Below are positions 1 through 64,000 of a stretch of 64,000 nt of DNA, one piece after another (the first letter of the stretch is position 1; each line of letters starts with the position of its first letter). This DNA is from Owenia fusiformis (Eukaryota; Annelida; Polychaeta; Sabellida; Oweniidae). The notes under the pieces were generated by a model. It did not search any database. It was not told the DNA's origin and worked only from the letters and a program-made list of their open reading frames with translations. The translations under genes were made by a program, and so were the position numbers. Where the stretch lies: assembly GCA_903813345.2 (NCBI GenBank), contig CAIIXF020000010.1:29040425-29104424 (forward strand). The letters are read 5' to 3'.

Positions 1-840
1 AAATTCTAAGTTTCAGAAAGAAATAACAGAGACAAAGTTGAGGAGAATGTTATATTAAGCAAGGGTGATGATACACTTTACTTTTTATTAAAGTTATACA
101 TGTACATACATTTTGGTCAATGTAAATTGACATATTGGGTTGTCTGACCAATTGCTGCTATCCTATCCAAAAAAACTCTTGTCAAAAGTTTGATCACAAT
201 TCTTGAAAACATGTGTATTTATAAATAACTACAGTACTATCCTCTCCATGGTAATCAGAGAATGATACCCTGTAAAATATTACTTATCATTATTCTACTC
301 ATATGTAATATCGTCTCCATGTTTTATGACTACGATGTACCCCCTTTAGTTCCATCAAAAATACGAGATCAACGATTTATACTATGTTTGAGCATGAACC
401 TACAGAAAGTACACACGGAATAAGATCAATATACAGGTCTTTATCTTAAATGTTGCAACATAAAAGAAATATACCACATGGGTTTTTGAGTATAGAGTTA
501 TGAGATTACCAAATCAATAAAATAAAAAATATTAATCAATATATGTCTCGACATAACAAACTGAAATGCTATTACAATAATTCATGGAACATACAGTTGT
601 TTTAATAAGTCAGAGATAATACAACGAATGCGATTATTCTCTTATGTAATAAGCTAAATAGTCTTGCACTGAGACCATCTTTCACAATCAAGCTGCTTCT
701 GAAAGTAGTAAAATGCCCTTGGACCGCATCCTCTGATCACAGGGCTTCAAAATTCAGAATATCTTCTTTCTTTTTACCCCCTGCTATAACCAAGTTGGAA
801 GCGCCCGATTAAACTGAATCACATGATCTAATTATGCGCC
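1..840. other. AT-rich stretch, no gene seen
   Basis: I see no exon with good splice sites, no long reading frame and no clear repeat boundary here. The only link to neighbouring sequence is a short segment near 705-730 containing AAATGCCCTTGGACCG, which recurs at about 1048-1063 in the short tandem repeat described next. Confidence 0.5.
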
Positions 841-984
841 GATGACGTATACATGATTGCTGTCGCAGTGTTGCGAAAGCGAATCAAATTGCGAGTTCTT
901 AATCGTGGAAATGCTAACTGCTTATAGCAGGGGGGAAGAAGGAGGTACGGATTCTGGACACCTACTTAGAATTCTAGAAGGATG

Positions 985-1128
985 TTGGACCGAGGATGAC
1001 CTATGTGAAACTTCTTATTCCTTCGCTAACTCAAGGAATAAAGAAGTAAAATGCCCTTGGACCGAGAATGACCTATATGAAACTTCTTATTCCTTTGCTA
1101 ACTCAAAGAATAAGGGCAGGGGGTCACC
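985..1128 (+). repeat. Two 72-bp direct repeats inside a short open frame
   Basis: Two adjacent copies of a 72-bp unit start at 985 and 1057 (TTGGACCGAG...). They keep a plus-strand frame open from 857 to 1144 and encode two 24-residue repeats of the form WTE(D/N)DLxETSYSFANS. A third partial copy of the unit start lies near 718. The frame is 95 codons, has no recognisable domain, signal peptide or splice context, and may be fortuitous. It could equally be a fragment of a real repeat-protein exon; I do not recognise it. Confidence 0.4.
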
Positions 1129-1144
1129 AAATATGGAAGTTTAA

Positions 1145-3537
1145 GTCCCAACAGGAAAACACTAAAATTGGTTACAGAACTAATTGAGCTGCTTTGCTGC
1201 TCCTCAAGTCCCCCCCCCCAAACTTTAGAAGAGAACCTATATCATACTAAGGGTATCGGGCGTATCTTTCCGAAGGTTCCAAATTAGATAATTATGATTT
1301 TTAACTTTAAACAGCTTTCTATGCTTTATTTTATGGCACGATTTTCTTCTACAATTATGTGACATTTACTACAGTATGCATGTGTCTGACTGTGATGTAT
1401 GAAAGATGAGAGAGTATGGATGGGTAGGAATGTATGGTGTGAAAGGAAGAATGTTTTAAGTTTGCTTTAAAATTTAAAAAGTTAAACTGAAATAAAAAAA
1501 ATATTACAAAAAAGCCCCCCCCCCCAAACTTTCTATATTTCACATAGCTATAAGCTGGGGGAACAGATAAGGAGAAGGGGAGGGTGGGGGTAATAGTGAC
1601 TTGAAGCAAGACAAATTACAAGTTGCTACCCTTATAAAAATTGAAAACATGATCTTTCTTTGATATACTATACAATAAGAGCACAGAATGATATCAGAAT
1701 GAAATTGATATTTAAATAATTTGGAGAATCCACCAATTTGTTAAAGTCCGCCAAATTAAGTAGCTGCCAAAATCCACGGTAATTTTAGTATCATGTAAAT
1801 TGGTACCATAAGTACATTGTAATATTGCAAGTTCACCAAATAAGGTAGCCGCCAAATGTCTATAACAGCAAGTCTGCCGCAAATCGGGAGAAGTACAATA
1901 TTCTATGTTCTAGGTCCATAACACACAGGGTCAGGAATACATATTGGGTATCAAGGGATTGGACCTCACTATTGACATAAATTGAAGACATTATGCTACT
2001 TGATACAAACATAATATGACGACTTAAACTATCACTTTAGAAATTGTCACAGGTGTACAATTGGCTAATGTGTAATAAGCATCAATGCTATTGATACCAA
2101 AACATATTTGAACTGTTATAAAAGAAACAATCAAAAGTAATCACGAAGTCCTTTCTATGTTTAAACCTCTCAAAAGAAGTTCAATTAAGTTACTATTAAA
2201 CTGTAATAAAAACAAAGAATGAACATTGTACTTGTTGACCTTTAGAGTTCATTCCAACTTACTACACTCAATGACAGTGTAAACATTTCATGAGACTGTT
2301 GACCATATGTTTGGAAGACCATATGTGATGCTTATGATGAAACTGTAATATAAAATGTGAATGCATCTACAACACAAAACATCGCTGTTATTTGAAATCA
2401 CTGGACTGTTTTTTGAAAATGATTGCAGAGCAGAAATTGGTCACAACTTTTTGAAATTGACATGACTTGTTGGTAATAAAAGTGAACTTACTTCGACATC
2501 TTTATGCACCGTGTGTTGTAGCTCACTGTGATTTGTTGATTGCTTAAACGAGCTGGTAAACTTTAAACCCAAACGTGTACTCCATTAATCGTGTCAGGAA
2601 GGTTTTAAATCCAGTATCCAAACTAGGAAAAATGGCCACTGACCGAATGCAAACACGCCCAGGGGTCAGTTTAACAAGTCGAATTTCCGACGTTTCTTGC
2701 TATTGAAACGTCTCGGTATTCGATGAAATGTACCTCAGAGTATCACCCTTTTCGCTAAACTAGCGGAAATAAAAATTGTCACCACAAATGGGACAATATT
2801 TACAATTTTAGAACGAATTTTATTTTCTAAAATTTAGGACCAATCACCATGTAAATATATCGTTCCGCACAACACATAATATAGTTCAAATTTAATTTTA
2901 ATTTTATTGTGACAATGTGATTGATTTAGATCAAATTATTTTCAGAATGAGGGAAGACAAATCATTTTCAATCACAAAATTGAGGTGATAATACTTAAAG
3001 TATCTTGAACAAAATGCAAGCTGCGGAGTAATACTAATATAGGAACTATTTTGAAATGTTCAATGTGAGAATATTTGGCGAAGGATGAGTCGGAATCACA
3101 CCCGGGAAACACAAAAAGCGCACAATAGGCCAGGCTGCATAACACAAATAGGATACAATGGAACCTCCCCTATTTAACGCCAACCTTCTTCCAAAGCCTC
3201 ATTTTCGGTTATGTTTCCAAGAGACCATTTGGCAATAAAGGGATGGATAATAGATGGCAGCATGTGTTGGTAGGACTACAGGGTGTCCACAAAAAGATAC
3301 CCAACTTCAATGCCAGGTTACTAGAATTCTGAGCAATTTTAAAAAATACAAAGGCAGCAGTAAAAAGCTTAGTTTGTTCTCCATCCAATGGTACCTAGAT
3401 CATTATGTAACAGTCATGGATGACTGAGTAATCATGACTTTTATGAAAGGGGGTAAAATCAACACTGTGCCAAGTTAGCATTCAAGTAGGAATGACACAG
3501 TGATCTTTTTTTGTGTTCAAAACATTATTAACGTTAC
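1145..3537. other. Intergenic, scattered repeat fragments only
   Basis: No gene is supported. There are C-runs at about 1210 and 1515 next to sequence resembling the small G/C-rich hairpin family found at 23, 25.8 and 41.3 kb. Near 1735-1860 several GCCAAAT or CGCCAAAT motifs recall the MITE at 53.0-53.5 kb but do not form a clean inverted repeat. An ACAGGGTG end-like sequence occurs near 3279. Confidence 0.4.
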
Positions 3538-4757
3538 CACGGTGTTATAGCATGACGGTTACGACACCTCCTAAAACGAGATTAGACGACTACGATCTCT
3601 GATTTATCCAATAAAATGGCCGCGATGGAACAGAATACCGTAAGGTTGGTGCAGTATTTTCTTCTACTGACGGTGTATCAATGAAAGGATGAACGATTTT
3701 TGTAGACATCGCATTCGGTGATGCACGGTAATGTATATTTTGAACGTATTCTTTGCAAACTGATGTACGGGGATAACAAGAAATAAGCGAAAAACTGTTG
3801 TGTTTGAAATTCAAAACTACACAAAATTTAGTAATTTGTTTATTTTCCTCAGGGTATATAGATGTAACCTACATACGATCATAAAAAAGCCAATTGAGCA
3901 TTGGAAACCACCTAATATGTTCTACTTAAGCCATAATATTGTATTTTTAATTTGCGGTTACGCCAAAATTGATTGACGGTTACGCGAACCTCGTTCAAAT
4001 ATGTATCCCAGATTCATTGTTATTAATTTTGTCATATTCATCAGTACTTGATGCTAATTCTTCTTTTGCCTCTCCATTGCTATCTTTTTTACTTAAATTG
4101 GTTTCATTAATAAAGCAAGACACACTTTTTTCCTTGCCCTATAGAGGCTCAAACAAGAGCGTCCTGAAAACAAATATGAGCAATTCAATATTCCATTTCT
4201 TACCCGGCATTATAACAATTACATGGAAAGAGGCTATCAGAACTAGCAACCTTAACTTGAAAGATGTACATGCACGTAACCGTCCCCTAAATATCTAATG
4301 TACATCTAATACAATACGTTAACGTCCATAGAATTCATACGTGGTCGTCTAACGACATTGCGTTTGAAACCTTATTATTTACAATATGACCACGTTCCTG
4401 TTCTGGATTTGTCATTTTATTGCTTGTTCATATACTGTTAATAGTTTGAGTGGCTCTTAGGCTGTTAGGCACATATACTGAGAAATCACTAAAAAATATG
4501 AACTTGGACATCTCAGTCGGTAAGTTTAAACCTTATATTCCGCTTCTAGTAAACCACCTGGCAGATTTGACCCAGTCTTTATAACCATCCATATATACGT
4601 CACCGAATGGAACTAGATTAAAAGGAAATCTTATCTGTGATTCTTGCCTACAGGCGAGAAAGAGGACACGCTGTCTTTCCCATCCGCCATTTTTTGTTAT
4701 CGTTACCGCAAAATTTTGCAAATCGCCTTGTCGTAACCGCCATGCTAAAACACCGTG
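3538..4757. mobile_element. TIR element with CACGGTG ends (copy A), Transib-like
   Basis: The left end reads CACGGTGTTATAGCATGACG and continues into GTTACGAC. The right end (4731-4757) is its near-complement and ends in CACCGTG, giving a terminal inverted repeat of about 28 bp with two mismatches. The flanks are GTTAC (left) and GTTAT (right), an imperfect 5-bp target duplication. A 9-bp direct repeat ATTAACGTT at 3527-3535 and 4761-4769 offers an alternative, Mutator-like reading. The interior repeats the motif GGTTACG or its complement several times (3954, 3975, 4275, 4697). No transposase frame is present, so it is non-autonomous. Known: Transib elements have CAC-starting ends close to the RAG heptamer CACAGTG and make 5-bp duplications. 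Assignment is inference. Confidence 0.6.
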
Positions 4758-4851
4758 GTTATTAACGTTCAAATTGATGCTTGTTTTATGTTCTCCACAC
4801 GTTTGCATAATTTTCCATAACTTTTAGTTGATCTCCCTCTCGAGAAATTAC

Positions 4852-4880
4852 TCAGATGCGAGTAGGTAGTTACCAGTTTC
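4852..4880. repeat. Dispersed repeat fragment, shared with 24771-24800
   Basis: CAGATGCGAGTAGGTAGTTACCAGTTTC occurs here and again at about 24771, followed in both places by a similar (C/G)CACCAGGTGG-type sequence. This marks two copies of an interspersed repeat whose full limits and class I cannot determine. Confidence 0.45.
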
Positions 4881-5275
4881 GCCATCAGGTGGCTGATTCG
4901 GGGGAATTGACATGAATTATATTACTCCTAAAATTGGTGGCCATTTTGAATTGAGCAGCCATATTGAGTTAGAAATCCGATAACCAAAATTTCAGAAATA
5001 AAAAAAGCTCATGAGCTTGGAAAGTGAATGCCCAGTCTTAAAGAATGTCCTATTAGCCCCTTAGATATATTTATTGAAAATGATCATACCTTTAGAATAT
5101 TACAAAATATGACTACGTCATCTGAGATTACATTTAATCTGAAACCCAAGAATTGTTAGTTACATAGTTTTGTATAATTACTTCATTATCGAAATTCCTC
5201 AGTTTCCTTATACATTTGTTTCATTTCAACGTGGAGCAATTTAAGCAATAGACTAATCAAGTGACATAGCTTTAT

Positions 5276-6832
5276 CACGGTGTATTACATACCTAGCGAA
5301 GCATTTGTATGGAAGTCAATGGGAAAGTTAGCGAGCTATATCCACCGATATTGCCCGATTACCCCGATATAGCCCGCTTACCTCGTTTTGATATTAGATT
5401 TCTTTAATAACCATGATAATATCATGACGTCACGTCATTGATACAAAGTAACCATGGGAACAAAGGCATGTAATACATCAGTTATGTCACTATGACGTGA
5501 AATATGCCTTCGTTCTTGCCCAAATATAGAGCCTCCCAAGGTCGGCCTATATTGGGAGAACTCAGGCATATTTCACGTCATAGTGACATAACCTCTAAGT
5601 ATAACCCAAACGCTCCTACATGCACAACGGATATTAAACAAAGAAACGGTCCGGAGTAGGAAAACTGGCTGGCGGGAATGATGAGCCGTCTGACGATTTC
5701 CCCAATTATGGGAATAAGGGGTGTGAGTTTCATATTTCGAGTATACCATTCGATGGGTGTGATATTCATGTTGTACTTGGCTGGCTGTTGACGTTTGAAG
5801 CAATTAGGAAGAGCTGTACGAAGCAGTATAGTTATCAAAATCCAAAAACGTATTTGTCATTCTACCGGTCAAAACCCCTTTTGTCGATATATGTGATTAG
5901 TTGAGCCAAGATTAGAGCACCAACGTATATTTTAGTCAAATTCCAATGCTTCAACGCACCATACATTATCGTAATAGTGATTTGATGACTGAAAATCCAG
6001 TCTTAAAAATGATGACATTCTCATATTCAAGAAGCGCTCCGATCTGGTTAACACAGTGAACTGGAAACGCTCCGGTAGTCTAGATCTGTTTAGGAAATAT
6101 ATAGCTTACCTTTCCTTTTCAGGAAGAGAAAGAAAAGATCTATTATACCCCTTGGCATCAAAAGAAGCGTTTTTTTCTATAGTTTTATGATTAAGCACAC
6201 ATGTAGGCATAACATCATCTAATGTAGGCTTAAATCAGCTAGTTGCACGTTTAGCACCACCAGGTTCAGATGTTTCAATTTGCCTAACAAGTACAATACG
6301 TTTTTGAGAGATAGATTCGATTCGGAACTCTTCTCTAATAATCTGAAAATTGTATCAAAAATTGTTTCTAAAATTGTGTTCTAAATCGACGGAGCGTTTC
6401 GAGGAAAACAAGCGATTTCTTGAGAACAAGTAATGGATTTGGACTGGGATTTTAGGAAAGGAGAATATACGAGTTTGTGATCTACTACTTTAACAGAAAG
6501 ATTAACGTTTTCATAGAAATACTAGTTTAATTCGTAATTTGTGGTCAAATCGTCATCTTCAGATTCGTTCGATCTACACTACGGAGCTTTGATCAAGCAA
6601 ATAACAGTTTACTACCAGAAGTTGAATAAATAAGATCTTTGCTCACGATATTGTTCATCGAGTGATACATAATATTTCACCATAACATTTGATATGTAAG
6701 AGAAACGAGAGAAACAATACTTACGGTCATAGTGGAATCTTCATTAGCCGCCATTTTATTTCGCTCCGGAGCGTTTCCGCGTAAATGAAACGCTCCGTCG
6801 TGCATGTAGGAGCGTTTGGGTTATACACCGTG
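5276..6832. mobile_element. TIR element with CACGGTG ends (copy B), TSD TTTAT
   Basis: The left end CACGGTGTATTAC (5276) and right end GTATAACACCGTG-type sequence ending CACCGTG at 6832 are inverted. Both sides are flanked by TTTAT (5271-5275 and 6833-6837), a perfect 5-bp target duplication. Duplicate block B lacks the insert near 14300, supporting insertion after duplication. A second, internal copy of the right end lies at 5599-5624 (GTATAACCCAAACGCTCC...), a 26-bp perfect inverted match to 6801-6826, so the left 320 bp look like a nested insertion or rearranged end. GGAGCG/CGCTCC motifs repeat inside. No transposase frame is seen. The shared CACGGTG terminus with the 3538-4757 element suggests one superfamily, Transib-like by inference. 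Confidence 0.65.
5481..5592. repeat. Perfect 29-bp-arm hairpin
   Basis: Arms 5481-5509 (GTTATGTCACTATGACGTGA...) and 5564-5592 are exact reverse complements. The inner sequence continues partial pairing (CCCAAATATAG against CTATATTGGG). It lies inside the left part of the 5276-6832 element and may be a separate small fold-back insertion. Confidence 0.75.
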
Positions 6833-6940
6833 TTTATGACAATGGCAGTTATGCATCAAGGATAATGCAATATATGATGTAAGGTATAACATAAGATGAG
6901 GAAAATTACATATCCTGTTTTCTTGTATGACCACCACGCC

Positions 6941-6948
6941 TATAAGTG
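6941..6948 (+). promoter_or_regulatory. Possible TATA box of truncated GPCR copy
   Basis: CCTATAAG lies 66 bp upstream of the first ATG, at the same relative place as the better TATAAAA of the downstream paralogue (14427). It appears weakened relative to that copy. Inferred from position and paralogy only. Confidence 0.35.
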
Positions 6949-7006
6949 TGGATATAGTCTGGCCAATTGAGAAGTTGAGCCGAAGACTCATAAATAACGG
7001 TCAGTC

Positions 7007-8158
7007 ATGATGGCCAACTGCACGGTTTTCAATAATTTTAGTAATGACAAATGTACAAATGTCACTGAAAAGCAAGGAGAAAGGGGAATGACAGAAAACA
7101 AGACCTTACTAGCACCAACTCTGCAAATTTTTATAGCAGTCATAGTATTTTTCGTGAATATTTTAGTTGTGATTGCAATTAAGCGCTACAAAAAATTGCA
7201 GACAGTTTCAAATATATTCCGTGGATACTTAGCTATGAATGACACTATATATGGAGTAATATTGATCGTAAGAGGAACATTTGAAATATCTGGAATTTTA
7301 AATCGGACAATGCCCTGTCTTATCATTAACACATTTGTTATCACATCAGCAGGAGTAACCATGACGGGTGTTCTTCTGCTTTCGATTGAAATGTTTCTAG
7401 CGACAAAGCAAAAATGGGTACATGGGGCATTTAGTAAGAAAACTGCTTATTCTCTTATATTATTGACTGTTGCTATTTGGATGGTGTATGTCAGCAGTTT
7501 TCTGTTGTTTCATAGAAATAGGCGCACAGACAAGGGTTGCCATGTAAGCAATGGTCTTATCCATGAGGATCATTTGTTGGGAATATGTATCATCACATTT
7601 CTGCACTTTCTAGTTCTCCTCATTCTCCAATGTTTAACATTCCGAAACCTTCAAAAACATGTAGCGAAACTTAAGGAAGTCGGTATGATATCACAAAAAC
7701 CAAAACTGCACTTAAGAAACATAAGACATATTAAAGTATCACCATTCAACAATGCCAATGATCTAAATTCGAAGTCTGACAATCCCGTGACCATAGAGAC
7801 GAACACTGGATACAACAATAAGAATCCTCAATTGTTCAATCCAACTCCTGGATGTTCCAGTTCAACTACCGGATTCTACAGTCAGAATTCTAAGTGGCCC
7901 GATCCAACTCCTGGATGTTCCAGTTCAACTACAGGATTGCAGGGTCAGAATCCGAAGTTGCCCGATCCAACTCCAGGATGTTCCAGTTCAACTACAGGAT
8001 TGCACGGTCAGAATTCGAACTTGCCCGATCCACCTCCAGGATGTTCCAGTTCAACTACCGGATTCTACAGTCAGAATTCTAAGTTGCCCGATCCAACTCC
8101 TGGATGTTCCAGTTCTACATACTTACATGTAAGCAGGGTCCTGTTCCTATGTGAATAG
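7007..8158 (+). pseudogene. Truncated rhodopsin-like GPCR, tandem paralogue of 14489-16474
   Basis: The 383-codon, intronless frame matches the downstream receptor through TM5. It has an N-terminus with NxT/NxS sites, TM1 about residues 33-59 with the conserved Asn, TM2 with LAMND, TM3 after the Cys in MPCL, ECL2 with DKGC (disulfide pair present), and TM4 and TM5. The third intracellular loop has five units of the 21-residue PTPGCSSSTTG repeat (from 7814) against thirteen in the paralogue. The fifth unit is interrupted at about 8117 and joined directly to the paralogue's last codons in another frame, so TM6 and TM7 are absent. About 340 bp are missing. The start is MM; the second ATG (7010) aligns with the paralogue's start. 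It would make a five-helix protein, so it is probably a pseudogene; a dominant-negative role is only a possibility. Confidence 0.75.
7814..8118 (+). repeat. 63-bp coding tandem repeat, about 5 units
   Basis: In-frame 63-bp units encode 21 residues with core PTPGCSSSTTG and variable spacer (FYSQNSK, LQGQNPK, LHGQNSN). The first unit is degenerate (NNKNPQLFN) and the last is cut by the deletion that removed TM6-TM7. Confidence 0.9.
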
Positions 8159-8165
8159 TATTATG

Positions 8166-8168
8166 TAA
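8166..8168 (+). other. Empty TAA target site matching the 16489 insertion
   Basis: The sequence TTATGTAAGCACAATGG here is continuous. In block B the same sequence is split after TAA by a 561-bp element and TAA is repeated on the far side. This is the pre-insertion state of that site. Confidence 0.9.
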
Positions 8169-8511
8169 GCACAATGGCAAAAGTAGATGACGAACCATAT
8201 AGTTTTATGCTGTATTACACCCGGTTATCAAAATGAATGGGGGAGGGGGAGTGGGGCAGGCGATTTCTGCTAGAAAATTCAACAAGTCTGGAAGATTTTT
8301 TTTTTTTCAGGAGAAAGTTTACTATACTATTGCATACTAAGGATGAAGACGTTAGAGCGACTTTGTTCGGTCCATTTGTCATTCTCGATTGCATATTGGT
8401 AATAATATGTCCCATGTGGGTACAATTGTAATTTCATCAGGTGGAATTATGTCTCAGCTGGGTGCAAATGGGAGTGAACAGTTAATATTAGGTGGATAAT
8501 ATGTTAAAAAT

Positions 8512-8895
8512 GGGTGCAATTGGCATTTTGTCTCATGTGACTGCAATATTGGTACTGCCTTAAGGGAGTGCAACTTGGCATTTTGTCTTATGTTGGTGCA
8601 ATATTGGCACTGCCCCAATGGAATGCAACTGGGCATTTTGTCTTATGTTGGTGCAATATTGGCACTGGCTCAAGGGAGTGCAACTGGGCATTTTGTCTAA
8701 TGCGGGTGCAATATTGGCACTGCCCCAATGAAGTGCAACTGGGCATTTTGTCTGATGCGGGTGCAATATTGGCACTGCCCCAATGGAGTGCAACTGGGCA
8801 TTTTGTCTAATACGGGTGCACTATTGGCACTGGCTCAAGAGAGTGCAACTGGGCACTTTGTCTGATGCGGGTGCAATATTGGCACTGCCTCAATG
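8512..8895. repeat. 55-bp minisatellite, about 7 units
   Basis: Units of about 55 bp begin with GTGCAACTGGGCATTTTGTC and contain GGTGCAATATTGGCACTG. Starts fall at about 8512 (degenerate), 8567, 8622, 8677, 8732, 8787 and 8842. Several frames stay open on both strands across the array, a by-product of the repeat. It lies 3' of the truncated GPCR and is absent from block B. Confidence 0.85.
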
Positions 8896-9490
8896 GTAGG
8901 TGTATAACAATCCATGAAATAATATATAATTATGTTAAGTGATCGGTTTCACTTGTTTAATAATGGCATATCGGGTGCCATATATAGTATTTTTTATTAA
9001 AAGGAAGTAAAAGGGATGAACAATGTAAAATATTGGTAGCGTTATTTCAAATATCATGCCAATGTTTCCTTTACACAATCCTTACTTGACTTACCAACTT
9101 GGATTACCATTTACCAAGATACTACTATGAAATTTTCATTGATTGAAACTATTGTAAAAACTAAGCTAAAATATGTTATATTGTACCGTATTAATGTTGA
9201 ATTGTTTTTAAGTATATTGAATCATACTTACAATCAGTTGAAATACAATCTAAACATAAAAAACAGTTAAGTAGCACCAATCCCAATGGAAATGCTTAGG
9301 TAGAATTGGTGTTCAAAAGTTTCGGTGAAAAAAGTTAATTTCATGATGGGTTCACCCCTAAGTAGTACCCCCCCCCCCTTGAAGCAAAATTGAATATGTT
9401 GATCAGGCCTAGGCCTTTGCTTGCAATTTATAATGATGTGTAAGACATAAGCTTGACATACATGTAGGCTACAATAATTTTCTAGGTTTA

Positions 9491-10186
9491 CAGTAGCCCT
9501 ATTTGTACACGCGACATTCGAAGACGTCTTGGCTAAAACGTTTTAGAAAAATTATGTTGAGTTTACACCACCATTTTCAAGACGTCTTGCAAAAAATGAA
9601 TTTGAGTTTACACCTGTTTTTCTAAAACGTCTTAGAAATATATAGGTATACATGTAAAATGAAAAAAGCAGTACTGGTTGAAGGACAGTTCAATCATTAT
9701 AGCTATTCCTTTCCCGCTTCTATACTTTGTGCTGAAGAATGCATCGGTTTCCTAAAGAGAGCATTGTTAAAAGCATGAAAGAGAGCAGGAAGATGTTGTG
9801 CATATTTTTAGGATTATGATAGATCGTCGCCAGGCAAATTAGTTCTTCTCGATATTTTTGGAATGATATTGGGAACAAGGGATAAGATAAAAGAAAGGAC
9901 CATGCGACACGTGTGAACAGAAAGTTTCAAATTTTTCGTTCAGCGCAACGCAAAAACGGGCTAAGAGCTCTTAGCTATAACCGATGGATTTACACTCGCT
10001 TGTAAAACGTTTTAACGCTAAGACGTCTTGGTTATTACTAGGGTCCTAAAACGTTTTAGCTCATGCCGAGAGCTCTTGGAAAAATCTGGATTTACAAATA
10101 CATTTGTAAAACGTTTTAACGCTAAAACGTTTTACCCAAGACGTCTTCAGGTCTTAGGGCTCTAGTGTAAATCCAACAAGTAGTTC
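9491..10186. mobile_element. Palindrome-rich inserted element
   Basis: This segment interrupts copy 1 of the AT-rich repeat; the neighbouring copy (about 11008-11015) is continuous through TTTACAGTGGTTCATGATT. The ends carry the inverted pair AAGACGTCTTGG-CTAAAACGTTTTAG (9521-9546) and TAAAACGTTTTACCCAAGACGTCTT (10123-10147), with GTTTACAC or GTGTAAA nearby. At least eleven 10-14 bp palindromes of three types occur: AAGACGTCTT, TAAAACGTTTTA and AAGAGCTCTT. A TAG direct repeat flanks the insert. There is no coding frame. It looks like a non-autonomous DNA transposon with subterminal palindromic repeats; superfamily not assigned. Confidence 0.6.
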
Positions 10187-11210
10187 ATGATTGATCAACG
10201 TAGTGTTTATTCAAATTTATTCATTCATCCATACTTATTATCTGACTGTTGTTATTTAATGTGGTGATATTTATCCTATGGATACTAAATGGATAATATG
10301 TAGTGGGAATAACAAGATAATTTTTGTTTGTGCTACTAAAATCGTATCCGACTGATATTATGACGTGATATGTAATTCGTCTTTCAGTTTTAGCAAAAAC
10401 ATAAAATTACAAAAAGACTCTTTTTAATAGACTACCCCATGCATTATTCACAATTAATGCATGAAGTTTTCATAAACACTATTTATGAATATGCATTAAT
10501 ATTCCTGAATTTATGCATGCATATGCATGTTCATCATTGAAAGTGAAATTTTGCAAACTTGTAAAAAGATGAAGCTAGAATATCTTATGTTATATTATAC
10601 TGTATTAATGTTAAATTACTTGTAATTAGGCTATATTTAATCATATACAATCACATATTACTAAACGTAAAAAACAGTAATCTAGCACCCATCCCAATGA
10701 AAATGCTTTCTTAGAGATGGTGTTCAAAAGTTTTTGAAAAAAAGTTAACCTCATTATGGTTTCACCCCTCCACATGAAACAGAATTGAGTATGTTGATCA
10801 GGCTTAGCTTGTAATTTCAAGATTCAACATACTTTACTTATGAAATTGTGAATTAACCCCACTCCTAATTGAATTTACTTCATTATTGTACAATTATTGC
10901 ATGCGATCTCTTATAGAGGGGGTATCAAAATATTATTTTTGTTGATTATTATTATAATGTGTAGGACATTAAGATTTACATACGCTACAATAGATTATAG
11001 GTTTACAGTGGTTCATGATTAATTTGATCAAAGTAGTATTTATTCTTATTTATTTATTTATTTATTTATTCATCCATACTCATTACCTGACTGTTGTTAT
11101 TTAATGATATTTATCCTATGGATACTAAATGGATAATGTGTAGTGGGAATAACAAGATAATTTTGATTTGTGCTGCTAAAATCGTAACCGACTGATATTA
11201 TGCAGGTTCG

Positions 11211-11300
11211 TAGCCAGGATTTGCCAGGGGGCGGGGGTCATTTTTTAAACATGTCCAGGTGGGGCTCTAACCCCCCGAACCCCCTGGCTTCAGGCCTGTT
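11211..11300. repeat. GTAGCCAGGATTTGCC-type repeat fragment
   Basis: CGTAGCCAGGATTTGCCAGG at the left and CCCCCTGGCTTCAGGCCTG at the right form inverted ends around G- and C-rich sequence. Longer copies of the same family occur at 23719-23915 and 30540-30713. It is probably a short deletion derivative of a non-autonomous DNA element. Confidence 0.55.
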
Positions 11301-11799
11301 ATGACGTGATGTGAAATTCCTCTTTCAGTTTTAGCAAAAACAAAACATGGAATGACACAAAGCCTCTTTTGAATACTACCTCATGCATTATCCACGATTA
11401 ATGCATGAAGTTTTCATGAATACTATTTTTGAATATGCATTATATATTCATGAATTTATGCATGCATTTTCATGAAGTGTTTATCATTACAAATGGCACA
11501 CTTTTAATGATCATCTTTTTTCATCATATATGAATGAACAAATATCATTGACATTTTCAAAAACATTCATGATTGTTTCATGCACAGAATGAATCATAAT
11601 TTCGCGAATGATTCATGAATTCTTCATGCATTATTTGAATTAGAAGTTCCTGAATTACTTCTTTAATCATGCTAACCACATCAACTCTACTGGGTAGCAA
11701 ATCCCACCGAACAAAACATTAACAAATATCTTGTCACTTCCAGACAACAAATATCTTGTCACTTTGTCTTGAAATAATTTCAGAATAAACTGAACATCC

Positions 11800-13020
11800 T
11801 ACTCTATTATGTGTCTCTATTTGTAGACGGCATGCGATGTCAAATTGATACTTTTATTTCAGACATGACTTATATCAGTATAAAATTGATGCTTCCTAGT
11901 ATCCCGATTGCCGAACTGTATGTTTTCATTCAGGCTCCTAGAACCTGTTAACCTTTCTTATTCAGAAACCCATGAAGATTTTTTTTATCCTATTTCAGGA
12001 ATATCGAATTATTAAAAAGGATTTATGATCCACCCTGTAGAATTCGTCCATAATAATGAACTTCTTACATAGTCTTGCAGTTAGAATCTCTTGTGAGCCC
12101 CCTCCCCATAGCTCCAATAAGATGTGATGTGTAGGTGAAATAGAGATATATCCGAGATAAATTATATTCCGCAATTGGAAACTTTTTGTGGTGGAATAAA
12201 AACTTGCCGAAAATATGCAATTGTCGATTCTATTTTATTAAGAAACTGTTTGAATTTAAGGCCCTCAGAGTATTTCAAATATTCAATTCTAGTCTCAAAA
12301 CCAGCTTGTCTGTGTGCCAGGTTTATTGATTTGTTTCATTGTTCTCTGTTCCCAAAATAAATTCTGTCCAAAATTTCAGTTTTGAGGGATAAACAATGCC
12401 TTTAAGAGATAAGCGATGAGGCTACTATTGAAAACTGTTTCAAGGTGAAAGGTTTGGGTGTAAGATCAATGAAGGAATTTAGGCATCATGATAAACCATG
12501 GCATCTCATTTCTTCTCAGCCCTGAGATGTTTCAGGTGAAACAGAAAGACGCTATGAGTATCAGAATGGAATTTAGGGTAAAAGTTAAGAGTCATGTTAC
12601 TGTAAGTAGACTTATGAACAAAAATGCGCTACATCCAACATCCATTAAAGGACGGGATAATTATTATGTTATGGGAGGCGATATCGTTAGACAAAGACAC
12701 AAAGGCATTTCTGTTCGAAAAAAAGTTTCTTTCAGACTGAAATAAGTGGCAATTCCATTGATATTGGATTTTTGACATGCATTATTGAATTTGTCAATTC
12801 TCACATAACATGCATCTGATCTCTTTCTGATATGTACAACTTACTAATGATACCCTACTGTATAGAAATTACCAATAAAGGACGAGTGTCTTTAAGACCC
12901 AATATTAGCCCCAAGATATTTAGAATAAATTGTACAGGATATCAAAGAAATGACTTTGTTTGGTAATCTAATCCAACATTTAGGCCATTCTGACATATCA
13001 ATTAATCTTTAGGGTATCAT
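11800..13020. other. No gene supported
   Basis: Two short plus-strand frames (12175-12360 and 12488-12745) have no recognisable domain, splice context or repeat relation. The second encodes a Lys/Arg-rich 85-residue peptide of no known family. I treat the stretch as intergenic. Confidence 0.4.
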
Positions 13021-13024
13021 GTTA

Positions 13025-13685
13025 CATCACGGCGAGGAAGCGCACGGGGCAACATTGGAAAACACATAAAAATACATATAGAAATTCCAGATGGACAACA
13101 GCATGACCTATCCAAAGATGGCATGATGTTTGTCGTACAGCGTGAAAAAGCGAGAGCGTTAGGAAGCTTGTCAAGCGTAACAAAGCCTAGCAAAGCGTTT
13201 CAATCCTTGATTAAAGCGTCCCTATTCCTTGGACAGCTTGAGAGTCCTTCATGAAAGCGTAACAAAGACTGTCAGATATCGATGAAAGCGTCTGATCGGT
13301 GTCAGATCTTCATGCCAGATCGTAGCAAAGCTTGAAACATCTTAACGAAGCGTGTCAAGTGGTGACAGACCGTGAAGAGACTGGGGTCCCCGCTTTGAAC
13401 CGAGCTCTGTTAAGCCTTCCTACGCTTTGGGTCAAGCTTTGCTGAGCTTTGTTACAGTTTGTTAAGCTTTGATACGCTCTCGGCGCTTTAATCAATTCAT
13501 AACAGAGCGCCCAAAATTTTTAAACATTTTTTGGCGCTCTTGCCGAATATCGCGCTTTACTCCGAGCTTTTCTACGACCTATTACGACCCCGGCGCTTTA
13601 ATCAAGCTTTCTTACGTTTTGGTGCCGCTTAACAAGCCGCTTTAAAGCGCTATCAAAGCGCCGTTGGTGTGATCGTAGCTTTAGC
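13025..13685. mobile_element. AAGCG/CGCTT-rich element
   Basis: This GC-richer island contains many copies of AAAGCG, AAGCGT, CAAAGC in its left half and the complements GCTTTG, CGCTTT, GCGCTT in its right half, so it is a large imperfect inverted repeat. The right end GGCGCTTTGATAGCG-like sequence followed by GTTGGTGTGATCGTAG resembles the GGTGTGATAG end of the Harbinger-like element at 16489-17049; the left end (CATCACGGCGAGGAAGCGC) is a weak counterpart. It has no coding frame. Probably a decayed non-autonomous DNA transposon. Confidence 0.5.
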
Positions 13686-14426
13686 ACTATCTGATCTCAT
13701 TGGTATTTCAGATATGAGGCGATTCACACCAGATAACTAAAAGCGCAAGTCACAAAGTACCTCAGTTATCAGATAAAAACAAGCATTTTTATCAAGTTCA
13801 TTCAGTACCCCAACTGCAACATTAACTAGGAGGATATGAAAGCCTGACATTGCAAACTTTCCAATGGTACACTATTTGTGATACGAGCTTTGTTTATTAT
13901 CAAATCGCTTATACTATCATCACTAACATATTCATAGTTTCATATTTGGTCTGACAGATAGGCATTGATGGATACAAAAGATGGATACAATGGATGGTAG
14001 ACTGAATGGACTGATAAATGGATTGGATCATTCAATTAGAAAAGGGTAATATCCTACTAAAATAATATGTTATTCACTATTTGAAACACAACCCTTTTCA
14101 AACTGAGCCTCCATCATCCTCTTAGCACCTGAGGCTCATTTATTGAAAATAATCATCCTTTAGAATAATAAAAACATGACATCATCTGAGATTAGATTTA
14201 ATCGGAAACCTAAGAATTGTATAGTTTAGTGTAATAACTTCAAGATTGCAACCTCCGCAATTTCCTTAAACTTTTGTTTCATTTCAACATGGCAATGTCA
14301 ACAATAAACCATGTCATAGTTTTAAAACAGTAAGAATTATCCATTGAGGATTAGGGAATGTGAGGTGAGGTGAGAGATGACATAAGGTGAATGACAAAAC
14401 ATGTTTGCGTATTTGTCCATCGCACC

Positions 14427-14433
14427 TATAAAA
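14427..14433 (+). promoter_or_regulatory. TATA box of GPCR gene
   Basis: TATAAAA lies 62 bp upstream of the ATG at 14489, which would place transcription start near 14455-14460 and give a very short 5' leader. The paralogue keeps a related CCTATAAG at the same place. Prediction by motif and position. Confidence 0.5.
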
Positions 14434-14488
14434 ATAGGTATAGTCTGTTAAGTTAAGTAGTTCAGCGGAACACTCAAGAACAGTCACG

Positions 14489-16474
14489 ATGGCGAATTGC
14501 ACGCTTTTCAATAATTTCAGTAGTGATGAAAAATTATGCACAACTGTCACTCATATGCAAAAAACAACTATGACAGAAATCAAGACCTTACTAGCACCAA
14601 CTCTGCAAATTTTTGTAGCAGTCATAGTATTTTTCGTGAATATTTTAGTTGTGATGGCAATTAAGCGCTACAAAAAATTACAGACAGTTTCAAATATATT
14701 CCGTGGATGCTTAGCTTTGAATGACACTATATTTGGAGTAATATTGATAGTAAGAGGAACATTTGAAATATCTGGAATATTAAGTCAGTCAATACCCTGT
14801 CTAATTATTAACGTATTTGTAATCACATCAGCAGGAGTAACCATGACGGGTGTTCTTCTGCTATGGATTGAAATGTTTCTAGCAACAAGGCAAAAATGCG
14901 TAAATGGGGCATTTAGTAAGAAAACTGCTTATGCTCTCATATTATTCACTGTAGCTATTTCGATTGTTTATGGCAGCAGTTTTCTGTTGTTTCATAGAAA
15001 CAGGCGCACAGACAAAGGTTGCCATGTAAGCAATGGTCTTATCCATGAGAATCATTTGTTGGGAGTATGTATCATCATGTTTTTGCACTTAATAGTTCTC
15101 CTCATCCTACAATTGTTAACATTCCGAAACCTTCACAAACATGTGGCGCATCTTAAAGATCTTGGTATGATATCACAAAACCCAAAAATGCGTTCAAGAA
15201 ACATAAGACATCTTAAAGTAGCACCATTCAACAATGATTTAAATTTGAAGTCTGACAATCCCGTGACCATAGAGACGAACACTGGATTCAACAATAAGAA
15301 TCCTCAATTGTTCAATCCAACTCTAGGATGTTCCAGTTCAACTACCGGATTCTACAGTCAGAATTCTAAGATGCCTGCTCCAACTCCTGGATATTCCAGT
15401 TCAACTACAGGATTGCACGGTCAGAATTCGAAGTTGCCTGATCTAACTCCTGGATGTTCCAGTTCAACTACAGGATTGCACGGTCAGAGTTCTCAGTTGC
15501 CTGATCCAACTCCTGGATGTTCAAGTTCAACTACAGGATTGAACGGTCAGAGTTCTCAGTTGCCTGATCCAACTCCTGGATGTTCCAGTTCAACTACAGG
15601 ATTACACGGTCAGAGTTCTCAGTTGCCTGATCCAACTCCTGGATGTTCCAGTTCAACCACAGGATTGCATGGTCAGAATTCGAAGTTGCCCGATCTAACT
15701 TCAGGATGTTCCAGTTCAACCACAGGATTGCATGGTCAGAATTCGAAGTTGCCCGATCCAACTCCTGGATGTTCCAGTTCAACTACAGGATTGCACGGTC
15801 AGAGTTCTCAGTTGCCTGATCCAACTCCTGGATGTTCCAGTTCAACCACAGGATTGCATGGTCAGAATTCGAAGTTGCCCGATCTAACTTCAGGATGTTC
15901 CAGTTCAACTACAGGATTGCATGGTCAGAATTCGAAGTTGCCTGATCCAACTTCAGGATGTTCCAGTTCAACTACAGGATTGCATGGTCAGAATTCGAAG
16001 TTGCCTGATCCAACTTCAGGATGTTCCAGTTCAACTACCGGATTCTACAGTCGGAATTCTAAGTTGCCCGATCCAACTCCTGGATGTTCTGGTTCAAATA
16101 CCGGAATTGTCGGTCAGAATGAAAATACTATAATGGAAAGGAAAACAAAATTGCCTTGCAGTAATTTGCAAACTAATGACGTAAGTTCAAACAGACTTTA
16201 TTTTCAATGGGCACGCCGCATGTCAAGAATTGCAAAACTTATAAGTTTCATACTAATATCCTTTATTATTTGCTATACCCCAATGATGGTTTGTGTACTC
16301 CTATATTCAATCCACCCTGGGAATTTTATTAATGCAAATGTAAACTTCATTACTGCGACTCTAGTTTTTTGCAATTCATTCACAAATGTCATTGTGTATC
16401 TTACTATGAGCAAGGATTACAGGAAAGCTTTCAAACACATACTTACATGCAAGCAGGGTCCTGTTCCTATGTGA
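14489..16474 (+). CDS. Rhodopsin-like (class A) GPCR with repeat-bearing third intracellular loop
   Basis: An intronless 661-codon receptor gene. Residues 1-35 form an extracellular N-terminus with N-glycosylation sites (NCT, NFS). TM1 is about 36-59 with Asn51; TM2 about 68-89 with LALND (Asp79); Cys104 starts TM3; Glu128-Met-Phe stands where DRY is usual. TM4 is about 146-167, Cys178 in ECL2 is the disulfide partner, and TM5 is about 189-211. The third loop (about 212-580) holds thirteen PTPGCSSSTTG repeats (268-539). TM6 is about 583-607 with CYTP (595-598). TM7 is about 617-638 with NVIVY (633-637) in place of NPxxY, followed by an Arg/Lys-rich helix-8 start and Cys. It is a plasma-membrane receptor with unknown ligand; the missing Pro and altered DRY suggest unusual coupling. 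A TATA box lies 62 bp upstream. The truncated tandem copy is at 7007-8158. Confidence 0.88.
   Translation: MANCTLFNNFSSDEKLCTTVTHMQKTTMTEIKTLLAPTLQIFVAVIVFFVNILVVMAIKRYKKLQTVSNIFRGCLALNDTIFGVILIVRGTFEISGILSQSIPCLIINVFVITSAGVTMTGVLLLWIEMFLATRQKCVNGAFSKKTAYALILFTVAISIVYGSSFLLFHRNRRTDKGCHVSNGLIHENHLLGVCIIMFLHLIVLLILQLLTFRNLHKHVAHLKDLGMISQNPKMRSRNIRHLKVAPFNNDLNLKSDNPVTIETNTGFNNKNPQLFNPTLGCSSSTTGFYSQNSKMPAPTPGYSSSTTGLHGQNSKLPDLTPGCSSSTTGLHGQSSQLPDPTPGCSSSTTGLNGQSSQLPDPTPGCSSSTTGLHGQSSQLPDPTPGCSSSTTGLHGQNSKLPDLTSGCSSSTTGLHGQNSKLPDPTPGCSSSTTGLHGQSSQLPDPTPGCSSSTTGLHGQNSKLPDLTSGCSSSTTGLHGQNSKLPDPTSGCSSSTTGLHGQNSKLPDPTSGCSSSTTGFYSRNSKLPDPTPGCSGSNTGIVGQNENTIMERKTKLPCSNLQTNDVSSNRLYFQWARRMSRIAKLISFILISFIICYTPMMVCVLLYSIHPGNFINANVNFITATLVFCNSFTNVIVYLTMSKDYRKAFKHILTCKQGPVPM
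15290..16105 (+). repeat. 63-bp coding tandem repeat, 13 units
   Basis: One 60-bp degenerate unit and twelve 63-bp units encode 272 residues. The core is (L/P)PDPTPGCSSSTTG with spacer LHGQNSK or LHGQSSQ. Two higher-order patterns are visible: SSQ-type units 4-6 and alternation of NSK/SSQ in units 7-10, suggesting expansion by unequal exchange of multi-unit blocks. Units 2 and 13 (FYSQNSK, FYSRNSK) are the edge types shared with the truncated paralogue. Confidence 0.92.
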
Positions 16475-16488
16475 ATAGTATTATGTAA

Positions 16489-17049
16489 CCCCCCTATCAC
16501 ACCAAACTAGTTCTAACCCGTTCTTGCCAGTCCTACGGAAACGTCGTAAAACGGGCTCAATCTGGCTGTGGTCGGGAAATATGTCTAAAATAATGAGCTA
16601 CTTCGTTCATAAACAGTCTTCAATACGTCCATCTCATTTGCAGTGCGTTCAGGTCGCACCACGTCGGTGTGCAACGACGTATAACGCGTCCCTTAGTCTA
16701 GATTGTCATCATGACCTGATTACAGAACGGTATGGTCGCCATCGATCTAAATCACATTCCCCGTCCGGGAAAGTCCATGAAGTTCGTAAACAGACCGTGG
16801 AACGTTGTAGCTATGTTCATTCAGTTCGCACACAGTTTAAAATCGATTCGGCAACGTTTTGACGATCACCAGAAAATTTTGAGCATGCTCTAAGTTCTGG
16901 AGGACCTACTCGTTCTAGTAATTTCATGAAGTTTGTAAACAGATCCCAAACGGTTCTTAGTGGGTTCTTAGTACGTCAAATCTGTTCGTGCACAGTTTAA
17001 GCCCGTTTTTCGAGAACGTAGTGAGAACTAGTTAGGTGTGATAGTAGGG
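16489..17049. mobile_element. PIF/Harbinger-like non-autonomous element, 561 bp, TSD TAA
   Basis: The left end CCCCCCTATCACACC followed by AACTAGTTCT and the right end AGAACTAGTTAGGTGTGATAGTAGGG are inverted (23 of 26 positions). TAA at 16486-16488 and 17050-17052 flanks it, and the paralogous site at 8166-8168 has one TAA and no insert. A 3-bp TWA duplication with G/C-rich ends is the PIF/Harbinger signature. The inside is CG-rich and repeats motifs such as GTTCGTAAACAG and AAAACGGGCT. An open frame at 16524-16862 has no transposase features and looks fortuitous. Confidence 0.85.
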
Positions 17050-17839
17050 TAAGCACAATGGCAAATGTAGATGACAAACCATATAGTCAAAGTCATAGCA
17101 TTGGTGCTGTATCACGTCCGGTAATCTGACAAAATGAACGGAGGTAGGGGAGGGGGGAGGGGGGGGGGCAGGCGATTTCTGCTAGAAAATTCAACAAGTC
17201 TGGAAGATTTTTTTTCAGTAGAAAGTTTACTATTGCATTCTTAGGATGAAGAAGTTAGAGCGACTTTATTCGGTCAAATTGTCATTCTCGATTGCAATTG
17301 GTAATAATATGTCCCATAATTTAATGTAATGATATTTATCCAATGAATAATAAATATATGTGTGGTAATAACAAGATACATTTGGTTTGTGGTACTAAAA
17401 TCGTATCCGATAAGTAAATCATCCTTCAGCTATGGCAAAATACATGAAATAACACACAGCCTCTGTGACCAGGTTAAGTTTTCTTGAATACCATTCGTGA
17501 ATATGCATAATATATTCATGAATTTATGCATGCATTTTCATGAAATGTTCAACATGACAAATGGCACACTTTTAATGTCCATTTTTTCATCTTAAATGAA
17601 TAAACAAATATTAATGACATTTTCAAGAACATTCATGATTGTTTCATGCACAGAATGAATCATAATTTCGCGAATGATTCATGTTAGTTCATGAATCTTC
17701 ATGCATTATTTGAATAAAAAGTTCATGAATAACTTCTTAAATTATGCTACAACTAGAGAACAGCAACTCCACTGGGTAGCAAATTCCATCGAAAAAACAT
17801 GTTTTAACAAATATCTTGTCATTTTGGAGATTAAACTGT

Positions 17840-19250
17840 ACATGATAGAATATATCAGAAAATAGTAGAGTAGTATTGTCTCATTTTGGTAAAATCTACA
17901 TCCATGATGTGACATGGTGCCATGTATTAACTTCTTTTTGAGCAGAGGTCTCATGACAATATAAAGCATAAGCCGCATTAATCTATAAAACTGGTTACTA
18001 GTATTTGTGTTACTGAAAAAATCACAATTTTCCTAAAATATTTTGAATCAACCATTTTTTCTTGACCAGAGTCCTATAATGACAATAAGGATCGGCGCAT
18101 AAAACCTGAACCAATTCTGCAAATGATATTTCTGTTTTCGAAGATTGCATTGTTGTAAGAAAAAATGGTGGCCACTTTAAGTCATTCAAAAAACAGCATA
18201 TAAAGGGTCACGTAGGTTAGCGCAAACAGTTTCAGACAGTTATATCTTGCATTATGAGTAGTTTCTAACAATGAAGACAGGTTTGTCTTTTAGATACATT
18301 CACTATCTCAAACAAAAGTATATACAATGATAATAAAGTTAATCGGACTCAGAAATACCTTCTCAAAGATGTCGACCTCATTTTAATCCAAAATGCAATC
18401 AATTTTTACAATTTATTTAGATGCATCAATTTAATCTTGAAAGGAAAACTGAATTCCTCTGAGATAATTGTTCCAAATGTTATATCCCCATTGAAAAAAC
18501 TCATTTTGGTCATCCGAATTCAGTATCTTTAAAGTCCCTTGAGAAATCCACTTTCCTTTTAGGAAATAGAACATGTCCCAAAGCACACTCTCATTATGCA
18601 TTCAACAATATAATAAAAGGTTGCATTTTTAGTGAAAATTAGGTCAACATTTTTGAAAAAGTAGGTTGATTAGTCAATTGCCCCTTCAATATCACCGGTC
18701 TGATTAACATATTATCATTATACATACTTTTCTTGGAGATTATAAATGGATCTAAAAGATACAGCCATGTTCATGATCAGAAAATATACATAATTCAAAT
18801 TAGTAAAAACGCGTTCCGCGAATACTTGGCGATTAACTGTTTTACCTTTAAAAATCATAATAGTCAATAGTGGCTCAATATACATGAAATAAAGCTTTTT
18901 GGAAAGAGGAATCGATGTGCAAAATGGTTTTCTATCAAACAGCAATAATGATCTATTTGTATTTTCTATCAGAAACAAGGTATCAATTAATATTTTATGA
19001 ATCTCATGTTCAAACTTTGCCCCTCTTCCCCCAATCACCTTGGTTTCCACGCCAAAATATGTCTTCTATTGAGGGGGATTGACCCCATGCCCCTGCAGAC
19101 ATTAGGGTAAAAAGGAAGATCAATAACTATAACGCATAATTCATCATTCAAAGATGAATATGTAATTTTGCACCTGAGAGGTTTATCTTTAATGATATAT
19201 GTTATAAGATGAGCTATTTTGAAGTCTGGGTAATTCCCTTCTATACACAG
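17840..19250. other. No gene supported
   Basis: AT-rich sequence with short frames only. A minus-strand frame at 18718-19050 has no recognisable domain and no splice context. No repeat limits seen. Confidence 0.4.
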
Positions 19251-20328
19251 CAGTGGCGGATCCAGGAGGCCGGCCGCCCCCCCCCCCTTGGTGAGCCCAG
19301 AAAAAAAAATTGGGCTAAAAAAATTTGGGCCAAAAGGCCATAGGCTCAGGCTCCAAAAAGTGGGCCTTTTTGGTCTAAACTGGGCCTTTTAAGGCCTTAC
19401 TTTTAATTGGAGGCTAAATTTTGAAGAAAATGGGCCTCTAAAGGATCTTGTACACCTGCCATTATGATCTCCCCATGAACAAAAATAAATTCATCTGATT
19501 TTTCAAAATAAATATACTGCTTTTATTATTACATTTATATGTACACTAGTGTCTTGTTGACCTATATTCAGCACTGTATTGATGAATGGGCCACTTTTTA
19601 GGGCAATATTCAATCATAAAGTGTACAGGGGTAGAGATGCCAAACCAGGAAGTCTTTTTGTGTCTGTCAAAATCCATTTGCATCCTACACATCCCTACAT
19701 CTTATCAAAATATGTTATTAATTAATGAATCATAACAGTATAATCTTTGGATTTACAAAGTTGTATGGGATTTCATAAGTGTAAAAGTTGCTTTTGAAGC
19801 ATTTTTCTATAGCCATTTTGTAGGAAAAAAATGATGAAAAAAATGAATAATCTTTTAATTTGAAGTATGACCTGAATCGATTGCAAACTTTATATTTGCA
19901 CATCTGATCTGAAATACCATTTGTGTCATATTGTGAAATTATTTAATTTGCAATCGATTCAGGTCATAGTGTATTTTAGGTATTTTTGTGAAAATCAATA
20001 GAAACCAATGGCCTCCATTGGAATCTTATGGTATCCACATGTTAAGTCAATAGAACACATCCAATGTCAAGTCAATACACCCTTGCTGAACTTAATGACC
20101 CCAACCTCAGCCCATGTGGGACCAAACGCTTAAATATTTTCCAAAGTATTATGTAACATTGTATTCTTTATATTACACCTAAAATTGATTCATTTTGTTC
20201 ATGGGGAGATCATAATGGCAGGTGTACAAGATCCTTTCAAAATTTGGGCCCACCAAAATGTTTTCGGAAGTTTTTTTCTCTGACCTGAAATTTGGCCCCC
20301 CCCTTGTTGGTTCCCAGATCCGCCCCTG
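19251..20328. mobile_element. CAGTGGCGGATCC-type inverted-repeat element (hAT-like)
   Basis: The left end CAGTGGCGGATCCAGG and right end GATCCGCCCCTG are inverted. Inside, 19443-19480 and 20199-20236 (GTTCATGGGGAGATCATAATGG... and complement) are an inverted match of about 38 bp, so the TIRs are long, about 230 and 130 bp. A second hairpin with 21-bp arms lies at about 19872-19892 and 19949-19969 (ATGACCTGAATCGATTGCAAA and complement). No clean 8-bp target duplication is visible. Known: this terminus is common among non-autonomous hAT-like elements of animals. No coding capacity is seen. Confidence 0.6.
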
Positions 20329-20329
20329 A

Positions 20330-21360
20330 TTAATCAATCATAGGCCAAGGGAAAAGTCACAGTAAGCTGTAAATAGAAGTCAGGTAATCGGGATTATGAA
20401 CCTCCGGCGAACAAATGATCATGAATAACCATTACATCTTAATTTTACTCAACAATGAGATGTGTCGTGTTTCTAGTGAAACTCTTAATAGAAGCCCTGG
20501 ATTAGAAGGTGCCGCCATGGTCATGCTGACCTTTTCAACATTTTGTCGACGTCGTTATCGGAGCACTCTAGTACTCACATTGAAATGATAACGCCCCCTA
20601 GCGATCAAAACGAAAACTACAAAATGACAACAGATGTGGGCTGGGGTACCCGCTGTATTCAACTTATCCCAAGATGCGGATTTAATCGAACAACTTTGTA
20701 AGTATAGTCATTACTTTCAATATTAAGGCTAATAGTATCCAGAATTTTACAACATTCGAAGTAAAGGAACTTGCTTAAAATTAGATCTGAAAAATACTTA
20801 GGATTATTTTTCAATAATTTTTTCATTTTTCTTTTGAAGAAAACTGAAAGTATCATGTGATTTGTGGTAAATTGTGAGTATGAGTCAGACAGTTAACATG
20901 GTCAGAGATCATGAAGGTAGTTTTGTTTTGTATTTTGTTTACCACCAATGAAGGTGAGCAATACCTCTTGGGTATGTCCCGTATATATACGGTCGTAATT
21001 TACGTAATTAACATGGAAGATAGACCCAGAAACCCCTTCTTGAAGGAGCCCTGTGTTCTTTTATGTGCACTTATACATAGACATACAAGTACACACCACA
21101 GCCTTTTGTACGAGTTGCGGACCACTCAGTCAAACACCCTGAAGGAAGAATTATTTACATTTTACACTTTAACCAGGTTAGCCAGGATTGGTATACCTAT
21201 TGCTTGTAAGCAAAATTTTGGGGGTCTGGAAAATTTAGGATTTTTTATATTTTTTTGGCGTATTCTGAGTGATTACAGGACAAAATGACATGGTTTATGA
21301 AAAAAAAATCAGGGCTTATTTATTCTGAGTGATTCTATGATCAAAATATGATTTATTTAA
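20330..21360. other. No gene supported
   Basis: Short frames on both strands (for example 20911-21288) have no recognised domain or convincing splice sites. A possible Kozak-like GCCGCCATGG at about 20511 opens only a short frame. Confidence 0.35.
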
Positions 21361-21519
21361 GGAATAAATAATGATAGGCCATTCAATATGGTGAAATTCA
21401 GCACGAGTTGGACAGAATGTTGTACAAAGCACGAACCGAAGGTGAGTGCATTTGTACTAACATTCTGTCCAACGAGTGCTGAATTTCACCATATTGAATG
21501 GCCTATCATTATTTATTCC
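21361..21519. repeat. Long near-perfect palindrome (arms about 66 bp)
   Basis: Left arm 21361-21426 (GGAATAAATAATGATAGGCC...) and right arm 21452-21519 are nearly exact reverse complements with a 25-base loop. Beyond the arms, AATAGAGCACGGTC is repeated directly at about 21803 and 21886. This is a fold-back insertion or MITE; the class is unknown. Confidence 0.8.
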
Positions 21520-22664
21520 GATTCAAACATAAAAAATAGTAAAAGCCGTGTCTGTGGAACGGGCATGAAGGAAGAATACGCATGCTGTCAAAATACTGAA
21601 GTCGGCCGGAAAAAATTTAGAATTTGTTTGGGCTGTTCTATTTTACTCCCCGTTCAGACTCGTTCACCGACTGCAAACTTGAAGTCAGCCATAGTTAAAT
21701 AGTTGCAGTAGTTACGGAGGGAGTAAAAAAGAACAGCTATCCCCGGACAGAGCCCCAGATGTGCAGCTGAGATGTGACGTCACTCAAAACAATGCAGATT
21801 GAATAGAGCACGGTCGTGCATCTATGGAGAATTAGAGAACGTTCTATATTGGCTATGCTGCATTCTGATTGGTTGAGAAATTCGAATAGAGCACGGTCAT
21901 GTTTGAATCAATTTTCACATTTGGTCTTTACTCTCAATTGTACGCGACTGCGTATTTAGTGTATATGTAGCTCACCCAAATATTTCCTAAATCATCTGCA
22001 TCATCAGTTGTCTCAGATCAAGAATCATATATTGCAGTCATGACCGGAATCCACGATGTTACTTCAAGTCATAGAACGAAGATATAACAAGATCTATAAT
22101 ATGGCGAAAAACAGAAGTTTAAATTTTTGACATGAACTCCTTACGATTGGCTCTAATGTATATGTCCAAGGGATATTTGAAGGTAACTTCATTGAGTACA
22201 AAGGGGGTTGAATTTTGAATGTATGACACTATTGATTTATTTTGATAAATATTATTTAGTCATAGAAAGAAGATATAACAAGGTCGTTAATTATAATTTG
22301 AGGAAAAGAGAAGTTCTTGACATGAACTCCATACGATGAGCGAAGCCCTATTTTTATGAGTAATATGCCACTAGAAAAATTGAGTTGATCGAAGTGAAAT
22401 TGAGTGTTCAAAGGGGTCTGGGGACCTAAAAATTTTGAAATTTGGTTGTATTAGGAGCGATCTGATGCAACCATGCATACTTGTTATATAAAATAACCTA
22501 TTTCTGGTACGAAAATTACCTTAAAATAAATATTATCAAATAACAACAGTAACACCTCATAACTGTGAAAAAATAACAAATTTGATTCAACATCTGGTTA
22601 TCAAGATTAAGAACAAGGTCCAAAAGTTGGATAGATAAGAACAAAGGACTATCAATCAATGAAC

Positions 22665-22965
22665 CTCACCATGGTTTTACCTCACCATCGTGTAAATACC
22701 TCACCATAGGTTTACCTCACCATGTTAATACCTCACCATAGTTTTAACTCACCATGTTAATACCTCATCATGGTTTTACCTCACCATGTTAATATCTCAC
22801 CATGGTTTTACCTCACCATGTTAATACCTCACCATGGTTTTACCTTACCATGTCAATACCTCACCATGGTTTTACCTCACCATGTTAATACCTCACCATG
22901 TTAATACCTCACCATGTTAGACCTCATCATGTTTAAAATGGTATTATACCTCACCATGTAAAACA
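22665..22965. repeat. About 32-bp minisatellite (CCTCACCATG)
   Basis: Alternating ACCTCACCATGGTTTT and ACCTCACCATGTTAAT half-units run for about 300 bp, with a period near 32 bp breaking down to 18 bp at the right end. No coding sense is seen. Confidence 0.85.
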
Positions 22966-23037
22966 TTACTGTTGCGCTCGTGAATTTGAATGAACTGTCA
23001 TTTATGTATAATTTGAAGTATTTTCTTTATGCTTATC

Positions 23038-23152
23038 TAGCTACAAGCCCCTGTGACCCCTCCCACTCCTTGACTACACGCCTTCTTATACTTGTGGGAA
23101 GATGTACAGTGGTGGGGGGGGGGGCTCACATGGCCTTGTAGCTTGACTTAAG
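23038..23152. mobile_element. Small hairpin MITE with C/G-run loop
   Basis: CTAGCTACAAGCCCCTGTGACCCC at the left pairs with GGGGGCTCACATGGCCTTGTAGCTTGA at the right around a short spacer. Related hairpins lie at 25830-25915 and 41296-41404. Confidence 0.6.
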
Positions 23153-23469
23153 TTTTCTATTATACATGATCTATATAATATTGTACATGTTAGATAATAC
23201 AGGTATACTGTACATGTATTCTAATAATAACAGTAAATCTTTTATTTAAGTTATCAACGCATTGTTAAACATTGCGATATAACAGGTGAAACTTTGTAAA
23301 TCTTGTGACCAGATTTCTGATAGCTGGGGGTCAATGGCAACTCAACAGATAAGTCCTGATATGCTTCTCTGTACATATATGTATATTATAAATATAGTTG
23401 TGTGAAACCATTTTTCACTAAGCACTAATGATAATCATATATAGGAAGGGGGAGACACACTTTAGTCAG

Positions 23470-23640
23470 CTTTTGCCGGGGGGGGGGGGGGGGAGGGGGT
23501 AGTTTTAAAGAAAATTCAGGGAGGTTCAAATTAGACAGTATTGACCCAAAATCAGTCTTTGAAAGAATCTTTGGATGAGGAACCCTGAACCTAGCCTGGC
23601 TACTGATCTGAGGAAGGGGAGGGGGGGGGGGGGGTGATGC
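23470..23640. repeat. Poly-G tracts
   Basis: Runs of 10 or more G occur at about 23479-23492 and 23618-23633, within G-rich sequence. They are candidates for quadruplex formation and assembly error. No gene is associated. Confidence 0.6.
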
Positions 23641-23718
23641 CTGGCTAGATACATGAATAATGTTGTGATATGATATGCTTAATTGCTAATTAAATGATTT
23701 TTTAAAATATTATTTTGC

Positions 23719-23920
23719 AGGCCCATAGCCAGGATTTGCCAAGGGGGTTCACTTTTTGAAAAATTCCAGGGGGGGTTTACTTTTGACAATCTTGGTCCAA
23801 AATCACTTAAAAAGTGCTCAGAAAGGTAAAAAACTGCATGATTTTGAAAGAATTTTTGCCTAGGGGGAGAAGGGTTTGCTCGAACCCATCGAACCCCCTT
23901 TGGCTACGGGGCTGTTTTGC
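23719..23920. mobile_element. GTAGCCAGGATTTGCC-family element
   Basis: AGGCCCATAGCCAGGATTTGCC at the left and CCCCCTTTGGCTACGGGGCTG at the right are inverted ends. The interior (CTGCATGATTTTGAAAGAA) matches the copy at 30540-30713. Non-autonomous; superfamily not assigned. Confidence 0.65.
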
Positions 23921-24770
23921 ATCTACCGTCTGTATAATTAATGTTATGTTCTGATATAGTGAGCGAGGGAGAGAGGTGGGGATATTTTTGTTATGTATGG
24001 TAAACATTACGAATATTTTAAAACACAAATTGAAAATGAATTTACAGGTACACTCTATATGTATTAATGTGTTACTATGTATGTAGGTTATCTGTTGGGA
24101 TTAAGCTGCCCATGAACAAAATCACAAGGTATCAATGTTTAAAAATAGCAAAAGAGCAAGGAATAAAGTGATCCAGCATGCAGGCATGTAGTCAATATTT
24201 AAAATTATATAGAATGCTAGCAAATAAGAAATGAAGAGGAGGGAAAAGACTTGAGAGGTGTTTTAAAGTTTTGAGTTAAGTTCTTTTTTATCACTGTTGA
24301 CTTGAGCATGTATATATGTATGTTTGTGTACATGCACTTTATGATCAGCTGATCAAAAATTTTAATCGGCAAAATCATAAAGTTGGCCAAAAATATCTTT
24401 TAGGACCTTATTTTTATACTTGGGACCCAAAATATGCCTTTCTGGCCTATTTTGAGATAAACTTTATTTCTTTCTCTTTGTTACATATCATTTTAATATG
24501 GTAGGAAATGACCATATGTCATGTAAAATTTGCCTACTGTTTAAGCCCAAACTACCAGCATTTAATCTTTCTTTCCACTGTGAATTTCCACATACATGTA
24601 ATTTAATTAGAACACTTACATATGCATTGTTTAATGGGTCATGTAGTTTTAAATTGCTAGATTATCGATTGAAAAATCTATCTAAATTGTAATCAGGCTG
24701 ACTAGGCTCTGATTATTATCTGGAAGGGAAGGAGTCCAAAAATTGATAGTTGTAAAATGAAGTAATAATT

Positions 24771-24830
24771 CAGATGCGAGTAGGTAGTTACCAGTTTCAG
24801 CACCAGGTGGTGGTCCATTCGGTCAGATAG
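24771..24830. repeat. Dispersed repeat fragment, shared with 4852-4880
   Basis: CAGATGCGAGTAGGTAGTTACCAGTTTC is present as at 4852, then CACCAGGTGG. Remaining sequence of 24000-25260 shows no gene. Confidence 0.45.
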
Positions 24831-25274
24831 CATGGCTGGTATAATACACGTAGGAAGCTCCCTTTAAGTTAAATTACACCAGTTTTAGTGGTTCAATTTT
24901 CATATAACCCTTATGTATAGTTATGCAAATTAAAATATGTCCAGTAAAAGAAAATGTTATCTGTCTAATACAAGAAAAGATATTTCTCTTTTTGTGATTT
25001 TTTTTGTAACATTTGGTCTATGGAGTATCAACCCAAACTAGAAGTCACGTTTTCAAAAATTAAATTTCAAAGTTGGTGAACAGTTTTCGAAACCATATCT
25101 CTAGATGTGCTTTTACATGTAGATTTCAAATATGACATCACTTTGAATATTTTGAATATTTAATGACGTAAATCAAGATTATTTCTACTTGCATCTAGTC
25201 TATTTCATGAAGCAAAATCTAAAATTGTTGATATGATTTTTTTAAAATCAACATTCTCTTTACCAGAACTTGTA

Positions 25275-25410
25275 ACATTTTGTAACATATTGTTTATAGT
25301 CTCCAACATTTTTGTGGATGGTGTTTGGCAGTTGGCAGTCATTTGTCTGTAACAAATGGCAGATGGTGATATTTTGCATGTTAATGCCTCGTAATGTTTA
25401 TGCATTGCTG
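25275..25410. repeat. Dispersed GTCTGTAACAAATGGCAG repeat, copy 1
   Basis: Landmarks in order are TATAGTCTCCAA, TTTTTGTGGATGGTGTTTGGCA, GTCTGTAACAAATGGCAG and ATTTTGCATGTTAATGCC. Sister copies are at 28965-29440 (expanded to a minisatellite), 36310-36470 and 40255-40370, the last three inside or just after the SLC37 gene. Confidence 0.6.
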
Positions 25411-25829
25411 TGGAAAACAATGTATCTCTTTTGTATTATAATTATGTATCACAGATGTTCATGCAAAATATTTTCACTTTTCAATCTAATTACCTATATG
25501 ACCTTTTTACTACAGTATATGGATCTGAACTTATGTTGCCAAGTCTGGCAAATAACATGAATAGTGAACATGAAAAAGTAATATTAACCTAAATCAAGCA
25601 TTTATATTATGCAATTTTACATTAAACAAAGCTCAAATATCATTCATACAAAAAATTAAATTAATATTGTTACAATGATGCATCACTCACTGATATATTT
25701 ACATTTTACCTTTTGGCATATATACAAATTTTACAACAATTTTTTTTTGTAATTTCTATTTTTGTAGTTGTAAGTTCCCAAATCTTTGCTTTCTCTAGAG
25801 AAGAGTAGAGTAGAGCTTAGATAAAGATT

Positions 25830-25915
25830 AGTCTTGCCTCAAGACCTCTCCCTCTACTTCAACCACAGCAATAGATATGGGGGGGGGGGTTCAGGGCCTT
25901 GAAGCAAGACTAGAT
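25830..25915. mobile_element. Small hairpin MITE with G-run loop
   Basis: TAGTCTTGCCTCAAGACC at the left pairs with CCTTGAAGCAAGACTA at the right; a G-run lies in the loop. TA borders both ends. It is a relative of the hairpins at 23038 and 41296. Confidence 0.65.
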
Positions 25916-26148
25916 AAAGATGGACTGTGATTAATCAGAGTATGTTTAGTGCTAAATGACATACATAGATGTCAGCTGACAATAATTTCAGTTTGACAAT
26001 AATGTTACTTGTAACCTAGACAAACTTTTCTATTGTATTTGTCTATACTTCGCCTTAAGGTAATTTTGAGTAGAAGAATCATACAGAATTGCGCCAAGTG
26101 TTGATGAAAGTATAGCCTAATTGGTTATGGATGTTTTCCTTTTTATCA

Positions 26149-26191
26149 TGGGCTTTTTTAGAAAGCCCATGTTATTATTAAAGCATGTGTA
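26149..26191. repeat. Short hairpin (ATGGGCTTT/AAAGCCCAT)
   Basis: TATCATGGGCTTTTTTAGAAAGCCCATG folds on itself. A related hairpin is at 43364-43402 (TATCATGGGCTTTAAAC...TTGAAAGCCCATG). These are perhaps the tips of the same tiny repeat. Confidence 0.5.
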
Positions 26192-26214
26192 CATGACACT
26201 GTTTGATAACTCAT

Positions 26215-26338
26215 ATTGTTAGTACCTCAGTTGAAATACTCGATTTTGATTGGTCAACGAGCGGTGAATAATTTTAATTGTTAGTACCTCAGTGTAAATA
26301 CTCGCATCTGATTGGTCAATTAGCGGTCAACATTTTTG
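26215..26338. repeat. Two 62-bp direct repeats
   Basis: ATTGTTAGTACCTCAGT...AATACTCG...TGATTGGTCAA...AGCGGT occurs at 26215 and 26277. These CCAAT-type (ATTGGTCA) repeats lie upstream of the Crypton-like fragment and could belong to its 5' region, but no link can be shown. Confidence 0.5.
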
Positions 26339-26707
26339 CCTGTACATCACTTGTGCATCATGGGATATCATATTATTGACCGCGTATGTTACTGTACTAC
26401 ACTTGTGAATTATGGGAAATATGACGTCACAATGTTTACAGAAAAAACATGGTAGTCGGACATTTTGTACACGTTGATGAAAGTGATATTTTGACTTTTC
26501 TACACGACGAGTATAGCAACAATACAAATAGAAACACAAAATTAACATTAATTTACTAGTGAGTACGCACTTATGTGCCGAAACAGAGAGTTTAGCTTCC
26601 ACTGTCTTCAGATTTTCTTAAAAATTATTGCTGGCGTGCAGGTTCGTAGAAAAGATTGTGAAATGAGGCCATGATTGATGACTGTCGTATATATGAGTAT
26701 TATTAGT

Positions 26708-26893
26708 TTCTTCTGACTAACAAAACAATTGTAGACCTCTCCATTCGGTCAACCGTCGAAATCATATACCTCGACTGTAAACCTTGAAACACTGTTGACC
26801 TCGACCTTCGGTCTCTGTCAACAGTAGTTTCTCGGTTTACAGTCTCGGTATACAATTTTGCCGGTTGACCTCTGGAGAGGTCAACAATTGTAT
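26708..26893. repeat. Fold-back repeat, copy 1
   Basis: ACAATTGTAGACCTCTCC at the left and GGAGAGGTCAACAATTGTAT at the right are inverted. The inner part CTCGACTGTAAACC/GGTTTACAGTCTCG is also self-complementary. Its 5' border TTCTTCTGACTAACAAAACA is shared with copy 2 at 27222, so both belong to one family. Confidence 0.75.
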
Positions 26894-26948
26894 ACTGTAC
26901 ACCGCGCAATGCATTGCCGGTGAATAATATTCCCAGCATTTCACCAAA

Positions 26949-27119
26949 ATGACGTCATTATCAGACGATAAAATGGCCGCCGCTAGCACTAGACGTTTCA
27001 AAAATGTTGAAGATGAGGATATTATTAGTCTCTTAGAGAGTAAAGACAGTCAAAATACGAAGAAAAATCTAAAACTTTGTACAAAGCTTTTAGTGGACTC
27101 GCCCAGGAGAGTAATTTGA
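26949..27119 (+). pseudogene. Crypton-like (DUF3504) N-terminal fragment
   Basis: A 56-codon frame reads MTSLSDDKMAAASTRRF, then EDEDIISLLESKDSQNTKKN. The LLExKDSxNTKK motif after a Phe is typical of the N-terminal core-binding part of Crypton-derived tyrosine recombinases (KIAA1958/ZMYM-type, DUF3504), as I remember the family. The frame ends where the family continues with a helical segment. A further in-family-looking stretch (LTPLSELTADIL) follows immediately in another frame at about 27120-27155, then the sequence runs into a fold-back repeat; the catalytic R-H-R-Y region is absent. It is thus a short decayed remnant. The identification rests on motif memory alone. Confidence 0.5.
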
Positions 27120-27221
27120 CTCCATTGAGTGAACTTACTGCCGATATACTGAAATACAACATGAATGTCTCGAGGGTCTGGATCCAACTTCAAGTCAACT
27201 TCAAGGGTCAGAAAAATCTAA

Positions 27222-27378
27222 GATATTCTTCGGACTAACAAAACAATTATAGACCTCTCCATTCGGTTTACTGTCAAAATTATATCCCTCGACTGTAAAC
27301 CTCGACCTACGGTCTCGGTTTACAGTCTCGGGATATAATTTTGACAGTAAACCTCTGGAGAGGTCAATAATTGTATAT
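27222..27378. repeat. Fold-back repeat, copy 2
   Basis: Left arm from about 27243 (ACAATTATAGACCTCTCC) and right arm ending about 27377 (GGAGAGGTCAATAATTGTAT) are inverted with high identity, including GTTTACTGTCAAAATTATATC and its complement. It is the sister of 26708-26893 and with it brackets the Crypton-like remnant. Confidence 0.75.
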
Positions 27379-28009
27379 TGTCTTAGCTGTAGTTTGTAGA
27401 GTTTGAATGTATCATTAAATGATATAAAATGTCTGTAAAAGAATAAGAAGAAAATTTCAGATATGCAATTTAAGTAAAATTTGAACAAAATATTTGGAAT
27501 TTGAAGTACATGGACATGTATTCTACAATAACCCATAAATATCATATAAAACGTTTATGTAATCGTGAAAACTTTTATTATGCAGATTTACCTGAATTGA
27601 TTATTAGAGCATCTGTTCTTGGATTCCTTTGTTTAATCAAACAGGAAATAATTCCTAATCAGTTTACAAAGTTTTGGGAAAGTTTAGGCCAAATAGGTGT
27701 TAACATGTAGATCACTTATGCTTGTTAATAGAATTCCAATAAACTGAAGGAATCACTCATGGTTAATATATGATTGCTATTATGCCTTATCTTACATAAG
27801 ACCAAACTTTCAAATTGCTATTTGGTTAATTTATAGGTGTTAAACAAGGCGGTCTTATGCAAGGTTAATGTTTTAATATAAGTTTATGATTAGCATAGGT
27901 GAACACAGTTTTGGATTTCTTTGTTTGCCCGCGATTTGTTTATTATCAAACATTACTTTGAAAGTGGTAAGTTAGCGAAGAATTGATAGTGATTGCAGAA
28001 GATTTTACT

Positions 28010-28446
28010 AAAAAAAGGAATTAACTGAAATTCAGGAATCTCGTCAATTAGCGTCAACAGATTTGCCTTCAGTGGCAAATTTTTGGAGTTTAATTTTTAA
28101 GACTTTTAACCAGTTGGTTTTGGATTGTGCTAGGGTATCTTGCGGTATCCTAGCTAAAATGTTAAATGTTAAGAAAAATTTAGGACTTGGAAAAGACGTT
28201 GTTGATAATACAATAGTGGTAGTGATTGCTAATGATACTATAACGCAATGTAGGAACAATCAAACCTTATATGGAACATTTGCGGAATTCTCAGAAAAAA
28301 TCCCTGAGAATGTTCTCGCTGAAAAACCTCCACTGGATGGACTGCCAAAACAGACAAATTTGGATGTACATAGGAAGTTAAGATCTGAAGAAAAGCGCCA
28401 CAGGTTTAGATATTTAAATTGTGGTTACCTTTTCTTGAAATATTGA
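28010..28446 (+). CDS. Unrecognised open frame upstream of SLC37 gene
   Basis: The plus frame is open from about 28010 to the stop at 28446 (about 140 codons) without a well-placed ATG before codon 40. The predicted peptide is mixed polar/hydrophobic and ends in an Arg-rich segment (KLRSEEKRHRFRYL). I recognise no domain. It does not encode the expected SLC37 first exon. It could be a mobile-element fragment, an exon of another gene, or chance in AT-rich DNA. Low confidence that it is real. Confidence 0.2.
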
Positions 28447-28836
28447 AAAAAGTGAATTATCAAATTATCAGCAAAATGTTCACTATAATTATGATGTTCT
28501 AAACATTTGATGAGCAAAAGAAAAACTTTCATTTTGTCTTATCTATATTAGATAATTAAGAGAAAAAAATGATTTTTTGATAGGTGGATTGTTTTTTGCA
28601 AAATAAACTATAAAATTGATTACAAAAATTGTGGAAGGCCAAGGCTATTAGCATTATTGGCACCCAAATGATCTTGAATGATTCTCTTATGTTGCTCTTT
28701 AAGATAAAAGTGCATGCACTTTTATTATGTTGCATTAAGCTGCCTTTTCTGTATCTTTACCACTGTATCCAGATAAAATAGGACCATGTACACAATATAA
28801 GCATAGGATCTAACTTTGTATTTTTATATTTTTCAG

Positions 28837-31800
28837 ATACAAGTTTTTTATGCTCATATTGACGTTCTTTGCATATACAAGCTACCATTTGTCCAGAAAG
28901 CCCATCAGTGTTGTCAAGGTAAGTAAATGATTTGTATGGTTTGAGAGGTTTTTATGTCACCACCAGGTGGTGGAATATATTGTTATTGTCTCCAAGTTTT
29001 TTGGAGACAGAGTTTGGTGGTCAGTGTTTGGAGTTCGGCGTCTGTAACAATTTTCATTTGGTGTCTGTAACAATTTTCATTTGGTGTCTGTAACAATTTT
29101 CATTTGGTGTCTGTAACAATTTGCATTAGGCGTCTGTAACAATTTGCATTTGGTGTCTGTAACAATTTGCATTTGGTGTCTGTAACAATTTGCATTTGGT
29201 GTCTGTAACAATTTGCATTTGGTGTCTGTAACAATTTGCATTAGGCATCTGTAACAATTTGCATTTGGTGTCTGTAACAATTTTCATTTGGTGTCTAACA
29301 ATTTTCATTTGGTGTCTGTAACAATTTTCATTTGGTGTCTGTAACAATTTGCATTTGGTGTCTGTAACAATTTGCATTTGGTGTCTGTAACAATTTGCAT
29401 TTGGTGTCTGTAACAATTTGCAATAACTTACAAGGTGGTGAAATTTTGTCATGTTGCCTTGCCTCAGCTTTATTTTCAAATGTTACCTGTTGTTCATATA
29501 ATTTATATCATATTTTTATGAATATGATGTTTGATGAAGTCATAATCATAGAAGATAATTGTAAGCACGCGTCCCATAATGTGAAGGACCTGAGAGCTTA
29601 GAGATTAAATATTATTTAGAAATGTGAAAGTGCTCTCGACTGATTTGCTCTCATAGAAAAAAGCTTGCACTCACTTCAAATAAAATCAAATCAACCACCA
29701 ATTTTCTGTAAATGGACAATATTTAAGACAATTTTAAACATGTCACTGACCAGCGAATCAATAGGCCTACATTATGAATACTCAGATCTTAGTAAATGAT
29801 GTAAAACTAGAAATTGCATTATTTGTTAATCAAAGGTGTGTCTTCATCAAATATGTTTGTTTCTGTATTTACTTGATTAATAGTTTGTTTTAGAAAATAT
29901 TAATAATTATTTTCTACAACTTCAGCCAGTATTGCACAAGAACTGCTCAACAGCTAGGCCAATAAATGTCACCAAAAATCATATCGAGAACATCACAACT
30001 GACTGTGGATATGCACCTTTCGGTAAGTAATCAATCGGGCCTAATATGTGTTTTCTCAACATTGTCAAGACACCAAGACCCCATTCCCTTTACTCCTTCT
30101 TTCGTATATACTGTGTACGGTGAGGGATGGGAGGGGGGTACATACAGGCTGTTGAGAAAATAGACTACATGATCTCCAGACTTAAAAAAGAAGGAAATAA
30201 AATGGTTTTTCATATATAATTCAGTGTGTCATGTATCAGTATATATAAGTATTTATGTAAGTATTTATGTAAGTATTTATGTAAAAGCAATTAATACTAC
30301 ACTCATGTATTTCTATAACTTATTTTTGAACACATTAACAGGTACACTGTAACCAATGTGAAGTGATCATCACTTGAACCTATTCAGACACTTGACTCCT
30401 TTTGGTTAACCTTTTTTATTTAATGCTTGTATCTCTAAAAGAGAGATTCATATACAGAATTTAAGTATTTTAATGCTAGCATCTGGGTCTCAGATTAGAA
30501 CCTATTATATGGACTTCATAATTATTGAATGGCATGTTCAGGCCCGTAGCCAGGATTTGCCAAGGCGGAGTTTCCAAAATTCCCAGGGGGGTTCACATCT
30601 GACAATTACTTCAAGTGCTCAAAATGGTGAAAAACTGCATGATTTTGAAAGAAATTTTGGCCATGGGGGGGGGGGGGGTTCATCGAACCCTGCAAACACC
30701 CCCTGGCTACGGTGTCTTTACTGATGTCTTTACTTTTTTCTGTTTCAACTTTTTGTTCAATTTTGTTTGGTCCCAGCGGTGATCAGATTAGACAAAATTA
30801 CACCATATACCTAAAGTCATAGTGATCATGGTATAAAATGAAATGTCAACAGATTGATAATTAACATAGAACTTCTATGTAAAATGTTTGATTCATTTCC
30901 AATAAAAGTAAAATAACATATTTGTATTATTTCAGATGGCAAAAGTTACGAGGAAATGCTTGGTAGCCTGGACTATGCCTACCTCTTTGCTTATGCAGTT
31001 GGCATGTTTCTCAGGTACAGTTTCATACAGTCTTGGAGAAAGCATCAATAAGTCATGGCAGATTTTAGCCCTAAATATAAAATGGTCTGAGTTGCCAACC
31101 ATTTTGTTTAAATTATCCTTTAAGGTTAGGATTTCCCTTCTCCAAATCAGCAGAAAATGGTACGGGGATTAGTTCAAACTGTCAGTTTTTGAATGATTTT
31201 GGGCTACTTCTGTGTCGATTAATTCTAGGATTGATCATTTGCCCAAAGAAAATTAAAACAGCACCTTCTCTATATTGTAAGCTCACTTTGGTTTATAAAT
31301 TGACTCCAAAATAAAAACATGTGCAAATCTATCTTGTTTTTTTCTTTCAGTGGCCATATCGCGGAGAGAGTCAATCTCCGCTATTTCCTGACAGGCGGCA
31401 TGTTATTGAGCGGAATTTTCACGATGATGTTTGGGTTTGCAAGATATTGGAAGATACACAGTTTTACATATTTCATTGCAATGCAGGTGAGGTGAAATTA
31501 TCAGATTTTTTAATTCTTGGTTTAAATCAATGAAAACAAAAAATATCGAAATCAACACTTAACTGTCAGCCATTTTGAAAGAAAAAGAAGGTAATGGGCG
31601 TGACCTTCTCTTATACTAGATGAGCGTGGTGTAAAAGTGGTTTTGAAAAATGGCAAATTTCTCTTCATGTAGGTTATTTGTGGTTTATTATTCTACATTG
31701 ATTCTGAAAACATTGGTGTCTAGCATTTTGGAAATATGCAGATTTTTACCCCTTGGTGTAATTTTAAGGGGGTACTAGGAAAGCCATATATAGCCATACC

Positions 31801-34800
31801 AAAACTACTTTTACAACACGCTCATCCAGTATTAGTACTGACTAGTGGATATTCCAAATAGAATATTTGTGTTCTATATTTACTTGCAGATTATATGTGG
31901 TGCTTTCCAGTCCACTGGCTGGCCCAGTGTTGTAACAGTTGTAGGAAATTGGTTCGGCAAGGGCCGGTAAGCTGATAGTTTTACATTTATTTAATTAACA
32001 GTGAATTTAAGTGAAAATAGCACAAAAAGTAAACCTTCACATTCTCGTATTATCAAACTTGTTTAATTTACCAATGTGTTATTTTTTTTAGTAATTTTCA
32101 AATGATCAATAATATAGTTCTTAAGTTGTGAATTTATCTTGATGCAAAATGCGAAATTTTGAATTCTTGAAAAATTGGAAGAGGAGTGAAGTAATCAACA
32201 GTATTTTGTTGTCATTTTGAATCTTTTTGATTCAAACATATTTACCAACATAGTAGTAACTTTACCCCATGGTGACAATGCTTATGGATTGAGGTCATTT
32301 CTTTTGAACAACACAGTTCTTGATTTTAACAAGCTTATCTGAGATAAACTTTGTTCCCTTTTTTGAATGATGAACATTTTGTTAAAAGTTTAATTTTACT
32401 TTTGATCAACTATTTATACCTTAACAGTAGTTCTTGAACTTTATAACTTTACTTCCTTATCTTTGGTTATTTTGACGTTTTTAAGAATAAAGCGGTCAAA
32501 CCTTTTCAAATATTTTCTTGTTGTATACTTTCAAGCATACTTTTGCAGAATAAAAGCCGTAAAGCATCTATAATGCACTGCTCTGTAAAAATTGTTATAC
32601 TTTAAAATTTACAGAGGATTGTTGTAGTTTTAATGCTTGAGCTCTTCACAGATGTGAAATTTCAAACATTTTGATAGATGTGAATCTGAAATGAATATAC
32701 TGAAAGGGTTAAATGAGTCATTTTTTCTCCAAAATACTTTCTTGTCACCTGATTTTAAGAGTAGGCAGTGAATTAGTTCATCTATTTGTTTGACACTTGA
32801 AATATAGTTTTTTTATTAGACCCTGACTGAATGTTAATTTTCCACCTAAAATTAAGGGGGGGCCTAAAAAGGTATCCCAAACAAAATGTGCTCCAAATGC
32901 CAAAACATGCCACCTATTATCTGTATTTTGCATTAATCATTGAAAAACTTAAAATACGAGGGTTGTCTAAAATGTCTTGAAATTTTTACTCTAATTTCAT
33001 CAAATTTTATTCTTTTGTTGTCATATTTCACTCGGATGTACATGTTTTGATAAAGATCTTCTGTTTCAGACGTGGTTTTATAATGGGAGTCTGGAACTCA
33101 CATACCTCAGTGGGAAATATACTTGGCTCATTGATAGCTGGGGTCTTCGTCAATGACAATTGGGGACTCTCATTCATTGTGCCAGGGATTATCATATCTA
33201 CAATGGGAATTGTAGTCTTCTTCTTTTTAGTGCCAAGTAAGTGATTTCAGTCCTCAATTCTTGTGCCATATATGGTACTGTTAGTGCATGCCAAGTAATA
33301 TTTAGTAATGTGGAGTATGTCTTTTCTATGCCATGTACATAATAGTTTTTAGTTGCATATTTATAATTTATGGAAAACCTCTTCAATTTTCCAATCTTCA
33401 ATCTTTTCTTTTTTGGCCCACTAGATCCTGTATATGGGTGTACATCAACTAGCTATGAGCCTTTTATTACACTTCTTGACATGAGCCATGTGCCACTTAA
33501 AATTTTCAGAATAGAAATATTTTGACCTGGTTATTATGAGTGTTGGTATACTAGCTGTATGCTTTCATTAGGCTAGTTACATTAAGACCCTCTATGTGCC
33601 ATACCCATCCCACCCAAAGCCTCGCTACAACATTTTGTTGAGACATCCATGTTTTTTGTTGCATGACTACAGTAGCCTTTGACATTTTGAGCTGGTATGT
33701 CTTACGAATGTTGTGTACCACTAAAAGCTTGGAGCCTTGAAGATGCATAATTAATGTCTGTTTCTATGTTTTAGAACCAGAGGATATAGGCTGTGATTTA
33801 CCAGATCAAAGTGGCGGGGAGGTAAGTGCATTGCGTTTTTTCAATTCTCCATTACTATGTCAGTTAGTGAAGACTTCTAAAAATGTGACTTGTACAAAAT
33901 ATTGTTCTTACACAAGGATGTTAAAGTATCATCATTTTTAAATGGTATAAAATTTGGGTAAGACTGAAAACAAGAAATATTTTGAAAATGAAATTGGATT
34001 TACAGGCATATAAGTAAAAACTCTTATTATGATCAGATTTTATCTCTTATTAATACCATTAAGTTAGAAACTTTTAATCCCCGACAGAATTTCTGAGTAC
34101 TTACAATGAGGTTTAAATTACATTTGGGAACAATTCTATTCAGTAATTAATGCATTTTTTATTTTCAGGAAAATAATTACAGGGTCCCTCCAGATCATAT
34201 TGAGGTAGGTGTCGTCTGCTCTTAGGGTCAAGGTCACTTATTTTGATCATGTGATCACATTTTTGCATTTAAATAGCTATAATAGCTGTAATTCTCATCC
34301 TTACTGATGTAGGTGGATTTATGTCCATGGAAACCTTTATTGAATAAAGAAATCTAGTTTGTTAAAGACAGTGTTTTGCATAATATTTTCTAAACTGTGT
34401 GTTCGATTTCAGCGTGAACACTATTACGAGTCTCTCAATCAAAATGTAAGTTTTAACAATATTAAGGCTTATTATACGTATACTCTAAATTGCATTAATA
34501 GTATAGAAAATATATGTTTTCTAAGTATCATCTATGCATTACGGTAGATTTCATTTATAAGAATTGGGTGAAACATTTAAGATGAAACCCACAGTAACAC
34601 ATATGATTCATTGTTTATCCTTAGGTGGGGTAGGAGGGAATTTTGATCAAAAGTTCAGCTTTTTGTTTCTTGTTCTTACAGAACATATTGACTCATCTCT
34701 TGAATGTGTCAATCTTTACCCCACTTTGTCACTATGAATACTGAACTAGTAAATGCATTCACTCTACTAAATTATAGATGTCACTTAGGAAGTATATGTT

Positions 34801-37800
34801 TTTTAAGTGTCACTTACTTCTGCATTACTGTGAATTTCATTTATAAGGATTAGGTGAAACATTTAAGATACATCCATTTTCCAACCAAACATATGTATAT
34901 ATTCCTATTTATTTATAACATTCCAAAAGCACCTATTCCCAAACCTCAAAAAAACTTTCACTTTTCCCTCCTATAAATCAAATCAAATAACATTGCAGAT
35001 TAGCTCAAGCTAGTCTTTATCTTCATTGTAGGCTACCTATCAGGTACTTAGTTGATGCATCTCATTTTTATTTCCCAAGCTTTATTAGATAAATTATGTA
35101 AGAAAATCATAATAGAATGTTCATTAATATGTAAAACTTGTTTCCTGTTTTTGTTTACCAATTGTCTTAAATTATAACCTAGGTCTCTATTCCCATGATC
35201 AAACATATCGCTATGTCTCAAGATTTTAATTCCATGAACCATTCAAACTAGACAGTTCCCAGATTTACATACAGTACTGCACTTCTTGGACCTTCCATGC
35301 TAACACACTGCAATGCATGGCTATACCTTCACTACTGACTCAAATATATAGATTGCCAAAAACCATAATAGATATTTGTAAAAATTTCATAGTCTCATTC
35401 CTAAACAGACTTTAAATTTTTTGAATAACAAATTTTAGAATTGCTTTACACACTTTTGAATTACAAAGCCCAGTAGTAACCTAAATACACTTTTGAATTA
35501 CAGGCTGATGATGACGATGAAGAGCCGCTAGTAAACAGTGAACAAGGACTCGTGAAGAAGGAAAAAGCAATCAGTTTTTTCAATGCTTTAAAAATACCTG
35601 TAAGTTGATATATTCATTTATGATACAAGTGCTTTAAAAATTGTAAAGGTTAATAATATACATTTTATTTATTGATAATCATTAGCAGTAATGGGGATGT
35701 ACTGAAAATGTTTTCTTGTCTAATGAATGTATGTATATATCTATTGCCCTTAATAAAAAGAGATGCATTCATGCAATTTTAAAAAGATCAATATGAACAA
35801 ACAAGCACAAAACTAATTCTAATCCATATAAATTGCCAACGTCAGGCTACTGCATTGACATTTGTACAAAATATATCATATTAAAACAGTTGTACATGAA
35901 TCCGAAGAATAAACCTTAAATGACTCAAAGGACACAACCCTTTTCAAAAGCTAAACTCTTTCAAAATTTTGGATTTAGATTTATATATGATCTCACCAGT
36001 ATCTTATTAGAGCATGTAGTAATACACTCTAATAATAAGTGAGAAGTGATTTACCCTTTGGGATCCATGTCTGTTATGTATACACCCCTATGTAAAAAGT
36101 GAAAGTGAAATAAAGTTACTTTGAAATTGAAAATTGAATTGAAATTGGTATAATATAGGACCTAATCACACATGTGGATTTGTCTCAAGTTAGTCCAGAT
36201 TCATCAAGTCACGGAAAGATGCCCATTGATGGATGTATCAATATAAGTGCTCTCTGCTTGGATAAACACCAAATTGTCAAATAACAGAGGATCATGTACT
36301 CAGTGTATTATATCACCATCAGAAGTGGTGACATTTTGTTATAGTCCCCAATTTTTTTGTGGGTGGTGTTTGGCATTCAGTCGTTGGCATTCAGTGTTTG
36401 ACAGTCAGTGTCTGTAACAAATGACAGGTCGTGACATTTTGCATGTTAATGTCTTGTAATATTCTTATGTTTTATTGCAGGGTGTTATAGAGTTTGCTCT
36501 GTGCCTTTTCTTTGCCAAACTGGTTAGCTATACATTCCTGTTCTGGTTGCCTAGTTACATAAAACACACAAGTAAGTCTTTACTTCTGATACGTTAATAG
36601 CTAGAAGCAGATTTATAAGAACAAAATATGAGGTATAAAAAAAATCCATTATATCTCATGAAGTTTTAAAATGTCAAAATCTTGAAATTCTCTTAAAAAA
36701 TGTGGTAAAATTAAAATCTCAGTTCATGCAATCTGATTGGATAATGCAAAAGAGCCAAAATAAAAGATGTCTGAGGGAATATGGATATTTTAAAAGTGAA
36801 GAATAAAGTAACCAGGTATTTAATGAACTCTCTAAAGTATACATATATAATATCGGAGTATCAGTAGTAAGCATAATTGTAGTGAGTGATTTTTGACAAA
36901 TGTTTTTTTATATTTTATATTTTGTGTATTGTTTCAGTGCACACTGACCCTGAAGTAGCTGCTGATTATTCTACTTTGTTTGACGTGGGTGGAATAGTAG
37001 GTATGTAATATTTTTGTAGCATTATAACATGAGGCCTAGGCGGGTTAATTTTCTGTTAAGTATTCATCATTTTCTTTTTCATGCATGCTCTATAATGCAA
37101 AAAGACTTGTTAAAATATAGGAATGCCTAAAAGGATTCTAAAAATGTAACAAAAACTTTTATCTAGGCAAGATTTGGTATGATCTGTTAAGCCCTGTTAA
37201 ACAGACTGTTAAATCATAAGGACCTACCATTAAAAGAAAGGAACATATTAACATAATGCAAAATCCATATTTTTACACAAAGTATACAGCTATAATAACT
37301 ATGCATAAGATTGGTTGCATTGTATTGTTTTAGGGGGTATTTTGGCCTAATTGTTTGTATTGTATTGGGTTAGGGGGTATTTTGGCCTAATTGTTTGTAT
37401 TGTATTGTTTTAGGGGGTATTTTGGCCTAATTGTTTGTATTGTATTGTTTTAGGGGGTATTTTGGCCTAATTGTTTGTATTGTATTGTTTTAGGGGGTAT
37501 TTTGGCCTAATTGTTTGTATTGTATTGTTTTAGGGGGTATTTTGGCCTTATTGTTTGTATTGTATTGTTTTAGGGGGTATTTTGGCCTAATTGTTTGTAT
37601 TGTATTGTTTTAGGGGGTATTTTGGCCTAATTGCTTGTATTGTATTGTTTTAGGGGGTATTTTGGCCTAATTGTTTGTATTGTTTTGTTTTAGGGGGTAT
37701 TTTGGCTGGTGTGGTATCAGATTTGACTGGAGCGAAAGCCACAACCTGTGTAGTAATGTTAGCATTTGCAGCACCTGCCGTAAGTTTAATCCAAACCTCA

Positions 37801-40800
37801 ATTTCTACTAGGTCATGCCAGTTACATGCATTTTCTCTCTGCAATTTCAATGAAGTTCCCTGTACTAATACGTTGGTTCATGTATTTCTATAAAATTTAG
37901 AAACGCAAGTTAATTTTTTATTGGATACCATAATTACAATCTTAATATGGCTGCAGTAATTTGTAATGTTAAATAATCACATATCCAGTGTATGATGCAT
38001 TTAGTTTCTTAAATCATAGCACAGAGTTAAATGTCAAGACTTGGTAAAGATAATACTATAGTTCTAGACATGATAGAGTTTTCTCATATGACTAACCAAG
38101 ATACAACCATCTTTACCCCATGCAAGATATTGCCATCTTTCATCCTAAAAAGTCACACGTGTAAGATGAGATTTACTTGTGACATCACTGGTCTATAAAC
38201 ATCAACAACATAGCAAGAAATACACCGTTGCTAAGAGTATCCATGCTCGTTCTACAAAACTAAGCTGTGACGTCATAACAACAGCTTTGTTGCCTCGTGT
38301 ATCCATGTATTTTCTACAATATTGTTATGACGTCATAACAATTGAAAGATGAAGTTCCATTAATCTGAAGCTATTTTGCACCCAGTTTTGTCATGAAAAC
38401 GTGAAAATAAAGCATAATACAGAGTCATATGAGAAAAACTTTCTTGTACTCGTACCTGTGCAATATCGTCCATTCTTGACTTGCTTTGATAATGTTTCTT
38501 TATCTCGTCTGCGACTCGATAAAGAAGAATTATCAAAGCTCATCAAGAATGGACGATCTTGCACAGGTACTCATATAAGAACCTCTATTTCTCATATGAC
38601 TAACAAAGATACAGCCATCTTTACCCCATGCAAGATATTGCCATCTTTCATCCTAAAAAGTCACACGTGCAAGATGAGATTTACTTGTGACATCATTGGT
38701 CTATAAACATCAACAACATGACAACGGACACACCGTTTCTATGAGTATCCAAGCTAACTCTTCACAACTAAGCTGTGACGTCATAACAATGGAGCTTTGT
38801 TGCCACGTGTATCTATGTATTTTCTTCAATATTGTTATGACGTCATAACAATTGAAAGATGAAGTTCAATTAATTTGAAGCTATTTTTCACTCAGTTTTA
38901 TGATAAAATGGTGAAAATATGGCATAATACAGAGTCATATGAGAAAAACTTTCTTGTACTCGTACCTGTGCAATATCGTCCATTCTTGACTCGCTTTGAT
39001 AATGTTTCTTTATCTCGTCTTTGACTTGATAAAGAAGAATTATCAAAGCTCATCAAGAATGGACGATCTTGCACAGGTACTCATATAAGAACCTCTATAT
39101 CTGAGTTATATAATAAGAATCCTCACTCGACCTTTTGTAATGGCTGGATTTAAAAAGTTAGCTTTATAACTGTATAAGCAAGTTTCTTATTTTCATTCCA
39201 GATGTTTATTTATGAGACATATGCTAGTGTTAGTAATTTAGCAAACATTCTGCTACTGCTGATCACAGGTAGCCTGGTTAATGGTCCATATGCTCTCATC
39301 ACGACGGCTGTTTCAGCTGACCTTGGAACGCACCAAAGTTTACGTGGAAATTCACATGCCCTAGCAACTGTCACTGCAATTATAGATGGCACTGGCTCAA
39401 TGGGTAGGTCCCTGAAGTAGAATTGATAAAACGACAAGAGTCCAACAGAGAAATGGGATGCATTTTCTATTTGTGGTACACATCGCCTGCTTTGGTGATA
39501 ATCAAAATACATAATGTACTCATAATGTTTAGTACGTTGTACCTTATGTATTTAGAATTTCAGAGATGTTTAATGTTTAATTGTTCCTAATCATATATCT
39601 ACAAAAAGTTAACAAATAAAATCACCAACATTCTTTTGTTAAGGTAAAAAAAACATACATAAGAACACATATGTACAATGTGCCTCACAATTGTGTCTTC
39701 CAGGTGCCGCTTTAGGGCCCCTTCTAACAGGCCTAATCAACCCAACAGGATGGCATAATGTCTTCTATATGTTAATAGCTGCAGATATTGCTGCACTTTT
39801 GGTAGGTTCACTTGCAGCAATCGGACCAATAAATTGGTGTAATGCAATCAAACATATCGCTATTATGATCCTCATAGTGGTTACGATGTTTGTTGTGTTT
39901 GTCATTTACAGTACTGGATCTCAGTACTTGACTGGTCGAAGATTGATGTAAATTAGTACTCTATTTTAATTTAAGTACAAAACATTTTCTTATTCTCTGA
40001 CGAAGTAATGTTAGATAAATTTTTATTGGTATGTTCAGTGAAGATGAAAAATGCATTTAAATCAAAGGGATAATTGGTGTAATTCTTATCTGGAATAACC
40101 CTAAAATATTATTTTTATTGATTTATAACTTACACAATCATTCAGTAGTCCTGAATGTGAACCCTCTTTCCTGTAATTATTGAAGTTTGAACAAACTGTT
40201 CATGAAGATTATGAATTTTAAAAGTGAAAAAGGTGCAAGTACATTTTATGTCGGACATTATGTTATGGTCTCAAACTTATTTTGTGATGGCTGTTAGTGT
40301 CATGCATTCCACGTCTGTGACAAATGGCAGGTGGTGAGACTTTGCGTGTTTAATGCCTTGTTTCAGTTTGTAACTTGTACTGCTTACTGGGTGATTTGTT
40401 TCTAGCTTTGATAATTTTAAAAAATATTGTGTAAGTTACATATCTGAGTTTATTTGAATTTTAGGGTGAATGATTTGTAAATGCCACATATTTAGGAATT
40501 TAGATAACATGGGCTAGTTAAACTAGGTGGAAAGGGTTTACTGATATTAAAGTTGGTACAACTTATTTGAAGATTCTACCCTGTTTTCACAATTTTAGTA
40601 AAAAAGTAATGACAAATTATGATTGTAAAGTATATGGGCATTTCAATCTTTTTTTGCATTTATTTAAGGGATATTTTGAAATGTGACCTTATATGAGTTT
40701 ATCTATGATTCAATATAGTGTTTTTTAGGATATTTCAGACTTTTCTGTGTGCTTTGCTGTAATTGTATTTTTATTCTTTCAAATTCCAGTTGCTGCTGAG

Positions 40801-40855
40801 ATTACTATATAAAGAATTTCAGGCCAAATGTTGCCCAAGGGAGTCTGCACCTTAA
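28837..40855 (+). CDS. SLC37A2: SLC37A1/A2-type sugar-phosphate/phosphate antiporter (MFS), 16 exons
   Basis: An ER-type glucose-6-phosphate/phosphate antiporter, by family. Exons with GT-AG borders and consistent phases: 28837-28918, 29926-30022, 30936-31014, 31351-31486, 31890-31966, 33070-33236, 33775-33821, 34169-34204, 34413-34445, 35504-35599, 36481-36571, 36938-37000, 37694-37779, 39202-39403, 39704-39801, 40790-40855. They give 484 residues; vertebrate proteins have about 500-530. The first coding exon (about 20 residues, ending in phase 2) was not found. Landmarks: [12 protein letters not shown] in TM1 with the phosphate-binding Arg of the organophosphate:phosphate antiporter family; glycosylation sites in the first luminal loop; [32 protein letters not shown]; an acidic central loop (ADDDDEEPL); [48 protein letters not shown]-terminal LLYKEFQAK. 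The SRKPIS and NSHTSV motifs fit A1/A2 rather than A3. Introns hold several repeats. Confidence 0.93.
28965..29440. repeat. 23-bp minisatellite grown from a dispersed repeat
   Basis: About sixteen units of 23 bp (GTCTGTAACAATTTGCA plus TTTGGT, with a TTTTCAT variant) run from about 29037 to 29422, in the first seen intron of the SLC37 gene. The left flank (TTGTCTCCAAGTTTTTTGGAG, TTTGGTGGTCAGTGTTTGG) matches the dispersed repeat at 25275, 36310 and 40255, in which GTCTGTAACAAATGGCAG occurs once. The array therefore seems to have expanded from inside that repeat. Confidence 0.85.
30244..30286. repeat. 16-bp short tandem repeat
   Basis: TAAGTATTTATGTAAGTATTTATG and one further copy (about 16 bp unit for TATAAGTATTTATGTA, three near-copies) lie in the second SLC37 intron. 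No function is seen. Confidence 0.6.
30540..30713. mobile_element. GTAGCCAGGATTTGCC-family element in SLC37 intron
   Basis: AGGCCCGTAGCCAGGATTTGCC at the left and CCCCCTGGCTACGGTG at the right are inverted; the interior CTGCATGATTTTGAAAGAAA matches the 23719 copy. It sits in the intron 30023-30935 in sense orientation relative to the other copies and contains a run of 15 G. Confidence 0.7.
31616..31829. mobile_element. 214-bp MITE with TA target duplication
   Basis: CTAGATGAGCGTGGTGTAAA at the left and TTTACAACACGCTCATCCAG at the right are inverted over about 30 bp (27 or so matches, arms extending to AAGTGGTTTTG/CAAAACTACTT). TA flanks both sides (31614-31615, 31830-31831), as for Tc1/mariner-type insertions. 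It lies in the intron 31487-31889. Confidence 0.75.
36310..36470. repeat. Dispersed GTCTGTAACAAATGGCAG repeat, copy 3
   Basis: ATATCACCATCAGAAGTGG, TATAGTCCCCAATTTTTTTG, GGTGGTGTTTGGCATTCAG, GTCTGTAACAAATGACAGG and ATTTTGCATGTTAATGTC occur in the family order. It ends only about 10 bp before the acceptor of exon 36481-36571, so it supplies part of that intron's 3' end. Confidence 0.65.
37321..37680 (+). repeat. 40-bp tandem array duplicating a 3' splice site (9 units)
   Basis: Nine exact-length 40-bp units each contain TTTTAGGGGGTATTTTGGCC preceded by a T-rich tract. The tenth copy of the left half, at 37681, is the true acceptor of exon 37694-37779, sharing the AG and the first 13 exonic bases (GGGGTATTTTGGC). 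Use of most decoys would add the correct first codons (G-G-I-L-A) and then a TAA at once. Unit 2 (37361) has a weakened acceptor (GGGTTAG) and unit 6 (37521) lacks the immediate stop. Confidence 0.95.
38093..39098. repeat. Tandem pair of about 500-bp hairpin-bearing repeats in SLC37 intron
   Basis: Two copies, 38093-38590 and 38591-39098, share CTCATATGACTAAC, TTTACCCCATGCAAGATATTG, AAAAGTCACACGTG, GTGACGTCATAACAA and a terminal hairpin. In copy 1 the hairpin arms are about 38451-38507 and 38514-38571 (CCTGTGCAATATCGTCCATTC and near-complement); in copy 2 about 38961-39018 and 39022-39081. The outer parts AGTCATATGAGAAA and TTTCTCATATGACT are also inverted. Probably a non-autonomous element in tandem. 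It lies in the intron 37780-39201. Confidence 0.85.
39704..39951 (+). CDS. SLC37A2: Alternative extended terminal exon of the SLC37 gene
   Basis: The exon 39704-39801 ends at a usable donor (TTG|GTAGGT) and joins in phase to 40790-40855. If the donor is not used, the frame stays open for 49 more codons to TAA at 39949-39951. The extension contains [13 protein letters not shown] and then a strongly hydrophobic segment ([18 protein letters not shown]), so this isoform would have an extra membrane helix and lose the conserved LLYKEFQ tail. The open frame and its hydrophobicity suggest a real alternative end rather than chance, but this is inferred from sequence only. Confidence 0.5.
40255..40370. 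repeat. Dispersed GTCTGTAACAAATGGCAG repeat, copy 4
   Basis: Degenerate copy with TTATGGTCTCAAAC, TTTTGTGATGGCTGTTAGTGTCA, GTCTGTGACAAATGGCAGGTGGTGA and TTTGCGTGTTTAATGCC. It lies in the last SLC37 intron. Confidence 0.55.
40790..40855 (+). CDS. SLC37A2: Canonical last coding exon of the SLC37 gene
   Basis: After the acceptor AAATTCCAG the exon reads [21 protein letters not shown] and stop. It completes TM12 and the short cytosolic tail, matching the LLxxRLVYKEI tail that I recall of vertebrate SLC37A2. Phase 0 agrees with the donor at 39802. The tail has a CC pair before the end rather than the vertebrate tail sequence. Confidence 0.85.
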   Translation: MLLRLLYKEFQAKCCPRESAP

Positions 40856-43800
40856 GTCATGAAAATTGGTCACTATGGAAACTGGCTACCTTCACATTCT
40901 CCTTGGTGATGGCTGAACTTTCGGGCGATCTCTGAGTAAAAATGGAATCTATGTGATGTTATATGTTTTTTTTGAAACTTTTGTGATTCACTAACTTCCA
41001 TCCAAGGTGCTTTACCGACTATAATGTATAATTTTTTGTCATGATGAACAAATTTCATTTTTTCATTTTGGATTATGTGCATGTCTAGTGGACTTGAAAA
41101 TGTACCATTTTTCTGAGATCATTTATATGTCCCCTTCCGGTTCAATATCCTTCTTTAGATGGGAATCATATATTATGGGGAAAAATTGTAAATTTGACCA
41201 TGTAAAAACCTAAATGGAACACAAGTGGTACCTCAAAATAAGTTGTCAACAAGTAGATGTTCCACTTACAGAGGTTCAGTTTACATTATAAACATTGTAG
41301 TCTACAAGACCTTGTGACCCCTCCCCCTGAACACCTCCCCACCTCTGTGTGAAGGTGTCTAGTAGACGAGGGGGGGGGGGGTCACAGCATCTTTGAGCTA
41401 GACTATAAACATGGGCCAGGGACTTTGAAATGTGTTCCATTTATGTAGATGCACCACTTACAGAGGTGCTACACAGAGTTTACTGTATATGGTATGCAAA
41501 CTGTTTATATGTCTGTAAGTTTATCAAGTCCTCTTTGAAAATAGGTCTAATTCTACCGTCTAGTTTGCTATAAAAATCTTCTAAGTTTTTTTGTTTATAG
41601 TTTTTCTCTTTTCTAGACATTTGTTAAAAGTTTTTAGACATAACTTTTTTTCAGAATAAGTTTTTTACAAATAGGAGATATTCCATTTACAGAGGTTCTG
41701 TTTACATTAAGAACATAATGTTTTGTGAAATTATATAACATAGAAATGCTTAAATGCTCTACACCTCCTAGTAATGGCATTCAAAAAACACTATTGGAAA
41801 AAGAAGTTAAAGGCCCCATGGAAAGTTTAGAAAATGGTAAAAATTCACCTTTAAGGTACTAGAAGGGATAGAAACAAGTTAACAATAAGCTTCGAAAAAG
41901 TTTACAATTTACAATTTTTTCATCAATTGCAAAAATAGCAATTGAATATTAATGTCTCTGAGTTTTATGTTACAAAGATTTTAGTGAATTAGATATTGAT
42001 ATTGAAAATCTATTCTGTTTGTTTTATATTATTGATAATTGTTGTATGATATTTTACTCATAACTTATTGTTTATTGTGAAAAAATATTACCGAGAGTGT
42101 GGATTGTGATATTAGATTAAATACTTATTTTGGGAAAAAAATCAGAATGAAACTATTGAAACATGTCACAACAGAACATGTCACCACAGAACATGTCACC
42201 ACAGAACATTGCTGGCTGGCACCAGTGGAAGTGATGCTCATAATATGAACTTTGAAAAACTTTCTAAATATTAGACCCAAAGGGAATAAAATGGAACAAC
42301 ATGAAGTTCCATTAATGGGAAATAAATAGAATGGAAGCAGAAAGCTGTTTACATGTTATAATACAAACTTTGAAATTCAAAACATTGGATCCAAAAGGAA
42401 TAAAATGAAACAAAAAAGTCGCATTAATGGGAAATAAATATAATGGAAACAGAAAGATGTTCCTTGTCAAAGTTTTGCTGCTATACTATAAATCTCCTAA
42501 TTCAGTTGTACCTCAGGAACCTTCAGAATTGTACAATTGAATCAGATTTATAGTATACAGCAAAAGTTTGACAGTGGTGTTCACATTTTGACTGTCAACG
42601 TTTTTCTGTATCTTATGATCATCTTAATTCAATTGTAAAATCGAAGGTTTTCCAAGGTGCAATATGTGTGTATTTTAGATGTTAATGTGTTTTATATTTA
42701 GAGTTTTTTTAAGTATTTAAGCATTTAAATATTGAAAAATGAATAGTTTTCATGTTTTAGGTTGGTGCAATTTAGTCTTGTTAATTTTTTCAGTTCATAA
42801 TTGAGTAGGATTGAATATTGTAGTCTTTAAGCTGTTGCAGGGCAAATTACTTACAATGACCATGCTGTAAGGTATTTGTCATTTTTTCTAAAAATCATGT
42901 AGTTATTTTTTATGTGAATAGAATAGTTGAGCAAAGAAACAATGTGTACATGTAAATGTATGTAATTCCATTAAGAGTATGTAATAAAATGTTTTCCAAA
43001 ATGCATGTAAGGTTGATGTAAATATATAAGAAAGGATATGTATTTGTATTACAAGTGGGTATAACATGTACATATTATGTAAATAATCGAAAAATATGAA
43101 ATAAGAAATATATATTTCTGCAAAAAGAACTTTAGAGTGCTTTGTTTCTGGTAAATATTTTGCTGCCAATTTTTTTTCACCACAGCAACCAAGTACAGCC
43201 TATCAAACTAAAGAATCATTTAATGAAAGGCATTGAAATCCTTGCCACTATTTCACATCTTTGAAAATTTAGAATGAAAAATAGTAATAAAACTTCGTAA
43301 AAGAGTATCTTTTTTAGAACTTATTTGTAAGATAACTTTGATCAAATGGCGTATCTAGTGTCTATCATGGGCTTTAAACTATTGTCTTGAAAGCCCATGT
43401 GTCTATTTTCTTTAAGAATTCATAAGTTCCGAGTTCATTTTAGTCCAATTCTTCGATTTCAAAGATTATCTTGCGCGTGAAACATTTAAATAGGAGACGA
43501 TCTCCTTTGAATTTAGATCTTCAAATTGCAAGGAAACATTGGATTACTTTTTGAAGATTTTGGGAGGGAGGGGCTATATCAAAGGCTAAGGTCGATAGAA
43601 ATTTAAATAAAGATGGCATGGTAATCGATAAAAAGATAATACTTGATTCTTTTTGGTGCTGCCATCTTTATATCGGCCCAGAACCAATAGGCTATATCTT
43701 ATATAGCCCTTTACAATAAGTAATCATTTAAACTAATGAATTAATGAAGAGGCAAGTATTGATCTGGTGGAGGCAAACCCCTCTACTGAGGGGAAGCAAG

Positions 43801-44500
43801 TTCATTTACAGAATGTTTCTTGTAGAAAATATTTATATTATGGGGATCATGCTAAATAAGGGAGACAATTTACTCTGCAGACAAGGTCATATCAGATAAT
43901 CTTGAGGAAGACTTCATCTTCTATTTTTATAAGATCTGAATTCAAAATGTTCCTCAGAAATATATGTATATAAATTTGGGAAAAAAGATGGCATACAAAG
44001 ATTACAATATCTTGTACAATTTGAGTGGGCTTTATTGAGTTATGATATATATCTTTTATTGACTCAATAACCATGTCATGTAAATGACATATCAGGCACT
44101 ACAGTGTACAAAAAACTACAAACTACAACTACATATTACAAAACTGCTTTACATCAGTTTCACATGTCAGGGTATGATAACAGAATATCAATGTGGTGTA
44201 TCCATAATACATAACTAACCGGACACTGAGAGTCTCTTGAAATCCCATGTTTGAAGTAAGCTTCACAAATCGTCACAACTTTAAAATATTTTTAATATAT
44301 TTATTTCATGTAATGCCTATTTTCTAACTTTATCTCAAAATTAACATGGCAATGTTTTCAATAATAATGAATTTGGACATTTCTGCATTATGGCGACGGC
44401 TTTGCAAATAAATGTTGTTCCTTTGAGGCGATTGTGTTCTTTAATGAGTTTTTGTCGCATAATTCACAAATTACCTTTCTTCAAAAATTACCTTTCTTGA
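40856..44500. other. 3' flank of SLC37 gene, repeat-rich, no gene seen
   Basis: It presumably includes the 3' UTR and polyadenylation sites, which I cannot fix. It contains a small MITE (41296-41404), a three-copy 18-bp repeat ACATGTCACCACAGA near 42170-42205, two direct segments around GGGAAATAAATA-AATGGAA (about 42318 and 42430), and the hairpin at 43364-43402. Short frames have no recognisable content. Confidence 0.45.
41296..41404. mobile_element. Small hairpin MITE with C/G-run loop
   Basis: TAGTCTACAAGACCTTGTGACCCC at the left pairs with GGGGGGTCACAGCATCTTTGAGCTAGACTA at the right. It interrupts a segment (ACTTACAGAGGTTCAGTTTACATTATAAACAT...) whose relatives near 41455 and 41685 lack it. 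TA lies at both borders. Confidence 0.6.
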
Positions 44501-45000
44501 NNNNNNNNNNNNNNNNNNNNNNNNNNNNNNNNNNNNNNNNNNNNNNNNNNNNNNNNNNNNNNNNNNNNNNNNNNNNNNNNNNNNNNNNNNNNNNNNNNNN
44601 NNNNNNNNNNNNNNNNNNNNNNNNNNNNNNNNNNNNNNNNNNNNNNNNNNNNNNNNNNNNNNNNNNNNNNNNNNNNNNNNNNNNNNNNNNNNNNNNNNNN
44701 NNNNNNNNNNNNNNNNNNNNNNNNNNNNNNNNNNNNNNNNNNNNNNNNNNNNNNNNNNNNNNNNNNNNNNNNNNNNNNNNNNNNNNNNNNNNNNNNNNNN
44801 NNNNNNNNNNNNNNNNNNNNNNNNNNNNNNNNNNNNNNNNNNNNNNNNNNNNNNNNNNNNNNNNNNNNNNNNNNNNNNNNNNNNNNNNNNNNNNNNNNNN
44901 NNNNNNNNNNNNNNNNNNNNNNNNNNNNNNNNNNNNNNNNNNNNNNNNNNNNNNNNNNNNNNNNNNNNNNNNNNNNNNNNNNNNNNNNNNNNNNNNNNNN
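44501..45000. other. Assembly gap (500 N)
   Basis: Exactly 500 N, probably a placeholder of unknown true size. The left edge is a short direct repeat (AAATTACCTTTCTT twice), the kind of sequence that stalls assembly. Exons could be hidden here. Confidence 0.98.
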
Positions 45001-48000
45001 TGAACTCCCCTCCCACCACATTCCAAATTTCGGTAAACGTTCCTCATTTTAAACTATCCAAATATAACTAAAGTCACATAAAATGCATACTTATGCAATG
45101 GCAAGAGCAATATTTGCTGGAATAGCTGATACATATCAATATTCCATCAACTCCACCCAGCATTATGAGGGTATGAATCATACCGCTTCATGCTATTGTT
45201 TTATTATAGATCTGGACTGATTAATACATGTACCTTCCTATCAATATACCTACCAATTATGATGAGAAAGCACATTGGGCTACATTTGAAAAATAAAACA
45301 ACCCCTCTAAATCATTATAGCAAATCATACTATACCAAGATGAACCATTCATTGATTATACTGAAGATTGAAAAGTTCAATTACAAAATAGAGATAAGAA
45401 AAGATTATTGATAATTGTAAAAGATCATTTTATTTCTCATTTTGTCATGAAGGCCCAGATAGAATTCAAATTTTTAGCTAAAAACTCTGGAGTCTTGACT
45501 TTGAATTGACCAGTGAATATAGTTTTAAGTGGTATATCAAAAGTCACTGTTAAAAAAACACAATCCAACATATGATTATGACTGTCTAAAATCTGTTGCG
45601 ATACCTTCTGTGGTTTTTTTAACACATCTTGTTCTACCACTTAAAATTATATTCAGGTACCAAAATGTACAGATATATTAAATAATTCAAGCTATATACT
45701 GGTATACACTCTAATATCACGTTCAATACTATCACATTAACGTACACATCACCTTATATCAAGGGACTTTTAAGGGGTTTTAAGTTTATGATGTATCATA
45801 AAACAATAGTAAAGTAATCTTTGAAAGAACTGATCTGATTGTTCACAATTTACAATCAGATTTTGTTATCTTAAAGTTAAGAAGTATGTGCAGGTTTCTT
45901 GGTAATCAACAGTATCTTCTGTTTAACATTCACAATAAACATTCATCAACTTATCAGACACTTATCTTGAACTTTACTAATACTTGAATTACTTAAAAAT
46001 CTAACTTTGTATAATCTGACTGTAAACTGACAGAGGGTTGTTCATGTCAATTTAACATTTTTTGTCCAAAATAATTTGTTTGGGAATGTCAACCCAAAGT
46101 TTATGTCCATACATTTTATGATATAAAGATCCAAATCTTCATGCTACTAGTGAAGAAATGATGTTTTTACTTCATAATCATCATGAAAAGAACAAAATCT
46201 AGTCTTATATCGTAATAACTAAAAATTGAAAAGTTTAAATCCCAATGGGTTTTAATAAGTCAGTTTATCATATTTGGTTCAAAAACTTTTTAAATATGAA
46301 ACAAGATCAATGGCAAAAATACAAGGGAGTAGATGCTCCATGCTTACAGAATAGATCAATATTGATGCTAATTTGTATATATATGTATTGTATATGCAAA
46401 ACATATAAAAACAATCAGAGTCTGTTAACATGCATCAATAAATCATGTGCATTCATTTGGGATTTCATCTGGTCTCAATAATATCATATTTGGCATCAAT
46501 CATGTTTAGAATGTCCAGTTTGATAACAATTTTTTACTTATCTTTTTCTTTAATGTTTGCTTAAAGTTTGATCAAAAACCTCTTTTTGGCATTTTTGTGA
46601 AATTAACATTAATGAAACATTAGTTGAGTTTTCTTTATCCATAGCTGTTGATCCATAGTGAATTCCTCTTTTTATTATTTGCATTTTAAACATGGTAATT
46701 ATTGTATTTTACTAAATGGCACCATCTGTTTCTGGAGAGTATGTTGCTGCTTTTTGTATTGTATTCAATTCTTTTGTCTTGCCCGTTGTTTTTTCTTTAT
46801 GTGGTATTGTTGCCATAATATGTTGAATTGTTTTGGTATAATAGGGTAATTTATAGAGATATTATATTGTTAATGATCCTGAATGATTCTTGTTTATATG
46901 ATACCCAAGGGAAAATAATATACTATAATCCTTTAACATGAGGGGCAACTCCCAACATGAAATATTAACCTGAATTATCAATATTCAAAATTCTATAATC
47001 ATGAGCAAGGCAAACAGATCACAATTTAAATCAGATCACTGGCTGAATAGCTTTTAAAAAGAATTATTGTAGATGAATGATGTTATAACTGTACTATGTA
47101 ATTGTGAAACCATGAATCACAATAAGCACTCACAAAACTTCCAAGGTATTTTCTACAAAAGAATTCCTCTCTTAATTCTGACATTTGATTTTATCTCCAA
47201 GCTAGATCAAGTCTGCAAGTTATTGTCACTCATAGTAATAATAATGGTATTATCAACTAAATATTACGTTCAACACCTCCAACAATTATTATTATTACTC
47301 AGTAAGTAATATTATATAATAATCACATGGTACAGGTGTCAAATCTCCATAACAACGCTGCTGCGTGATTCTGATCATCTTTGCAGCAATATTATATTTT
47401 GGAATCTAGCATAAATGGAGTCTGATGATATATTACTATTTATATGTCAATATGAAAGCAGCATGTTGCCTTATGACACTGCAGTTTACCATGTTGTATT
47501 TATGGACAAAGTATATTACAATTGACATTTTTTAATAAATCCTGACTTATACTATTGGTGAACCAAGGATAGGGTACATTTCTAGATTCATGATGTCCAA
47601 AATTGTAAGAAGAAATTATTTCTAAATAAAATTCTAAAAAAAATTTTTTTTCGTTTCTAAGATTGTAATAATGACACCACATTTATACCAAATATGATTT
47701 GCTGCAATTATATCAATAAACATTGACATAAACTGTCAGATGATCTACTTGGAAAAGGAAACATAACAGCCATTGAGTCACAAGAAATGCTATAAATCGT
47801 CTTGGTTGTTTCTGTTTCTATTTCAAAGTTGTAATCAAAAATCAAAAAGCAAAACATCCATTCATACATATCTATTGGAAATAAAAACTCTTTCTCATAA
47901 TCATCTTTTTAGTGAACAATCACCAGCATGAAATACTAGCTCTCAACATAAAACATGATTTTCCAATAACCTAGATATACCCACCCAATCTAACTAATAG

Positions 48001-50600
48001 TTCATATATCATGTATTAGACTTGTACTATTACTACCTTATAACTCCAGACTAATACATATAAGACATTAACTGCCCATTGCTTTGGTTACTGCTTATGT
48101 CATGCCTTCTATATTATAACCATGACCTATTATTATGCATTCTGATCTATTACTATAACCCATTGAAATTCATGTTCTGATTCATTAATAATTAATAAGA
48201 TATCTATCATATGTTCCCAAAGCTTATATATATCAAAATGCTTAATTTTCCCTAAAATTTATCATCTGGTATCAAAAGATACAAAATATTTTTTCATCTA
48301 TCTTGGGTGGTACATAACACATTACACTCTACAGTAAGCCAATGTTAGAATCAATACCCATAAAGGCAGGGTGACCTTTTATATTAATCGATATCAGGTA
48401 TACTTGTGATTGTTAACTAGCAACGGACCCCCAGCAGTCTTTGCACATGTCTTTTAACACATAGTAGAGTTTATCTTGACTAAATTTTGTATTTAATACA
48501 GAATGCTCAACAAATCGTGTTTATCCATTTGAAATCATGACCATATTAAGGCTTGTTTTCATGTTGAAAATCATTTTATACAACAATTGCTTGTAAGAAT
48601 ATTGATTTAAAAGATCCTTCAGTATTTTACATTCCTTTAATCAATAATTCAATTGTTAAACCTATATCTTAAATGCTGTTTTGTTTGTTGTATTTGTGAA
48701 AAATAAACTCAATGTAAAGGTGGCACCACTGTAAAGTCATTCAAAACTGATCTTTGACCTTGAACTTTTAATGTAAAGTAAGATATTTCTGCAGTCATGA
48801 TTCATATATTGCCATATATGGTTTATAGTCAGAGTATGATATACAATCATGACATACTTTATTTATCAAATAGCAAAGATAAAAAAGTGTTGAGTGTACA
48901 TACCTTTTGTTCTTTTTAAGAGGGGGTTCCCCTTCTTCTAAGAAGTTGATGATTGTGACTTCTTTGTATCTCTTGTTACTTCATCCACTTCTACGAAAAT
49001 GCAGATGTTGTATTTTGCAAAAAGTATTTCCTTATCAATCAGTCATGATTTTGTAATGATAATGATATTATAGAGCAGTTTCAATTTCCTTTTTCCTAAA
49101 ATCTGACAGAGTATTTACAGTCATATAGTATTTTAAATTATGGAATAAACTTATAGTTTTATATGTAGACATTTATATGACTTTAGTATTCTTAATACAT
49201 AAGCTACTACATGTGTGTCATAGCATGTGTTTAACATTTTAAAACTTTTTTCATCCAAAATTTAGAGGCTGTTTACTATTTTTTATATATTCATTAAGTG
49301 GGTTTATTTGGTTCAAATTCTAAAAAGAATCGGATCACTAAGCTTCTACTTTCCTTTGAATCTCAATCACTTGAGAATTAAGATATATTAAATGGTTCAC
49401 ATGTACAGGTTTTTATTCTGTACATTTTTATCCTAAGGTCAAAAAAGCTTATTTAGATTGTACCATAAATATTTCTCATAAATTCTCTATTACAGTATAT
49501 ATTTATTCAATATTTTTTTAATAACTGAATAGGTTGTGTGACTTAAATGCCGTATATATTACTGTACTGTATATATATTGATTCAAAGTTCCATGTATTT
49601 TATGTTCAGTATGTTTTTAGTATTTACGGGTACAAACACTTTTTGTAAAAAATTTAATGTCATTCATAGAAATAATTTTAATTCTGTCATTGAAAATATG
49701 AAAAACAAAACTATTTCAATTTTGCTATTCTAAACAATATTGAATAGTAAATCCAAGAAAATAAACCTTTTAAGCAAGTATCCAACCTTTTAGAAATTAG
49801 GAATCGATTTTAAGTGCATTTTTGATGTTACTCTTATTTGCTATTATTTATAGATTTTCTAGTTTTTGAGTGTTTTACCATGAAATGCCCGATTAATTTC
49901 CATAATTAATTATTTTAATGATAAGTGATTTTTAGAACTTATACTGTTTTGACCTTTTTGGTTTTTGACATAGTCATTTGATAAAAAGTAACATATATAT
50001 AGATCAATATAAGAGTTGTTTATACATTCACTAGAACCGCAAGTCTATGTCCAAAGTCCATTGATAAAACAATACTTAGATAACAGTAAAGTATACAATT
50101 TTTGCCTATAGGTGGCACCTAATCCTAGTCATGTATATACATTGTACATGGGCTGACATTAAGTTTCACATGAAATTTCATTTTGATTCTTGATAAGAGT
50201 GTCAAGCAAACTTTTTAAGTAGTATAAATGTTTAGATAAAATTATTTATGTGAATAGACTAGGTCAAGGTAGAACATTATCTCATGTTATATTAAGAAAA
50301 CCCCTTGAAATGAATTCAAAGTCCAAATATACAATTGTTTTTTTTGTATATGTATGTTTGTGCATGTTACAAAGTAACTCCATAACAACATGAATTTTGG
50401 CACATGTCCTAAATCAATTTCAATTTTAAATTTTGTTAATGCAAAATTGCTCTTCAAGTAATTATCTTATTTTCCTTATTTATACTTATTCATTGATTGG
50501 ACTCTAACTAAAATTATCTATTTGTCGTGACTTTGATATTAAAGTAGTAAGTATGCTTCCTTGTAGTTGAACAAATACAGGAATGATCAATCATTTTCAG
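45001..50600. other. AT-rich, no recognisable gene
   Basis: No exon with good borders and recognisable content was found. Short frames (for example 46658-46849, Cys/Phe-rich) look like chance. It may be an intron or upstream region of the gene whose last exon is at 50629-51095. Confidence 0.4.
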
Positions 50601-50628
50601 TTTGGTTTACTTCCTTGTCTGATTTTAG

Positions 50629-51095
50629 GGACAATACAACGTGATACAGATACTCCATCTATTGGGGAAAAGCAGAAATTACTGATATGTTCAAAAATTC
50701 CCCTAGATGGCACCACTGCATTGATCATACTCCTCATCTTAGTTTTGATTGGTTTGATTATAGCTACTGGCCTTGTACATAAAACAAATTTTACTGGATT
50801 AAAATGGTGGACAGTCTTATTTGTTTTAATAGTGATTGCTACTTTGGGTATATCGACAGCATGTGCAGTTTATGTTGCACTGCAATCAGCAGCATACGAA
50901 GCACTTTGTTGGGGAATGTTTTTCATATGTGTTCTCGTATGTTTGGTAATGTTGTCCCTAATAGCCCTGACTCTGATTGTCATTTTGAAACTACAACGAT
51001 CCGACACAAGAAATGGACATGATGAAAATGAAGACTCTAGACCCAAAGTGGGTTGTGATAATAACATTGAACTAGAAGAGAACTTAAGAATATAA
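50629..51095 (+). CDS. Terminal exon of an unknown three-helix membrane protein
   Basis: A strong acceptor (T-rich tract then GATTTTAG) precedes a frame of 154 codons to the stop. If no splicing occurs, an ATG at 50583 would begin the same frame. The protein has three hydrophobic segments: TALIILLILVLIGLIIATGLV, WWTVLFVLIVIATLGISTAC and a longer one from LCWGMFFICVLV to LIVIL, then a polar acidic tail. A short polar part with IPLDG precedes the first. The acceptor leaves phase 1, so at least one upstream exon is expected; none was found in 45-50.6 kb. I do not recognise the family. It could be the end of a larger multi-pass protein or of a small tetraspan-like protein. Confidence 0.5.
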
Positions 51096-51099
51096 TTAA

Positions 51100-53030
51100 T
51101 GATTAATAAAAGCTCATAAAAGACAAGTTGAAAAAACAATATTGGATGAATATCTATCTCTCTGTGTGTCCTTTCTTAGATATTGTGCTTCTATATATTA
51201 GTTCATCTTCTTTTGGAATTGTGGTACCACACATTTAAGTTTCACTTTTTATGTATGACAATGCAGTGTTTGTCAAACCCTCGGTAAGCATTGATATATT
51301 ACACTTATTGTTGTACTACTTCTATAAAATGTTGTTGGGAATTTTACTAGCATGGTTTGGTCTTTTGCTTTTTTAGGAGCAATCTTGTGAATCTTCTACC
51401 TTTGTAGGCATTCTTCTAGCTCATTATTTTGTTACCAAATTTTCAACATCATCTACTTCTTTAAAAATGCCCATCATTAATGGATCCTATCTTGTAAAAT
51501 TCATGACAGTCTGCAATTTTGACCATTGAACAAACTTGATACAAAGCTCCCCTGAAATGCAATGACTTGAGATGGTTGCTCATCTTGTAATGAAGCTACA
51601 TGACAAGGGCACATTTTAAAATATGCTTTTTCCCCTTAAGATTCCTAAGGGCAGTTAATTTACTACTCAATATAGCAATGTTTCAAGCACCTACATTTAC
51701 AGAAAAGAAGTTTTATAGCAAAGTCTATTAATGGAGCAAGTAACAGTTTATTCTGACTTTCCCTGTATCTTGAGGATCAGAAACAAGCACAGAGCCTGAT
51801 TTGTCGTAACTGAATATTGTAGTGTTAAAAATGTATATTATTTATTTATAGAAGAATGCAATGTGGATAATGGGAACTGTTGTATATCAATGCTTTCAAT
51901 GTGTCATAGCTTTTGTGTACAAATTGAACTGTTCTCTGTGCTTTTGATATAGTTTCAATTGAAATATGTGCCTTTCAATATTTCTTTCATGATTGCATGC
52001 TGGAAAATTTAATTCAATGTATGTTCTTAAAAGAACTTCAATCATTTAAAACTGGTTTGGGCATTCTATTGACAACCAATTGTTTTGTTATATGTCACAT
52101 ATAATTCTAATTCTAAGTACATGCATATATGTGAAAATACCTTTTTATAATACTAAGAAAAAATAAAGCAGTTCTAAGAAATAAATTTATATACTTCCTG
52201 TTTTATTTGATTTGTATGTTCATATGCTGCCATCTTTATACTAGGTTGGATATATAAATGAAACTTATATTTTTATATTATAAATCAGAAAGCTTCAGTA
52301 GAAGTTAAAATCTAATTTAATTCTAAGCCTTTTTGTTTAAGTTCTTAAAATGTTAAAAGAGAATGTACATTTATATGTTAGAGATATTTAATCACAAATG
52401 ACACCCACATGTCTCTCTTGAAATATGTGTTTTTCTCCCTATAAGCACATTTAAGACCAGGAAATATTTTTTCAAAATGTTTTTCTGGTTTGTTCAGGGA
52501 ATCTTTTAAAATAGACATTACACTGGGTCTTAAGTTAGCTAAAACTTCATTTTTCAAAAATGTACATTCCTTATGTTATGTGATAGGAGATTCCAAATTT
52601 TAAAAAATGCAATTGGTAATTTGTTTTAACCATTAACACAAGATACATCAGAAAGTTAACTGTTGAAATATGGTTCATCCCTAAAGACTCACCTTTTAGT
52701 TGGGTATTAATTTTATTTCCCAAATCTTCACATAAAATGAATTATACAATATAAGAAAGTAAAAGATAAATATTATTATCAAAAAATATTAATATTTTGT
52801 CATTATTGTTATATTATCAGTTGAAATTGGCAGTGATACAACAACAGGTATATGTTTATTTTATTCTTAAAATTTCTCTAGAAATTAGTTGACTTTAGCA
52901 AGTAAACATCAAGATATATGTGGATATACATGTTTCTCTATTCTGTACACAATTTTGCGTAGTTATTTTCTTTGCGTGATCTATCCTTGGATAGTTGTAT
53001 ATCTTCTTTAACTGGCACCATTGAGTCATG
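51100..53030. other. 3' flank, no further gene seen
   Basis: Probably the 3' UTR of the 50629 exon (AATAAA-like signals such as AATTAATGATTAATAAAAG at about 51096 and AAAAATAAAGCAG at about 52162) and intergenic AT-rich DNA. No repeat with clear ends. Confidence 0.4.
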
Positions 53031-53033
53031 ATA

Positions 53034-53467
53034 TACTGTAGATTGGGTTAATTTGGCGATACTTAATTTGGCGATTTTGCCATTTTTAGCATATTGGCGG
53101 CTATTTAATTTGGCGGATATGCAAAAAGAAAAAAAAAATTAACTCCACTGGCGATATTCACCACGTTTGTACATTTTTGTGAGATCATCCTTTACATTTT
53201 ATACCTCGATCTATGCTGCTACCATACTGCTTTTTTCCCTGAGTATTAATGAGTGACTGACCAGTTCTGAGCCAATTTATGAGAGACATTTTTTCATATT
53301 TTTGGAAAAAGCTAAACCGGAAGTGACCTAAATACACTGGACCAAATACCCTAGATAATTCCCGGGGATTCATTCTAAATTTTGGCGAAGATTAAAATTG
53401 GCGAATTTTTCATTTTCGCCAAATTCGCCAAATTAAAGCGGGCGCCAAATTAACCCAATCTACAGTA
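53034..53467. mobile_element. MITE with ATTTGGCG subterminal repeats, TA target duplication
   Basis: The left end CTGTAGATTGGGTTAATTTG (from 53036) and right end CAAATTAACCCAATCTACAG (to 53465) are exact inverted repeats, flanked by TA at 53034-53035 and 53466-53467. Subterminal TTAATTTGGCG motifs are repeated at both sides in opposite orientation. It has no coding capacity. TA duplication fits a Tc1/mariner-type mobiliser. Confidence 0.9.
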
Positions 53468-53469
53468 CT

Positions 53470-54225
53470 CACCTTAGAAAAAACGGTTTCTCCTTTATTA
53501 ATATATTGATCGGCTATACTATATCCTTGATATAGTATAATTACTTGCATAGTTTTCTATTTTACCATGTTTTGCATTGGGAGATAATTTCATATCACTT
53601 TAGTGTTACACCTGGTTGCATAAGCAGTAACATTTACTCAATCAAAATATTAATATCATCTACATTGTGTAAATTGATTGTATTCATTCATACTTCTGAT
53701 TTAAGTTCAAACACCATCATCAAGTCCAGGTAAATTGATAGATGTCGGTGTATCGATTTTTTTTAAATGAATGATGTTTTTACCCTCATAGACTCACAAA
53801 TCTGCAGTTTGACTTGACTCACTTAGAATAGCTCAAAGCACCAACACATTTTGAAAAATATTGATAATTTTTTATAAAGAATATCCAAACATCAAGTTGA
53901 CTATAAATTAAAGTTGTAAATAAAGGTAACATTAACCGGCTAATAAGAAATAACAGTATTCATAACATTATAGAAACAACATTTAACAAACATTCATAAT
54001 ATAGTTTAAAATATTTTACATTATGTATATTTGTAGTTAAGAAACAATATTGTAAATAATAGAATTTATTTCATATTAATTATTGCACATTTTAACTTGC
54101 ATGCTGCATGCTTTATACTTTTTTAGACTTAACTGCATGCTGAGTTCCTTAGAGATGATGAAGATGCCAACAAGTAGATGTGATGCCTTAACAACAACAT
54201 CCAGTGCCATCTATTTTCATTTCAG
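53470..54225. other. Upstream intron of the mucin-like gene, nothing clear seen
   Basis: AT-rich. It includes a short inverted pair around GGCTATACTATATCCTTGATATAGTATAATT near 53512-53542. The signal-peptide exon of the following gene must lie upstream but was not identified. Confidence 0.35.
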
Positions 54226-57200
54226 AAGGAAGTGACTCTACAAGTCTGATGCCCAGCTCTGTGTTCAATGTTGCTAGTTCTACATTTGTCGCTTCTACAG
54301 CTGCAACTCCTATGTCTGCTAGCTTCATGTCTGTTGTTGTAACACCATCTATTTTAACAACCTCAAGCGTTACATCACCTAGTGTAGCAATAATATCATC
54401 AGGAACATCACCAACATTGTTACCTGTGACATCGACAACAACAGCAAAATCCATGGAACTCTCTTTATCATTTTCTTCTTCTCTGTCCTTTTCATCTACC
54501 TCTTCTCTCAACTTGCAATCTTCTGAAACTGTGTCTTCAACATTTACTGTTGCTTCTTCTACAGCTGTTGTATCTTCATCTTCAACCTCTGGATTGCCTT
54601 TAACTTCACTAACATCTCCAGCCTTGACACTTTCGACAAATGCAATTACTGAAATCCCATCAACTCTATCAGTTCATTCACAAGAATCTACTCCTTTGCT
54701 AACCTTCCCAGTCTCTCCAAGTATTTTACTTTCAACAACACATGTGGTTCATGCTAATATGACTGACATTGTGTCTGAAATTTTACCAACAGTTACAGTT
54801 GAAAGTACTACCACGACTAAATCCACTCCTGGCGGTCCTGTACCTAGTCCAACAGGTTTGAAAATATGTATTACAAAATCAACATTTGAATCTGATGTTT
54901 TACTGAAATTTTATCACCAATATCTCTCAATGAGAAATTTGCTTCAAACCTTGGTGATTTGAAGAATTTGTCAAAAGCCTAAATGATGTCTAACTACTTT
55001 GTCAGACAACATCTTTCATTAAATTAATATCTTGCATTAAATCATAACACATTAGCATGATTTGTTTCCTTTATTCATTTAACATCAGATTCCAAGTGTT
55101 GTCTTGATGTCCACATGCTCACACATTAACACACACTATTCACTGATTGAATAATGGATACACGTAATGCCAGTCATGTTGAGACCTCAAAAGAGGGGTG
55201 AAGTGAATAAACATAAAATTTCAAGCCATAAATAAAGTAAAAAGTTTTTTACTTGGAGTTTTGCAGGTTCAACTTTACTGACACATTAAAAATTCATTTT
55301 GACATTATACAAGCTAAATGAGGTTGAGATATGTGACTGGTTTTACATTTAGGGATTTGGTAGATATACATATTGTTGTAAAGTGCCACAATTTACTAAC
55401 ACTGCACTTATCTAGTAGCAACTTAACTAAACACTTATAGCGGTTGACCATTTAATTTTGGGGACCAAACCTTTTTCTTCGTCTTATTCTAAAATAGAAA
55501 ATATGAGGTCCCTATGATCTGATGGTTCAACCATGATATGTGTGTAATTGATATCTGGAGTTCTCATTTCCTTCACACTTGAAAGATTGGCACATCCAAA
55601 TCCTTATTAGCCGCAATGTGCCCAAACTTTCCTGACCCAATACAGATGAATTAAAATCTATGTGTTTTTGTATAATTGAATGATAATTGTAATACTTGAT
55701 ATAGTTACTATCTGTCCTGTCTTCTTGAATCTTATAACTGACGGAATATATGTACAGGGTGGTCAAAAAACAGCAACCCTGCCACTATTTTCCTCATATC
55801 TTTGTCATTTTGGGAAATTACTCCCTGATATTTGGCACTTTGTACATCATTAAATTCCCTACCAGCCTACCATATATCATGATCATCTGACTGATAGTCA
55901 CAATGTTACAGCAAAGCATGCTTCAGTGGCCACTATTGTACTGTAGGCAAACCTGCACATGTTGTCCAAAATGTCCATACCTTAATTCTACCTGTTGGGA
56001 TATGCCCAAGATAGAGTCAAGGCTTAAAGTTTTCCGGATTTTCCGGCTAGTTCCGGTACTTTCAGACCGAAATTTGACCCCCGTGAGATCAGTGCAAATC
56101 CGGGTTGATATCAGAGGGGGGTATGGGTTGAAAACTTGAGGAAAAAATCGTTTAATTGCAGGCCCCAAAACAGCTGATCAGCTGATTCACGTGTGATTTG
56201 TTATTTAATAAATAGGTCAGTTTCATAAATTATGTGGAACACGAAGCAATCTTACCATCTTGTCTGCATTATTACGACGAGAACTATTGACTTCGATTCG
56301 CTAAAGCGAGTTACGAAGTGTTATCTTGAATTTGATTGGCTTAAAGATATGACTAATCTGACGAATCAACCAATGAACTTAACCGTTATGAACACCGGCG
56401 GGCTAGCGCTAAAGGGAAACTTTTTGAAATTTTTCTAATCTGTCTTATTTCTGCCAGATATCGATAAAATAAGGACACGATGTGAAGTCACAGAGAACAG
56501 AGATGTAAGGTATGTCATTAAGAATAAGACAGATCCAGCCCAGTTATCAAATTAAAAAAATACAAAAATGCAATAAACAGATGTAAAAAAATGTGAACAT
56601 TTTATTCAATGTACTTTCACCAGAAGGCTCTAGAAGCCACCAGAGGGCACCAATTTTCAAAATTTTCTTGGGGGGAGAACCCCCGCAAACCCCCCTAGGG
56701 CTCCGCACACGCCTTTCGCCCAGCGTTCGCATAGTTTCAGGTAAAAAATTTTCACAGACTTTAAGCCTTGTAGAGTTTACAACAATAATGATCTCAGTAC
56801 AATTTGAGATCATTCATGTCATTCAGACTATACCTGCTGGGAATGCAGTCGGGTCATTGACAACTTTTGCAGGTTTGCTTATAAGGTGATGATGGCCACA
56901 CCTGGAGCATGTTATTTAAAGTGATGTAACATTGTGCCTATCAGGCTGATGATAATTAGATATATTAGGATGGTAGGAAATATGTACAAAAAATTGAAAT
57001 AACAAAGATATGAAGAACAAAATGCAGGGTTTCCATTTTTACCACCCTACTTAACCATATAAGCATAGGCCAAATATATTCTCCTTCTGTTTTAAAATGT
57101 AAAGTGAAGTACATTTTTAATCTACTTTTTGTCACAATTATATACAGGGTGGTCAAAAAAAAATTGGAACATTTGATAATTAAACGCGAAACCTTTATTT

Positions 57201-58309
57201 TTCTTCTAAAATGCACCAAAATTAAACTGAGCATAGTTCAGTCACTTATTTATCTGATGTAAAGTATATAGGTGCAAACACCTTGCACTAGAATAAAAAT
57301 TGACTCATGTATATTATATACAAAATATTGAATATAGGGTTTCCAACTTTACAAAATTAGATTTAAGCATTTAAAACGTTAAAAGGTTTTGAATGAGGTA
57401 CAAATTGAAATATGAATATGAATATTGAATATGAATATATGAATTAAATGTGACAAGAAGATTTTTTTCTGGTATAAAAGCATTGTTGTTTATTATTTAC
57501 TATTCCATTGTTTCTTTCAACAACATACAAACAGAAATTATATCAATTGGTTTATTGATTTTATGAATGTAAGTCTGTTTTCTTTTTTATAAATATACAT
57601 CAAGCATTTTATATGCATACACGTGTATAACACAAATGCTTTCAAATAGTTTTATGGTGAATATTTTAAGATTAAACTAAATTACTTTTACATTACATGT
57701 TTTTGAATTAAAGTCATTATCCACATCATTTGTGCCATATAAACTCAAGATGTTTTCTAATTTCAGTTACTGGACCACCACCACCACCACAAGGATGTAA
57801 GTTCTTCTATTTCATTGTACAATAGACCTAGTATCTATTCAATATATATAAGCAATGAAAATCCAAATCATGGAAATTAAAAAAATGTTTTCCAATTACA
57901 TTGTATTTTTAAATTTTACTAATTAAAACAATTAGACATCAAAATGAAGAATATGTTAAAAATGAGAAGTTGAAAGTCTGAGGTTATAATCTTAATTATT
58001 TGTTTGATTAATTAATTGTTAAATCATTGGAAAGAATTACATTTGTCTGAGTTTCAAATTTTGGATCACTTGCAGACAGAATGAATAAAGAATAATGAAT
58101 AAAGTGTTTATAATTTTATAATTTCAATCCAAAGCAGAACGGTTGCAGGAAAAATGTAATCATCATAATCAAATCTTATGTTTTAGTGAGCACAGGTGCT
58201 ATCGTAGGGATAGTGATTGGGTCAGTTGTTGGATTAGCCCTGATTATTTTGTTGATCATTTACCTGGTGATTGAGTACTGTCCCTGCTCTTGTTGCCCAT
58301 CAAGCAATG
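54226..58309 (+). CDS. Mucin-like single-pass surface protein, partial gene (three exons seen)
   Basis: Three exons fit in phase 1-1. Exon 54226-54855 (210 codons) is Ser/Thr/Val/Ala-rich (runs such as SLSFSSSLSFSSTSS) and heavily O-glycosylatable, with almost no charged residues or Cys: a mucin-type ectodomain. Exon 57767-57796 (30 bp) encodes VTGPPPPPQG. Exon 58187-58309 encodes a membrane helix (GAIVGIVIGSVVGLALIILL...) and then the Cys-rich juxtamembrane CPCSCCPSS, a likely palmitoylation site. All introns are phase 1, usual for shuffled ectodomain modules. The signal peptide, other ectodomain exons and cytosolic tail were not found; the donor at 54856 (GTTTGA) is weak, and without it the frame stops at 54962. 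The protein is a type I membrane glycoprotein of unknown family. Confidence 0.55.
55754..57050. mobile_element. Long-TIR element with CAGGGTGGT ends
   Basis: The left end ACAGGGTGGTCAAAAAACAGC and right end TTTCCATTTTTACCACCCTAC are inverted. The homology extends about 170 bp inward with about 70-75 percent identity: CTACCATATATCATGATCATCTGACTGATAG (about 55865) against CTATCAGGCTGATGATAATTAG...GGATGGTAG (about 56940-56975). The middle has a C/G-rich patch (GGGGGGAGAACCCCC, about 56670). It lies in the mucin gene's intron 54856-57766. No transposase frame is present, so it is non-autonomous; class unknown. Another lone copy of the same end (ACAGGGTGGTCAAAAAA) lies at 57144. Confidence 0.65.
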
Positions 58310-60555
58310 GTAAGTGACATAATATTTAACCACCCAAGTATATTTGAATCATATACTTTATACTGTTGTCAGTACAGACAGGTTTAATTGACCTGTCTAA
58401 ATGCTATTTTTAGGGCTAGTTATGTTGTACTGTTATGAATGCATCAATGCACATTTGTTTTCCCCATTTTGGATCTATGCTTCATACTTTTCTGTGTGAT
58501 TAGATATCTCCTCAGCATTGAAACAGGTGGGTGCTGAACCAGATCAAGATTTTGAAAATTTGAGTGAACCTGTCTGTCTTGACATCATGCGTAATTTGTT
58601 CATTTAATATAACTATAAATTGACTAAAGTTTTTTATTCTGATGAGTTGTAATGGATATGTGTCTGTCTAAAGGTGGTCCAACATTTTATGTACAATATT
58701 TGGTAACCTTTCTGAACTGATGTAGATAAATAGAATCCATGTGATTTTGTAGATATTACATATATCTTTCTATTATATTGAGTTTAACCATCAGTCACAT
58801 AATGAATTTAAGCTAACAGGTGCACACCTATGAACCCTTCTTGGCAAGTGTGCATTTATATTGGGTACTGAATAATTATGTACAATTTCAAACAATAGAA
58901 CCAAGATAATACCTTTCTCTTGAAATTGTAAATATTCGATATTTATATACTCTATGTTAAAAACAAGATCAGCTCCATTGTATTGAGATTTAGAATGAAA
59001 AATTGCACTGAATAGTTTAGAAATTGTGAAGCACATATTTCTATAACTATGTATCTTGTAGGTTGCAAAGTAGGCAGTTCATGTATGTACTTTATTTCCT
59101 CAGATATTGTAGTTATATTCAGTTATGTGTTTTCCTAATAATACTTGATACCGCATCAATGTTTCTTCTTACAATATAGTTTTTCATCCTTACTTGCAGT
59201 AAACCCTACTATGTAGAAGTAAATAATTTTGATTTCTAGCATTTCTTTTAATTTGTATTGTGTTGATCAAAAGTTTGTGTTTCGGGGCAATTCACGATTT
59301 TTATTCCATTTTCAAATCTATTCCTTTTTTCAGAGGCTTCAATTTGCTTAATTTGTATATGAAATCTCATTCAATCCCCAATTTCCCACATTATTTAATT
59401 CTTGATCTATCTCATCATTATGGAACACCCTGTATACCTAAACTATAACTTGTATTTTAATCTGTGTATACAAGTTGGACCTCCTTTAGATAGCTGCATA
59501 ACTTAGCATGGAATGCTTCCATAATATAGCATGCAAATAACTTATATTGTAGTTTCATAAAAAGTAAAATTTCTATAGGAAGACATATGAAACCTTCTGA
59601 ATAGACCTTTCTGATATATCCTGCCACTTTTGATGCATCAAAGAAGCCATGACACATTAGTTAGCATTGGTGATATCATTTAAGGTAGCAATTTATTGAA
59701 GCAAAAATTTTATTAACATAGGCCATTTACTGATTTTGAAAAGTATTATCCATGAGATGATGAAACGAAACAAATTATTATTGTTTCTTTAATGTAACAA
59801 AAGGTTGTATTCTTGGTTTGGAGAGGTCTATTGTAAAGAAATTAAATTTTTTAGATAAAGTATTGAATGAGCATGAGAAGACTGGTAAAATTTCATATTT
59901 TGTCAGATACTATTTTAAACTAGCTTTGAATGGTTTTCTTTTGAATATTGTATGCATGTATATATTGATGTAATTGCTTTATATTTGGTGTTTTTACATG
60001 TGTTCATGTATGCATTTGTTTTATGTAATCAATAGCTTAAGACGTTGGAATCAGTTAATTGAATGAAAGGGTATGAGTTCCTCCATATATAGTTAGTGAG
60101 GTAGCACCGAAAAATGTACCCGCTTCTGAACAAATTGAAATTACTTGTTTCTTATGTATTTTTATGTGATACTTCAGAAAATTTTTGTCTGATGCGCCGT
60201 ATCCGGGGCGAAAGTTGTCAAAATTGGGTTTTTGACCCTAAAAAGGAAAATTACAGGGGGTACATTATCATCATTGAATAATTCATTCAGTTGGTCTTCA
60301 ATCAATATAATAATTTTATCGAGAGTTGATGAGATCATTTTTAGGTAGTATGCAAAGTTTCAATGGTCTGTCACTCGTGGTTGCCATGGAAACCACAATT
60401 TTTGCTGAGAAAATCCTTAATTTTGGCAAAACCTGTACCTGTACATAATATAGAATGTGGATTATTTTTCAAATCAACAGATATCAGAACATTTTAGCAT
60501 TTTCAAAATTACAAGGGCAGTTCAAACATTTATTTAAATATAAAGGATATTGCAA
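58310..60555. other. 3' part of the mucin-like gene or intergenic, no exon resolved
   Basis: The tail exon of the mucin-like gene should lie here. A tiny candidate between CTCAG (58515) and GTGGGT (58527) is too weak to call. An isolated ACACCCTGTATA end-like sequence occurs at about 59426. No other gene is seen. Confidence 0.35.
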
Positions 60556-60559
60556 TTAA

Positions 60560-61500
60560 CATAACTGGGGAGTGTCAAAGACCATACAATTACATAAGTG
60601 ATCAAAAGTGGGCGTCGCCCTTATCATAGTAGATGATTGCCATTCTCTAAAAATACAGAGTTTTACTTGACTTTTGAGATACATTTATAATGATGTTCTT
60701 TGGTTATACTAAATATGAAGCATTTTTGGTAAATAATGTACATGTAAGTGTTATACTTATTGCATTGGGGAGGGGGTATATGGGGGGGGGGTAACAGAAT
60801 TGGAAGAGGGCAAAGCTAATCACCCTTAAGTATAAATCTCATCTACATAGTTCTGGATTTCATAGGGTTCATCTTCTGGGTCTTCTTCACATTCATCTGA
60901 ATATATAGGATATTATAATTCTGCATGATTGGTAAGTATAAAGACCATAGAATTACTCAAGTGATCAAAAGTGGGCGTCACCCTTATAGATTCATTCTCT
61001 ATAAATACAGAGTCTAAGTTGACTTTTGAGATACATTTATATTACAACTTCTTTGATTATACTTAATTTCAAGCATTTCTGGTTAGTAATGCACATCTAA
61101 TTGTAATAGTTCTTGCCTGGGGGAGGATGGGGGAGAGTAGTAACAGAATAGGGAGGGGGCAGAGGTAATCAGCCTTAAGTATAAATCTCATCTGCATAGT
61201 TCTGGATTTCATGGGGCACCTCGTCTGGGTCTTCTTCATATTCATCTCAATATATGGGATATTACAATTTACAGGATTTGTCAAACACCATACAATAACA
61301 TATTTATAAACGATCAAAAGGAGTGTCACCCTAACAATAGTAGATGATTGGTTCTTTGTATAAATACAAAATTGAACTTGACTTTTGAGATACATTCATA
61401 GTTATACTGAACTGCTGTTATAATTTATGTCAAGCATTTCTGGTAAATACATCTGTGTAAGTATTATAGTTTTTACATTTGGGCAGGGGTGAGTAGTAAC
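60560..61500 (+). repeat. About 355-bp tandem repeats, left flank of a fossil element
   Basis: Landmarks recur in order three times: ATCAAAAGTGGGCGTC (60601, 60960, and a variant at 61312), ATACAGAGTTTTACTTGAC-TTTTGAGATACATT, CAAGCATTTCTGGT, then GGGGAGGGGG, TAACAGAAT, CTTAAGTATAAATCTCATCT and AGTTCTGGATTTCAT. The period is about 352-360 bp. The same units occur in opposite orientation at 63020-64000. Confidence 0.85.
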
Positions 61501-63019
61501 AGAATTAGAATGTGTAGATCTAATCTGCCTTTAAGTATAAATCTCATCTTTTTAATTCTGGATTTCATAGGGTACATCTTGTGGGGTTTTCTGATTCATC
61601 TCCTGGTGTTGCTATATCACCAATCTCTTGTATGAGAATATCAGTCAATACCCACTGGAAAGATATGGAGTCATTTAGTTTCCATTCAAGTCCATCTGGT
61701 GGTTCACTACGAGGATTTGCAATATGGGCCATACAGACAATAAGTGCTTTATATGGATGAGATGGTTACAACAATCAGACAGTCATTCATTAGACCAACT
61801 TAGGAAAATTATCTAGAGATGAGATGAGTGTGACACCCAAAATGACCTTGGAAAGGCACAAATAGCAAGTATAGAAGAAGACATAAAGATGACAATAACC
61901 GCAATCAAAGACTTCCTTGATCCATTTACCATTGAGGATGAAGGTCATCTCTACGGTGTATCATAAGGAAAATCTGTGCCAAATGATGTCGCTGCAGATC
62001 TCATCTAATTTTAGTCAAAAGGGGAAATTGCATGAAGAGATACCATCTGAGATTAGTTGAAAAAAAGATTTCATGATCTAATAAAACATATGAAATTGAA
62101 AACTATAGCAGCAAACTACAGCAGCAACAGTGACAGTGACAGTAAAAAAGTACTCAGAACAAGCTTATACAAATACATTCTGAATGAAACATCTTTGAAC
62201 AGCTTTGATCTTGCTTAAGAACATAAAATAAGCCTAGAATGTCTCCTACAGTTCCTATTGAGCCCTGTGCCTTGGGCTCTAGGAACACTGACTGGACTTC
62301 TTGCAAGAACAGAGAAACGCATCCCTATGCATGAACATGTACCCACAAGTGCCAAAGGGAAAGGACCAAAATTTGTAAAAGAACCCAGCAAGAAAAAGAA
62401 AACTTCTAAATGTATACAAGTCATAAGGAAAACAAACCCCAACTATCCCAAACCATAATTCAACTTGAAAGGTAGTTTTGTTTCTGGATCTGGCGGAGAC
62501 TGTTTCAAGATTCTACAATTTCTATTGCAGATTGAGTAGTTTTTGTATGTGATAATTACATCAAAAATTCCATAAAGGAACCTGAAAGAGGGGAGGGACA
62601 CCTTGCCCTATTTAAGGTAGAAAAACATGAGTCCCTTAAGATTGGAATTAGTTCTTGTATGATGATGAAAACAAAAAGCAAATACAGCAAAGTGTGCTGC
62701 TGGATACTTGAGTTGGAAACAAATGAAGACTGATGTCAGTGGTATTTCCTCCAATATAGACCCTGACATATATGCAGCCTTCCTAGCACTTCACACATTC
62801 ACAGATGAAGTGCCATGCAGAAGGGGCAATAGCAATAGCACCTTTTTAAAAGGCAAAGGTGGAGCGCCATATAGATACACTCAACTGAATGACTCTCAAA
62901 TCTGCAAGTGTAGTGGTATATTCTCCCACATGATATTGTTAATATATTAACATCGGGAGGTGAATGAAAATGATCAAACTATGATATTAATACTTAAGAC
63001 TGACTGGCCATTGGCTCTG

Positions 63020-64000
63020 CCCCCTCCCATTTCTGCTACTACCCCCCTTGCCCCCCCCCCACAGGGAATAAATATTACAATACTAAATGTAATCAAAGAA
63101 GTTTTAATTTAAAAAATAAATCTTAAAGTCAAGTTAAACTCCATATTCATAGAGAATGAATTATCTACTATTGTTAGAGCAACACCCACTTTTGATCACT
63201 TATGTAATTGTATGGTCTTTGACACTTACCAATCATGTAAATTGGAATATCCCATATATTGAGATGAAGAAGACCCAGAAGTGAAGAAGACCCAGAAGAT
63301 GCACCCCTTGAAATCCAGAACTAAATAAATGAGATTTACATTTAAGGCTTATTAGCCCTGCCCATTTCCAATTCTGTTACTCCCCCCCCTCCTCTACCCC
63401 CAGACAATAACTATTACAATTAGATGTACATATATAACTTACCAGAAATGCTTGACATTAAGTATAAATCAAAGATGTTTTTAAGTAAATGTACTTCAAA
63501 AGTCAAGTTAAACTCTGTATTTATAGAGAATGAACCATATACTATGATTAGGGCGACGCCCACTTTTGATCACATGTGTAATTCTATGGTCTTTGACACT
63601 TACCAACCATGTAAATTCCTATATCTTATATATTGAGATAAATATAATAAGACCCAGAAGCTGTACCCTATGAAATCTAGAACCATGAATATGAGATTTA
63701 CACTTAAGGCTGATAAGCTCTGCCCCCTCCCAATTCTGTTACTACCCCCCCCCCCTCCCCCCCTCCCCCCCCCCTGTATCCCCATGCAATAACTATGACA
63801 CTTAGATGTAAAAATGCTTGATATTAAGTATAACCAAAGAAATTCAATATAAATGTATCTCAAAAGTCAAGTAAAACTCTGTATTTATAGAGAATGGCAA
63901 TCAACTACTATTATGAGGGCGACGCCCACTTTTGACCACTTATGTAATTGTATGGTCTTTGACACTTACCAGTCATATAAATTGCAATATTCTTTCTCTT
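63020..64000 (-). repeat. About 360-bp tandem repeats, right flank, inverted
   Basis: Units contain CCCACTTTTGATCAC (63189, 63556, 63921), GTAATT(G/C)TATGGTCTTTGACACTTACCA, GAAGACCCAGAAG and C-runs at about 63048, 63383 and 63745. They are reverse complements of the left flank units. The array continues past the window end. Confidence 0.85.

Follow-up and report, generated by a model that had tools for sequence, protein, structure and literature searches.

How does an exon whose acceptor is preceded by nine near-copies of itself come to be spliced, and from what does such an arrangement grow? The question arises in a 64,000-nucleotide stretch of Owenia fusiformis DNA (hereafter the window), in which a 40-bp minisatellite runs into an exon of an SLC37A2-like gene. 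The array is a real splice-acceptor minisatellite, comparable to the “mirages” of lancelet genes, and a second case exists in the same genome. Of the readings considered, the one that we regard as moderately probable is that the array is of the mirage type, in which duplication of a splice boundary gives rise to a minisatellite, with exon definition mostly selecting the last copy. The evidence on the array comes from the sequence of one genome.

The host gene

28837–39951, + strand: gene of an SLC37A2-like sugar-phosphate exchanger; 13 exons were located, the first exon not among them (spliced frame and homology)
36938–37000, + strand: upstream exon; the next intron, 37001–37693, starts GTATGT
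37694–37779, + strand: 86-nt exon, 28 residues (spliced frame; aligned to PDB 9ucm)
37780–39201, + strand: downstream intron, 1422 nt, donor GCC/GTAAGT

With the acceptor ending at 37693, the 13 exons form an open frame of 489 codons, and the initial annotation, which had taken the true acceptor to be the tenth and last copy, is upheld on this point. Exon 37694–37779 presumably encodes the interhelical loop that bears the MFS motif. The spliced protein matches Pfam MFS_1 (E=8.4e-45), and a hand-joined 376-aa version of it, used as query, matches SLC37A2 (PDB 9ucm, E=3.4e-153), in the alignment of which the product of the exon lies against GIVAGLVSDYTNGRATTCCVMLILAAPM. Two further repeats were seen in introns of this gene. 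At window positions 29040–29422, a 23-bp minisatellite of 16.7 copies lies in another intron, where it starts about 120 nt past the donor and leaves that donor uncovered, and at 38059–39097, in the downstream intron, a pair of similar blocks, about 0.5 kb long and containing inverted-repeat stretches, may, by eye, represent a duplicated small transposon.

Anatomy of the array

37310–37706, + strand: 40-bp minisatellite, 9.9 copies, 96% match (TRF and unit tables)
37332–37653, + strand: nine decoy acceptors, with AGs ending at 37333, 37373, 37413, 37453, 37493, 37533, 37573, 37613 and 37653
37666–37671, + strand: CCTAAT, candidate branch site of the true acceptor, its A at -24 being 37670 (putative role, assigned from the motif)
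37692–37693, + strand: true acceptor AG, top score among the ten

Each 40-bp unit amounts to a whole 3' splice site, comprising a branch-like CCTAAT and a U-rich tract, then TTTTAG with the 13 bases that open the exon, and ten acceptor copies are thereby set before one exon, nine of them decoys and the tenth continuous with exon 37694–37779. The end positions of the AGs follow 37333 + 40k and reach 37693 in the last copy. CTAAT agrees with the metazoan branch consensus. A ninefold repetition of the T-rich tract, the AG and the 13 exonic bases had already been described, and is confirmed with its 40-bp period both by TRF and by a 22-base probe allowing at most 3 mismatches, which matched at ten sites 40 bp apart and not once in 100 dinucleotide shuffles. 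Units 3–6 and 8 show no difference from the reference unit, while unit 2 carries two changes and units 7, 9 and 10 one each, all of them 5' of the unit's own AG; unit 1 matches the reference from -24 onward only, with two mismatches. The 13 exonic bases are the same in all ten units. In units 2–10, CCTAAT (with A at -24) is replaced only in unit 7, by CCTTAT, and the TTTTAG before the exonic bases only in unit 2, by GGTTAG. The true site is distinguished from the decoys by a T in place of A at -10.

Tandem repeats are often misassembled, and it may be asked whether the array, or its copy number, is an artefact of assembly. One lancelet array is indeed described, in the portion of PMC3087553 drawn on here, as having looked aberrantly assembled in a draft. 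However, the units at this locus carry distinct changes, the array is found at a single locus in the 498-Mb assembly, and a KIF4-like gene contains another array of this kind, such that an artefact appears very unlikely. Two DNA searches of the assembly found neither a second haplotype nor a paralogous copy of the array, one of them returning the locus itself and nothing else, the other two extra matches that were rejected as array copies, both being TATTG-rich simple repeats.

Strength of the decoys and consequences of their use

Acceptors were scored with a model of 58 acceptors, namely 12 of the SLC37A2-like gene and 46 of family exons from the same genome, and, as a control, with a model of the gene's 12 other acceptors alone. 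The larger model is small and its 46 non-SLC37 members were picked by score (>5 bits), so that percentiles derived from it are rough. With this model the true site scores 12.5 bits and eight decoys 10.0–10.6, that is, no more than 2.5 bits lower, and nine of the ten AGs thus retain their splice signals, the exception being unit 2 at -2.3. With the 12-acceptor model the corresponding values are 12.7, 10.5–11.3 and 3.0, and the eight better decoys exceed nine of the 12 scores that the gene's real acceptors receive when each is left out of the model in turn. As these eight score like real acceptors, their local sequence makes them competent; what places the true site above them is its T at -10.

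Translation of the nine decoy readings bears out the earlier statement that most decoys give five correct codons and then a stop: decoys 1–5 and 7–9 read GGILA followed by TAA, whereas decoy 6 has no immediate TAA and reaches a stop 21 codons later. The TAA that ends eight of the nine readings is part of the CCTAAT motif, and after decoy 9 the in-frame stop reached is TAA 37668–37670, inside the candidate branch site of the true acceptor itself. Use of any of the nine decoys would therefore create a premature stop, in each case upstream of further introns. Unit 2 as a poor acceptor and unit 6 as the unit free of an immediate stop had been put forward as natural comparisons, and the scores and readings agree.

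Each of the ten units also has GGG/GTATTT 3 nt after its AG, and the added GGG would keep the frame. It could accordingly be proposed that splicing proceeds stepwise through the array in a recursive-like manner, each decoy junction being re-spliced with one in-frame glycine added per step. However, GTATTT scores 4.3 bits, below all 12 identified donors of the gene (the lowest being 5.1), AG and GT lie 3 nt apart rather than juxtaposed as in a recursive site, and splicing between neighboring units would entail introns of 37 nt. Such a route is exceedingly improbable.

Choice among ten acceptors

The initial annotation reasoned from a first-AG choice, and this premise is weak. NAGNAG-type tandem acceptors resemble the present arrangement in that one exon is preceded by several AGs, but those AGs are a few nt from each other and have a common branch point; here, by contrast, neighboring AGs are 40 nt apart and, in nine cases of ten, have a branch-like motif of their own. 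According to the portions of PMC9225289 relied on here, the choice between acceptors at least 20 nt apart typically falls in the first step, each having its own tract and branch point, and first-AG is for that reason not the relevant rule. The same portions report that in human acceptor pairs at least 20 nt apart the upstream site is preferred overall, as was the upstream acceptor in the work of Reed and Maniatis cited there, and use of decoys thus stays quite possible. Long flanking introns are reported to favor the sites closest across the exon, with 250 nt as the cut-off for exon definition, although where both introns exceed 250 nt the upstream preference was significantly reduced rather than reversed (PMC9225289, same portions). 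At the present locus all flanking introns exceed that length, with 333–693 nt upstream, depending on the acceptor, and 1422 nt downstream, and the exon would measure 126–446 nt from the decoys versus 86 nt from the true site.

If the decoys do compete with the true site, a share of the transcripts could be lost to decay through premature stops, and transporter output would then be set by the number of repeats. This copy-number rheostat would draw on the eight decoys that score like real acceptors, on the stops with further introns downstream that all nine decoys give, on the human preference for upstream acceptors, and on the human ABCA7 VNTR, the length of which affects splicing and one unit of which can be retained out of frame (PMC5954066, as far as the parts used here report). 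However, the true site is the strongest of the ten, and lancelet arrays of the same layout are reported, in the parts of PMC3087553 and PMC3902484 consulted, without disturbance of the mRNA. The rheostat is consequently considered rather unlikely; tuning of transporter output by copy number is possible but unsupported here.

Under the mirage-type reading, the last copy stays joined to the real exon, having its own branch-like motif, the best U-rich tract and a distance of 86 nt from the exon's donor, and in most cases exon definition would most likely select it. The last position of the true acceptor follows from geometry, as only the copy adjoining the exon keeps the exon. The decoys, which lack a full exon, would leave as part of the intron, although some splicing to them might leak through and yield mRNAs with stops, which would decay. 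From sequence, then, splicing probably tolerates the array, with leakage possible. This reading is favored by the homogenized middle units, by the 13-exon frame that is open with the last site, by the top score of the true site, by flanking introns longer than the 250-nt cut-off, and by the lancelet arrays of like layout. Counting against tolerance are the eight decoys close to the true site in score, the human preference for upstream acceptors and the exon's own donor, GCC/GTAAGT, which at 5.1 bits is the weakest of the 12 identified in the gene.

Comparison with known systems

Minisatellite-like duplications of intron-exon boundaries, termed “mirages”, have been described in lancelet globin genes (PMC3087553), and further cases in PGBD5 and TnC (PMC3902484); what follows on them is limited to the parts of these reports drawn on here. 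As in the lancelet cases (Adh3, TnC, BflGb6, BflGb9 and PGBD5), tandem units of the present array span a splice boundary beside the genuine one, with the terminal unit, unit 10, continuing into the genuine exon, and many lancelet units likewise keep AG or GT signals. BflGb6, with 6 and 3 units of 150–160 bp in two haplotypes, is similar in that the 3' end of the intron and the 5' part of the exon are duplicated (PMC3087553). The lancelet unit sizes (10–72 bp in Adh3, then 60, 108 and 150–160 bp) bracket the 40 bp found here and the 159 bp of the second array described below. The present array differs in its ten copies, in having just 13 exonic bases, and in the branch-like motif of nine of its ten units. 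Further, the lancelet mirages are backed by RT-PCR, whereas this array was analyzed at the level of sequence; Adh3 data together with globin RT-PCR suggest regular splicing despite the mirages (PMC3087553).

The human ABCA7 intronic VNTR offers another parallel, in that each minisatellite unit has a splice site and a retained unit leads to a frameshift and premature stop, as with the decoys. However, its 25-bp unit contains a donor and its length effects have been measured, while the 40-bp unit here contains an acceptor (PMC5954066, in the parts used). In human genes, too, cryptic splice sites can be activated, and introns formed, by tandem repeats (PMC2812944, likewise in part). No other acceptor array was recognized among the papers listed by broader literature searches, as judged by titles and the openings of abstracts, which does not prove that there is none.

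A possible origin

The intron-exon boundary is probably older than the array, to judge from sequence comparison, because an SLC37 paralogue on contig C5 has an intron at the same codon and in the same phase (GGIVG/GTIGG, read from the sequence) and has no array at the matching boundary, where the sole TRF array, with a 20-bp unit, lies about 0.6 kb upstream. A tandem duplication across this old boundary may have copied about 37 nt, from the U-rich tract through the AG to the 13th exonic base, and CTA, as filler of 3 nt, would have made the junction read CCTAAT and so branch-like. Unequal exchange could then have multiplied and homogenized the 40-bp unit to ten copies. The unit structure, the identical middle units and the divergent edges are observed; the order of events we infer. 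The position of the array needs no special cause, since in 20,000 random placements of the eight tandem arrays of the window longer than 250 bp, this one included, at least one array covered one of the 25 boundaries of the SLC37A2-like gene in 60% of trials.

A second array in a KIF4-like gene

Contig C2, 23265600–23270300, - strand: KIF4-like gene, locus L089 (kinesin search of the same genome)

The kinesin search returned 18 matches spaced 158–159 bp apart on contig C2, and the protein encoded there is nearest KIF4 (PDB 3zfd, E=1.4e-42). The array comprises a 159-bp unit, made up of an acceptor and the start of the exon, in 17.9 copies, and in it the acceptor CCATAG is followed by about 127 nt shared with the real exon, bar a few synonymous changes, and by a short tail. 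All 17 decoys have an in-frame TAA in this tail, and the 18th copy continues into the exon. Boundaries were assigned by reading phase and kinesin homology, and the 58-acceptor model misfits this gene, giving the true acceptor -4.8 bits, the decoys -4.8 to -11.5, and the assigned donors 4.9 and 1.4.

The recurrence of such arrays could be taken to suggest a heritable dial, in which decoys would be used, each added unit would make splicing of SLC37A2 and KIF4 less productive, and individuals would acquire different set points through unequal exchange. Were the KIF4 decoys translated, or had they once been, mostly synonymous variation would be expected among them. Six of the eight types of exonic variant are synonymous, with P of 0.002–0.007 depending on transition weight and assuming independence of types, values that are too low because two of the six synonymous types always co-occur. 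However, variants born in the functional KIF4 exon and spread by exchange would explain the synonymy without translation, and the dial is judged quite improbable.

Ten near-identical acceptors before one exon, and 18 in the KIF4-like gene, constitute a natural experiment on the choice of 3' splice sites by position, with controls built in: unit 2 is weak, decoy 6 has no immediate stop, and unit 10 is strengthened by one T. The host is not a lancelet, and splice-boundary minisatellites thus reach beyond the group in which the literature search, within the portions of the sources used, found them named.

Recurrence elsewhere in the genome

Seven family lists with at least 586 matches, in which, for example, 124 of 876 Pkinase candidates were scored, were surveyed by eye for ladders, a procedure to which arrays that include little exonic sequence, like that of the SLC37A2-like gene, would be invisible. 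The KIF4 array was the only fixed-spacing ladder of at least three copies seen among the matches listed. In addition, 60 family-exon loci (L029–L088) were surveyed for TRF arrays of period at least 10 within 150 bp of a match, the ends considered being those of profile matches rather than verified splice sites. Arrays lay near the match in eight of the 60 loci, three of them overlapping a match end, and no array of at least three copies covered a match end in these 60. The three overlapping arrays, all from TRF, are as follows.

L068: 67 bp x 2.0, acceptor side of the match
L048: 17 bp x 2.2, donor side of the match
L064: 22–24 bp x 2.5, donor side of the match, units matching at 75%, possibly a chance case

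With one ladder among the matches listed and none in the 60 loci, long boundary arrays look uncommon, yet they recur.

At L068 (about 1429–1562), the start of an ABC-transporter exon is duplicated, with copied exonic sequence ending in TTCCAG directly before the second copy, and at L048 (about 1735–1772) the repeat spans the donor end of the match to a myosin exon and may be a small donor-side case. A pair of Pkinase exons at C10:2256896–2257205 was rejected as an array, being two diverged copies with no tandem array that read as ordinary alternative exons. On the - strand of contig C9 (37986009–37994334), twelve myosin-head exon matches cover profile positions of about 18–84 at irregular spacing, mostly 0.3–1 kb, and are perhaps alternative exons of a muscle myosin gene. 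Finally, the window contains at 6998–8158 and 14444–16474 two similar open frames, 7TM receptor-like by eye, which include a coding 63-bp (21-aa) minisatellite in 4.4 and 12.8 copies, respectively, the first frame ending before the last helices of the second.
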